From assembly GCA_937911395.1 (NCBI GenBank), contig CALDSI010000479.1, positions 1 through 48,286 on the forward strand: 48,286 nt of DNA. The letters are read 5' to 3'. Made by a program: the position numbers and the translations under genes. The stretch comes from an uncultured Labrenzia sp. GTDB taxonomy: Bacteria > Pseudomonadota > Alphaproteobacteria > Rhizobiales > Stappiaceae. How positions within the stretch are numbered: the first letter of the stretch is position 1; every line of letters begins with the position of its first letter. Positions 1 to 48,286 of the stretch are shown here, piece after piece. Below the pieces are notes generated by a model. That model was given only the letters and a program-made list of their open reading frames with translations. It had not been told where the DNA came from and did not search any database.

Positions 1-1815
1 GATGGCGAACTCGCCCAACTTGCTGATGAACTTCGGACAGATGTTATTGATATCGTGTCAGAAACCGGCGGGCATCTGGGGTCTGGTCTTGGCGTTGTCG
101 AACTCACGGTCGCCCTCCACGCAGTGTTCGACACACCGGAAGACACACTGATCTGGGACGTAAGCCACCAGTGCTACCCGCACAAAGTCCTGACCGGCCG
201 GCGTGATAGAATGCGGACCTTACGCAAAAAGGACGGCCTTTCCGGTTTCACAAAACGCAGCGAGAGCCCGTATGATCCGTTCGGCGCTGCCCACTCGTCC
301 ACATCGATCTCTGCCGGGCTTGGATTTGCCGTTGCCCGGGATCTTGAGGGCAAGGACGGCCATGTCGTCTGTGTCATTGGCGACGGCGCGATGACAGCCG
401 GGATGGCCTATGAAGGGTTCAACAACGCCGGCCACCTCAACAGCCGCATGATTGTCATTTTGAACGATAACAATATGTCGATTTCCCCGCCGACAGGCGC
501 ATTATCGGATCATCTCAACACCCTCGCCCAGTCCGATACAGTCCAGCGGGAACGCAGCTTTTTTGAGAATATGGGATTTGCCTATCATGGCCCCGTCGAC
601 GGGCATGATGTCCCAGCCCTCTTGGCGACACTGCGCAATTTGAAAGAAGAAGGCACGGGCCCTGTCGTCTTGCATGCCATCACCCGCAAAGGCGCTGGCT
701 ATGTCCATGCGGAAGCGGCAAGCGACAAATATCATGGTGTTTCGAAGTTCGATGTTCCGTCTGGAAAACAGTCCAAGTCAGTCCCGAAAGCGCCGAGCTA
801 CACCAAGGTCTTTGCCAACGCTTTGATTGAGGCAGGCCGGCAGGAAGATCGTGTTATCGCCATCACTGCAGCCATGGCGGAGGGAACCGGCGTTGACCTG
901 TTTGGAAAACAGTTTCCGGATCGCAGTTTCGATGTCGGGATCGCAGAGCAACATGCAGTGACCTTTGCCGGAGGGCTTGCCGCCAGCGGTATGCGGCCGT
1001 TCTGCGCGATCTATTCCACCTTCCTGCAGCGCGGCTATGATCAGGTCGTCCATGATATCGCCCTGCAAAACCTTCCCGTGCGCTTTGCCATTGATCGTGC
1101 AGGTCTTGTCGGAGCCGACGGCGCGACCCACGCCGGAGCCTTTGATATCGGTTTCCTTGCAAATCTACCGAATTTCACGGTCATGGCCGCCGCTGACGAG
1201 GCGGAACTGGTTAACATGGTCAAGACAGCGACCGAACACGACCTTGGCCCCATCGCTTTCCGGTACCCGCGCGGTGAAGGAACGGGCACACAACTTCCCG
1301 TTCAACCGGTTGCTTTGCCGATCGGAAAGGGCCGGATCGTCGACATCGGGCACACAGCCGCGCTGTTGTCTTTCGGTGGACGGCTGGAACAATGCCTTGA
1401 AGCCCGAGCACTTCTGTCCGCACTCGGCATCTCCGTCACGGTCGCCGATGCCCGCTTTGCAAAACCGCTCGATACGGAACTGATTGAAGACCTTGTTGAG
1501 ACTCATGAGTTGCTGGTGACAGTCGAAGAAGGCGCGACCGGCGGCTTTGGGGCCCTCGTTTTGCATCACCTTGCAGATCAAGGTTTGCTGGATGGACGCT
1601 GCGGCGTGCGAACAATGACCCTGCCTGATACGTTCATATCGCAAGCATCACCTTGGGAAATGTACAATGAAGCCGGGTTGAATGCGCGCCAGATCGCCGA
1701 TCTCGTGCGTGTGACCCTGTCACGCATGGGTCACGGATTACGGGCAACACTCGGCGGTGGGACCACCCGAATACAAGATCGCCCCTTGTGGACACACCAC
1801 GCGGAGGACCGTTGA
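1..1815 (+). CDS. dxs: 1-deoxy-D-xylulose-5-phosphate synthase, 5' end outside window
   Basis: Makes 1-deoxy-D-xylulose 5-phosphate from pyruvate and glyceraldehyde 3-phosphate with thiamine diphosphate, the first step of the MEP isoprenoid pathway in the cytosol. The reading frame is open from base 1, and its first residues ([12 protein letters not shown]...) already match the DXS N-terminal region. The GTG at 55 is therefore internal and the true start lies upstream. About 604 residues are visible; the family has about 620-645. The thiamine diphosphate motif runs from GDG (near 379) to NDN (near 463), and [12 protein letters not shown] in the pyrimidine-binding domain is near 940-975. The next gene downstream is a cobalamin-binding protein. 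In phototrophic alphaproteobacteria a dxs copy often sits in the photosynthesis gene cluster, which may lie to the left; that is inference. Confidence 0.96.
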
Positions 1816-1873
1816 AGACCGGCACTTATTGTTTCAAAATCGAATAGGTGATCTCGATTGGCGGAGGAGAGTT

Positions 1874-1894
1874 TGTATAGTACGATCTTATACA
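1874..1894. promoter_or_regulatory. Inverted repeat upstream of the cobalamin-binding gene
   Basis: TGTATA and TATACA form a perfect 6-base inverted repeat with 9 bases between, in the 122-base gap between dxs and the next gene and 43 bases before its start codon. The size and symmetry fit a dimeric repressor or activator site. It is not the TGT-N12-ACA spacing of PpsR/CrtJ sites: the outer TGT and ACA are 15 bases apart. No convincing -35/-10 pair was found near it. The binding protein is unknown. Confidence 0.35.
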
Positions 1895-1937
1895 TGGAGG
1901 AACTTGACCGCCTGGGCCGAGACATCGGGAGGGGGAA

Positions 1938-2867
1938 TTGGCCTACAAAAACGAAAGCGAGCGGCAGACGGAAAAAAATAAGACACCGTCGACACTTGCT
2001 GATAATGGCCAAACGTTAACGGCAGACGATACTGCCAATCTGTCGCTGCAGGATCTCACCGTTCTGGAGTCGATTGTGCGTGGGCAAGTGTCCGGTTTGG
2101 TCGGAGCACTTCATCCAAAGGCCGACAAACTTATCGTAAACGGAAGCCCGGTTTCAGGTCTCGATCTTCGTTTGCACCCCGAACTGGATGAGCGAGCGCG
2201 CGAAATGCCATCCATGGATGTTGCAATTTCCTATCGTGTGCCGTTCCTAAAATCGCTGATCGACCCGGACCCCCGCCACCACAGGGATCTGATCGAGGAA
2301 CTTGTCCAGACGAATATCCCACTTCAGACATTGGCCATTCATTTGCTTTGCCCGATCGCAACCGAGCTTGGCAACTACTGGTGCACCGATGATGCCGATT
2401 TCATGCAGGTTGCCGTGGCTTCAACCCGGCTGAGCAACATTGTCAATCATCTGACCCATGCAGGTCCTCAGCCATCCTTACCAACCTCGGCCAAGCGGAT
2501 CTTGCTGGCGCGGTCCCACGGAACCAAACATACGCTCGGCGTGAACCTTGTCAGAATGTGTTTCCGCGACCTTGGATGGATCGTCGATGGTGGTGCCGAT
2601 ATGGAAATCGGTGACACTATGTACATGCGTTTGTCTGCGCGGCCGTATGACATGCTTGGTCTGTCTGTCGGACGTCTCGAAGAGGCCAATGACTGCATGG
2701 AGGCGATACAACGCTGCCGGTCAGAAGCGGCGACCGACAACACAAAGATCGTCATTGGTGGTGCTGCTGTGCTGACCCATCCAGACAGGTTCCAGAACAT
2801 AGGGGCTGATTTTGTCGCTCTCTCCGCTTTGGAAGCCATCACGTTAGCCGAACAAGCCGTTGGATGA
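1938..2867 (+). CDS. Cobalamin (B12)-binding domain protein, PpaA/AerR-like
   Basis: Probable cytosolic regulator of 309 residues. Residues about 95-160 form the helical region that precedes B12-binding domains (PFLKSLIDPD...LGNYWCTDDADFMQVAVASTRL). Residues about 180-305 are a Rossmann-type cobalamin-binding domain, with the KHTLG histidine in the position of the lower axial ligand; the usual DxHxxG aspartate is replaced by threonine. The C-terminal IGGAAV segment fits the nucleotide-loop pocket. The start is TTG at 1938, preceded by a strong GGAGGGGG ribosome site at 1928-1935. Relatives (AerR, PpaA) tune photopigment gene repressors of the CrtJ/PpsR type. There is no methyltransferase or radical-SAM part, so an enzyme role is unlikely. 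Regulation of nearby isoprenoid or photosynthesis genes is inferred from context only. Confidence 0.75.
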   Translation: MAYKNESERQTEKNKTPSTLADNGQTLTADDTANLSLQDLTVLESIVRGQVSGLVGALHPKADKLIVNGSPVSGLDLRLHPELDERAREMPSMDVAISYRVPFLKSLIDPDPRHHRDLIEELVQTNIPLQTLAIHLLCPIATELGNYWCTDDADFMQVAVASTRLSNIVNHLTHAGPQPSLPTSAKRILLARSHGTKHTLGVNLVRMCFRDLGWIVDGGADMEIGDTMYMRLSARPYDMLGLSVGRLEEANDCMEAIQRCRSEAATDNTKIVIGGAAVLTHPDRFQNIGADFVALSALEAITLAEQAVG

Positions 2868-3065
2868 TCTTGTCCTGAACTGAAAAATCCATTGCCTCAC
2901 CCTACGGCAGATTTGCCAACTAAAGGCCTGCTTGGCAACTCAAGCGTTGCCGGGTAACCAAAACGTCCCAAACCAAATCTCTCAGCGCCTCTAAATTGTC
3001 CTTTTTGTTCTCAAAACGGAGAGGCTCTGCCGTCCAACAGGCTTTACACACTGCAGGCATGACAG

Positions 3066-3452
3066 ATGTCGGATACCCAAAAAGAAGAACAGAAAAGAGA
3101 CCCATCGGTGACACCCGGTTTCACAGACGGCAAAGGCCCAGCAACCAAACTCATCAAAATGTGCCTAGGCCTCGAACCCCATGGCGAGCAGGAAGTCATT
3201 GAACTCGGCCATGCGCTTTACCGGCAGTGGGAGCAGTTTTATCGCCCCACCAGCGGGTCAGTTGCAAAAACCCCGGACGAGATCCGGCAAAATACAAACC
3301 GCATGCGCGATTTCCTAACGAGCCTCAGAGTTCTGCAGTCCCATGGTGCACTCCCGCACCCTGAAGACCCCGATCCAGACACCCCCTACCCGGCTTTGAG
3401 CCTCGGCCTGATTAATCAGTGGTGGCATGGCATCGGCGACTGGAAGGCATAA
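3066..3452 (+). CDS. Conserved-looking hypothetical protein, 128 residues
   Basis: Not recognised. It is a soluble, polar protein with no signal peptide or membrane segment. The N-terminal 20 residues are charged (SDTQKEEQKRD), followed by a helical region (TKLIKMCLGLEPHGEQEVIELGHALYRQWEQFY) and a proline/aspartate-rich stretch before a C-terminal IGDWKA. The ATG at 3066 is chosen because it opens the longest frame with bacterial-looking composition; no strong ribosome site is visible. A frame at 2996-3202 overlaps it and is judged a shadow. It ends just before a strong hairpin and converges with acnB. The preceding 198 bases (2868-3065) show nothing clear. Confidence 0.55.
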   Translation: MSDTQKEEQKRDPSVTPGFTDGKGPATKLIKMCLGLEPHGEQEVIELGHALYRQWEQFYRPTSGSVAKTPDEIRQNTNRMRDFLTSLRVLQSHGALPHPEDPDPDTPYPALSLGLINQWWHGIGDWKA

Positions 3453-3457
3453 ATAAA

Positions 3458-3481
3458 GGGCGGCAGAGATCTCTGCCGCCC
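3458..3481 (-). terminator. Hairpin terminator downstream of acnB
   Basis: A perfect 24-base palindrome centred on AGATCT with arms of GGGCGGCAGAG type. Read on the minus strand it is followed at once by TTTATTTAT, so it looks like an intrinsic terminator for acnB, whose final stop is about 60 bases upstream. On the plus strand it directly follows the hypothetical gene but lacks a good T run, so termination there would be weaker. Confidence 0.8.
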
Positions 3482-3539
3482 GATTCATTATCTGTTGACT
3501 CGGCTGCCGGAAAACCGGCCGCCTCGTTGTCGTTTTCGC

Positions 3540-6332
3540 TTAGAAATGAACTGATTTCGTATCCAACGGTTTTTGCAGCGGCGGTGCGAATTTGGTCAGG
3601 TCGATGCCTTCAACCGCTTCCTTGTATTCATCCAATTCCGGGGTCCGGCCCAGAATTGCCGAAAGAACCACAACCGGTGTCGAAGCCAGAAGGGATTCGC
3701 CCTTTTTGGTCTCTGAATCGGCTACGACGCGGCCCTGGAAGAGACGGGTCGAGGTGGCAAGAACCGTATCACCCTTGGCGGCCTTTTCCTGGTTACCCAT
3801 GCAAAGGTTACAACCAGGACGCTCCAGATAGAGAATGTTCTCATACTCTGTCCGGGCGGCTGTTTTCGTAGCTCGGTCATCAAACTCGAAGCCGGAATAC
3901 TTTTCGAGCACTTCCCATTAACCCTCTTCCTTCAACTCATCGATGATGTTGTAGGTCGGAGCCGCGACAACGAGCGGGGCCTTGAATTCGACCTTGCCCT
4001 TGGCTTTTTCCAGGTTCTTCAGCATCTGGGCGACAATTTTCATATCACCCTTATGGACCATACAGGATCCGACAAAGCCAAGATCGACCTTTTTCTCACC
4101 GCGATAGTAGGAGACCGGCCGGATGGTGTCGTGCGTATAGCGTTTGGAGACATCCTCGTTGTTGACGTCCGGATCGGCGATCATCGGCTCGACGATCTCA
4201 TCCAAATCGACAACAACTTCGGCGAAGTATTTGGCGTTGCCGTCAGGGGTCAAGGCTGGTTTTTCACCAGATCTGATTTCGGCAATGCGGCGGTCGGCCT
4301 TGTCGATCAGGCCCTGCAGGACCTTGTTCGCGTTATCCATACCCTTGTCGATCATGACCTGGATACGCGATTTGGCCAGTTCCAACGAGCCGATCAGCGT
4401 GTCATCGTTGGAGATACATATGGAGGCTTTCGCCTTCATCTCGGCGGTCCAGTCGGTGAACGTGAAGGCCTGGTCCGCGAGCAGCGTGCCGATGTGCACC
4501 TCGATGATCCGGCCCTGGAAGACGTTGTCGCCATGCTGTTTCAGCATCTGCGCCTGAGTGGCATGAACCACATCGCGGAAGTCCATCCAGTCCGCCATCT
4601 TGCCCTTGAAGGTCACTTTGACCGATTCCGGGATCGGCATGGTTGCTTCGCCGGTGGCAAGGGCGAGCGCGACAGTACCTGAATCCGCGCCAAAGGCCAC
4701 CCCCTTTGACATGCGGGTGTGGCTGTCGCCGCCGATAATGATGTCCCAATCGTCCACTGTGATGTCGTTGAGCACCTTGTGGATCACGTCTGTCATGGAA
4801 TGATAGACGCCCTTCGGATCGCGGGCGGTGATCAAACCGAAATTGTTCATGAATTTCATGAGTTTCGGAATGTTCGCCGGGGCTTTAAGATCCCAATCGG
4901 ACGCGGTGTGGCAGCCGGACTGGTACGCACCGTCAACGGTCGGGGAAATAACCGTTGCCGCCATGGCTTCCAGCTCTTGGGAGGTCATCAGGCCCGTGGT
5001 GTCCTGAGAGCCGACAATGTTGACCTTGACCCTGACATCAGAGCCCGCGTGCAGCACCTTGCCCGGTGTCGAGCCGACAGCATTGCGGTTGAAGATCTTT
5101 TCAACAGCGGTCAGACCCTGTCCATCGTGGGAGATTTCCTTGGACGGTGCAAAGACGAGAGGAGCCTCGACGCCGAGCGTTTCGGCAGCAAATGTCTGCA
5201 GTTTCTTTCCGAAGACAACGGCGTAGGAACCGCCAGCCTTCATGAACTCGACCTTTTGAGGGGTAAAGGCGGAAGCAACGTCGGTCAGTTCCTCGCTGCC
5301 GTCCTCACTCAACAATTTCATGGTTTTGGAGTTGATGGTAAAAACCGTGCCGGTTTCAACGGAGTATTTTTGCTCCAGAACAGGACTATCGTCGTTGTTC
5401 AGGATCGGCTTCCCGTCAGGCCCCAGTTTCTTGACCCAGTTCTTCAGGTCGATGCCAATGCCACCAGTCACACCAACGGTGGTCAGGAAGATCGGCGAAA
5501 TACCGTTGGTGCCGGCGACAACCGGTGCAATGTTGACGAACGGAACATAGGGGCTCGCCTGCTTACCTGTCCAAAGCGCAACGTTGTTTACGCCAGACAT
5601 ACGGGAGGACCCGACACCCATCGTTCCTTTTTCGGCGATCAGCATCACACGCTTGTCGGGATGTTGAAGCTTCAGCGCTTCGATTTCCTTCTGCGCGGCC
5701 TCGGAAATCATGCATTTCCCATGCAGCTCGCGATCTGAGCGGGAATGGGCCTGGTTGCCCGGCGACAGAAGGTCGGTCGAGATGTCGCCTTCACCAGCGA
5801 TGTAGGTGACGACCTTAATCTCTTCTTCCACATCCGGAAGTTTGGTGAAGAACTCGGCCTTCGCGTAGCTTTCCAGCACGTCCTTTGCGACCGTGTTGCC
5901 TTCATCAAAGGCTTCTTTCAGCCGGTTAGTGTCGGCCTCGTAGAGGAAGACCTGTGTCTTCAGAACCTCTGCGGCGTTCTTGGCGATGCCTGCATCGGTG
6001 CCCAGAGCAAGATCCAGCAATACTTCGACGGACGGACCGCCCTTCATGTGCGACAGCAGCTCAAAGGCGAAGGTTGGGGTGATTTCCTCAACAACAGCTT
6101 CTCCAAGGATGATTTCCTTCAAGAAGGCTGCTTTCACGCCTGCAGCGCTCGTCGTGCCCGGCAGAGTATTGTAGATGAAGAATTTCAGTGAATCGGCCCG
6201 GTGTTCGTTGCCAGTGTCCCTGATTTGCGCGATGAGCTCGGCAACAAGGGCCCCGTCTTCGATCGGCTTCGGGTGCAGGCCCTGGCCTTTGCGGGTTTCG
6301 ATCTCGTTCAAGTAGTCTGTGTAAAGGCTCAT
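3540..6332 (-). pseudogene. acnB: Aconitate hydratase B with an in-frame stop codon
   Basis: AcnB interconverts citrate and isocitrate through cis-aconitate in the TCA cycle and uses a [4Fe-4S] cluster. The frame opens with ATG at 6332 (ribosome site GGAGG 4 bases upstream) and aligns to the family from end to end, 930 codons plus stop. A TAA at 3918-3920 interrupts it after residue 804. The frame does not shift: translation resumes as WEVLEKYSGFEFDD and ends at 3540. The first cluster cysteine (GFVGSC, codon 4062-4064) precedes the stop. The CxxC pair (GCNLC, codons 3810-3812 and 3801-3803) and the STRLF arginine segment follow it, so the 804-residue product should lack activity. A GTG at 3911 could start a 123-residue C-terminal piece. 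A sequence error, a real nonsense mutation or stop readthrough are all possible. No acnA is in view. Confidence 0.9.
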
Positions 6333-6426
6333 GGAACCTCCGGCGTCCTAATAATGGGATGAGCTTCAGAGCCGGACTGCACAAGAACTGGCTCGCCGGG
6401 GAAGCTCGCTGCGCACTACATAATTC

Positions 6427-6455
6427 AGTATACAACGGTATGCAATATTGTTCAC
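6427..6455 (-). promoter_or_regulatory. Candidate acnB promoter with two direct repeats
   Basis: On the minus strand, a GTGAAC -35 box (6450-6455) and a TATACT -10 box (6427-6432) are 17 bases apart, about 95 bases before the acnB start. Overlapping the spacer and -10 box are two near-identical octamers, TTGCATAC (6438-6445) and TTGTATAC (6428-6435), exactly 10 bases apart. They would lie on the same face of the helix, as expected for an operator. GTATAC-type half-sites are common for GntR-family regulators, but the regulator is unknown. Confidence 0.45.
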
Positions 6456-6747
6456 CGAATTAATTTTGGTTTGATTGTTTCCTAACCGCATACCACTGAG
6501 AAAGTCTGAATGGGCATTCGAATTTCCGCATCTCTCGCGGTCGCATGGCGCAAAATGCTGTGAGGCACGGTGCCCTACTGCGGAAATCTTCTTAGCCCCT
6601 CTAATCTAGCATTTTTACATGAACAAAGGAATGAACACCGTTCTGAGCGGATGCTCCGTTTGGAGCCGTCGGATATTCAGATTATCTGATTACTAAGGTC
6701 TAGGCTCAGGACCCATCAATTTGATCGATGAAGAGAACCGATAACCG
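6456..6747. other. Non-coding spacer between acnB promoter and symporter gene
   Basis: No credible gene was found. The only structure noticed is a 13-base palindrome (TCAGAT-T-ATCTGA, 6677-6689). A 25-codon ATG frame at 6619 has no recognisable features and is not called. No poly-T hairpin is visible after the symporter gene that ends at 6748. Confidence 0.5.
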
Positions 6748-7629
6748 TCAAAGCAGGCTGTCGGGAATTTTCTGTTCCGCGGCCGTGTTCGCCCGCCGGA
6801 AGATGAGCGTCACCAACGTCGACGTGATCACGATGAACAGGGAGTAGAGCGCCGCTACAGCCATGATCCCTTGTTGCTCGTCGCTCGGAAAGGTCAGGGC
6901 AATGATGGCAACAGCCAGCGGTCCATTCTGAATACCAGTCTCCAAAGCGATTGTCCGAACGTTGCGCGGATGAAGCTTCAAGGACCGGGCGAAGAGATAA
7001 CCAACCAAAATCCCGAAGACACCGAGCATGATCGCGGCGAAATAAGTTGCTGGCGTGGTTGTCAGAAGGAATTGCCAGTTCCGCGGGATCCAGGAGATTG
7101 CGATGAAGGCGATAAAGAACAAGGCCAAAGCCGATCCGAAAAACTCTGTCACTGCTCCGATATTCGCACTGATTTTCCGTAAACCCATACCGATCGCGAC
7201 TGGGACCAACAGGATCACCAGGGTTGCGATGATATTTTCTCGAGGGATTTCGAGATCCAACGCCGTGGCGTAGATCACAAGGACAATTGGAATGAGGATG
7301 ACACCAAATACGGTCGAAGTGACCGTCATGAGAACCGACAACGCCAGATTGCCTTTGGAGAAATAGGCAAAAATGTTCGATGTCGTGCCACCCGGCATGC
7401 AGGACATGATCAAGAGCCCGATTGCAATCGGCTCGGGCAATGCCAAAGCCAGTGTCATCAGGAAGCCGATGAACGGCATGAAGCCATATTGCGAGATGAC
7501 ACCAACGGCGAGACCATAGGGCCGGCGCAGTGCCAGATAAAAGTCGCGTGGGGTCAGGGACGCGCCCATTCCCAGCATGATGACAAAGATCATGGCCGCC
7601 AGGAGCGCCTGTTCAAATGGTCCGACCAT
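6748..7629 (-). CDS. Bile acid:sodium symporter (BASS/SBF) family transporter
   Basis: Inner-membrane secondary carrier of 293 residues, the usual size for bacterial SBF proteins, with about nine to ten hydrophobic segments along its whole length. Family signatures include the early MLGMGASLT segment (residues about 20-28), the SCMPGGTTSNIFAYF crossover region (about 80-95) and ETGIQNGPLAVAI (about 233-245), which matches the second sodium/substrate crossover. The start is ATG at 7629, six bases after the stop of the upstream acyl-CoA ligase. Its ribosome site GGAG lies at the end of that gene, so the two are probably translationally coupled. Bacterial members carry bile acids, 2-keto acids or other organic anions. 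Pairing with a CoA ligase suggests uptake of a carboxylate that is then activated, but the substrate cannot be read from the sequence. Confidence 0.9.
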   Translation of the reverse strand: MVGPFEQALLAAMIFVIMLGMGASLTPRDFYLALRRPYGLAVGVISQYGFMPFIGFLMTLALALPEPIAIGLLIMSCMPGGTTSNIFAYFSKGNLALSVLMTVTSTVFGVILIPIVLVIYATALDLEIPRENIIATLVILLVPVAIGMGLRKISANIGAVTEFFGSALALFFIAFIAISWIPRNWQFLLTTTPATYFAAIMLGVFGILVGYLFARSLKLHPRNVRTIALETGIQNGPLAVAIIALTFPSDEQQGIMAVAALYSLFIVITSTLVTLIFRRANTAAEQKIPDSLL

Positions 7630-7635
7630 GGATTG

Positions 7636-9351
7636 TTACTCCGCCGCCTGCAGGTCTTCTGCGCGCAGGTCTTTTCTGAGGATCTTGCCAACGTTTGATT
7701 TGGGCAGGTCGTCCCGGATCTCAACTCGTTTGGGCACTTTGTAAGCCGTGAGGTGTTCCTTGCAATGGGCCCGGATCGCCTCTTTGGTCAGGCTCTTGTC
7801 GTTCAGAACAACATAGGCCTTCACCGCTTCCCCTGTCGTATCATCCGGAACGCCAATTACGGCGGCTTCAAAGATACCGGGATGCAAGGCTAGGCAATCT
7901 TCGACCTCGTTCGGGTAAACATTGAAGCCCGACACGACAATCATGTCCTTCTTCCGGTCAACGATGTAGAAATACCCATCCGGCTCCATTACGCCGATAT
8001 CGCCTGTCAGAAACCAGCCATCCCGCATGACGATCGCGGTCTCTTCCGGCTTGTTCCAGTACCCAGCCATGACCTGCGGTCCTTTGGCCGCGATTTCCCC
8101 GCGCTCGCCCTGCGGCACCGGATTGCCATCATCGTCCACACAGCGCAACAAAGTCGACGGCAACGGTATCCCGATTGACCCGTCACGCGTCTTGCCGATC
8201 GGGTTGAAACTGAGAACAGGTGAGGTTTCGGTCAGCCCGTAGCCTTGCAAAACCGGCCGGCCAGTCACGTCCTCCCATCTGCGCGCGACATCTGCCTGCA
8301 AGGCCATGCCACCGGCCGAGGAAAACTTCAGATATTTTGGCGGGCTGTCCAGAAACCACGTCTCGTTGCAAAGACCATTGAACAAGGTGTTCACCCCGCT
8401 CATCCAGGTGATCTTGTAATTCTCAAACGCGCGTTTGAGATTGGTCAGCGGCCGGGGATTTGGGATCAGAATATTCCGCGATCCGATCCAATAAAAGGCA
8501 AGCAAATTCAGCGTAAACGCGAAGATATGGTAAAGCGGAAGAGCCGTCAGCGCGACCTCCTCACCTCGTTGCACCGCCGGGCACATCTCCAGCGATTGCT
8601 CCATGTTCATGAGCAGGTTCTTGTGGGTAAGCATCGCGCCCTTCGCAACACCCGTCGTCCCGCCGGTGTATTGCAAGCAGGCCACATCGTCGGGCTCGAC
8701 GGACTGATGATAGGCATCAACTTCGACATGGTCGCGGGTTTTGTGTTCCCGCCCCGCGGCGAGTGCTTCCGGAAAACGGATATGCGGGACTTCGATAGGT
8801 TTGACCGACCGGTCCCAGTATTTTTGTACCAACCCGATGATGCCGCGCGGCAATGAAGGCAAAAACTCCGCAACCCGCGTGACGATAATGTTGGGGATCG
8901 GATGTCCCTTTGTTGCAGCCGGGATCTTGTCGGCAAACATGTCGACAATCACCAGCGCATGCGGTTCCGCATCCTGGAACTGGCGCGCCATCTCTTCTGC
9001 TGTGTAGAGCGGGTTAACGTTCACCAGAACACAGCCGGCCTTGAAGACACCAAAGGCAGCAATTGGAAACGACAGGCCGTTCGGCATTTGCAATGCTACG
9101 CGGTCGCCCTGCGCAAGTCCTGCCACCTCCCGAAGATAGACCGCAAAGGCGTCTGACATTTCATCGACCTGCTCGAAGGTCAAAGTGCCGTTCATGCCGT
9201 TGTGCATGCAGGTCGTGAAGGCCGGGGCAGACTTGTAGGTGTCTGCTGCTGACCGGATCAAATCACTGATCGTGCGATAGGATGCGGCCTCTATATCGGA
9301 CCGCACATCGGGTCCATAAAACGCGGTCCACGGACGATCGCTTGATGTCAT
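7636..9351 (-). CDS. AMP-binding long-chain acyl-CoA synthetase, FadD-like
   Basis: Activates a fatty or other carboxylic acid to its CoA thioester through an acyl-AMP intermediate; FadD-type enzymes act at the inner face of the membrane. At 571 residues it has the usual family length. Motifs in order: the P-loop YTGGTTGVAKGA near residue 230, GYGLTETSP near 375, the YFYIVDRKKDMI hinge near 455-465, and a C-terminal PKSNVGKILRKDLR with the catalytic lysine. The start is ATG at 9351 with GGGGGG five bases upstream. It forms a two-gene unit with the symporter downstream. Chain-length preference is not deducible: a bile acid, aromatic acid or fatty acid could be the substrate, so fadD is not asserted as the symbol. 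Confidence 0.9.
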   Translation of the reverse strand: MTSSDRPWTAFYGPDVRSDIEAASYRTISDLIRSAADTYKSAPAFTTCMHNGMNGTLTFEQVDEMSDAFAVYLREVAGLAQGDRVALQMPNGLSFPIAAFGVFKAGCVLVNVNPLYTAEEMARQFQDAEPHALVIVDMFADKIPAATKGHPIPNIIVTRVAEFLPSLPRGIIGLVQKYWDRSVKPIEVPHIRFPEALAAGREHKTRDHVEVDAYHQSVEPDDVACLQYTGGTTGVAKGAMLTHKNLLMNMEQSLEMCPAVQRGEEVALTALPLYHIFAFTLNLLAFYWIGSRNILIPNPRPLTNLKRAFENYKITWMSGVNTLFNGLCNETWFLDSPPKYLKFSSAGGMALQADVARRWEDVTGRPVLQGYGLTETSPVLSFNPIGKTRDGSIGIPLPSTLLRCVDDDGNPVPQGERGEIAAKGPQVMAGYWNKPEETAIVMRDGWFLTGDIGVMEPDGYFYIVDRKKDMIVVSGFNVYPNEVEDCLALHPGIFEAAVIGVPDDTTGEAVKAYVVLNDKSLTKEAIRAHCKEHLTAYKVPKRVEIRDDLPKSNVGKILRKDLRAEDLQAAE

Positions 9352-9642
9352 TGATTCCCCCCGGCATCACCAGCCTGTTCGTCAAACAACCTTCAGTTGC
9401 CTCCTCAAGCTTTGAAGATTGTGCCTCAACCATAGATGCGGGATGGTCTCAGTAAAACCCCGTGACGCAAGGGCATAGGCAAAGTTTTTTTATTGGGAAA
9501 AATGCCGAATGACACAAGTCTTCAATTGACAGAGCCGAACACTGAACAATGTCGGCGCCCGAATTAAAGCATTCGGAGGCCAACAGGCGCTGTTATACAA
9601 GTGAAATATTTCAAGCGTAAAATAAATTGAGCAACCGGCCCG
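9352..9642. other. Non-coding spacer between the acyl-CoA ligase gene and puuD
   Basis: It holds the upstream region of the acyl-CoA ligase gene and the 3' region of puuD. Visible structures are a stem-loop CCGAAT-N6-ATTCGG (9559-9576) and a 12-base palindrome TGAAATATTTCA (9602-9613). Neither has a T run that would make it a clear terminator. No gene seen. Confidence 0.5.
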
Positions 9643-10902
9643 TCAGCGCGCACCAATCCAGAACGGCTGATCTTTGGTGGCGTTCCGGTACCAAGCCACA
9701 ATCGCGCGCCGTTCGCTCTCTTCCATATGAGACACATTGGCCGGCGGCATGGCGTTTGTCACACCAGCCTGCAGGTAAACCTGCTTGGCCGAGCGCACGA
9801 CATCCGCTTCCGTCTCAAGAAGAACATCCTTTGGTGCCCAGTAGATCCCCTCGTAAAAGGGCTCCCGGGCATGGCACATGGCACAGCGCCCGGGTACGAT
9901 CGCCATCACCTCTTCAAACCCTTCGGCATTGGCAAAGACCTGCTCAGTCTTTGTCAGCGGCCGCGCTTCGGACGCTTCGTAGGTGTCGTGCTGTAACGGG
10001 GCCATCGACAGCCAGATAACACCGAGGAACAGAAGTGCGGTTACCAGCCATGTCCAGGTCGGATTGCCGGTTCCAGCATGGTTGGAGTTGAAGTAGTGCC
10101 GGATGGTAACGCCCATCAGGAAGACAAGCGCTGCGATTACCCAGTTGTACTCAGAGGCAAACGCCAACGGGTAGTGATTGGACAACATCAGGAAGATCAC
10201 CGGCAGGGTCAGGTAATTGTTGTGCGTGGACCGCAGCTTGGCAATCTTGCCGTATTTCGGATCGGGCGTCCGGCCCGCTTTCAGATCCGCGACGACGATT
10301 TTCTGGTTCGGAATGATGATGAAGAACACATTCGCCGACATGATGGTCGCCGTGAAAGCACCCAGATGCAGCAGGGTGGCGCGGCCGGTAAAGACCAGAT
10401 TGTAGCCATATCCCATGACGACCAGCAGCGCGAACAGAAGCACCATCAGCAGGGTCGGGTTGTCGCCAAGCTTCGACTTGCAGAGGAAGTCATAGACAAG
10501 CCAGCCGATCGACAGGGATGCTGCGGAGATCAAGATGCCCTGCCAAAGTGCAAGGTCCGCTTTTGCCGGATCGATCAGATAGAGCTCACCGCCGACCCAA
10601 TAGACCATCATCAAGAGAGCTGCGCCGGACAACCAGGTCGCATAACTCTCCCATTTGAACCAGATCAGATGTTCCGGCATGTTGGCGGGCGCGACCAGGT
10701 ATTTCTGGATATGGTAGAAGCCGCCGCCGTGGACCTGCCATTCTTCACCATGCGCGCCTACGGGCAGATGCGGCACTTTTCTGAGGCCGAGATCAAGCGC
10801 GATAAAGTAAAATGACGAGCCGATCCACGCGATCGCGGTGATGACGTGAAGCCACCTGACGGCAAACATCAGCCAATCCCAAATGATGGCGATATCCAGC
10901 AT
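9643..10902 (-). CDS. puuD: Urate hydroxylase PuuD, membrane protein with cytochrome c tail
   Basis: Oxidises urate to 5-hydroxyisourate in the inner membrane and passes electrons to its own C-terminal cytochrome c domain rather than to oxygen. At 419 residues it matches the family. Residues 1-320 carry about eight hydrophobic segments with conserved histidines (WLHVITAIAWIGSSFYF, STHNNYLTLPVIF, IRHYFNSNHAG). Residues about 325-419 form the cytochrome c domain with a CAMCH heme site and a later AMPPANVSHM segment that supplies the axial methionine. The start is ATG at 10902 after GGAGGG. It is divergent from the LysR gene across 103 bases, a typical arrangement for the regulator's control of puuD. 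It heads the purine breakdown functions that follow. Confidence 0.93.
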   Translation of the reverse strand: MLDIAIIWDWLMFAVRWLHVITAIAWIGSSFYFIALDLGLRKVPHLPVGAHGEEWQVHGGGFYHIQKYLVAPANMPEHLIWFKWESYATWLSGAALLMMVYWVGGELYLIDPAKADLALWQGILISAASLSIGWLVYDFLCKSKLGDNPTLLMVLLFALLVVMGYGYNLVFTGRATLLHLGAFTATIMSANVFFIIIPNQKIVVADLKAGRTPDPKYGKIAKLRSTHNNYLTLPVIFLMLSNHYPLAFASEYNWVIAALVFLMGVTIRHYFNSNHAGTGNPTWTWLVTALLFLGVIWLSMAPLQHDTYEASEARPLTKTEQVFANAEGFEEVMAIVPGRCAMCHAREPFYEGIYWAPKDVLLETEADVVRSAKQVYLQAGVTNAMPPANVSHMEESERRAIVAWYRNATKDQPFWIGAR

Positions 10903-11005
10903 TCCAATCCCTCCAAAAACTTTGCCATCAACCTAGTCGATCATCCAATTTTCTGGTATCCCGACATAATCCAAGCAGTTTCAAAAAATCCGGAACAATC
11001 GCCAA

Positions 11006-11923
11006 ATGGCTTACCTGGAGAATATCCGCACCTTTTTACGTGTCTATGAGCTCGGTAACATGTCCGCAGCCGCAAGGGACCTTAGAATTTCGTCTGCTGT
11101 CGCATCGTCCCGGATTTCTCAATTGGAAGAACACCTGAATGTCCGGCTGTTTCAGCGCACGACCCGCGCCCTGAGCCCGACCGAACAAGGCAATATCTTT
11201 TACCGCGGCGCCACAAAAATCATGGAAGCGGTAGAAGAAGCGGAAGCGGAAATCACCAACATGACCCGCTCACCGCGCGGGACACTGTTCGTGGCTGCTC
11301 CCATCAGCATGGGGCAAAGTCTGATTGCCCCGGCCATTCCGACCTTCAAGGCAGACCATCCGCTGATCGATATCCGGTTGCGCTTGTCTGACCGGAAGGT
11401 GGACCTGACAGGCGAAGGCCTCGATGCGGCGTTCTTTTTGGGAGTTCCGGAAGACTCGAACCTGAAAATCCGCAAGATCGCCGATTGCCAGAGGATCCTC
11501 TGCGCCTCCCCGGACTACATCGCCAAGACGGGACAACCGGCGTCGAGCGCCGATTTGTCGACAGGCAAATTCGACTGTTTGAACATGCGCTATCCCGGCG
11601 CGCCGGAATTTCAGTGGCCCCTTGAAACACCCGAGGGTGTGAAACGTATTCCGGTCAAAGGTCCTTTTGAGTCCGACCACGGCGATGTGCTCACCGCCTG
11701 GGCGCTGGAAGGCCACGGGATTGTTTTGAAACCGGTGTGTGAAGTGGCGGAACACCTGAAGCCCGGGCGCTTGGTTCAAGTTTTGGAAAGCGAACCACCG
11801 ATCCCCGTTCAAATGGCATGCCTTTACACCCACCGCCGCCGACAAGATCCAAAAGTCCGCCTCTTCATCGACTTCATGGTCGCACACATTCAGGACGAAC
11901 TGGCCAAAACGCCGTCAGTCTGA
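11006..11923 (+). CDS. LysR-family transcriptional regulator
   Basis: DNA-binding regulator of 305 residues. The N-terminal winged helix-turn-helix covers residues about 5-62 (FLRVYELGNMSAAARDLRISSAVASSRISQLEEHLNVRLFQRTTR). The effector-binding domain runs from about 90 to 295, with the common WALEGHGIVLKPV segment near 240. It is divergent from puuD and 88 bases before the allantoinase gene, so it probably controls the urate cluster with a purine-pathway intermediate as effector; that is inference from position. The ATG at 11006 fixes the domain start but has only a weak ribosome site. It resembles the CrgA-like LysR group found widely in proteobacteria. Confidence 0.9.
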   Translation: MAYLENIRTFLRVYELGNMSAAARDLRISSAVASSRISQLEEHLNVRLFQRTTRALSPTEQGNIFYRGATKIMEAVEEAEAEITNMTRSPRGTLFVAAPISMGQSLIAPAIPTFKADHPLIDIRLRLSDRKVDLTGEGLDAAFFLGVPEDSNLKIRKIADCQRILCASPDYIAKTGQPASSADLSTGKFDCLNMRYPGAPEFQWPLETPEGVKRIPVKGPFESDHGDVLTAWALEGHGIVLKPVCEVAEHLKPGRLVQVLESEPPIPVQMACLYTHRRRQDPKVRLFIDFMVAHIQDELAKTPSV

Positions 11924-12011
11924 AGCTGGAACTGTGAAGCACTTTCAAGAATTATCGAAAACCGATTACCCGCGCGCTGTTTTATAAGACCGGAAAGCTT
12001 GGAGGTCTGTC

Positions 12012-13427
12012 TTGAATCGCTATCCCCGAAATCTTCGTGGTTATGGTCCCACGCCACCGAACGCAAACTGGCCGAACGGTGCCAAAGTCGCTGTGCAATT
12101 CGTTCTGAACTACGAGGAAGGCGGCGAGAACTGCGTTCTTCATGGCGATCCCGCGTCTGAAGCGTTCTTGTCAGATATTCCGGGTGCCGCGCAGTGGCCA
12201 GGTCAACGCCACTGGAACATGGAATCCATCTATGAGTACGGCGCGCGCGCCGGTTTCTGGCGGATCCACAGGCTTTTCACCGGCGCGAACATCCCGCTGA
12301 CCATCTACGGTGTTGCAACGGCGCTCGCCCGCAATCCGGAACAGGTCGCCGCCATGAAAAGCGCCGGCTGGGAAATTGCCAGCCATGGTTTGAAATGGAT
12401 CGAACACAAGGACATGGATCCGGAGACCGAACGCGCGGCCATTGCAGAAGCTATTAGCCTCCATACTGAAGTCACAGGTGAGCGTCCACACGGCTGGTAC
12501 ACCGGTCGCTGCTCGGAAAACACGGTCCGGCTGGTCGCGGAAGAAGGTGGCTTTGACTACATCTCCGACACCTATGACGATGATCTACCCTATTGGCTGG
12601 AGCTCGGCGGCAGGCAACAGTTGATCATCCCCTATACGCTGGAAGCCAACGATATGCGCTTTTCCGTATCGCCGGGATGGAGCAGCGGTGAGGATTTCTT
12701 CGAGTACCTGAAAAACGCGTTCGATGTCCTTTATGCCGAAGGCGAAGCGGGCGCTCCGAAGATGATGTCCGTCGGTCTGCACTGCCGCTTGATCGGGCGG
12801 CCGGGCAAAATCGCGGCCTTGAAGAAGTTTATCGATTACATCCAGAGCCACACCGACGTTTGGTGTCCGCGCCGGATCGAGATTGCTGAGCATTGGGCCA
12901 AACAACATCCGCCGCAAACCTTTGAGCGTCCGAGCCAGATGGATCGCAACACGTTCGTTGCCAAGTTTGGCGGCATCTTTGAACACTCGCCCTGGATCGC
13001 AGAGCGTGCGTTTGAATTGGAACTCGGCCCGGCGCATGACTGTGCGGCTGGCGTCCACAATGCGCTCTGCCGCAAGTTCCGGACGGCGAGCGCGGAGGAG
13101 CGTTTGGGCGTTCTAACCGCGCACCCGGACCTTGCCGGAAAGCTGGCAGCGGCTGGACGCCTCACCGCAGAAAGCACCAGCGAACAAGCCGGTGCGGGTC
13201 TGGACATGCTTACCGACGACGAGCGGGAAACCTTTACCAAGCTCAATTCCGAATACGTCGCCAAACACGGCTTCCCATTCATCATCGCCGTCCGTGATCA
13301 CACCAAGGCATCCATCCTGGCTGCCTTTCACGAGCGGATCGGCAATGATCGTGAAACGGAATTTGCCGAGGCGTGCCGCCAGGTTGAGCGGATCGCGGAA
13401 TTCCGCCTGATGGATGTTCTGCCATGA
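12012..13427 (+). CDS. puuE: Fused allantoinase (PuuE) and OHCU decarboxylase (UraD)
   Basis: Two purine-degradation enzymes in one 471-residue chain. Residues 1 to about 305 are a PuuE-type allantoinase of the polysaccharide-deacetylase/NodB fold (NYEEGGENCVLHGD near 35-48, SHGLKWIEH near 120), which opens the allantoin ring to allantoate without the usual amidohydrolase fold. Residues about 310-471 are 2-oxo-4-hydroxy-4-carboxy-5-ureidoimidazoline decarboxylase (FEHSPWIAERAF; LTAHPDLAGKLA; LNSEYVAKHGFPFIIAVRDHTKASIL), which forms S-allantoin. The fusion thus covers two steps separated only by a diffusing intermediate. The start is TTG at 12012 with GGAGG at 12001-12005. It overlaps allA by 4 bases (ATGA), so the two are co-translated. 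Confidence 0.95.
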   Translation: MNRYPRNLRGYGPTPPNANWPNGAKVAVQFVLNYEEGGENCVLHGDPASEAFLSDIPGAAQWPGQRHWNMESIYEYGARAGFWRIHRLFTGANIPLTIYGVATALARNPEQVAAMKSAGWEIASHGLKWIEHKDMDPETERAAIAEAISLHTEVTGERPHGWYTGRCSENTVRLVAEEGGFDYISDTYDDDLPYWLELGGRQQLIIPYTLEANDMRFSVSPGWSSGEDFFEYLKNAFDVLYAEGEAGAPKMMSVGLHCRLIGRPGKIAALKKFIDYIQSHTDVWCPRRIEIAEHWAKQHPPQTFERPSQMDRNTFVAKFGGIFEHSPWIAERAFELELGPAHDCAAGVHNALCRKFRTASAEERLGVLTAHPDLAGKLAAAGRLTAESTSEQAGAGLDMLTDDERETFTKLNSEYVAKHGFPFIIAVRDHTKASILAAFHERIGNDRETEFAEACRQVERIAEFRLMDVLP

Positions 13428-13912
13428 CCCATGTTCTGACCCCCGCGCCTCTGACAGCTGAGGCGTTTGCCGATTTTGGCGACGTAATCGAAGTTTCCGG
13501 TGAGCCGGACAAGATCATCAATCAAGGCATGTGCGGGCGTCATCATGATCTGGCAAAAGTTGATTTCGGCAGCGGCCGCGCCGGGATCAGCCTCTTTGAC
13601 GCGAAGGCTCGAACCTTTCCTTATACGGTCGACATGGTCGAGCGGCACCCGGACGGAAGCCAGGCATTTGTTCCGCTGGACGGTGTTCCAATGCTGGTGA
13701 TTGTCGCCGAAGACAAGGACGGCGCGCCGGTCAATTTGAAAGCCTTTGTTACCCAGCCGGGGCAATCCATCAACCTTCACCGGGGGACTTGGCACGGCGT
13801 TCTAGCTCCGATCAAAAAACCGGGCCGATATATCGTCGTCGACCGGATCGGCGATGGCAGCAACCTCGAAGAACACTGGTTCGATACGCCTTGGATCGTT
13901 GAGGCGGTTTGA
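13424..13912 (+). CDS. allA: Ureidoglycolate lyase
   Basis: Splits ureidoglycolate into glyoxylate and urea, the last step of allantoin use, in the cytosol. At 162 residues it has the family length and a single cupin-like beta barrel: QGMCGRHHDLAKV (about 34-46), MVERHPDGSQAFVPL (about 66-80), and NLHRGTWHGVLAPI (about 117-130), whose histidines are typical of the active site. The ATG at 13424 overlaps the preceding stop codon. It ends one base before the stop of the convergent gap gene, so no terminator separates them. The product completes the chain urate, allantoin, allantoate, ureidoglycine, ureidoglycolate with PuuD, PuuE-UraD and AllE in this cluster. Confidence 0.93.
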   Translation: MTHVLTPAPLTAEAFADFGDVIEVSGEPDKIINQGMCGRHHDLAKVDFGSGRAGISLFDAKARTFPYTVDMVERHPDGSQAFVPLDGVPMLVIVAEDKDGAPVNLKAFVTQPGQSINLHRGTWHGVLAPIKKPGRYIVVDRIGDGSNLEEHWFDTPWIVEAV

Positions 13913-13913
13913 C

Positions 13914-14897
13914 CTACCGGGCCGCCATGAGGCGCGCCATGTCGATCATCCGGCAGGAAAAGCCCCATTCATTGTCGTACCAGCCGAAAATGCGGACCTG
14001 ACGGTCCCCAACGGCAAGCGTTTCCGGCAGAGCAACGACCAGAGACTCCGGCCGGGCACGCATATCGGTCGAGACGACGTGATCGTTTGTAAAACCGACG
14101 ATTGAACTGCTATCAAAGATCTTCTGGAGCTGCGCGTTGACGTCGTCTTCTGGCGACTTTTTCAACGTGAGCGTAACGTCTATTGCCGAGACACTGATCG
14201 AGGGAACTCGCACGGCAGCCCCGCTGACCTTGCCGTTGAGCTGCGGCAGCACAACGCCCAAGAGCTTGGTCGCACTGGTGGTTGTCGGAACCATGGACAC
14301 ACCGCCTGCCCGGCTGCGCTCCAGCGGCCCACGCGGCGCATCCACCATCGGCTGACTGCCGGTGTAACAGTGGACCGTGGTCATGTGACCGGTTTCGATG
14401 CCGATCGCATCATCAATTCCGCGCAAGAGCGGAGCCAGGGCATTTGTTGTGCAAGACCCATTGGACACAATCGTGTGGCCGCCGAGCTGGTCTTCATTCG
14501 CCCCGAGCACCAGGGTCACATCTGCGGCAGCAGACGGCCCGGAGATCAGCACATTGCGGGCCCCGGCCTTGAGGCCCCGGGATGCTACATCTCTGGTATC
14601 TGCCCGCCCCGTGCATTCCAAAACCACATCCACACCTGACAGGTCGAAACCGGAAATGTCCGGAGCACACGTGAAATGGATTTTACGTCCGTCCACGATC
14701 AGGCTGTCATCCGTGTGCTCAACGGACCCGGGATAAGGACCGAAAACGCTGTCGTACTTGAAGAGGTACGCACAGGTCTCGAGCGCTGCGATGTCATTGA
14801 TCTGCACCACATCAATGGAGTGACCAGCAGGCAACCGAAGTATTTGGCGCAAGACAGTCCGGCCAATTCGGCCGAACCCGTTGATGACGATCCGCAA
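13914..14897 (-). CDS. gap: Glyceraldehyde-3-phosphate dehydrogenase family, divergent paralogue
   Basis: Oxidoreductase of the NAD-dependent GAPDH family, 327 residues from the start chosen here. The Rossmann motif INGFGRIGR begins at residue 4-5. The active-site loop is SNGSCTTNALAP (canonical SNASCTTNCLAP) with the nucleophilic cysteine kept. The phosphate-site arginine segment is ERSRAGG, and WYDNEWGFSCRM closes the protein. The TTG at 14897 is preferred over an upstream TTG at 14942 because the latter adds 15 residues not seen in the family and lies in a CCGGC/GCCGG hairpin; neither start is certain. It is downstream of allE on the same strand across a 200-base gap. Whether it is glycolytic or acts on another aldehyde is open; it looks unlike the usual gap of gap-pgk operons and unlike Epd. 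Confidence 0.85.
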   Translation of the reverse strand: MRIVINGFGRIGRTVLRQILRLPAGHSIDVVQINDIAALETCAYLFKYDSVFGPYPGSVEHTDDSLIVDGRKIHFTCAPDISGFDLSGVDVVLECTGRADTRDVASRGLKAGARNVLISGPSAAADVTLVLGANEDQLGGHTIVSNGSCTTNALAPLLRGIDDAIGIETGHMTTVHCYTGSQPMVDAPRGPLERSRAGGVSMVPTTTSATKLLGVVLPQLNGKVSGAAVRVPSISVSAIDVTLTLKKSPEDDVNAQLQKIFDSSSIVGFTNDHVVSTDMRARPESLVVALPETLAVGDRQVRIFGWYDNEWGFSCRMIDMARLMAAR

Positions 14898-15097
14898 TGT
14901 AATATGTCCGCTATGATGAAGAGCAGGTGGAACACCCGGCAAGGCCGGGGTTGTCGCGATCCAGCTTCACCCGCCGGACCGCAGTCTTATTGTTATCAAT
15001 CCACGGCTGCCTGTCTCGAAAAACATTGTCCTTAGACACAATTATGGGAAAAGCGAGCCGCTCCGGGCCTTATTCCCATTCCGTCTGGCGCAGCTGT

Positions 15098-15919
15098 TTA
15101 GAGCGCCATGTGCCGATTGACGTCCTTGTAGAGAAGGTACCGGAACGGTCCAGGGCCACCGGCATAACAGGCCTGAGGACAAAAGGCCCGGAGCCACATG
15201 TAGTCACCGGCTTCCACTTCGACCCAATCCTGATTGAGCCGGTAAACCGCCTTGCCTTCGAGCACATAAAGCCCGTGCTCCATCACATGGGTCTCGGCAA
15301 AGGGAATGACCGCCCCCGGCTGGAAGGTGACGATGTTGACATGCATGTCGTGCCGCAAGTCTTTCGGATCAACAAAGCGGGTCGTTGCCCACTTGCCCTC
15401 GGTGCCCGGCATTTCGATCGGCGCGACATCGTCTTCATGGGTCACAAAGACCTCGGGAAAATCCAGACCGTCAACAGCTTCATAGGATTTGCGCACCCAA
15501 TGAAAGCGGACTGGATTGCCGCTTTTATTTTTGAACGTCCATTCCGTCTCAGGCGGCAGGAAGGCATAACTCCCTGCACGCAAGTCATAGCGCGTTCCCT
15601 CAACAGTCAGAACAGCCTCGCCCTCCACAACAAAGAGCACACCTTCAGCATCCGGATCCGTTTCCGGGCGCTCAGAACCACCGCCGGGAGCGACTTCCAT
15701 GATGTACTGCGAAAAGGTCTCGGCAAACCCTGACAATGGACGGGACAGGACCCAAAGACGCGTCTCATCCCAAAATGGCAAGTAGCTGGTTACAATATCG
15801 CGCATGGTCCGGCGCGGAATGACGGCATAGGCGTCTGTAAAGACAGCCCTGTCAGTCAAGAGTGTTTCCTGCCCCGGATGTCCGCCCGTGGGCGCGTAGT
15901 ACGACTTCGGCACTGCCAT
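15098..15919 (-). CDS. allE: (S)-ureidoglycine aminohydrolase, bicupin
   Basis: Releases ammonia from (S)-ureidoglycine to give (S)-ureidoglycolate, the substrate of AllA. It is a two-cupin protein of 273 residues. The first cupin covers about 55-150 (GGSERPETDPDAEGVLFVVEGEA). The second covers about 190-270 (HVNIVTFQPGAVIPFAETHVMEHGLYVLEGKAVYRL) and contains the metal ligands of the family (ETHVMEHG). The ATG at 15919 (MAVPKSYYAPTGGHP) is chosen because AAGGGAAG sits just before it; the open frame extends 17 codons further upstream without a comparable site. It is on the opposite strand to allA but belongs to the same pathway. The allantoate amidohydrolase that would feed it is not in the window. 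Confidence 0.92.
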   Translation of the reverse strand: MAVPKSYYAPTGGHPGQETLLTDRAVFTDAYAVIPRRTMRDIVTSYLPFWDETRLWVLSRPLSGFAETFSQYIMEVAPGGGSERPETDPDAEGVLFVVEGEAVLTVEGTRYDLRAGSYAFLPPETEWTFKNKSGNPVRFHWVRKSYEAVDGLDFPEVFVTHEDDVAPIEMPGTEGKWATTRFVDPKDLRHDMHVNIVTFQPGAVIPFAETHVMEHGLYVLEGKAVYRLNQDWVEVEAGDYMWLRAFCPQACYAGGPGPFRYLLYKDVNRHMAL

Positions 15920-16049
15920 TCTTCCCTTAAATTCAGTTGCAAACGGAAATATGGCCTTCAACGGCCCCATAAGCCATAGGGGAAAGAGATCAGCAGTTTT
16001 CGATTTTTCAAGAAAATGGTATGATTACGCCTGCCAACAAAGATAATAC

Positions 16050-17903
16050 TTATTTCAGTTCCGCTTCGGGCGTCGTTTTCCAATTGGTCAAAGAGGCTCG
16101 TTGACGCGATACACCATGTTCTGTCTTGTTCCAGCGATAGGGTGCTGAGGCCAATTCCCAGACGGCTCTGTAAAAGGCGAGACCGGCAAACGTCCAGTAG
16201 ATCAACACGCCCGGCGCGTCGAGCAACCGGATGCCATGCCCACGCCCGCGGGCACCTGCCCACAGAGCAAACAGGGCGCCCGCATAGCCGACAGCCGCAC
16301 CTGATACAAACATCACGGTCAGCACAATATTGCCAAAAAAATAAGTGTGGTCGTAGTAGCCAAGAAGAGTTCCAGTCAGGAGAACAAAGAAGACCGGATG
16401 CAGGGCAATTAAGAGAAAAGTGCCGAGGAACAATACTGCCAAAACGGCTGTTCTAACCGCTCCCAGATCGCTCAGTAACCGCTTCGGTGATCGCGCATGA
16501 ACGAAAATTGTCTGCAGCCACCCCTTATGCCAACGAGCGCGTTGGGCGAACCAGGCCTTTAAGGTAACCGGTGCTTCTTCCAATGTCTGACACGGCAAAA
16601 CACCAAGACGGAACCCCAGCCGTTCGAGCCGAACGCCGAGATCGGCGTCTTCCGTCACATTGTACCGATCCCAACCGCCGACGGCATGGAGTGCACTGAT
16701 GCGGAAGTGATTGGAGGTCCCACCCAGCGGAAACGGCCATCGGTGTCTGAACAGCCAAGGCAGCAACTGGTCAAACAGGCAGGCATATTCAAGCGCAAAC
16801 TGCCGGGACACAAATGTTTCGTTGGCGTTATCGACCACCAATCGGGCCTGCAAACAGGCGAGTTCAACGGGCCCTTTTGCAAAGAAGAACGCCGCCTTCT
16901 TCAGCTGGTCAGGGTCTGGCCTGTCCTCCGCATCGAAGACAGTCACATAAGTTCCGGTGGCTGCTGCCAAACCGTAGTCCAACGCGCGCGGTTTCGTCCG
17001 AGGGGTCCCGTCCGGCACCACCAAGGCTTCGATGTGAGGCGGCAGATCTTGAGGAAGGGCTGCTGCGGTTTCAAGGTCGTCCGTTTCAATCAGGAGAAGG
17101 ATCTGAAGCCGGTCACGGGGATAATTCAATGCATTTAGAGCCCGCAGCAGATCCGGAACAACGCCTGCTTCCCTGTAGAGCGGAACAAGAACCGTATACT
17201 TCGGCCAGATGATCAGCCCGGAGCTTAAGGGCTCAGGCAAATGGTAGACCAAGTCTTCCTCTTGAGAAGACTGTGCGCAAACAAAACGGATGATCCCGGC
17301 TCCCAAACAGGCCAGCGAAACGACGCCGGTTACAACAAACAGCAAAGCCCCGGAAATCATCTGGCTGACACCCAGCACAAAGACAGCGAGAAAACACAGG
17401 ATCAAAAGGACCGCCGGCAACCGGATATGCCGCGCCGAATAGGCCGGAAACCGGATTTCCAATTCTCCAGCCGGTGAATTGGATACATGGGACGCATATT
17501 CGATTGCGGCAGGGGTCGTGATCCGGATTTGTTTGGCAAGTACCGGATGGCGTTCCAAATGGCGGCGAACAGCGAGAAACTGTCCGGGCTCCGGGGCAAT
17601 CGCATAAAGCGCCTGGTTCCGGTAAAGCGATAACAGGGTCGGGCCAAACTCAGCCTCCCCTATGGCCAATGGCCGGTCATTCAGGGTGCGCAACCGAAAC
17701 CCGTTTTCCGGCAAAAACGGAAGATTGCAGAGTTCTGCAAAGGCGCTGTAAAGACACTCCGTAGTGACAATGGCGTGGCGAAGCAGATACTCTTCAAACG
17801 GGACGCCCTGAACTTGGGCCGCGTCATGAGCCGCTGTTAATACCGATCGGGGAACGCCACGTGACAACAGGATTTCAAGAACACCCGGCAGACTATCCTG
17901 CAT
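16050..17903 (-). CDS. Membrane glycosyltransferase family 2 with N-terminal MshEN-like domain
   Basis: Probably polymerises or transfers sugars at the inner membrane. Residues 1 to about 140 resemble the MshEN/GSPII_E N-terminal domain (ILLSRGVPRSVLTAAHDAAQVQGVPFEEYLL; LYRNQALYAIAPEPGQFLAVRRHL), a fold known elsewhere to bind cyclic-di-GMP. Two hydrophobic segments follow (about 162-210). The GT2 domain comes next, with YTVLVPLYRE, VFDAEDRPDPDQ, a TED motif and Q-RARW (QRARWHKGW), as in cellulose-synthase-like enzymes. Several membrane helices lie after about 480. The start ATG at 17903 follows a GGGGGGGG tract; the longer frame to 17957 has no better site. It is divergent from a solute-binding protein gene. 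No polysaccharide operon surrounds it. Confidence 0.82.
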   Translation of the reverse strand: MQDSLPGVLEILLSRGVPRSVLTAAHDAAQVQGVPFEEYLLRHAIVTTECLYSAFAELCNLPFLPENGFRLRTLNDRPLAIGEAEFGPTLLSLYRNQALYAIAPEPGQFLAVRRHLERHPVLAKQIRITTPAAIEYASHVSNSPAGELEIRFPAYSARHIRLPAVLLILCFLAVFVLGVSQMISGALLFVVTGVVSLACLGAGIIRFVCAQSSQEEDLVYHLPEPLSSGLIIWPKYTVLVPLYREAGVVPDLLRALNALNYPRDRLQILLLIETDDLETAAALPQDLPPHIEALVVPDGTPRTKPRALDYGLAAATGTYVTVFDAEDRPDPDQLKKAAFFFAKGPVELACLQARLVVDNANETFVSRQFALEYACLFDQLLPWLFRHRWPFPLGGTSNHFRISALHAVGGWDRYNVTEDADLGVRLERLGFRLGVLPCQTLEEAPVTLKAWFAQRARWHKGWLQTIFVHARSPKRLLSDLGAVRTAVLAVLFLGTFLLIALHPVFFVLLTGTLLGYYDHTYFFGNIVLTVMFVSGAAVGYAGALFALWAGARGRGHGIRLLDAPGVLIYWTFAGLAFYRAVWELASAPYRWNKTEHGVSRQRASLTNWKTTPEAELK

Positions 17904-17971
17904 ATTCGCCCCCCCCGCATACTCGATACACGCACTTCTGCCGTAGGGGATTATCAATAAACAAAGCTGAA

Positions 17972-18844
17972 TTGCTGCCCCCCGGCAAACGGGTATTTGG
18001 TGTTACTTCCTTAAATTTAGTTGCAATACTATTAACTATAATCGCTATGGTTGCAACTTCTGATTTAGCCCGGGCGGATCAACCAGAAATCGTCGTTCCC
18101 AATTTCTGGGATCACAAAGCTGTTTTCGATCGGCCGAACAACATCCCGGACACAATCCAGTTTCTTGCAACGGACAACTTCCCGCCCTTTGTGTTCCGCG
18201 ATCCGCAAGGCCGCCTAACAGGGTTCAACATCGACTTATCGCGGGCTCTTTGCCAAGAGCTCGCAATCTCCTGTGCGTTGAAAATAAAAGACTTTGAGGT
18301 TCTGATCCCTGCCTTGGATGAGGAGGAAGGCGACGCAATCATCTCAGGCCTTTCCCGGTATTCGCCGCAGGCCCGGGATCTGACATTTACCGACGACTAC
18401 ATGAAACTGCCGGCCCGTGTGATCGTTTCAAACTCAGCGGAAACAGACTTCGGCGATGCTCCCAAACCCGGCCAAACAGTCGCGGTTCAAGCCGGAACCC
18501 GTTACGAAGCCTTTGCTCGCAAATTCTGGCCAAGCGCCGATATCCTCGACTTCCCCTCCACTGCAGAAGCCAGAGAAGCCGTAAAGGATGGGACGGCAAA
18601 TGCTTATTTTGGTGACGGTCTCAGCCTCTCGTTCTGGCTGCGCAGCCCTGCGGCGGAGAACTGCTGCCGTTTTGCCGGTGGTCCCTGGCTGGAGCCGGGT
18701 TACTTTGGGGAGGGTATGGCGATAGCAACACGGAACGGTGATACCGAGCGGGCCGCAGCATTGAACTATGCCCTAAGGCAACTCCACCAGAAAGGCGTCT
18801 ATCAGGAACTGTATCTGCGTTACTTCCCGCTCAGTTTCTACTGA
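17972..18844 (+). CDS. Periplasmic solute-binding protein, family 3
   Basis: Extracytoplasmic amino-acid-type binding protein of about 290 residues. A signal peptide is visible (basic GKR, then the hydrophobic stretch SLNLVAILLTIIAMVATSDLARA, with cleavage probably before DQPE). The ligand-binding body begins with FLATDNFPPFVFRDPQGRLTGFNIDLSRAL, the SBP_bac_3 signature, and continues to LHQKGVYQELYLRYF. The start is uncertain: TTG at 17972 gives a normal signal peptide, while the open frame runs back to 17861 over the divergent glycosyltransferase start. No permease or ATPase genes adjoin it, so it is an orphan receptor, either for a transporter elsewhere or for sensing. It overlaps the convergent hydroxylase gene by 7 bases. 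Confidence 0.85.
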   Translation: MLPPGKRVFGVTSLNLVAILLTIIAMVATSDLARADQPEIVVPNFWDHKAVFDRPNNIPDTIQFLATDNFPPFVFRDPQGRLTGFNIDLSRALCQELAISCALKIKDFEVLIPALDEEEGDAIISGLSRYSPQARDLTFTDDYMKLPARVIVSNSAETDFGDAPKPGQTVAVQAGTRYEAFARKFWPSADILDFPSTAEAREAVKDGTANAYFGDGLSLSFWLRSPAAENCCRFAGGPWLEPGYFGEGMAIATRNGDTERAAALNYALRQLHQKGVYQELYLRYFPLSFY

Positions 18845-19680
18845 TTTTCAGGTACCTCACGACGCCGTCCGGACTTAAGAAACGGTATGGCCAGACTGAA
18901 AGGTAAACTGTGCGCTTTCGGCGTGAGTTCGGGTCCAAGGCCGAGCTCCATGCCCTCGTGCCCCCGCTCAGGCTGCGGCACATATGTTCCGAAAACCCGA
19001 TCCCATACGGAAAGATTGAAACCGTAGTTCGAGTCTGTTTCGCGGCGCTTCACCGAATGATGAACCCGGTGCATGTCTGGCGTGACGATCAACACTCTCA
19101 AGATTCGGTCGAGCCATCCGGGGAGCGAGGCATTGGCATGATTGAAGAGTGCTGCGCCATTCAACACGATTTCAAAAACCAGCACCGCTTCCACCGGTCC
19201 GCCGAGCGCGACAATGACCGCACCTTTCCAGACGAACGAGAGAAGGATCTCAATCGGATGAAAGCGAAGGGCGGTCGAAACATCGACCTCGGCATCTGCA
19301 TGATGCATCCGGTGAATGCGCCAGAACAGCGGCACCTTGTGAGACGCCCAATGTTGAAACCAGACTGCAAGATCCAGAACAACGAAGGTCAGCAACCAGG
19401 CGACAACGCCCGACCAGCCGAGCCAGCCGAACAGGCCCCAGCCGTTGTCGAAGGCCAGCATCGCCAAACCAACACCACCTATTGGAAAGATGAACCGAAC
19501 CAAAGCTGCATCAAGAACGACGAGCGCCCAATTGGTCGGCCAGCGTTTGCTCCGCCCGAGTGGTTGCTCCCTCTTCGGCAATGCGAATTCAATAGCCGCC
19601 ATCAGGCCAAATATTCCGGCAAAACAGGCAAGCCGGATTGTGTTAGCATCCAGACCTTTCAGTAATTCAGCCGTCTCCAC
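18838..19680 (-). CDS. Sterol desaturase/fatty acid hydroxylase family membrane protein
   Basis: Di-iron membrane oxygenase of about 280 residues. Four or so hydrophobic segments precede and separate the histidine clusters HWASH, HRMHH and HRVHH, which are the metal ligands of the fatty acid hydroxylase superfamily (near residues 130-145 and 225-235 of the chosen product). The frame is open to 19911, but the GTG at 19680 has GAGG five bases upstream and gives a normal N-terminus (ETAELLKGLD); the extra 77 residues are serine/arginine-rich and unlike the family. It is divergent from the alpha/beta hydrolase. Members hydroxylate or desaturate lipids, sterols or carotenoids. Carotenoid-type substrates would fit a pigmented host, but this is inference. 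Confidence 0.85.
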   Translation of the reverse strand: METAELLKGLDANTIRLACFAGIFGLMAAIEFALPKREQPLGRSKRWPTNWALVVLDAALVRFIFPIGGVGLAMLAFDNGWGLFGWLGWSGVVAWLLTFVVLDLAVWFQHWASHKVPLFWRIHRMHHADAEVDVSTALRFHPIEILLSFVWKGAVIVALGGPVEAVLVFEIVLNGAALFNHANASLPGWLDRILRVLIVTPDMHRVHHSVKRRETDSNYGFNLSVWDRVFGTYVPQPERGHEGMELGLGPELTPKAHSLPFSLAIPFLKSGRRREVPENQ

Positions 19681-19780
19681 CTGCACCTCGTATCCCTGAC
19701 TTGCTTTCCTTGCCGAGCATATGTAGTGCACGGACAAGATTTCCAGCAATTCACATTCGCGCGGCACAGCAGACAAAACG

Positions 19781-20422
19781 ATGACTGATTTTCTTTGGAC
19801 CCGGCCGGACACAGACACCGTGGCAACACTTCTTCTGGCACATGGAGCCGGCGCACCGATGGATTCCACGTTTATGGAGAAGCTTGCAGGTGCGCTTGCC
19901 GAAAACAGCATCGCGAGTGCACGGTTCGAATTTGCTTACATGGCTGGCCGCAGAACTGGCGGCTCCAAGAAACCACCGCCGAAGGCCGACAAGCTGATCG
20001 GTGAGTTCCAAACTGCCCTGCAGAAGCTGATGAGTGAGGCAGAAGGCCCGCTTCTGGTGGGCGGGAAATCCATGGGCGGCCGGGTGGCTGCCATGTTATC
20101 CGGTGGCGGCTCCTTGCCCTCCCGGGTCAAGGGTGTCTGTTGTTTCGGTTATCCGTTCCATCCCACCGGTAAGCCGGATGCAGACTGGCGGCTTTCCCCT
20201 CTTCAGGAGGCAAAACGCCCGGTACTTATTCTGCAGGGTGATCGCGATCCCTTTGGCAATCAGGCGGAAATTGATGCCATCACTCTGCCCGCTTTTGTCA
20301 CGTTGCGCTATCTGGAAGACGGCAACCACGATTTTGGTCCGCGCGGCAAGTCACCTGCAACACTTGATGGCAACATCAACGCCGCCGCCCAAGCTGTAGC
20401 AGAGTTCGCAGTCCGGCTTTGA
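19781..20422 (+). CDS. Small alpha/beta hydrolase, KANL3/Tex30-like
   Basis: Cytosolic hydrolase of unknown substrate, 213 residues. The fold markers are visible: the early oxyanion segment LLAHGAGAPMDSTFM (residues about 18-32), the nucleophile elbow GGKSMGGRVAAM (about 91-102, serine in G-K-S-M-G), the aspartate in LILQGDRDPFG (about 150-160), and the histidine in EDGNHDFGPR (about 180-189). All three catalytic residues are therefore present. The start ATG at 19781 has no strong ribosome site. It is convergent with the RND permease gene, with 2 bases between the stop codons. Family members often sit in alphaproteobacterial genomes as single genes. Confidence 0.88.
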   Translation: MTDFLWTRPDTDTVATLLLAHGAGAPMDSTFMEKLAGALAENSIASARFEFAYMAGRRTGGSKKPPPKADKLIGEFQTALQKLMSEAEGPLLVGGKSMGGRVAAMLSGGGSLPSRVKGVCCFGYPFHPTGKPDADWRLSPLQEAKRPVLILQGDRDPFGNQAEIDAITLPAFVTLRYLEDGNHDFGPRGKSPATLDGNINAAAQAVAEFAVRL

Positions 20423-20424
20423 TA

Positions 20425-23400
20425 CTACTCGGCGGGCGTCAATCCCCGTCCGGGTCCATCTGATGGTGGCATAGGCCTATGACGCAGCTGGACAAGACCG
20501 GCGATATCGTCGCCAATCTTCAGGAGAGCCGGCACAAGCACCAAAACCAGCGCTGTCGCCGTCGCCAAACCGAACACGATCGTGATGGCCATGGGCAGCA
20601 GGAACTGTGCCTGCAGGCTGGTCTCAAACATCAGCGGCAACAGCCCGCCGATGGTGGTCATCGAGGTCAACAACACGGCCCGCAGACGATCGCAACTTGA
20701 ACTGATAGCAGCTGAATCCAAGTCCTCGCCACTCTTGCGCCGTTCCTCAAAACGGGCGACCAAAATGATCGAGTTGTTGACCAGGATCCCTGCAAGTCCC
20801 AGCAAACCGATGAGGCTGAGAATGGTGAGCTTAAAGCCCATCAGGTAGTGGCCGACAATTGCACCGACGATGCCAAACGGAATGATCGACATCACAACGA
20901 GAGGCCGGGAATAACTGCCGAAGATCGCTGCAAGGATGATGTAAATTCCGGCAATTGCCATGAGCACACCGGTCAGGAGCTCGGAGAACGCATTCGCCTG
21001 CTCCTCTGCCCTGCCCGCAAACGAATATTCCAGACCGTAGGTTCTGGCGAGATTGGGCAGGAAAGCTTCCTGAAGCTCGGCAATGATCTGGTTGTTCGAC
21101 GACACCGTGCTGTCGATGTCGGCGACCACGGAGACAACCGTTTTGCCGTCCCGGCGCAAGATCACCGAAAAGCCTTGAGCATCGGTCAGATTGACGACTT
21201 CTGTGAGCGGCACGAATTCACCGCCCGGTGTTCGCAATGACAACTGCCGAAGGGCGGCCGTGCCATCGACATCGACCTGCTGGCGAACCCGAACGGTCAC
21301 CTCTTCATCGCCTTCGGCAAACCTCCGGGCGATGTTGCCTTCGAATGCATTGCGGATTTGCCGGGCTGCGCTTTCCACCGTGAAACCAAGCGCCCGACCC
21401 CGTGGTGTTAGCTCAACCAGCAATTCCGGCTTGCCATAAGGCAAATCATCTTCAACGCCGCTGGTCCCCGGGAACGCAGACAGTTCCTGCTGCAGCTCTC
21501 GTGCCGCGGCCTTCAGATCCTGAAGCGATGCCCCGGTCAGACGGATATCCAGATCCCGCCCTGGAGGACCGCCGCGCCGTTCGGCAATCGCAACGCGGGA
21601 GATGCCCGGAATTTCAGGAACAGCTGATCGCCATGCGTTGACGATGGTCGGTGTCCTGACAGTTCGCTCCTCGGACCGGCTGAGCTGCACTGTGATGTTC
21701 GCGACATTGTCACCACGGTTGTTGCCCGCAACACCGAGCGTTGCGTAGGTCGCAACGACAAGGCTCGAACCAGCACCACCGGTGAGCTCCGCCTCCGCTT
21801 CTTTTAGGGCGTCCTCAATTTTGATGATCCCATCGATTGCCTGATCTTCCGGAATACCCGCATGAAAAAATATTGAGGCGGTCAGGTTTTCCGCTTCTGG
21901 CGAGGGAAAGAATGTGAAGCCCACCCGGCCACCACGGACCAGCCCCACAGCAAGCACCATGGCGGCGACCGCGACCGCGAAGGTGACATACCGCCAGTTT
22001 ACAGCGACTTTCACAAAGGCATGGAACGGATAGTCCCGGACCCAGTTGAAGCCAGCGTCAAATCCGCGGCGGAACCAGCTTGGCTGGCTGCTGTGGCGGG
22101 ACCCTGCCCGTGACCGGCGCATGACACTCAGAAAGGCTTCAAATCCAACCGCCAGCGTAAAACAGACCGCGACAACAATCGCCTCGAACGGAACCAAACC
22201 GACGGTGTCCTTGAGGGCGCGTAAGGGATCATCGATCACATCCAGGAATGGGGGAACGGACATGTCCGGCTGGTTGACCAGCGCACTCAGGAACAGCGCC
22301 GGCGCCCCCGCAAGCAGAACGACGCGCCACCAGTTCCAGCGCGGCCGGCTGCCCAGGGCATGCGACAGGTGGCCCGGAAGGATCATGAAACATTCGATCA
22401 AGGATGCAATGACAACAGCGACCACAACCACGGGCAGCGTTCCCATTATTTGACCGAGCACATCACTGATCAGGAGGATCGGTATAAAGGCGGCAATGGT
22501 CGTCAGGCTTGCGGCAAAGATCGGCGCCAGCATCGTGCTTGCCCCGTTGACAGCCGCGTCTTCAGGACTGTCACCCATGGCTTGCCGGGTCGCCGTATGC
22601 TCGCCGACAACAATCGCATCATCAACAATCACACCAAGCATCATGATGAGGGCAAACATGGAGATCATGTTGATGCTCTCACCCATCAGCCACATGATTC
22701 CGAGCGTTGCCATCATGGCGACCGGAATGCCAGCTGCGACCCAAAGCGCAATCCGCGCGTTCAGGAACAAGAACAAAATCCCGACCACGAGCACGAGACC
22801 TGTCAGCCCGTTTTCAACCAGCAGGTTGATGCGCCCCTTTACGGCATCGGCCCGGACGTCGTATTTCAGGATTTCGAGCGACTGCGGCAGCTGAGGTGTG
22901 ATCTCAGCCAAATAGTCATCGACGATCTGCGCTGCCTTCAAAGTGTCGGTGGTCTCGGCTCGAAGAATGTCGAGTTCAATTGCGCGCGCGCCTTGCGAAA
23001 AACCCTGATTTTCGCTTTCGTCAAAATCCCGAACAACCGTGCCGATGTCCTCAACCTTGGTCTTTTCGCCGGAGGCAAAGGACTTCACCTCTACGCGGCC
23101 GACAGCCTCAGGAGACCGGTTCTCAGACAAGGCCCTGATCTGCCGTTCGACACCGCCGTCGAGATTGCCAGCAGGTAAATCAACCGTGTTTCCAGCAATC
23201 TGTGTGGCCACATCCGAGACGGTTAGATCCAGGCGGCGCAGTTCGCGTTCCGGTATTTCAACGAGATACTCTGGCGACCGGTACCCCTTGAGCTCAACCT
23301 TGTCGATGCCGCGGGCGAGCAGGTCATCGCGCATCTGCCGCGCAAAGACTTTCAGCGCCTGTTCCGGGAATGGACCGCGAAGGGCGAGCGTTGCGACCCC

Positions 23401-23823
23401 GTCTGAAAACGTTGTGGCAGAAACTTTTGGCGTTTCAGAATCAACTGGCAGCGTTGTCACTGAGGCGACGGCTTGTTCGACATCCGACAGAGCTTTTTGC
23501 ATGTCGGTGCCTTCGAAAAATTCCATCCGGACCGAGCCACTGCCCTCACGCCCATAGGACGTCAATTCCTTCATTCCATCGATGAACCTGAGTTCCGGTT
23601 CAATGACTTCAAGAATGTTTGTAGAGACATCTTCAGCACTGGCGCCCGGCCAGGATACTGAAACAGAAATATTGTCGATTTTGACGGTCGGAAAAAATTG
23701 CGTATTCAGCTTCGCAAGGCCGTATGCGCCAAAAAGCACCATGATTGCCATGATCAGATTGGCTGCATTCGGGTGCCGCACCAGAACTTCCATAATGCCG
23801 CGGGGTTCCATTGGGCGTGCCAT
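20425..23823 (-). CDS. RND multidrug-efflux-type permease
   Basis: Inner-membrane proton-driven pump of 1132 residues, slightly longer than AcrB-type proteins (about 1040). It shows the RND plan: a first helix (LIMAIMVLFGAYGLAKL), a large periplasmic loop, the TM4 proton-relay segment MMLGVIVDDAIVVGEH with paired aspartates (near 400), a long cytoplasmic insert around residues 480-590, the second loop, and TM10-12 ending near 1110. The start ATG at 23823 follows GGGGGAC. It is 11 bases downstream of the adaptor gene, so they form one operon. An outer-membrane channel gene is not present. The divergence from classic HAE1 pumps leaves the substrate open: drugs, lipids or other amphiphiles. Confidence 0.93.
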   Translation of the reverse strand: MARPMEPRGIMEVLVRHPNAANLIMAIMVLFGAYGLAKLNTQFFPTVKIDNISVSVSWPGASAEDVSTNILEVIEPELRFIDGMKELTSYGREGSGSVRMEFFEGTDMQKALSDVEQAVASVTTLPVDSETPKVSATTFSDGVATLALRGPFPEQALKVFARQMRDDLLARGIDKVELKGYRSPEYLVEIPERELRRLDLTVSDVATQIAGNTVDLPAGNLDGGVERQIRALSENRSPEAVGRVEVKSFASGEKTKVEDIGTVVRDFDESENQGFSQGARAIELDILRAETTDTLKAAQIVDDYLAEITPQLPQSLEILKYDVRADAVKGRINLLVENGLTGLVLVVGILFLFLNARIALWVAAGIPVAMMATLGIMWLMGESINMISMFALIMMLGVIVDDAIVVGEHTATRQAMGDSPEDAAVNGASTMLAPIFAASLTTIAAFIPILLISDVLGQIMGTLPVVVVAVVIASLIECFMILPGHLSHALGSRPRWNWWRVVLLAGAPALFLSALVNQPDMSVPPFLDVIDDPLRALKDTVGLVPFEAIVVAVCFTLAVGFEAFLSVMRRSRAGSRHSSQPSWFRRGFDAGFNWVRDYPFHAFVKVAVNWRYVTFAVAVAAMVLAVGLVRGGRVGFTFFPSPEAENLTASIFFHAGIPEDQAIDGIIKIEDALKEAEAELTGGAGSSLVVATYATLGVAGNNRGDNVANITVQLSRSEERTVRTPTIVNAWRSAVPEIPGISRVAIAERRGGPPGRDLDIRLTGASLQDLKAAARELQQELSAFPGTSGVEDDLPYGKPELLVELTPRGRALGFTVESAARQIRNAFEGNIARRFAEGDEEVTVRVRQQVDVDGTAALRQLSLRTPGGEFVPLTEVVNLTDAQGFSVILRRDGKTVVSVVADIDSTVSSNNQIIAELQEAFLPNLARTYGLEYSFAGRAEEQANAFSELLTGVLMAIAGIYIILAAIFGSYSRPLVVMSIIPFGIVGAIVGHYLMGFKLTILSLIGLLGLAGILVNNSIILVARFEERRKSGEDLDSAAISSSCDRLRAVLLTSMTTIGGLLPLMFETSLQAQFLLPMAITIVFGLATATALVLVLVPALLKIGDDIAGLVQLRHRPMPPSDGPGRGLTPAE

Positions 23824-23834
23824 GTCGTCCCCCT

Positions 23835-25244
23835 TTACTGCGCGACCAAAGCAGAATGATCTGCAGGCTCAGCAGCTTGGTTCGCCGCTGGTTTTTCAGC
23901 GTTCACATCGCCGACCAGCAGTCCTTCGCCAGCTTCCGGGATACGCGTCACCAACAAGGTTTCACCAGAATTCAGGTCACCGCGCACGAGGATGAAACCG
24001 TCGTCAATTGCAAGTGCGTTCACTAGCCTGGCCTGAAGGCGATTGTCTTCAACGACATAGACAGTCCCCTGGCCGTAGTAGGCTGTTTCCGGAATGCGGA
24101 AGCTATTGGCGTAGGTTCTGTCCGGAACCGCCACTTCGACGAAGGCGCCAGGACGCAGCGGAACTGCCGCTCCCGATGCATCAATGCGCGCTATCAGATC
24201 AACACCGCCCCGGTCACTTGCGACATCCGCTCCAATTCGCGTGACTGTGGCAGGATACGTGACAGGTTGATCCCCAAGATTCCAGATCACGTCGACCGGC
24301 CGCCCGACAACCGTACCGCTGTCTTCGAGCAAGCGTCCATACTGGTTGTCCGACAGAGTTAGCCGGACTTCGAACTCACTGCTGTCATAGAGTGACACGA
24401 TTGCATCGTTTACGCTGATGAGACGTCCCGGCTCGGCTGCAGAGGAACGTACGATTGCATCGAACGGCGCCGTAAGAACGGTGTTCTCCAACTGGCGCTG
24501 AGCGTTTTCAAGGCGCCATTCCAGGCGCTCGACAGTGGCTTTTTGCTGGACGACCTTTGCCTCTTCCAAAGCCAGCGTGTTTTCGGACCGTTCAACGCTT
24601 TGCTGGCGCTGAGACACGATCAGCTTGCGGTCGTCAACCGTTCGCTCTGTTGCCGCACCGCGTCCGAGAAGCTCCTCCGCCCGCTCCAGATCACGTTGAG
24701 CAAACTCCAGCTGTTCGCCGGCACGAACGAGATTGGCCTTTTCAAGCGCAACACGGCCCTCGTTTTCCACGAGTGCGGCTTGCGCTTCAGCTAGGTTGGC
24801 ACGGGCTTCGGTCACGGCCCCTTCGTAGTCGAAGCGGTCAATCACAACCAGGGTATCGCCGCGCTCGACTTTGCCGCCTGCCTTCAAGTCAGGATGAACT
24901 TCGACAATCTCACCGCCAACCAGCGCCCGTAAATCGACTTCCCGGCCAGCCTGGGTCTGGCCGTAAACAGAGATCAGGGGCGCATAATCGCCTTGTTGGA
25001 CGGTAGAGGTTTCAACCGCGTAACTTTTTTCCTGAACGGGACGCTTTGGCACATCAGGGCGGGTTGCGATGAGCTGGTTCATGCCCTTGAAGGCACCAAA
25101 AAGAATGGCAAACGCCAGTGCCGTTTGAAGCAACGCTTTCAGAACCAGCTTGGTGCGCTCCATCGGTGTCCTTGTCTGGCCTGCGGGCGGAAGGACTTCG
25201 GGACTTGGCGGCTTGCCGGTTTCCGGTTCAACGGACTGCAACAT
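23835..25244 (-). CDS. RND periplasmic adaptor (membrane fusion protein)
   Basis: Links the RND permease to an outer-membrane channel. It is 469 residues long with one N-terminal transmembrane anchor (LVLKALLQTALAFAILFGAF, about 33-52). Next comes the split lipoyl/barrel-sandwich domain (ALVGGEIVEVHPDLKAGGKVERGDTLVVID), then a long alpha-helical hairpin of about 110 residues rich in E, A, R and Q (coiled coil), the second lipoyl half (VLTAPFDAIVRSSAAEPGRLI) and beta-barrel domains. ATG at 25244 is preferred over the TTG two codons upstream because GAGAAAG then lies 9 bases away. It is the first gene of a two-gene operon; a three-half-site operator candidate lies about 130 bases upstream. Confidence 0.92.
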   Translation of the reverse strand: MLQSVEPETGKPPSPEVLPPAGQTRTPMERTKLVLKALLQTALAFAILFGAFKGMNQLIATRPDVPKRPVQEKSYAVETSTVQQGDYAPLISVYGQTQAGREVDLRALVGGEIVEVHPDLKAGGKVERGDTLVVIDRFDYEGAVTEARANLAEAQAALVENEGRVALEKANLVRAGEQLEFAQRDLERAEELLGRGAATERTVDDRKLIVSQRQQSVERSENTLALEEAKVVQQKATVERLEWRLENAQRQLENTVLTAPFDAIVRSSAAEPGRLISVNDAIVSLYDSSEFEVRLTLSDNQYGRLLEDSGTVVGRPVDVIWNLGDQPVTYPATVTRIGADVASDRGGVDLIARIDASGAAVPLRPGAFVEVAVPDRTYANSFRIPETAYYGQGTVYVVEDNRLQARLVNALAIDDGFILVRGDLNSGETLLVTRIPEAGEGLLVGDVNAEKPAANQAAEPADHSALVAQ

Positions 25245-25373
25245 ACTCAAGCTTTCTCACAGGTGCGAATGCAACGGCTCTAGACTATACGCGAACCGTG
25301 GGCATAAGATTACTTTGCACCGCAAAAAATCAAGGTTTTCAGCGCAGAAACGCGTCCATCAGGACGGAATTCG

Positions 25374-25399
25374 TGTATCCAAATGTATCAACGGATACA
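25374..25399. promoter_or_regulatory. Three-half-site operator upstream of the efflux operon
   Basis: TGTATC (25374-25379), TGTATC (25384-25389) and GATACA (25394-25399) lie exactly 10 bases apart, so all three face the same side of the helix. The last two form the palindrome TGTATC-N4-GATACA. The site is 130-155 bases before the adaptor start and reads like the target of a TetR-family repressor of an RND pump. No such regulator gene is nearby, so it would act from elsewhere. Confidence 0.5.
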
Positions 25400-25401
25400 G
25401 T

Positions 25402-25429
25402 CTACAGGCCGGATGTCACCAGCCTGTAG
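25402..25429 (-). terminator. Stem-loop just after hslO
   Basis: CTACAGGC-N12-GCCTGTAG, a perfect 8-base stem, begins 7 bases after the hslO stop codon. There is no T run after it on the minus strand, so it is at best a weak or Rho-assisted terminator or a 3'-end stabilising hairpin. It could alternatively be part of the efflux promoter region. Confidence 0.4.
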
Positions 25430-25436
25430 TGTGTTC

Positions 25437-26411
25437 TCAGCGGTCAAATTCGTAAGTGGTGCTGCAGAATTCGCATGTCACAACGATCTTGCCATCGACT
25501 GTGACTTCTTTCACTTCGTCCGCGCTAAAGTTTGCCAAAACATTGGCAACTTTGTCGCGCGAGCAACGGCATTTGTCGGCAATCGGCTGAGCATCGAAAA
25601 GCCGGACGCCGCGCTCATGAAACAACCGATATAACAGTGTTTCTACGCTGACTTCAGGGTCTGTCAGTTCGACATCCTGGACCGTGTCGACAAGTGCCTT
25701 GGCCTCGACCCAGGCATCGTCTTCGTCAATCTCGTGACGCACGGTTCCCGCCGGCGCGTCACCCGGATCAATGTCCGCCTGACGCATCCGTTCTGGCGCT
25801 TCAGGCAGGAACTGGATGAGCAAGCCACCGCCGGTCCAGGATTTGACCGGCGCGTCTCCGTCCTGCCGGGTATAGAGTTCACCGACAGCCAAACGAACTT
25901 CGGTCGGGATCTGCTCAGATCGCTCGAAGTATCGGCGCGCGACTTCCTCTAAAGAGATACCATTCAGCTCAACCAAACCCTGGTAGCGCTGCATGTGCTT
26001 GCCTTGATCAATGGTCATCGCCAGATGTCCATGCCCGAGCAGCGCCTCTGGCGTCGCGGCACCGGCATCGATCAAACCGGCAACACGTTCTGCGTCGAAC
26101 GTTGCGCAAGCGCGGATCGCGTCCGGCGTTTCGAAATCAACCACCAGCATCGAAACCGGACCATGTGTCTGGGTCTGGAGCGTAAACCGCCCGTCGAATT
26201 TCAGTGACGTTCCGAGCAGGCTTGTCAGGACGATGGCTTCCGCCAGAAGCCGGGATACCGGCTCCGGATAATCATGGCGTCCAAGAATTTTCTCAAGGAT
26301 GGGGCCAAGCGCAACACTGCGCCCGCGAACATCCAGTCCTTCCACGGCAAAGGGCCGGACAGCGTCCAGCCCCGCGGGCTTGATGCCCAGTTCTTCCAAA
26401 TTTAATGCCAC
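25437..26411 (-). CDS. hslO: Redox-regulated chaperone Hsp33
   Basis: Cytosolic holdase activated by oxidation. At 324 residues it has the usual alphaproteobacterial length. The N-terminal substrate-binding domain (LVVDFETPDAIRACATFDAE; GHGHLAMTIDQGKHMQRYQGLVELNG) leads to a linker and the C-terminal zinc module with KCRCS and CEFC, the C-x-C and C-x-x-C pairs whose four cysteines bind zinc in the reduced form. The start is GTG at 26411. It is downstream of argF by 12 bases on the same strand and probably in the argD-argF-hslO operon, an order widespread in Rhizobiales. Confidence 0.95.
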   Translation of the reverse strand: MALNLEELGIKPAGLDAVRPFAVEGLDVRGRSVALGPILEKILGRHDYPEPVSRLLAEAIVLTSLLGTSLKFDGRFTLQTQTHGPVSMLVVDFETPDAIRACATFDAERVAGLIDAGAATPEALLGHGHLAMTIDQGKHMQRYQGLVELNGISLEEVARRYFERSEQIPTEVRLAVGELYTRQDGDAPVKSWTGGGLLIQFLPEAPERMRQADIDPGDAPAGTVRHEIDEDDAWVEAKALVDTVQDVELTDPEVSVETLLYRLFHERGVRLFDAQPIADKCRCSRDKVANVLANFSADEVKEVTVDGKIVVTCEFCSTTYEFDR

Positions 26412-26423
26412 TTTGGCTACGCC

Positions 26424-27353
26424 TTAAGCTGCGCCGAAACACCAGGCCAAAATGCCCTTTTGAGCATGGAGCCGGTTTTCGGCTTCGTCAAACACGACAG
26501 AGTTGGGACCGTCCATGACCTCGTTGGTGACTTCCTCGCCGCGGTGTGCCGGAAGGCAATGCATAAACAATGCATCACCATTTGCCTCCGCCATCAGACG
26601 TTCATTTACCTGATAGGCACTCAGCAGATTGTGACGGCTTTCAGCATCGTCGTCGCCCATTGACACCCAGCAATCGGTGACGACACAGTCGGTCCCTTTG
26701 ACAGCCTCATATGGGTCGTCGGTGACCAGAATGGAACCACCCTTGGCACGGGCGGTCTCAATCAGATCCGGAGGTGGAGCCAGTTCGGCCGGGGTCGCGA
26801 TGCGCAGCTCGAAATCCAGACGCGGTGCAGCGTGAACCCAGGACGCCAGAACATTGTTGCTGTCGCCGGTCCAGGCAATGCTGCGCCCGGAGATGCCGCC
26901 GCGATGCTCTTCGAAGGTCATGATGTCTGCCATGATCTGGCATGGGTGCGAGATCTTGGTCAGGCCATTGATCACCGGAATGGTCGCGTTTTCAGCCAGT
27001 TCATTGAGGGCTTCGTGATCCAGGATCCGGATCATGACGCCGTCGACGAACCGGGACAGCACCTTCGCCGTGTCGGCGATGGTCTCGCCTCGGCCCAGCT
27101 GCATCTCCGCACCGGTCAGCATCAAGGTATCGCCGCCGAGTTCGCGCATTCCAACGTCAAAAGAAATGCGGGTCCGTGTCGATGGCTGTTCGAAAATCAT
27201 GGCCAGCACTTTGCCGGCGAGCAGCCCTTCCCCCCGGCGAACGCCGTTGCGGGATGCCTTGATCTTCTTTCCGGTTTCCAGAATAGCGCGCAGATCATCG
27301 CCCTCGAATTGGGTCAGATCCAGGAAGTTCTTGTATGCTCCGTTGGCGGTCAT
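26424..27353 (-). CDS. argF: Ornithine carbamoyltransferase
   Basis: Forms citrulline from ornithine and carbamoyl phosphate in arginine biosynthesis. At 309 residues it has normal length. The carbamoyl-phosphate motif STRTR lies in [15 protein letters not shown] (about 55-69), followed by HPCQIMAD (about 137-144) and the ornithine-site [11 protein letters not shown] (about 268-278); all key residues are present. The ATG at 27353 overlaps the argD stop by 3-4 bases (ATGA), so the two are coupled. Its partner genes ArgG and ArgH are not in the window. Confidence 0.97.
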
Positions 27354-28549
27354 TCGGCCGCTCCTTCCAACAACTTTTTCTCAACGGCAACTGCGGCCTT
27401 CTCCAGCCGATCTACCGCATCGGAAATCTCTTCTTCCGAGATCGTCAGCGGCGGCAGGATCCGGACAACGTTGTCACCGGCCGGGACCGCAAGAATGCCC
27501 GCTTCGCGTGCGGCTGCGACATAGTCTCCCACCGGCGCGGTGCACTTGATGCCGAGCATCAGGCCATTGCCGCGGACAGCCTCAAACACTTTCGGGTGGC
27601 TATCGACCAGCCCGGAAAGCTTTTGCTTGAAGGAGAGGCCCTTCTTTTGAACCTCTTCCAGAAAACCATCTGCAAGGATGACGTCCAGAACCGCATTGCC
27701 AACAGCCATGGCGAGTGGATTGCCACCAAAGGTCGTGCCGTGGGTTCCAGGTGCCAGCGCGGATGCAACCTCTTCAGTCGCAAGACAAGCACCCATCGGG
27801 AACCCGCTGCCAATGCCCTTGGCAACGGCCATCAGATCCGGATCAACGCCAGTCCACTGATGCGCAAACATTTTTCCGGTCCGTCCGACACCCGTTTGGA
27901 TTTCGTCAAAGATCAGTAGAGCTCCGGTTTCATTACAAAGCTTTCGCAGAGCGCGCAGGAATTCGTAGTCGACTTCCCGAATGCCGCCCTCGCCTTGGAT
28001 GGGTTCGATCGCGATCGCTGCGGTTTGCGGACCAACCATGGCCTTCAAAGCGTCCAAGTCCCCGCTTGGCACCTGATCGAAGCCCGGAGCTTTCGGCCCG
28101 AAACCTTCCAGATATTTTGCCTGACCGCCTGCTGCAATCGTGCCGAGCGTCCGTCCATGGAAAGCACCTTCGAAGGTTACGATCTGATACCGGTCCGGCT
28201 CATTGCGATCATAGTGATACCGCCGGGCGCACTTGATCGCCGCTTCCATTGCTTCAGCGCCGGAATTCACGAACAGAACCTTGTCAGCAAATGTTGCATC
28301 GGAGAGGCGCTGCGCAAGCCGCGCGCCATCCGGCATCTGATGCAGATTGGAAATGTGCCAGAGCTTGGCCGCCTGGTCCTGAAGTGCCTGGACCAGGTGC
28401 GGATGAGCATGTCCAAGCGAGTTTACCGCGATCCCGGACCCGCAATCGAGAAATCGTCGGCCATCACTCGTTACAAGCCAGACACCTTCCCCATGATCGA
28501 ATGACAGGTTCGATCTTGCGTAGTTTCCAAAAAGCGCGGACGCAGACAT
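27350..28549 (-). CDS. argD: Acetylornithine aminotransferase
   Basis: PLP-dependent class III aminotransferase that makes N-acetylornithine from N-acetylglutamate semialdehyde, and often also serves lysine biosynthesis. At 399 residues it is typical. It shows [16 protein letters not shown] (about 94-109), [15 protein letters not shown] (about 213-227, with the cofactor aspartate) and the Schiff-base lysine in [15 protein letters not shown] (about 239-253). The start ATG at 28549 is preceded by an AAGGAGACTAAAGAGGT tract. It is the first gene of argD-argF-hslO. A hairpin about 95 bases upstream in its leader may be an attenuator. Confidence 0.96.
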
Positions 28550-28642
28550 ACCTCTTTAGTCTCCTTTGGCCGCCGGAAGCGCCACTGGTATCGGACCGTC
28601 AGGGCTCCGGGGCATCGCCTTTAAACAGGCCAAAAACGCAAT

Positions 28643-28663
28643 GTGCCGCCAAAGCGGCGGCAC
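28643..28663 (-). promoter_or_regulatory. Leader hairpin upstream of argD, possible attenuator
   Basis: On the minus strand GTGCCGCC-GCTTT-GGCGGCAC forms an 8-base GC-rich stem with a 5-base loop, followed by ATTGCG and then TTTTT. It lies 94 bases before the argD start. The T run is six bases away from the stem, so it is not a textbook terminator. No leader peptide rich in arginine codons was seen. Confidence 0.35.
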
Positions 28664-28824
28664 GTTGCAAGATCCTTATACACTGCCGAGGTCCCCGCCT
28701 GTCAATGGAAATGGCCGTTACCGGGGTTCGAGCTGTTTTATGTAAAAGTCTCAATGACCTCGCATCTGTTGGGGAAAAGTCCGTTCATCCCCAACTCACT
28801 GCAGCCTGACGGTTGCTTCATAAA

Positions 28825-28839
28825 TTAACGTTATTGTAA
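28825..28839. promoter_or_regulatory. CtrA-like site in the gcrA upstream region
   Basis: TTAA-N7-GTAA matches seven of eight bases of the CtrA full-site consensus TTAA-N7-TTAA. It lies about 135 bases before the gcrA start. A GANTC methylation site (GATTC, 28934-28938) lies 35 bases before the start. In Caulobacter, CtrA represses gcrA, and GANTC methylation by CcrM governs GcrA-dependent promoters, so both sites make sense here. The surrounding 28550-28972 holds both upstream regions and no gene. Confidence 0.5.
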
Positions 28840-28972
28840 CCTTTGACCAATCAGACACGACATCTCGTGCGGTGTATCAATTAGAGGCACAAGATATGCC
28901 ATAATGGACTTGCGCTTGCTTGTCCAACGACGAGATTCCGGCCAGTCACTGGCCTTGGCAAGGGGTGCGGCA

Positions 28973-29518
28973 ATGAGTTGGACGAATGAACGGGTTGAGC
29001 TTTTGAAGAAGCTCTGGGCTGATGGGTTGAGTGCAAGCCAGATCGCGGGTGAGCTTGGCGGTGTCACGCGGAACGCGGTGATCGGCAAGGTGCACCGGCT
29101 CGGTCTGTCCGGCCGCGCGAAATCCTCTTCCTCAAGCGCGAAGCCGCGCCGTCCGCGCACAACAGCCAGCACGGCGTCTCAATCGGCACCTAAACGCCCG
29201 CAAACACAGCCGCAGACCCAAGGCTCCGCAGCGCTGAAGATGGAGCCGTCACCTGCCCCTGTTGCAGAGATTGAACCGGCTGCCGAACCAATTGCTGACG
29301 TGGTTCCGATCTCCAAGCGCGCGACCATCTTGACGCTAACTGAGCGCACCTGCAAATGGCCGATCGGCGATCCGGCAACAGATGACTTTTACTTCTGCGG
29401 TCAAGTGTCCGAAGCCGGCGTTCCCTATTGCGCATATCACTGCAAAATTGCTTACCAGCCGGTGGCTGACCGCCGCCGGAGCGCCAACAACAAGACCAGT
29501 GTTGCCCAGGCTTCCTGA
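28973..29518 (+). CDS. gcrA: GcrA cell cycle regulator
   Basis: Alphaproteobacterial transcription factor that binds sigma-70 RNA polymerase and methylated GANTC promoters and drives S-phase genes. At 181 residues it matches the family. The near-invariant N-terminal DNA-binding domain is complete (SWTNERVELLKKLW; SASQIAGELGGVTRNAVIGKVHRLGLSGR). The middle is a long S/A/P/Q-rich linker (about 50-115) and the C-terminal domain contains LTERTCKWPIGDP and FCGQVSEAGVPYCAYHCKIAYQP, the sigma-factor interaction part. The ATG at 28973, preceded by AAGGGG, is chosen over the frame opening at 28904 because the family begins MSWT. It is divergent from argD. Confidence 0.97.
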   Translation: MSWTNERVELLKKLWADGLSASQIAGELGGVTRNAVIGKVHRLGLSGRAKSSSSSAKPRRPRTTASTASQSAPKRPQTQPQTQGSAALKMEPSPAPVAEIEPAAEPIADVVPISKRATILTLTERTCKWPIGDPATDDFYFCGQVSEAGVPYCAYHCKIAYQPVADRRRSANNKTSVAQAS

Positions 29519-29534
29519 TCTCGAAACACCCAAG

Positions 29535-29563
29535 AAAAAGCCCGCCGGTTTGGCGGGCTTTTT
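29535..29563. terminator. Bidirectional terminator between gcrA and phoB
   Basis: AAAAA, GCCCGCC (29540-29546), a 5-base loop, GGCGGGC (29552-29558) and TTTTT. The stem is perfect and flanked by A and T runs, so it should stop both gcrA from the left and phoB from the right. Confidence 0.92.
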
Positions 29564-29583
29564 GTTTGTCTTGAGAGTAGCGA

Positions 29584-30279
29584 TCAGGCTGCCGTGAACT
29601 GGTCGTTGAAGGCATAACCAGCACCACGCACCGTGCGGATCGGGTCCTTCGCCTTCCCCTTGTTCCGCGCCTTCCGCAGGCGGCCTACGTGAACGACGAC
29701 CGTGCGTTCATCCACATAGACATCGTGCCCCCAAACACCATCTAAGAGCTGTTCGCGAGAAAAGACCCGGCCTGGTGCGGTCATCAGGAATTCCAGAAGG
29801 CGAAACTCTGTCGGCCCCAAATGAATTTCCTTGGTGCTTCGGCGGACACGGTGTGTTTCCCGGTCAAGTTCGATGTCACCGGAACGCAGCATCGTGGACA
29901 CCACCTCCGGGCTTGCCCGCCGTAATATCGCGCGGACACGAGCCATTAACTCAGGCACAGAGAACGGTTTGACCACATAATCGTCCGCTCCGGTTGACAG
30001 GCCTCTGATGCGCTCGGCCTCCTCGCCGCGCGCCGTCAGCATGATGACCGGCAAGCGCTCGGTGTCTTCGCGTGCCCGCAAGCGCCGGCACAGTTCGATG
30101 CCCGACAATCCGGGCAACATCCAGTCGAGCAACAGGAGGTCCGGCTGGGTTTCCCGGAGACGGATTTCCGCCTCGTCACCGCGGACACAGGTCTCGACGG
30201 CGTATCCTTCAGCTTCCAGATTGTACCGCAACAGAAGGCTCAACGGTTCTTCGTCTTCGACGATGAGCACCTTCGGCAT
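29584..30279 (-). CDS. phoB: Phosphate response regulator PhoB
   Basis: OmpR-family transcription factor that, once phosphorylated by PhoR, binds Pho boxes and activates phosphate-starvation genes. The product is 231 residues from ATG at 30279. The receiver domain shows the acidic pair EDEE (about 7-10), phosphoacceptor aspartate in LLLDWMLPG (about 53) and lysine in VVKPFS. The winged-helix domain (about 130-228) ends RTVRGAGYAFNDQF. The frame extends five codons upstream, but MPKVLIVEDE is the family start and GGAG lies 9 bases before it. It is the last gene of the pst-phoU-phoB series. Confidence 0.96.
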   Translation of the reverse strand: MPKVLIVEDEEPLSLLLRYNLEAEGYAVETCVRGDEAEIRLRETQPDLLLLDWMLPGLSGIELCRRLRAREDTERLPVIMLTARGEEAERIRGLSTGADDYVVKPFSVPELMARVRAILRRASPEVVSTMLRSGDIELDRETHRVRRSTKEIHLGPTEFRLLEFLMTAPGRVFSREQLLDGVWGHDVYVDERTVVVHVGRLRKARNKGKAKDPIRTVRGAGYAFNDQFTAA

Positions 30280-30365
30280 GAATTCTCGCTCCAATTCCTT
30301 CAGCCGGCACCGAAGCGCCAGCCTACAGTTCCTGCTTCACAGCCGTTCAGGCTGGCTCTGGCAAC

Positions 30366-31061
30366 TCACACAGCGCCGGTTTCATCAACCTTGGTGCGGT
30401 CTTCCGGAAGCCGCTCGCCCGTCACCATGAAGAAGACGTTTTCGGCAATGTTGGTGGCATGATCGCCGATCCGCTCGATATTCTTCGCACAGAACAGAAG
30501 ATGCACGCAGGAGGTGATCACCCGCGGGTCTTCCATCATGTACGTCAGAAGTTCGCGGAAAAGAGATGTGTAGATCGCATCGACTTCGGCATCAGCTTCC
30601 TGGACGTGGCGCGCTGCCTCCGCATCGCGTCCGGTATAAGCATCCAGAACCTTCTTAAGCTGTCCGAGGGCCAGCTCAGTCATGTGCTCCACACCGATTG
30701 CCAGCTTCTTGCTCTGGATGTCGTTGTCGATTGCGATTGCCCGCTTGGCAACGTTCTTTGCAAGATCACCAACACGCTCCAGGTCATTGGCGATCCGGCT
30801 GGCAGCTGTGATTTCGCGCAGATCCTGCCCCATCGGCTGACGGCGCACGATCATTGCAATCAGGCCTTCCTCGACGTCCTGGTGCAGCGCGTCAAGACGA
30901 CGATCCTGATCAATCACGCGGCGCGCCAAATCGGTGTCCCCGGACACGAGGGCGGAAACGGCTTCAGCAAATGCTTTTTCCGCAAGACCGCCCATTTCAG
31001 CGATCCGGCCGGCCATGACGTTCAATTCATCATCATAAGCCGTGACTGTATGTTCAGACAT
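30366..31061 (-). CDS. phoU: Phosphate signalling protein PhoU
   Basis: Cytosolic adaptor that links the Pst transporter to PhoR and keeps the regulon off in high phosphate. At 231 residues it is two three-helix repeats: the first around 15-110 (MAGRIAEMGGLAEKAFAEAV; RQPMGQDLREITAASRIANDLERVGDLAKNVAKRAI), the second around 125-215 (DPRVITSCVHLLFCAKNIERIGDHATNIAENV). The conserved E-R-x-G-D metal-binding motif appears twice (ERVGD, ERIGD). ATG at 31061 follows GAAGGG. It lies between pstB and phoB, the usual order. Confidence 0.97.
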   Translation of the reverse strand: MSEHTVTAYDDELNVMAGRIAEMGGLAEKAFAEAVSALVSGDTDLARRVIDQDRRLDALHQDVEEGLIAMIVRRQPMGQDLREITAASRIANDLERVGDLAKNVAKRAIAIDNDIQSKKLAIGVEHMTELALGQLKKVLDAYTGRDAEAARHVQEADAEVDAIYTSLFRELLTYMMEDPRVITSCVHLLFCAKNIERIGDHATNIAENVFFMVTGERLPEDRTKVDETGAV

Positions 31062-31093
31062 CCTGTGTCCCTTCGAAAAAATGTGCGATCCGG

Positions 31094-31891
31094 TTAACCG
31101 AAGCGGCCGGTAATGTAATCCTGCGTCCGCTTGTCCACCGGGTTGGTGAAGATATCCTGTGTCGGACCTTCTTCAACCAGAATTCCCAAGTGGAAGAATG
31201 CAGTGCGCTGAGACACGCGAGCGGCCTGCTGCATGGAGTGCGTTACGATCACGATCGTGTAGTTCTCGCGCAGCTCGTCGATCAGTTCTTCAACCTTTGC
31301 GGTCGCGATCGGATCGAGAGCGGAACACGGCTCATCCATCAGGATCACTTCCGGGCTGACGGCAATCGCGCGTGCAATACACAGGCGCTGCTGCTGGCCA
31401 CCGGACATACCGGTTCCTGGTTCGTCGAGACGATCCTTGGCTTCTTCCCACAGACCCGCCTTTTGCAGGCTGGAGGCCACAATGTCATCAAGCTCAGCCC
31501 GGTTCCGGGCCAGACCGTGAATGCGCGGGCCGTAGGCAACGTTGTCGTAAATCGATTTCGGGAACGGGTTCGGCTTCTGGAACACCATTCCGACCTTGGC
31601 GCGCAGCTGCACCGGATCGACCTTCGGATCGTAGATGTCTTCGCCGTCGATCTGGATGGAGCCTTTGACCCGGCAGATATCGAGCGTGTCGTTCATGCGG
31701 TTGATGGTCCGCAAGAATGTCGACTTGCCACACCCGGACGGGCCAATGAAGGCCGTGACCGACCGCGGCTGGATTTCAATATCCACGTCCTTGATCGCGT
31801 GCGTGTCGCCGTAATAGACCTGCACTTTATTGGCTGAAATCTTGCTGTCGGTCATATCTGTCGCCTGTTCAATTTTCGGCATGTCATTCAT
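31094..31891 (-). CDS. pstB: Phosphate ABC transporter ATPase PstB
   Basis: Energises phosphate import as a homodimer on the cytoplasmic side of PstCA. It is 265 residues long with an N-terminal extension of about 15 residues. Walker A is GPSGCGKST (about 51-59), the ABC signature is MSGGQQQR (about 163-170), Walker B is [13 protein letters not shown] (about 183-195), and the switch histidine is in [12 protein letters not shown] at 31891 is preceded by GGAGG. It is 12 bases downstream of pstA. Confidence 0.98.
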
Positions 31892-31903
31892 GGGTACGCC
31901 TCC

Positions 31904-33253
31904 TTACCAGCGACGCTCGAACCTGCGGCGCAGGATAATCGCGAGGATGTTCATAGACAGAAGGAAGATCAGGAGGACGATAATACCGCCCCAGGCTTTC
32001 TCGTAGAACGCGAAATCGGAACGGGCCGCCCAGGTGTAGATCTGCGCAGGCATCGCAGAGTTCGGGTCCATAAATCCGGATACGAAACCATCCGGATATC
32101 CGCGAGCCACAAAGCCGACCATCCCGATGAGAAGCAGCGGCGCTGTTTCGCCGAGAGCCTGAGCAAGCCCAATGATGGTCCCGGTCAAGATGCCCGGCAT
32201 TGCCAGCGGCAACACATGGTGGAACACGGCCTGCATTTTAGAGGCTCCAACGCCGAGGGCTGCGTCGCGGATGCTTGGCGGCACGGCCTTCAGCGAGGCG
32301 CGTGTGGAGATGATGATTGTGGGCAGCGTCATCAGTGTCAAAACAAGACCGCCAACGATCGGCGCCGATTGCGGCAAGTGCATGAACTGAATGAACACCG
32401 CAAGACCAAGAATACCGAACACGATGGACGGAACGGCTGCAAGGTTCGAGATGTTCACCTCGATCAAATCAGTGAACTTGTTCTGCGGTGCAAACTCTTC
32501 AAGATAGATGGATGCAGCCACCCCAATCGGCAGGGACAGGAACAACACCACCAGCATCATGAAGAACGATCCGACCACTGAGGCCCCGATGCCGGCCCCA
32601 CCCGGATTGTCCACGCCGGAGTCTGCCCCGGTGATGAACGGCCAGTTGAAGACCGTCTGGATAATCCCGCTCTCGACCAGCACATCGACCAGATCCAGAT
32701 CGGATTTTTGAAGGAACCGGCTGTCCGTGATGTTGTCCCGGGTCAGGCGGCCATTCATGTAACCGTCAACACGGGAGGATGCCGCCAGTTCGAACGCAAC
32801 CGGCTGACCGAGCTGGTCCGGGTTTGCCCGGTAGAATTCGCGGATGGTGCTTCCCGGTTTGCCGACGATCCGCTCAATCGCCGCAACATCGAACGGCACC
32901 TGGATGTTCTTTTGCTGAAACTGCGTGCTCATGGCTTCGGTGAAGACAACCTCATAAGCACGCGTTTTGAAGAGCTGGCTTTCAGCGTCGTCGAACTGTT
33001 CCTGGGTGACCGTAAACTCAACGGTCAGGACAGTCCGTGTAAAGGCTGGAATGCCTTCGCTGATGATTGAGTAGGCCAGGACGACCAAGAAAAACAGGCC
33101 GGCTCCGATAGCAGCAATGCCGTAAGCCTGAAAGCGTTTTTCCGATGCATTGCGTTTCTTCGTCAGCTCGTCCGTCGCATACAGTGAGCGCGGCTGTGCA
33201 GACGTTTTTTCAGGCGCTTTAGCACCGTCTGGAGAGAGAGTTGCGTCGGTCAT
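31904..33253 (-). CDS. pstA: Phosphate ABC transporter permease PstA
   Basis: Inner-membrane permease subunit, 449 residues, much longer than the roughly 290 of E. coli PstA. The first transmembrane segment (about 44-64) is followed by a periplasmic region of about 150 residues. The permease core spans about 220-445, with the coupling-helix motif DAALGVGASKMQAVFHHVLPLAMPGI. This extended N-terminal loop is known in other alphaproteobacteria. ATG at 33253 shares one base with the pstC stop, showing translational coupling. Confidence 0.95.
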   Translation of the reverse strand: MTDATLSPDGAKAPEKTSAQPRSLYATDELTKKRNASEKRFQAYGIAAIGAGLFFLVVLAYSIISEGIPAFTRTVLTVEFTVTQEQFDDAESQLFKTRAYEVVFTEAMSTQFQQKNIQVPFDVAAIERIVGKPGSTIREFYRANPDQLGQPVAFELAASSRVDGYMNGRLTRDNITDSRFLQKSDLDLVDVLVESGIIQTVFNWPFITGADSGVDNPGGAGIGASVVGSFFMMLVVLFLSLPIGVAASIYLEEFAPQNKFTDLIEVNISNLAAVPSIVFGILGLAVFIQFMHLPQSAPIVGGLVLTLMTLPTIIISTRASLKAVPPSIRDAALGVGASKMQAVFHHVLPLAMPGILTGTIIGLAQALGETAPLLLIGMVGFVARGYPDGFVSGFMDPNSAMPAQIYTWAARSDFAFYEKAWGGIIVLLIFLLSMNILAIILRRRFERRW

Positions 33254-34725
33254 CAGTCATACTGCTCCCGGTATTTGCGCACGATGTAGAGCGCGACAAT
33301 GTTCAAACCGAGCGTCACTACAAAGAGCGTCATGCCCAGCGCAAAGGCGACCAGCGCCACCGGGGATGCAAAGTCTGCATCGCCCGTCAGCTGGCTGACG
33401 ATCTTCGCTGTCACTGTTGTCATTGCATCGAAAGGATTGAGGCTGAGGCGCGCTGCAGCACCCGCACCGAGTACCACGATCATCGTTTCACCGATGGCCC
33501 GGGAGGCTGCCAGCAAGATTGCGCCAACAATACCAGGAAGGGCGGCCGGCAGAATAACCTGCTTGACGGTTTCGGACTTGGTCGCACCCAAGCCGTAAGA
33601 GCCGTCACGCATGGCTTGCGGAACTGCGTTGATGATGTCGTCAGAAAGCGAACTCACAAACGGGATCAGCATAATGCCCATAACGAGACCGGCGGTCATC
33701 ACTGCCGTACCGGACTGCATGATCCCGGCCCCGTCCGGCCCGAAGACCGATACAAGAAGCGGGCCGACTGTCAGCAGCGCGAAGAGACCGTAAACGATGG
33801 TCGGAATGCCGGCTAGGATCTCAAGAAGCGGCTTGGCGACGGCGCGCACCTTCGGTCCGGCGTACTCTGAGAGGTACACAGCAGCAAACAGGCCGATCGG
33901 GACGGCCACGGCCAGAGCGACAAACGAGATGTAGAATGTGCCCCACAAAAGCGGGATGATCCCGAGTTGTGAATTGCCGCCGCGGCCGGAGAAGGTTGGT
34001 GACCACGTCAGGCCGAAGAAGAAGTCGAATGCAGGGTAGAGCCGGAAGAACTCAACCGTGTTGACCACCAGCGAAAAGACGATCCCGGCAGTCGTCAGGA
34101 TCGCGATCGATGCGGCCGAGATCAAAAGTGCCTTGATGCCCCGTTCAACCGTATTCCTGGCGCGGAAGTCTGCCCGGGATTCGTAAAGCCCCCATGCCGC
34201 CCCGGCCAAAGCCGCAAGGATGACGACAATCGACATCATGAAATTGCCGGTGGCGTTCAGGACCCGGTACTCTTGGGCTGCCCGGAGGATCGGCTGCGTG
34301 ATCTGAGACGTGACGACCTGCCCCGCCTCTTTCAGCCGCGCTGTCACATCGTTGAAGTCGGCACGAGCATTGCGCGCGAAGTCTTCCGTAATCAGCCCTT
34401 GGGCAACGGCGTTGTCTAAACCGCGCGCAGCACGGCGCACTTCGGCGAGCACAAGCCCACGCGACGACCCTTCCGCGATCTCACTGTCCGGGATCAAACC
34501 TGAAACACTGTTGTTAACAATCAAAGGCTGCACCAGCAGCCATAGGACCAGAATGAGGAAGGCAGGAACCACCACCTTCATTGCGACGTTTGAGCCGTAA
34601 TACGAAGGAAGCGAATGGAGCTTTATCTGCTCGCCTCCTGCGCTTGCCAAAGCTCGACCACGTCCGAGTACGTACCCCACCACCGCAACGGCGAGTACGA
34701 TCAAGATGAGCCAGACCACAGGCAT
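33253..34725 (-). CDS. pstC: Phosphate ABC transporter permease PstC
   Basis: Inner-membrane permease subunit, 490 residues against about 320 in E. coli. Extra N-terminal helices (PVVWLILIVLAVAVVGYVLG; VAMKVVVPAFLILVLWLLVQ) and a soluble stretch of about 90 residues come before the core. The core begins near 190 and contains the coupling segment DGSYGLGATKSETVKQVILPAALPGI (about 380-405). The first gene after pstS, it is separated from it by a hairpin. Its start is ATG at 34725; no strong ribosome site is obvious. Confidence 0.95.
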   Translation of the reverse strand: MPVVWLILIVLAVAVVGYVLGRGRALASAGGEQIKLHSLPSYYGSNVAMKVVVPAFLILVLWLLVQPLIVNNSVSGLIPDSEIAEGSSRGLVLAEVRRAARGLDNAVAQGLITEDFARNARADFNDVTARLKEAGQVVTSQITQPILRAAQEYRVLNATGNFMMSIVVILAALAGAAWGLYESRADFRARNTVERGIKALLISAASIAILTTAGIVFSLVVNTVEFFRLYPAFDFFFGLTWSPTFSGRGGNSQLGIIPLLWGTFYISFVALAVAVPIGLFAAVYLSEYAGPKVRAVAKPLLEILAGIPTIVYGLFALLTVGPLLVSVFGPDGAGIMQSGTAVMTAGLVMGIMLIPFVSSLSDDIINAVPQAMRDGSYGLGATKSETVKQVILPAALPGIVGAILLAASRAIGETMIVVLGAGAAARLSLNPFDAMTTVTAKIVSQLTGDADFASPVALVAFALGMTLFVVTLGLNIVALYIVRKYREQYD

Positions 34726-34768
34726 CTGCTTCCCCGGATTTTATGTAAAAATTTCCAAAAAGGAGAAA

Positions 34769-34791
34769 GGGGCGGCGGAATATGCCGCCCC
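34769..34791 (-). terminator. Intercistronic hairpin between pstS and pstC
   Basis: GGGGCGGC-N7-GCCGCCCC, a perfect 8-base stem 25 bases after the pstS stop, followed on the minus strand by TTTCTCCTTTTT. It probably ends most pstS transcripts and lets a fraction continue to pstCAB, which would explain higher binding-protein levels, or it protects the pstS mRNA end. Confidence 0.75.
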
Positions 34792-34815
34792 TCATATTCG
34801 AACCTGAAGGCTCGA

Positions 34816-35853
34816 TTACTTCATGGTTTCTTCAGCTTCGATGGAAGCCTGAGTAGCAGCCAGCTCCGGATCGGAAACCAGGCCGTACTGAGCCAGCGGG
34901 CCTTGCGGGCCTGCGATTTCGTCAGCTGTGAAGAACTGAGCGTACTCTTTCAGACCCGGGATAACACCGATGTGTGCCTTCTTGACGTAGAAGAACAGCG
35001 GACGGGAAACCGGATACTCACCAGTGGAGATGGTCTCTGTGGAAGGTGCGATGTCAGACATGGTCGCAACTTTCAGCTTGTCGGTGTTGTTCTCGTAGAA
35101 CGCCAGACCGAAAACGCCAACGCCGTTCGGGTTGGAATCGATGCGAGCCAGGGTCTCTGTGTAGTCACCGTCGATATCAACGGACTTGCCGTCGGTACGA
35201 ACTGCAAGACATGCGTCTTCAGCGTCGTCTTCGGACATGCCGCCGTCCATCATCGCCTTCATGGCGCCGGACTCTTCACAGCCAACGAGGAGAACTTTCT
35301 CTTCGAAGACTTCACGGGTGCCGTGCTTGGTGCCCGGGATGAAAGCAGCGATTTCGACGTCCGGCAGGGAAGCGTCAACTTCGGACCACTTTGTGTACGG
35401 GTTGTCGACGATCGCGCCATCAACCAGGACTTTCGGAGCCAGGGCGTTGTGCCACTGAACCGGTGTGAAAGCGGTGAAAGCCGGGCCGTCTTTTTGGGAT
35501 GCAAAAACGATCCCGTCATAGCCGATGCGAACTTCCATGATGTCGGTTACGCCGTTTTCTGCGCAAGCCTTGATCTCTTTTTCGCGGATTTTCCGGGACG
35601 CGTTTGCGACGTCGATGGTGTTTTCGCCCACACCTTCACAGAAGCGCTTCAGACCAGCAGAAGAACCGCCGGACTCAACAACCGGTGTCGGGAAGTCAGT
35701 GTTTTCACCGAAAACTTCAGCCACGATAGAAGCGTAAGGAAGAACGGTTGAGGAACCGGCAACCTGAACCTGATCGCGAGCCTGAGCGGCGCCAACGAAT
35801 GCAGTGGAAGCAACGGCAAGAGCAGTTGCGCTAACGAGGGTCGTAAATTTCAC
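34816..35853 (-). CDS. pstS: Periplasmic phosphate-binding protein PstS
   Basis: Captures phosphate and delivers it to PstCA. It is 345 residues long. The signal peptide runs from VKFTTLVSATALAVASTAFVGAAQA with probable cleavage before RDQVQ. Phosphate-site motifs follow: VAGSSTVLPYA (mature residues about 5-15), SGGSSAGLKRFCEG, and GTREVFEEK. The start is GTG at 35853, preceded by AGGGAG; an upstream frame start at 35913 would place 20 extra residues before the signal peptide. A four-unit Pho box ends 83 bases upstream, so it is expected to be strongly induced by phosphate shortage. Confidence 0.97.
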   Translation of the reverse strand: MKFTTLVSATALAVASTAFVGAAQARDQVQVAGSSTVLPYASIVAEVFGENTDFPTPVVESGGSSAGLKRFCEGVGENTIDVANASRKIREKEIKACAENGVTDIMEVRIGYDGIVFASQKDGPAFTAFTPVQWHNALAPKVLVDGAIVDNPYTKWSEVDASLPDVEIAAFIPGTKHGTREVFEEKVLLVGCEESGAMKAMMDGGMSEDDAEDACLAVRTDGKSVDIDGDYTETLARIDSNPNGVGVFGLAFYENNTDKLKVATMSDIAPSTETISTGEYPVSRPLFFYVKKAHIGVIPGLKEYAQFFTADEIAGPQGPLAQYGLVSDPELAATQASIEAEETMK

Positions 35854-35935
35854 TTGACCACTCCCTTTGAATGTCAAGGTTTGCAAATCCACGCTGGACG
35901 CGATTTCGCCCAAGCGCTGCCCGGAACCTAGGGCC

Positions 35936-35979
35936 GATGGATGAGAGTTCTATGACAGATTTTTTTCAGTTTTATGACA
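35936..35979 (-). promoter_or_regulatory. Pho box upstream of pstS
   Basis: Read on the minus strand, four adjoining 11-base units TGTCATAAAAC, TGAAAAAAATC, TGTCATAGAAC and TCTCATCCATC repeat the PhoB direct-repeat pattern (CTGTCATA-type, 11-base period). The first and third are near-perfect and the second and fourth weaker. Two PhoB dimers could bind. A loose -10 box (TAGGTT) follows at the expected distance. Confidence 0.88.
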
Positions 35980-36025
35980 TTATAAGTATATGTATTTGTT
36001 GAATATTTTTAGATTTCCGGTTTCG

Positions 36026-36058
36026 TTTGTGTCATTCAGCGCTTCCGATTGACACAAA
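36026..36058. promoter_or_regulatory. Perfect 9-base inverted repeat upstream of the Pho box
   Basis: TTTGTGTCA and TGACACAAA are perfect inverted arms with 15 bases between, about 47 bases upstream of the Pho box. It could be an operator for a second regulator of pstS or a structural element. The TGTCA part resembles half of a Pho unit, but the inverted arrangement does not fit PhoB. Confidence 0.4.
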
Positions 36059-36212
36059 ATCCATGGAGTGACTGACACGCAGTAGAGAAGCTCTTAGGTC
36101 CCCTCACCTAGAACCCGCTTCTTTAGGTAGCAGAACTTGTTCCAGCACGGTTCGCGTGATTAACCGGCGAACTCGCCCCATAAGTCATTCTGACAATAAA
36201 GACTTTTGATCC

Positions 36213-36237
36213 AGCAACCGGATAAGTCGCGGTTGCT
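36213..36237. other. Stem-loop in the pstS-phoR spacer
   Basis: AGCAACCG-N9-CGGTTGCT is a perfect 8-base stem. Nearby (36266-36293) lies GGCGT, then GGGATCGATCCC, then ACGCC, a second bulged hairpin. No T run follows either. They belong to a 503-base spacer (35854-36356) without any gene that I can support. A small RNA or 5' leader is possible. Confidence 0.35.
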
Positions 36238-36316
36238 CGGCCCACAAACAGACACTAGATCAACAGGCGTTGAATCGGGATCGATCCCACGCCAAAAGCT
36301 GACCGCTTTTTAGTGG

Positions 36317-36359
36317 TAGAGCGTCTTTGGGCGTTTCAATCAAAACACCCGATGCTCTA
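36317..36359 (-). repeat. Palindromic repeat element overlapping the phoR stop codon
   Basis: On the minus strand TAGAGC at 36359-36354 pairs with GCTCTA at 36322-36317. Inside, GGGTGTTT pairs with AAACGCCC through one G-T wobble, giving a long two-part stem. The phoR stop codon TAG is the first three bases of the element. GCTCTAG-ended palindromes are frequent in Rhizobiales intergenic DNA; membership of such a family is from memory and needs a copy count. No T run follows, so termination is not assured. Confidence 0.5.
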
Positions 36360-37673
36360 GCCGGAAATGATCACCTTAAACGTGGCGCCCTTGCCCGGCG
36401 CACTCTCCACATCGAGCCGCGCGCGATGACGGGTCAGAATGTGCTTGACGATCGCAAGGCCCAGACCGGTGCCTTTCATGGCCCGGCTGGAATCAACATC
36501 AACGCGGTAAAACCGTTCTGTAAGGCGCGGCAGGTGCTCCGGAGCGATTCCTTCTCCGTAGTCACGCACGGCAAGTTCCCACGCCGTCTCGCCCTCGCCT
36601 GTCTGTTTGGGGGTCAAGCTGATATCGACGACTTCGCCGGTGCTGCCGTATTTGAGCGCATTCTCGACCAGGTTTTCTGTTACCTGGATCAGTTCGTCCC
36701 GGTCGCCCGAAATCATCACCGGCTTCTCGGGGAGATCCAGCCGGATCGTCATTTTCATGTCACGGGCCAGCGGCCCAAGAGCGTCATTTGTGTGCCGGAC
36801 GATTTCGCAAAGATCGACTGAAGTTTGCGGGCGAACATGGGCACGCAGTTCGATGCGCGACAAGGACAAGATATCGTCGATCAACCGGCGCATACGCCCC
36901 GCCTGGTCCAGCATGATCGACAGGAACCGGTCACGTGCCTCAGCGTCGTCGCGAGCTGGCCCTTGCAAGGTCTCGACAAAACCGGTCAGCGATGCGAGTG
37001 GGGTGCGCAGTTCATGGCTGGCATTGGCCACGAAATCGGTCCGCATGCGCTCAAGTCGGCGGTTTTCCGTCTGGTCCTGGACCACGACAAGAACAAAAGC
37101 GGGCTTGCCGCTGCTCGCCGGTCCTTCCTGAGGACCCGGCTCGTGAATGGGTGCGATATAGGCCTCAAGCCAGGTTTCTGTTGGAACTTTCTCGATCCAA
37201 TTGATGCGCTCTGCAGTGCCGTTTGAACAGGCCCGATCAAACGCTTCCAAAAGCGATGGAGCCCGCAAGGAGAACGACAGCGGATCTCCCGGTTTCGCGC
37301 CGGGGTAAATCTCCATCGCCCGTGCGTTGACATACCGAGTGATGCCACGCGCATCTGCAACGAAGCACGGCGTCGGCAACGCATCGACCGTGACCTTCAT
37401 GTCCGTTCCCGGCCACATGCGCCGCATTCTGCGCTGCGCATTGATCTTCAGCCGTCGACTGGCGGAGTTGCGGGGAATTGAGAGCGTTGCTGCCAAAGTG
37501 GCCGAAAAACAGAGGAACCCCACCCACACAGGGATTTCATACACAACCACGAGACCAGTCAGAATGACCGCGCTGGCCAAGAGCGCCCACCGCGCATCCC
37601 TCAACCGGCGCCTCGGTGTTTCCACAGGCGAAATCTGAGGGCTGTCTTCAAAAGGCGGTTGAGACACGGTCAT
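36357..37673 (-). CDS. phoR: Phosphate regulon sensor kinase PhoR
   Basis: Membrane histidine kinase that phosphorylates PhoB when phosphate is scarce. It is 438 residues long with two adjacent hydrophobic segments (about 29-66) and almost no periplasmic loop. A PAS-like region (about 95-205, DALPTPCFVADARGITRYVNARAMEIYPG) follows, then the H-box NASHELRTPLASL (about 220) and the ATPase domain with NLVENALKYG, DYGEGIAPEHL and KGTGLGLAIVKH. ATG at 37673 lacks a strong ribosome site. It is upstream of the pst genes on the same strand, separated by a long structured spacer, so it probably has its own promoter. Confidence 0.94.
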   Translation of the reverse strand: MTVSQPPFEDSPQISPVETPRRRLRDARWALLASAVILTGLVVVYEIPVWVGFLCFSATLAATLSIPRNSASRRLKINAQRRMRRMWPGTDMKVTVDALPTPCFVADARGITRYVNARAMEIYPGAKPGDPLSFSLRAPSLLEAFDRACSNGTAERINWIEKVPTETWLEAYIAPIHEPGPQEGPASSGKPAFVLVVVQDQTENRRLERMRTDFVANASHELRTPLASLTGFVETLQGPARDDAEARDRFLSIMLDQAGRMRRLIDDILSLSRIELRAHVRPQTSVDLCEIVRHTNDALGPLARDMKMTIRLDLPEKPVMISGDRDELIQVTENLVENALKYGSTGEVVDISLTPKQTGEGETAWELAVRDYGEGIAPEHLPRLTERFYRVDVDSSRAMKGTGLGLAIVKHILTRHRARLDVESAPGKGATFKVIISG

Positions 37674-37834
37674 GGGCTTGCGGGTTTGAAACGAACTCTG
37701 GGTGTCCGCCGGTTATGGTTATTTCGACACCTCACCTTGCAGGTTAAAGTGTGAAGACATGAAAAGTGCACTCCGCCTAGCACAGAATGCATGTCAGCTA
37801 AACGACAGAATGGCGGCTTCCTGACGCAGGCGCA

Positions 37835-38356
37835 TCATTTCCGCTTCAGCGTTTTTGCCGCCTCAACAATGTTCTTCAAAATTCGTGGCCAGCCGTTCGA
37901 TTGCATCATAAGCTGCATATATTCGCCGCCTGCCTCGCCATGTCGCAGAAACTTGTTGTGTACGACCTCAATTCGCGTCACTTCTCCGGCCTCGCGAAAG
38001 TTGAGCATGACCCGGCTAGCTGCGGCTGGAGCAGCGATCAAACTGCCATCCTGCGCAACCTGCCAAGAAATCCGCATGTAGAGCGGTTCTTCTATCGAGA
38101 GAACGGTGCCCCAGATGCACCGCTGGCCCTTGTCGTCGATCTGGTAACAGGCGCCGCCAGCAAAGGGTTCTATGCGGACATCAAGGTCACCGCCGGGCGC
38201 CTCGCTCAAGGGCGGGTACCACCAAAGCTCCGGATGGTCGACAACCAGTTTGAACGCATCAAGCCGCGCGAGCGGGATTACGCTCTCAAACCGGCATTCG
38301 AATTCCGATGCCGCTTGGCTCGTCATGGCAGCGTTGTTTTCGACATCTTGTTTCAT
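37835..38356 (-). CDS. SRPBCC (START/AHSA1-like) domain protein
   Basis: Cytosolic hydrophobic-pocket protein of about 173 residues. The helix-grip pattern is visible: ECRFESVIPLARLDAFKLVVDHPELWWYPPLSE, then alternating strands (DLDVRIEPFAGGACYQID; CIWGTVLSIEEPLYMRISW), and a long C-terminal helix (EAGGEYMQLMMQSNGWPRILKNIVEAAKTLKR). W-P-P-L-S-E-type segments are common in AHSA1 relatives. The start is uncertain between TTG 38368, ATG 38356 and ATG 38326; none has a good ribosome site, and 38356 is a compromise. It is divergent from the MBL hydrolase gene. The ligand is unknown. Confidence 0.75.
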   Translation of the reverse strand: MKQDVENNAAMTSQAASEFECRFESVIPLARLDAFKLVVDHPELWWYPPLSEAPGGDLDVRIEPFAGGACYQIDDKGQRCIWGTVLSIEEPLYMRISWQVAQDGSLIAAPAAASRVMLNFREAGEVTRIEVVHNKFLRHGEAGGEYMQLMMQSNGWPRILKNIVEAAKTLKRK

Positions 38357-38468
38357 CAGGTTTGACAAGATCCCATGTTTTGGGCTCGATGCTTCATCAT
38401 ATGGCCGTTATCCGATTCAAACGTCAATTGCGTGACGTCCGGTCCCATCCTTCAGGAAACATCTTAGC

Positions 38469-39371
38469 ATGAAACATGACCGATCCTTCGATCCGCGCTA
38501 TGGGGAACGCGTGGAGCTCCTGCCCGGCCTTTGCCGCGTGACAGCAAGAAACCCGGGCCCGTTCACTTTTCATGGCACGAACAGCTACATTCTGGGCCAG
38601 AAGCACTTGGTTGTCGTAGATCCGGGCCCGGCGGACGAAGAACATGTAAACACCTTGCTGTCGCTGACGGATGGCGCACAGATTGAGGCTATCCTGGTCA
38701 CGCACACACATGTGGACCACTCGCCTGCGGCCCGGATACTTCAAGATCGCTCAGGCGCAAAGATCATCGGATGCGCGCCGCACCATGCGGCCCGCGCGCT
38801 CATGGAAGGTGAGGTCAATCCACTAGATGCCAGCGGGGACAAAGACTACGCGCCGGATCAGGAGTATCAGGATGGCGATGTTTTTGAAGCAGCAGGCATC
38901 ACGTTTGAAGCCATCGCCACACCAGGTCATACCGCCAATCACATGTGTTTTGCCCTCCTTGGCGAAGACGTGCTGATCAGCGGGGATCATGTCATGGCTT
39001 GGTCCACATCCATCGTCGCTGCCCCGGACGGTTCCATGCGCGACTACATGGCTTCCATCGAAAAGCTGCTTGCGCGCTCCGAGACAACCTATCTGCCAGG
39101 GCATGGTGGCCTTGTTTCCAATGCGCTCACATATGTTGACCAACTGAAACAGCACAGATTGTCCCGCGAGGCATCAATCCTGAATGAACTCGGCACGAAG
39201 CCACGCAGCATTCCGGAAATCGTTGCCAAACTCTACGCCGATGTGGATCCCAAACTGCATGGCGCGGCAGGGCTGTCCGTGTTTGCGCATTTGGAGGATT
39301 TGACCGAACGCGGTCAAACAACAGCAGACCCAAGTTTGGCTCTGGACGCGACGTTCCGGCTGACCGCGTAA
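38469..39371 (+). CDS. MBL-fold metallo-hydrolase, LACTB2-like
   Basis: Two-metal hydrolase of 300 residues. Metal ligands are visible in THTHVDHSPA (about 78-87), ATPGHTANHM (about 150) and SGDHVMAW (about 170), with LPGHGG (about 205) supplying a further histidine. A C-terminal winged-helix-like domain (about 225-290, LSREASILNELGTKPRSIPEIVAKLYADV) matches the LACTB2/Rv-type hydrolases thought to act on RNA or on thioesters. ATG at 38469 follows AGGAAAC. Its 3' end faces the DUF1499 gene with 10 bases between. Confidence 0.88.
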   Translation: MKHDRSFDPRYGERVELLPGLCRVTARNPGPFTFHGTNSYILGQKHLVVVDPGPADEEHVNTLLSLTDGAQIEAILVTHTHVDHSPAARILQDRSGAKIIGCAPHHAARALMEGEVNPLDASGDKDYAPDQEYQDGDVFEAAGITFEAIATPGHTANHMCFALLGEDVLISGDHVMAWSTSIVAAPDGSMRDYMASIEKLLARSETTYLPGHGGLVSNALTYVDQLKQHRLSREASILNELGTKPRSIPEIVAKLYADVDPKLHGAAGLSVFAHLEDLTERGQTTADPSLALDATFRLTA

Positions 39372-39381
39372 CGGATGGAAA

Positions 39382-40368
39382 TCAGCCTTCGAGATCATCC
39401 AGCTCGAAGGCATCGACAGAGAGCCCTTCATCATCCTCAAAGTAGGGTTTGAAGCTCGGCAGCGGGATGGTTTCCCGATCACGTTCAAAAACTTCCAGAG
39501 GGGCGTCCTCCTGAAGGTCGGCCTCTTCAACTGCCAGACGCTCCAGATCGCCGTAGGTTTCAAGGAGTACCCGGTCGACTTCATCCATGAGCCCTCGGAT
39601 GACATCCGCATTGCCCGAAAACTCACGTAAAGGCGACTGGGATCTGGAGCGGACGTCCAAAAGCGCACCAACAGAATCTGGGCGGACCCTCAGTGCAATA
39701 TCATGCTTAAGGCCCAGCAACTGGGTGGTTTCCTCGGCCCATAACGCGGTGGGCGCATCCAAGAGGTCGGGCGGAAGTTCGTCAACAACCCGCCAGTTCA
39801 GCTCATCAACCGCCTTCTTTGCAGCCGCGTGCAATTCGCCCGGAGTTATCCGGTAGCGCCGTGGAACAATGTCCGGGTAGAGCTCCAATTGAAGCTCCGC
39901 AGCTGACCTCTCAGTGCGCATGGCCTCCTGGTATTGGGTCCAGGCCGTGTTCCGGACATGCGACGCCATCCAGACCAAAACAGCCTGATCCGAGTGTGGC
40001 AGAGCTTCAACCAGCAACGGTGGTTCGTCCGGATCAGTCGTCACATCGGTGAGCTCCGGATCCACAATTAAAAGTCCCAGAACGGCCGCAGGCGCACACA
40101 GCGCGACGGCCCCCAACATGACACCGAGTATGGAAGATCCGATGCCGCCGCCGCCACGGCCCCAAATCCGGACAAATGCGATCAGCCCGCACAGCATGGC
40201 CGTGACAGCCAAAACGGCTGCCACAGAGAGGGACAAAACGAATGTATCGGGTGTCAGAAGGTCAAAACGCTGCGTCACCAAGGTGACCAAAGCCAGCGCG
40301 AACGCAAGCGCCCCGAGAGTGCGGCTGGCTGGTGCAGCTTTTGACCTGTGAGCCGGGTATTGCTTCAT
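39382..40368 (-). CDS. DUF1499 membrane-anchored protein
   Basis: Protein of unknown function, 328 residues. Three hydrophobic segments fill the first 105 residues (ALAFALALVTLVTQ; FVLSLSVAAVLAVTAMLCGLIAFV; ILGVMLGAVALCAPAAVLGLLIV). The rest is a soluble domain matching the DUF1499 pattern (IALRVRPDSVGALLDVRSRSQSPLREFSGNADVIRGLMDEVDRVL, about 225-270) and a highly acidic tail (YFEDDEGLSVDAFELDDLEG). DUF1499 proteins are widespread in alphaproteobacteria and uncharacterised. ATG at 40368 follows AAGGTCAG. Confidence 0.82.
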   Translation of the reverse strand: MKQYPAHRSKAAPASRTLGALAFALALVTLVTQRFDLLTPDTFVLSLSVAAVLAVTAMLCGLIAFVRIWGRGGGGIGSSILGVMLGAVALCAPAAVLGLLIVDPELTDVTTDPDEPPLLVEALPHSDQAVLVWMASHVRNTAWTQYQEAMRTERSAAELQLELYPDIVPRRYRITPGELHAAAKKAVDELNWRVVDELPPDLLDAPTALWAEETTQLLGLKHDIALRVRPDSVGALLDVRSRSQSPLREFSGNADVIRGLMDEVDRVLLETYGDLERLAVEEADLQEDAPLEVFERDRETIPLPSFKPYFEDDEGLSVDAFELDDLEG

Positions 40369-40745
40369 CTGACCTTGCGTTCAGTTTCCAATCGTCTGTT
40401 TAGCATTCCTGACCGTGCCGGCATAGCGGGCATGTGCCTGATGTCCCCGGCAATACATCGATCTCCGGCCTGAATTACTTCGCAACCATTGCGCTCACCC
40501 GGTTCGTTAAGAAAGCCTTACCGCAATTGTTCACGTTTGAACCAAGTTGGTAACAACCTGACATCCTTTTTGAGTAGCCGAACACGGAACGTCGGGGCAT
40601 CCTACGTTTATCCGGGTAAGAAAGTGCGAAAAATGGACAAAATGTCATGTAAGCGCCTTATTCCGGCACCACATCACCGGTCGCGGATCGAAACACTCAT
40701 AGGCCGCGTCCATTAGAAACTGAGACAGAAAGACGGAACGGAACA
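40369..40745. other. Long non-coding spacer with a CtrA-like site
   Basis: This 377-base spacer lies before a small ORF. TTAA-N7-TTAC at 40507-40521 matches seven of eight bases of the CtrA consensus. No recognisable gene is present; a 27-codon frame at 40633 has no support. The spacer could hold the promoter of the small ORF. Confidence 0.4.
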
Positions 40746-40889
40746 ATGTCTGATCAAACTGCCCGCCCTGCACAAACCGCACAGGCTGGAGCAAAGCTTG
40801 AAAGCCTTTACAAGCCAGTCGGCATCGCAGCCCTAAACGCTGCAGCATTGTGCTTGCGTCCGTTCTCAAAAAAGACCTCCGGAAAATAA
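40746..40889 (+). CDS. Small protein of 47 residues, unknown function
   Basis: A short frame, too short for most gene finders. ATG at 40746, with GGAACGGAACA just before it, leads to a 47-residue product. A polar, alanine/glutamine-rich start (SDQTARPAQTAQAGAKLES) is followed by YKPVGIAALNAAALCLR, a likely amphipathic helix, and a basic end (PFSKKTSGK). The length, codon pattern and sensible composition suggest a real gene; the family was not recognised. The following bases contain CCTCCG...CGGAGG, a possible weak hairpin (40877-40914), and 40890-41137 otherwise shows nothing. Confidence 0.5.
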   Translation: MSDQTARPAQTAQAGAKLESLYKPVGIAALNAAALCLRPFSKKTSGK

Positions 40890-41137
40890 TCCGGCAGGCG
40901 TAATCGGAGGCGATCAGGCATCGCATTCTGGTTTCAAAACAAACGACATACCATCAATGCCATTTGCATGCGCAGCAACAGTGCGTGCAAGCCGTCACCG
41001 TTTGGATGATCAGTCAACGATGCCTGTTGGTTTGGGTATGTTATTGAAATAGCCGCAATAGTGGTTGCGTGCGCCCAGTTATTTTGGGCAAGCTCACGAT
41101 TGTCGATTGCATTGCAATCTGGGTGGAGCTTGTCCGA

Positions 41138-42112
41138 ATGATCATTGCCTATTGCCCGTCAGTGAATGGCCTGGAACGCATCGAGCTTGCCGATGACGCC
41201 CCCTTGCCATCAACCTCCGTGTGGATTGACCTGATCAGTCCAACGCAAGAAGAGCGGACCAAGGCAGAGCGGTTGATGGGTGCCGAAATCCCGAACCGGG
41301 ACGAAATCACCTCGATCGAAACGTCCGAGCGCTTCTACCTGGAACCTGGCGCGGTCGTAATGACAGCACAGATGCCGACCGTGTCCCATACATTGGATCC
41401 AATCAGATCGTCCGTGACCTTTGTGCTGAATGCAAAACGCCTAGTGACCGTTCGATACGGCGAGCCGAAATCCCTGGCGCTTTTGGCCCGAAAGGTGCAA
41501 TCGGACGCGACAATCGCACATCTTGGACCTGCGATCATGTTCGCGCTGTTGGACATCATCGTCGACCGCTGCGCCGACGAAATGGAAACCGCATCTGCCT
41601 GTTATGACGACCTTGCACTGAAGGTCTTCGGCGACGGCCTCAACACACGGAAAACCGCCAGCTACAAGGACGCTATCAAGGAACTGGGACGGATTGGCTT
41701 GAGAGTTGCCAAGATGCACGATGTGTGCGCCGGACTGGCAAGGATGGTGCTTTACATGTCCACGCATGCAAAGCGCTTCAACCTGAGCGACGATCAACTG
41801 ACCGACTGCAAAATGTATGGGCGGGACATCCATTCCATCAAGGAACACGGCGATGCGCTCGACAACAAACTCACGTTTCTTCTGGATGCAACTGTTGGCC
41901 TCGTCTCAATGGAGCAAAACCAGATCGCGAAAATCTTTACGGTTTTGGGGCTGATTTTCTTACCTCCGACGCTGATTGCGTCGATCTACGGCATGAATTT
42001 CGTCAATATGCCGGAGCTCCAATGGCAAATGGGGTTCCTGTTTGCCATTGGTCTGATGGTCATCTCCGTCGGAGTGACCTTCTTCCTTTTCCGCTGGCTC
42101 CGGCTGCTTTGA
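41138..42112 (+). CDS. corA: CorA-family divalent metal ion transporter
   Basis: Pentameric inner-membrane Mg2+ (or Co2+/Ni2+) channel. It is 324 residues long from ATG at 41138, where GGAG lies 9 bases upstream; the frame opening at 41069 adds 23 unrelated residues. The long cytoplasmic funnel domain (1 to about 260) ends in the stalk helix, then TM1 (IFTVLGLIFLPPTLIASI), the signature YGMNF (about 287-291) and TM2 (GFLFAIGLMVISVGVTFFLFRWLRLL). It carries a basic C-terminus, as usual. Nine bases after its stop the MITE-like element begins, so corA may have lost or acquired its terminator there. Confidence 0.93.
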   Translation: MIIAYCPSVNGLERIELADDAPLPSTSVWIDLISPTQEERTKAERLMGAEIPNRDEITSIETSERFYLEPGAVVMTAQMPTVSHTLDPIRSSVTFVLNAKRLVTVRYGEPKSLALLARKVQSDATIAHLGPAIMFALLDIIVDRCADEMETASACYDDLALKVFGDGLNTRKTASYKDAIKELGRIGLRVAKMHDVCAGLARMVLYMSTHAKRFNLSDDQLTDCKMYGRDIHSIKEHGDALDNKLTFLLDATVGLVSMEQNQIAKIFTVLGLIFLPPTLIASIYGMNFVNMPELQWQMGFLFAIGLMVISVGVTFFLFRWLRLL

Positions 42113-42121
42113 GCTGGCTTA

Positions 42122-42387
42122 GGCCGTGTGGACGAATTGGAGATGCATTTCGCCGGGATTTGCATCGTTCAAGATCAAGGAAATCCGGTGAAGGTGATGC
42201 TTGCGCATCATCAAGACGGATTTGCGCTGGAATTGAGCAATGCAAACACGGCCCAAAGGGTGAGACAAGTGCCGGCGATCTGGCACCGCCGGTCCCTTGA
42301 CCGTATATCGATACGCTCTGCAGGACCGTCGCCGCCATATCTTGGCACTTGTCTCACGAAATACGTCTCCAATTCGTCCACACGGCC
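42122..42387. mobile_element. MITE-like element with 31-base terminal inverted repeats
   Basis: A 266-base element bounded by inverted repeats that begin GGCCGTGTGGACGAATTGG. The first 22 bases are identical and 31 bases match with 2 differences (left arm 42122-42152, right arm 42357-42387). TA directly flanks both ends (42120-42121 and 42388-42389), fitting a target-site duplication. An inner perfect 14-base inverted repeat (42260-42273 and 42344-42357) makes the RNA fold strongly. No transposase is encoded; frames inside are shadows. The TA target fits IS630/Tc1-like or some IS5-group families, so it is probably a non-autonomous derivative. The element supplies the G of the pdxH stop codon. 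Confidence 0.75.
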
Positions 42388-43022
42388 TAGGGATAAAGGC
42401 GCTCTTTGCTCCACGGCTCGGACGGGCTGGGCCGGGTGAACTTTACACGGTCATGAAGCCGGAAGGGCCGGTCCGCCCAAAACTCAATCTCACTTGGGAT
42501 CAAGCGCAGACCTGACCAATGCTCGGGGCGCGGTATATCGCCAATACCAAACTTCGCCGTGTACTTGGCCACTTCCTTTTCCAGCGCAAAGCGGCTTTCC
42601 AAGGGGCGGGACTGGCGTGAAGCCCAAGCCCCAATACGGCTGCCGCGCGGACGGGATTGGTAGTACTCATCTGCCTCTTCTGCCGAGACCTGAACAATGT
42701 CGCCCCGGATACGGATTTGCCGCCGCAGCGACTTCCAATGGAAACACATGGCCGCCTTTCCAGCTGACAACAGCTCGCGGCCCTTGGCACTTTCCAGGTT
42801 TGTGTAGAAAACAAACCCGGTTTCATCAAAGCCCTTCAGGAGAACCATCCGCACATTTGGCAATCCGTCCGGATCAACTGTCGAAAGCGCCAAAGCATTC
42901 GGATCGTTGGGTTCGGTCGTTTTGGCTTCCTCAAGCCATTCATCAAACAGCTCAAATGGTTTCTCTGCCTCAACAAAGTCACCTTTTGTTAACTCTTCAT
43001 GGGGATTCTTGAGGTCTGTCAT
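42387..43022 (-). CDS. pdxH: Pyridoxine/pyridoxamine 5'-phosphate oxidase
   Basis: FMN enzyme that makes pyridoxal 5'-phosphate from its pyridoxine or pyridoxamine form. The product is 211 residues. FMN and substrate motifs include [24 protein letters not shown] (about 58-81), [28 protein letters not shown] (about 120-140) and the C-terminal IPSEIEFW...[10 protein letters not shown] with KERLYP. ATG at 43022 after AGGG is chosen; the frame opening at 43175 adds 51 unrelated residues. Its TAG stop straddles the boundary of the MITE-like element. It is divergent from the lipoprotein gene. Confidence 0.96.
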
Positions 43023-43096
43023 TGGTACCCTGTCGAAGGATTCGATGGCCGGAGGAACGGCAAGAAGATGCCGACCTTGAGAAAGGCTATCAAGTG

Positions 43097-43588
43097 ATGC
43101 GCCGTATGCGTTCATATACTGCCAGACCCAACAAGATCCACCCCCTGAAAAGCCAATACGTGGTGGTGTGCGCACTTGTCATGGGGTTGACCTCGTCGGG
43201 GTGCAGCCAGGTCGGCATGCAGGTCGGCAACGATGACTTGAAAACACCGACCAATCTGACCGGATCCATTCCCTCTGCGGCTGATGAAGCCTACACTGAC
43301 CTCAGCGTTGAAGACCGGCAGTCAATTGCGAAAAACTTTGACACCCTGGACCAGGATCTGGCGAGCGGGGCGGGCCTGGAAGACTTGAAACTGCCGTGGC
43401 TGAACGGCATTAGCGGAAATTCTGGAACGATTTCCGAAATCAATCCGACTGCTTTTGCGCAGACCGGGTGCCTTGGTTTTAAAACCACTGCCAATACCAT
43501 CAGCGGTATCAAACTCTACTCCGGCACGGCTTGCCGGGATATCACGCAGAAGTTTGCCGTCACAGCACTTACAGTCGCGGACGCTTGA
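43097..43588 (+). CDS. RT0821/Lpp0805-family surface lipoprotein
   Basis: Probable outer-membrane lipoprotein of 163 residues. The signal peptide has a basic start ([19 protein letters not shown]), a hydrophobic core ([11 protein letters not shown]) and TSSGC, an imperfect lipobox whose cysteine would be lipidated. The mature part ends in the family pattern [16 protein letters not shown]...[23 protein letters not shown], with paired cysteines. ATG at 43097 fits the signal peptide; the frame opening at 43022 is over the pdxH start. It lies beside pdxH and dnaJ, as often in Rhizobiales. The role is unknown. Confidence 0.75.
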
Positions 43589-43654
43589 ACAACGGAAAAT
43601 TCGCTGTAAAAGAACCGAGGGTCCACCGTCGGCGCTCTGGAATTTTTTCCTATC

Positions 43655-43676
43655 CGTTACGATATCTAAGGTAACG
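43655..43676. promoter_or_regulatory. Inverted repeat upstream of the dnaJ-like gene
   Basis: CGTTAC-N10-GTAACG, a perfect 6-base inverted repeat in the 186-base gap between the lipoprotein and the co-chaperone genes, about 100 bases before the latter. It may be an operator. A T-rich run precedes it (43643-43648) but there is no clear stem before it. Confidence 0.3.
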
Positions 43677-43774
43677 ATGGTCGGACAACGATATGCGGGC
43701 AGTGCCTTAATGACGGGCATCAAGACCGGTACAAGCGGTCCAGACCGGCAATCTTGTGAACACTGGTGAGACGA

Positions 43775-44770
43775 ATGCGGGATCCCTACAGCGTTCTCGG
43801 GGTGGCGAAATCCGCCAGCGAGGGCGACATCAAAAAGGCCTTTCGGCAATTGGCCAAAAAATACCACCCGGATCAGAACAAGGACGATCCGGGGTCACAG
43901 CAGCGCTTTTCCGAAGTAAACCAAGCCTATGAAATCATCGGCGACAAGGACAAGCGGGCCCAGTTTGATCGCGGCGAAATTGATGCCGAGGGCAAGCAGA
44001 AATTCCAGTCGCGTGGTTTTGACGGCTTTTCCGGATTTGAAGACTTTGGTGCAGCCGGTGGCTCCCGTGGGTTCCGGTCCTCTGGCGGAGCTGCGGGCGG
44101 CGGCGGGTTCGATGACATCCTGAATGACATTTTGGGTGGTTTTGGCGGCCGTGGTGGCGCGCGCGGAAGTGCGGGCCCAGGTGCCAGCGGGTTTGCAGGT
44201 GCGGGCGGCGCCAAGGCACGCCGGCCCTCCCCCTCCAAAGGCGCGAATGCAGATCTGATAGCCGCCGTGTCGCTGGAGGATATTCTCAACTCCGGCAAGG
44301 CTCAGGTTACGCTCCCGAGCGGTAAAACCGTCAACGTCACACTTCCCAAAGGCGTCGTTGAGGGCGAAAAGATCCGGTTGAAGGGTCAGGGTCATCCGGG
44401 CGATCAAGGTGGTCCTGCAGGTGATGCCCTGATTGAAGTCCGCTTCAAGACGCACAAGCTGTTTGATGTCAAAGGCTCCGATCTTCATCTGGATTTACCG
44501 ATCACGCTCTATGAGGCGATCCTCGGCGCTAAGATCCGGACACCGACACTGACCGGTGCTGTCAATCTAACCGTTCCGGAAAACACCTCCAGCGGCAAGA
44601 CTATGCGGCTCAAGGGCAAGGGCTTGCCAACTAAAAACGGTGGTCACGGCGACCTCCTGGTCAAGATCCAGATCATGCTGCCGCCACATGGCGATGATGA
44701 GCTGGACACCTTGATGAAGGCATGGCGCGAAATCACTCCGTACCGGGTTCGCGGTCCTGAATTCGACTAG
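43775..44770 (+). CDS. DnaJ-type co-chaperone, CbpA-like
   Basis: Hsp40 partner of DnaK, 331 residues. The J domain covers residues 1-66 with HPD in KKYHPDQNKDDPG. A long glycine/phenylalanine-rich region follows (about 75-145, GFSGFEDFGAAGGSRGF; GGFGGRGG), then two C-terminal beta domains (about 155-325: LPSGKTVNVTLPKGVVEGEKIRLKGQGHPG; LPITLYEAILGAKI). There is no cysteine-rich zinc region, so it is type II rather than true DnaJ. The ATG at 43775 is preferred over GTG at 43766. It is convergent with the DMT transporter with 4 bases between stops. Confidence 0.92.
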   Translation: MRDPYSVLGVAKSASEGDIKKAFRQLAKKYHPDQNKDDPGSQQRFSEVNQAYEIIGDKDKRAQFDRGEIDAEGKQKFQSRGFDGFSGFEDFGAAGGSRGFRSSGGAAGGGGFDDILNDILGGFGGRGGARGSAGPGASGFAGAGGAKARRPSPSKGANADLIAAVSLEDILNSGKAQVTLPSGKTVNVTLPKGVVEGEKIRLKGQGHPGDQGGPAGDALIEVRFKTHKLFDVKGSDLHLDLPITLYEAILGAKIRTPTLTGAVNLTVPENTSSGKTMRLKGKGLPTKNGGHGDLLVKIQIMLPPHGDDELDTLMKAWREITPYRVRGPEFD

Positions 44771-44774
44771 GACC

Positions 44775-45668
44775 TCAGCTCAGAACAATGATGGCGGTGC
44801 CTGTCACCGCGAGGAATGCGCCCGCAATGGCCTTGGGGTCCGGGCGCATTTTTGTTTTCAACCACAGGATCGGCAGCACAAACAGCGGCGATAGGGACCC
44901 CAGCACCGCTGCGATCCCCGCCTCCATGTGCGCAAAGGCATAAAGCAACAGAGATGACGACAACCCGTAGCCAATGACGCCTGGCAAGATCGTGCGCACA
45001 AGAAGATAAGCGGTCGGGTCGGATTTTGGTTTGAAGATCGCCGCTGGCCATAGGCCAATCAAAACAACCAGACCGGCTGCCCCAGCAAGGCGAATGGCGG
45101 CCACGGCAACAGGCTCCGCACCTTGCTCGAGCATCGGCTTGACGGCAAGAAACCCACCCCCCTGAAGAGCGGCGGCTGCAATTCCCAACAGAACGACTGT
45201 GCCCAGACTTTTGCGAGCACCGGTTATGGGCACCTCATCCGCGTGATTGGCCTGGATCGCCAGAACAATGCCAGCGATCACCACGCCTGTCCCTGTGATG
45301 TCCGCAAGAGAGAGCGTTTCGCCAAGCCAGATGTAGGCCATGACCGCCACAAGAGGTGCCTTCAGGCACAAAAGCAGTTCCGTCAGACGCGGGTCTCCCC
45401 GGCGGAGGCACTCAATCATGGCAAGGTTGCCGAGCAAGACACCACCGACCACGCTCAGAGTATATGCCGGAATGTCGATGGTGGCAGGGACCGGCCACAG
45501 GCCCAGCACTGATGAGACCAAAGACATCAAGGCTGCGCACGCGATCAGCTGAATTCTCGTAAACTCAAAAGCACCCAGCTGACGGGCAGGCCACTGGGCC
45601 AGGACAATTCCAGATGCCCAACCAAATGACGCCGACAAAGCGGCGACTGCCGGAAGCAACGCTATCAT
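44775..45668 (-). CDS. EamA/DMT-family transporter
   Basis: Inner-membrane drug/metabolite exporter of about 297 residues. Ten hydrophobic segments form two five-helix EamA repeats, about 1-140 (ALLPAVAALSASFGWASGIVLAQW; LLLCLKAPLVAVMAYIWLGETLSLADITGTGVVIAGIVL) and about 155-297 (LGSLSPLFVLPILWLKTKMRPDPKAIAGAFLAVTGTAIIV). The usual P-V-x-W-L-G-E motif is seen as APLVAVMAYIWLGE. ATG at 45668, one codon after a possible GTG. A 42-base palindrome lies 13 bases upstream. The substrate is unknown. Confidence 0.88.
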   Translation of the reverse strand: MIALLPAVAALSASFGWASGIVLAQWPARQLGAFEFTRIQLIACAALMSLVSSVLGLWPVPATIDIPAYTLSVVGGVLLGNLAMIECLRRGDPRLTELLLCLKAPLVAVMAYIWLGETLSLADITGTGVVIAGIVLAIQANHADEVPITGARKSLGTVVLLGIAAAALQGGGFLAVKPMLEQGAEPVAVAAIRLAGAAGLVVLIGLWPAAIFKPKSDPTAYLLVRTILPGVIGYGLSSSLLLYAFAHMEAGIAAVLGSLSPLFVLPILWLKTKMRPDPKAIAGAFLAVTGTAIIVLS

Positions 45669-45681
45669 CACAAAATCTCAC

Positions 45682-45723
45682 GCTATTCTTTTCATAGCAA
45701 TAAAGCGCTATAAAAAGAATAGC
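45682..45723. promoter_or_regulatory. 42-base nested palindrome upstream of the DMT transporter
   Basis: GCTATTCTTTT (45682-45692) pairs with AAAAGAATAGC (45713-45723), and inside it ATAGC pairs with GCTAT (45694-45698 and 45707-45711). It starts 13 bases upstream of the start codon, so a bound protein, or the folded mRNA leader, would block transcription or ribosome entry. No neighbouring regulator gene is present. Confidence 0.5.
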
Positions 45724-45809
45724 AAGCAGACACTGTAATCGAACGCGCAGATGCGAAAGGCACCATTGGCGTTGAGCGCAGCGGCAATTAGGTGGGAGCC
45801 AATATCCCG

Positions 45810-46832
45810 TTAGAGGCCGTATATCAGCACAGCGGCGCTCAATATGATCCAGGTAAGCGTAATCAACCAAAACAGAACGGGTGTTTCGCGTTTGCGAACC
45901 GGTTCGATGAGATGCGTTTCGCCAGTGCGAAGTGCCGGAATGGCCCAGGCAAGGAATATCAGCCCCCAGACCCAGGACTGGTCCAACAAAAATGCCCCCC
46001 ACAACACGGCCAGCGCGGCCGCAGGCTTCCAATTACGGAAAAGGGACTTGGACGCCGAGGCGTCGTTACTCGATGCACCAGCTTTGGGCATTGCCACGAA
46101 GAATGCCGCCCCATCCGGGTCCTGCACAAGGACAGCATCATCATCCTCGTAAAGAACCGCTCCGCCCTTGGCCTCGACGGTCGCTTTGGCGCGATCTCTG
46201 TCGGCAACAGAAAAATGTATGCCCCAGAACTCGAAAGAGCCGCGGATCGCTTCCGGGGCTTGCACGAGATCTGCGACATGACGGCCATTGGAATTCAGGA
46301 TCTGATAGTGTCTGTAGGTTTCTCCAACTCCCGATGACGGCTTGAAACGCCAGCCAAACAGGTGCTCGTAGAAACTGATGACCCGGGCAGCCTCTGAGAC
46401 ATAAAGCGCATTCCAGATCATTGAGCCTTCAGGGGCATTATCCGAACGCATTGGCAGGCCGCTGTTCTCAATGACGGTAAAGCCAGCGCCGAGCGGATCC
46501 CTGATCAACGCGATGCGGGCACCGTCCTGAAATGGCACCGGACCCAGCTCAACTATGCCACCATTTTCTCGCGCTGAGGCCACCGCCGCATCAGCATCCC
46601 CAACCTCGATGTATCCCATCCAGAAGCTGGGGAGCCTCATCTCCTGGAATTTTCTGGGCATTTCAAAAATGCCAGCAGCTTCACCGGCCCTGCTTTCAGC
46701 TACGGCATAGTCGGAGCCATCTGGCAGCTGGTTGACCGAATAGTCCCAACCAAAAAGGTCTCGATAAAAGGGCCTGGTTGTCTCAGGGCGCAAGGTGGAC
46801 AGGTCACACCAAACAAAGTCTCCGACCGCCAT
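45810..46832 (-). CDS. Two VOC (glyoxalase-like) domains fused to a membrane tail
   Basis: A protein of 340 residues. The first vicinal-oxygen-chelate domain covers residues about 1-122 (DFVWCDLSTLRPETTRPFYRDLFGWDY; ALIRDPLGAGFTVIE). The second is about 133-250 (SMIWNALYVSEAARVISFYEHLFGWRF; VLVQDPDGAAFFVAM). The last 75 residues are hydrophobic with about three transmembrane segments (AAALAVLWGAFLLDQSWVWGLIFLAWAIPAL; PVLFWLITLTWIILSAAVLIYGL). VOC domains are normally soluble, so the tail is unusual. ATG at 46832 has GGAGG four bases upstream. Substrate and activity are unknown; a role in resistance or detoxification is only a guess. Confidence 0.8.
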   Translation of the reverse strand: MAVGDFVWCDLSTLRPETTRPFYRDLFGWDYSVNQLPDGSDYAVAESRAGEAAGIFEMPRKFQEMRLPSFWMGYIEVGDADAAVASARENGGIVELGPVPFQDGARIALIRDPLGAGFTVIENSGLPMRSDNAPEGSMIWNALYVSEAARVISFYEHLFGWRFKPSSGVGETYRHYQILNSNGRHVADLVQAPEAIRGSFEFWGIHFSVADRDRAKATVEAKGGAVLYEDDDAVLVQDPDGAAFFVAMPKAGASSNDASASKSLFRNWKPAAALAVLWGAFLLDQSWVWGLIFLAWAIPALRTGETHLIEPVRKRETPVLFWLITLTWIILSAAVLIYGL

Positions 46833-46895
46833 CAATCCTCCAACTCTCACTTAGCCCCAAATGGGCGTTGGTAACGCTGGATGCAATGGCAGCAG

Positions 46896-47396
46896 TTATC
46901 CGGCTTTGGCTGCGCGCATCCGTTTCCGCAGATATTTGACAGCCGAACGGTAATGGCTTGCACCCGCGGCTTCAGCGAAGCGTCCTGTGGGCCATTTGCT
47001 GTGACTTCCCTTCATCGGCGTACCATAGAGCTGTGTGTCAGTCAGATTTTCGACAAGGGCCAGCAATTCAAAATGGTTGGTCTCAAGCAGTGTGCGAACA
47101 GAGACCCAAGAAAAGCCGGATTGACGCGCTCTCAAATCGGCATTGTAGCGCGGCGTTTCCGACCATTTGTAGCCTTCAACGGGGATGTGGACCGGTACGC
47201 CTGATTGACCATCCCGATACCATTTCAAGAACAACTCGATCCAGTGCGCACGGTGTCCCACGATGTCCTTGGGGCTGATGCCGTCTTCATCCTTTTCCAG
47301 GCGCTGCATTGCCGGAAAGGCATCAAGCACATCGTTGATTTTGCTCCATTCCTGTTCAGTGATCTCAAGAAGCTCTGTTTTAGACCCTGCCGCCAT
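46896..47396 (-). CDS. ClbS/DfsB-family four-helix protein
   Basis: Small soluble protein of 166 residues. It is predicted to be a DinB-like four-helix bundle: KTELLEITEQEWSKINDVLDAF (start), SPKDIVGHRAHWIELFLKWYRDGQSG (about 42-67), TLLETNHFELLALVENLTDTQLYG and GASHYRSAVKYLRKRMRAA. The ClbS relative in colibactin producers is a cyclopropane hydrolase that protects the host from the toxin. Most relatives have no known role. ATG at 47396 is preceded by AGGAGGC. It is upstream of the VOC gene by 63 bases. Confidence 0.82.
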   Translation of the reverse strand: MAAGSKTELLEITEQEWSKINDVLDAFPAMQRLEKDEDGISPKDIVGHRAHWIELFLKWYRDGQSGVPVHIPVEGYKWSETPRYNADLRARQSGFSWVSVRTLLETNHFELLALVENLTDTQLYGTPMKGSHSKWPTGRFAEAAGASHYRSAVKYLRKRMRAAKAG

Positions 47397-47465
47397 CTAT
47401 GCCTCCTGGTTTTGATTACCGCACAGTTTCGAAATCAAGGCACAGATTTCTAGAGTGGAGAAAAA

Positions 47466-48122
47466 TCACAACACCCCTATCTTCAAGCCACACCATATGG
47501 TCCCAGCGGAACCCTTGGATTTTTGGGTTAGGAGCGGTTGAAATTTGCGCGATTTCCAAAAGGCTAGTCCCGATGTGTTCTTTGCGTTCACACGGACATG
47601 GGCAGCAGAAACTGACGCGTTTCGGGCAGCGTCCACCCATAAATTCAACAATGCTGTGCCGACACCCTTGCCCTGGATCTCCGGCAAGAGATTCATATGC
47701 AAGTGTGCGGGAAATGCTTGGATGACGCGCTCAGGAACAACATCAGAGCGATGAATCATGCAGATCCGTTTTTGATCGGCCGTCATTTCTCCCTGCACCT
47801 TTCCTGGCCAAGGATAATCGCGCCTCAGCTTTGGCCACCAACGATCTTCGAGTTGTGCTTCAAAGTCTCGTGTATTTGCAGCGCCAAGCACAAATCCAAG
47901 AACTTGCTTTTGGTTCTCAACGACATATCCGATCGTACGATCTAGAATTAGGTACGGAGCTGCGTAGATGTGCCCCATCAACTTCGGATCTACGTAGAGG
48001 CTCGTTGCATCTCGTCCGGCATTGCCGGTAAGCAGGCTTATTTCGTAGACAGCATCGAGATCCGATCGGACCGCCGGGCGGAACTCCAAATCATCGTCTA
48101 GCGATCCTGATATCCGTACCAC
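47466..48122 (-). CDS. GNAT-family N-acetyltransferase
   Basis: Acetyl-CoA-dependent transferase of 218 residues. The fold begins FRPAVRSDLDAVYEISLLTG. The acetyl-CoA pyrophosphate motif QGKGVGTALLN (about 154-164) follows HMNLLPEI, and FWKSRKFQ near 195 matches the C-terminal strand. A long insertion (about 90-130, RWWPKLRRDYPW) distinguishes it. GTG at 48122 is chosen because AAGGAG lies seven bases upstream; the gene then overlaps the upstream reading frame by 25 bases, which implies coupling. The substrate is unknown. Confidence 0.87.
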   Translation of the reverse strand: MVRISGSLDDDLEFRPAVRSDLDAVYEISLLTGNAGRDATSLYVDPKLMGHIYAAPYLILDRTIGYVVENQKQVLGFVLGAANTRDFEAQLEDRWWPKLRRDYPWPGKVQGEMTADQKRICMIHRSDVVPERVIQAFPAHLHMNLLPEIQGKGVGTALLNLWVDAARNASVSAAHVRVNAKNTSGLAFWKSRKFQPLLTQKSKGSAGTIWCGLKIGVL

Positions 48123-48286
48123 CAGTAGGCTCCTTGCAGATAGAGCTTGCGCAACGAAGGCAGCGGGAAACGTTTGAATGGCTGTTGCAGAGCGGCAGGC
48201 AGGTCTTCAGGGCGCGCAGTGCCCAATATCAAACCGGCGGCTTTTTCTCCGGACAAGGATGCCATGGCAATTCCGCTTCCATGCCA
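48098..48286 (-). CDS. FAD-dependent oxidoreductase (DAO family), C-terminal end
   Basis: Only the last 62 residues lie in the window; the gene continues beyond the right edge. The visible part begins WHGSGIAMASLSGEKAAGLILG, matching the C-terminal FAD-contact segment of D-amino-acid-oxidase-like flavoproteins (the G-S-G-x-A ... G-x-K-A-A pattern), and ends FPLPSLRKLYLQGAYWWYGYQDR. It ends with TAG at 48098-48100. Its stop lies within the start region of the GNAT gene, so the two are probably one transcript. The substrate cannot be told. Confidence 0.75.
   Translation of the reverse strand, partial: WHGSGIAMASLSGEKAAGLILGTARPEDLPAALQQPFKRFPLPSLRKLYLQGAYWWYGYQDR

Follow-up and report, generated by a model that had tools for sequence, protein, structure and literature searches.

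The acnB locus and its interruption

The window, that is, the whole stretch of 48,286 nucleotides analyzed here, is part of a 4.86 Mb draft genome (563 contigs, 90.2% complete, 0.84% contaminated) that apparently belongs to a Roseibium species. On its minus strand, an open reading frame runs from 6332 to 3918 over 804 codons and then meets a TAA at 3920..3918, while the same frame stays open for 125 more codons (3917..3543) until a natural TAA at 3542..3540. The peptide around the interruption reads ...DELKEEG*WEVLEKYSGFEF..., with both sides in register. The frame on the two sides of the stop confirms what had been read from the sequence alone, that an in-frame TAA at 3918..3920 splits an aconitase B gene without loss of register. 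The parts of the gene are as follows.

3540..6332, minus strand: acnB frame of the long AcnB type (NF006690 profile), 930 codons plus the natural stop, with one interruption
3918..6332, minus strand: upstream part, 804 codons, covering the N-terminal region and the greater part of the aconitase core; of the cluster cysteines, C757 only
3918..3920, minus strand: in-frame TAA, codon 805; an aspartate codon in 109 of 109 related loci
3540..3917, minus strand: downstream part, 125 codons, with C841, C844 and R863 (STR arginine), up to and including the natural stop

Against NF006690 (PRK09238, bifunctional aconitate hydratase 2/2-methylisocitrate dehydratase, long type), whose whole length and cluster motifs are matched here, the 804-residue part scored 849.5 bits and the whole frame 966.7 bits, both above the curated cut-off of 782 bits. 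Stop aside, the product is 91.5% identical over its length to its best relative, which rules out a chance open frame, and protein identity to the AcnB proteins of the same genus is 84-92% among the matches listed. Compared with the NF006690 proteins, the gene differs in the TAA at codon 805 and in three additional radical substitutions at conserved positions. The search of its own genome gave no other AcnB match, and no account of this interrupted acnB appears among the titles and abstract openings of the papers listed.

AcnB of Escherichia coli (PDB 1L5J; TIGR00117) can be aligned over most of the length, with C710, C769, C772 and R791 all matched, but it is distant: the 804-residue part scored 322.8 bits against TIGR00117, the E. 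coli-type acnB profile with a curated cut-off of 1287.2 bits, and the 125-residue part adds 42.9 bits. As the 804-residue part spans positions 3-741 of the 844 in this profile, the shortfall is larger than the break alone would cause. The product is a divergent long-type AcnB, far under the TIGR00117 cut-off.

In the alignment to 1L5J, with residues counted on the alignment, C757 corresponds to C710 of the E. coli chain and is located before the stop, whereas C841 and C844 (C769 and C772) and R863 (R791) all follow it. We take C710, C769 and C772 to be the cluster ligands and R791 the active-site arginine of E. coli AcnB. This alignment bears out the earlier observation that the upstream part retains a single cluster cysteine and that the other two, with the STR arginine, lie past the stop. 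The 804-residue product does not combine all three cluster cysteines with the STR arginine in a single chain; going by the E. coli AcnB alignment, a product missing this arginine and two of its three 4Fe-4S ligands is expected to have no aconitase activity.

Codon 805 in related genes

Codon 805 was compared across 109 related loci (29 and 80 from two collections, one genome per species, with one near-identical pair included); neither collection yielded a second genome of the present species. The residue is aspartate in every one of them (95 GAC, 14 GAT) and glutamate in none, so that the gene carries a presumably inactivating lesion not shared by intact orthologues, as is characteristic of a pseudogene. 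Within the genus the codon is GAC in 29 of 29 loci, and TAA is thus two changes away, both of them transversions. The sequence-only reading had supposed a one-base origin from a glutamate GAA; since the relatives carry aspartate, two changes are needed, and a single step from a glutamate codon, seen in none of the 109 loci, is rejected. The position aligns with Tyr753 of E. coli AcnB, which makes an intermediate through tyrosine conceivable. A templated copy event was also considered and rejected: the window contains GGTTAATGG only once as an exact sequence, and copies with at most one mismatch (8 found, 6.9 expected) are at chance level.

Among the 71 genomes of the order with an AcnB match (four of them partial), a stop was flagged in no more than two, G000 and G256. 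The flagged stop of G256 is the natural end of the gene, with 854 aligned residues free of stops. Of the 40 acnB genes in the genus, the one studied here is the only one with a stop.

Other private changes and selection on acnB

It had been stated that the gene shows no damage apart from the TAA. This does not hold, as three further substitutions lie at sites that are invariant or nearly so.

4896..4898, minus strand: codon 479, V to D (V479D); residue invariant in 109 relatives
4878..4880, minus strand: codon 485, Q to P (Q485P); Q in 108 and E in 1 of 109 relatives
3867..3869, minus strand: codon 822, P to T (P822T); residue invariant in 109 relatives

At nucleotides that are invariant in the 109 other loci, the gene has four private changes (codons 479, 485, 805 and 822), all of them transversions at first or second codon positions. 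Among the 29 genus relatives, such changes are absent from 22, number one or two in six and reach seven in one (L029); this contrast is flattered, because a relative whose close neighbor is also included has little chance of showing a private change. At the residue level, there are three private changes at otherwise invariant residues, a number equaled by five relatives outside the genus and exceeded by two (L059 with ten and L029, within the genus, with four). The excess is therefore modest. The private sites form two tight pairs (codons 479/485 and 805/822), with a simulated p of about 0.002 in a test chosen after the data had been seen.

Pairwise dN/dS against nine Roseibium relatives, computed over the entire gene, was 0.05-0.07, which does not exceed the values seen between intact genes. 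For the part after the stop, eight of the comparisons gave 0.02-0.10, and in the ninth dS was saturated. All of these values are rough, with a dS of acnB near or above 1 throughout. Since the ratio is low both before and after the stop, any loss of the gene must be very recent, or absent. With regard to relaxation after the lesion, these low ratios (rough, at high dS) are set against four private changes at invariant nucleotides. The private changes can be read as signs of relaxation, which counts for a pseudogene; however, clustered changes that are all transversions also fit faulty reads, and two transversions in one codon would be an unusual first lesion, both of which count against it.

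Possible translation at or beyond the stop

One way in which the interrupted gene might still yield a working enzyme is separate translation of its downstream part, for which a candidate start is present.

3909..3911, minus strand: in-frame GTG, candidate restart at codon 808, 10 nt downstream of GAGGG

On paper, it is possible that translation terminates at the TAA and restarts at the GTG at 3911, and that the two chains assemble into an enzyme with cluster ligands from two polypeptides. The GAGGG spaced 10 nt ahead of the in-frame GTG would suit such a restart, as would a downstream part that is under purifying selection and retains C841, C844 and R863. However, GAGGG, itself coding sequence, is present in 50 of the 109 relatives and the GTG at codon 808 in 12, all free of the stop, so neither is a new signal; an out-of-frame ATG (3918-3916) overlaps the stop and would compete with the restart; the interruption separates cluster ligands within the catalytic region; and the arrangement occurs in none of the 109 relatives. 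We consider a split working enzyme very improbable.

Read-through or recoding of the UAA, by which some full-length AcnB would be made, had also been raised, and it would agree with a frame open on both sides of the stop and a low dN/dS. It is unsupported by the tRNA genes: ARAGORN found 29 tRNA places, and none of the 28 with an identified anticodon, a set that is incomplete and without Asp, Trp and other isoacceptors, reads UAA. Moreover, TAA ends other open reading frames in the window (e.g., at 7636, 26424 and 31904), and the stop is found in 0 of 109 relatives, which makes this explanation scarcely credible. Nothing in the evidence favors either read-through or a split enzyme.

The apo form of E. 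coli AcnB binds mRNA, and the 804-residue product might likewise be kept as a cluster-free regulatory protein. In favor of this, its N-terminal part is present in full and purifying selection acts on it, but the changes at the conserved residues 479 and 485 sit in the retained part, and only one of 40 genus genes has the stop; we give this possibility almost no weight. Even jointly, read-through, a split enzyme and a regulatory truncation are unlikely to account for the locus.

A divergent tract within conserved synteny

The window is syntenic with three sister genomes, G003, G006 and G007, and the interrupted gene lies in a tract that stands out from its surroundings.

3453..6749 (ends approximate), no strand assigned: divergent tract, 69-86% identity per 150-base bin to G003, G006 and G007

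DNA identity of the acnB tract to the three sisters is approximately 80%, compared with flanks that are 91-94% identical (blastn) to G003 and G007 and 87-93% identical to G006. Across the same tract, the identity between G003 and G006 is 80-98%. The boundaries of the tract fall between genes, and the flanking synteny is correct. All three sisters carry an extra 2.3-2.4 kb at the tract; in G003, a gene for a haem peroxidase of 689 residues, which carries RTX repeats, adjoins acnB, and this gene is missing from the tract here. A search of the genome under study (90% complete) with the G003 peroxidase gave matches only to its calcium-binding repeat region.

In the tree, this acnB groups with those of G013, G027 and G036, outside the clade of the syntenic sisters, with weak support (84/88). 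Forcing it to join the sisters was rejected at the borderline (AU p 0.042), the group having been chosen after the tree was seen. AcnA from the genome under study shares 98% identity with that of G003 and G007 and 95% with that of G006. The divergent tract and, weakly, the tree point to a probable exchange of the acnB segment in one or another of these lineages. A search for a plasmid source of the tract returned no close one, the 40 records being all at 60-80% identity.

A B12-binding gene near acnB (approximately 2100-2850) is divergent in G006, with 71-83% identity per bin to the window and 74-86% to G003. Judging from this stretch, segment exchange at the locus may not be confined to the present genome and has perhaps been repeated. 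The start of the window (1-3452) comprises dxs and the B12-binding protein gene, and it is the edge of what in G003 looks like a photosynthesis gene cluster (L116, 2700-13534), whose open reading frames, as far as we can judge, resemble BchP, PucC, BchG, PpsR, BchN and BchB.

A possible read or assembly error

A chimeric assembly would resemble an exchanged acnB segment. In the corresponding explanation, few or faulty reads would underlie the acnB tract, or reads of another strain or species would have been joined in by the assembler, and the TAA and the clustered changes would be absent from the organism. The draft state of the genome (563 contigs, 90.2% completeness), the private changes that are clustered and all transversions, and the low dN/dS of acnB are all compatible with such an error, and a divergent acnB between well-matching flanks is what would be expected of a patch from another source. 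In addition, in a comparator draft, G321 (150 contigs, without an acnB hit), the AcnA gene is interrupted by an in-frame TAA (L198, C16:19900-23100; among the matches listed), at a position where the compared relative G148 has glutamine.

The remainder of the contig does not have the appearance of poor sequence. The 30 other window genes within 1-40368 are full-length when compared with G003 and G007, save for the cut first gene and differences in start codons, and in the 16 genes compared with all three sisters, private nonsynonymous and synonymous changes number 64 and 361 here versus 93 and 491 in G006. A generally error-rich contig is thus unsupported for 1-40368, with 30 full-length genes and no nonsynonymous excess. 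A test of the window genes for inner stops is by itself uninformative, because the genes were picked as open frames. A coding-potential scan over 355 kb of the genome, the window included, gave 31 candidates for interrupted genes, of which acnB had the highest upstream score; the others were judged by eye, without homology, to be gene junctions or antisense shadows, and the scan is weak.

These intact neighboring genes speak against an error, as do the start and end of the divergent tract between genes with correct flanking synteny. Moreover, the near-complete sister G006 (3 contigs) is itself divergent in the neighboring gene at approximately 2100-2850, which makes natural exchange plausible, and a missing acnB is tolerated in the genus. 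A read or assembly error is a serious possibility in our view, albeit one that we would not bet on.

AcnA and the redundancy of aconitases

A full acnA elsewhere in the genome had been proposed as a check, and one is present: an intact AcnA of 907 residues is encoded on another contig (C121; TIGR01341, 1387.7 bits). PF00330 has four places in this genome, namely AcnB, the AcnA on C121 and two LeuC-type proteins.

AcnB is found over the cut-off in 40 of 45 genus genomes, this one included, and the five without it (G022, G024, G031, G035 and G064) all have AcnA. A full AcnA is present in 43 of the 45; in G066 it is in two contig pieces, and G002 has none. This last genome (Roseibium, 2 contigs, rated 100% complete) has AcnB without AcnA, the reverse of the five genomes with AcnA only. 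In the sample of the order, AcnB occurs in 71 of 397 genomes and AcnA, scored at E 1e-150, in 358; 39 genomes lack AcnA, and 15 of the 20 listed have AcnB.

AcnB is an optional or alternative aconitase here and not the main one by default, so that its loss need not be costly. The initial statement that AcnB is normally the main TCA-cycle aconitase finds no support here: AcnA is the usual aconitase in the sample of the order, AcnB occurs in a minority, and this AcnB is of a divergent long type. Within the genus, either of the two aconitases seems able to stand in for the other.

Origin and significance of the interrupted gene

On balance, we lean toward reading acnB, the gene of an optional aconitase, as a very recent pseudogene whose allele is divergent and was probably exchanged, and our best call ranks this explanation above a read or assembly error. 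This Roseibium lineage would have received the divergent acnB allele at its usual site by homologous recombination with another Roseibium-like lineage, and the stop in codon 805 would have arisen later in the exchanged allele, as would the radical changes at three other conserved positions. The product of 804 residues would then be inactive as an aconitase, and AcnA, encoded on another contig, may carry the TCA cycle, such that the loss of AcnB is tolerated.

Recent single-lesion pseudogenes of redundant metabolic genes are a known kind in bacteria. The present gene resembles them in its one stop, its low divergence and its intact partner AcnA, and it differs from them in the two substitutions within codon 805 and in the divergent, probably exchanged allele. 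If real, the locus offers a snapshot of AcnB loss in a genus with seemingly interchangeable AcnA and AcnB, and it provides a further case of gene exchange affecting one housekeeping locus. Should it be an artefact, it warns against inferring metabolism from one stop in a draft genome. Neither outcome alters existing knowledge of aconitases.

AcnB proteins 82-86% identical to the one of this alphaproteobacterium are also found in records titled Flavobacterium, Sporocytophaga and Nocardioides (L043, L069, L076, L106, L107, L108 and L113), which would reflect either transfer or mislabeled or contaminated assemblies.
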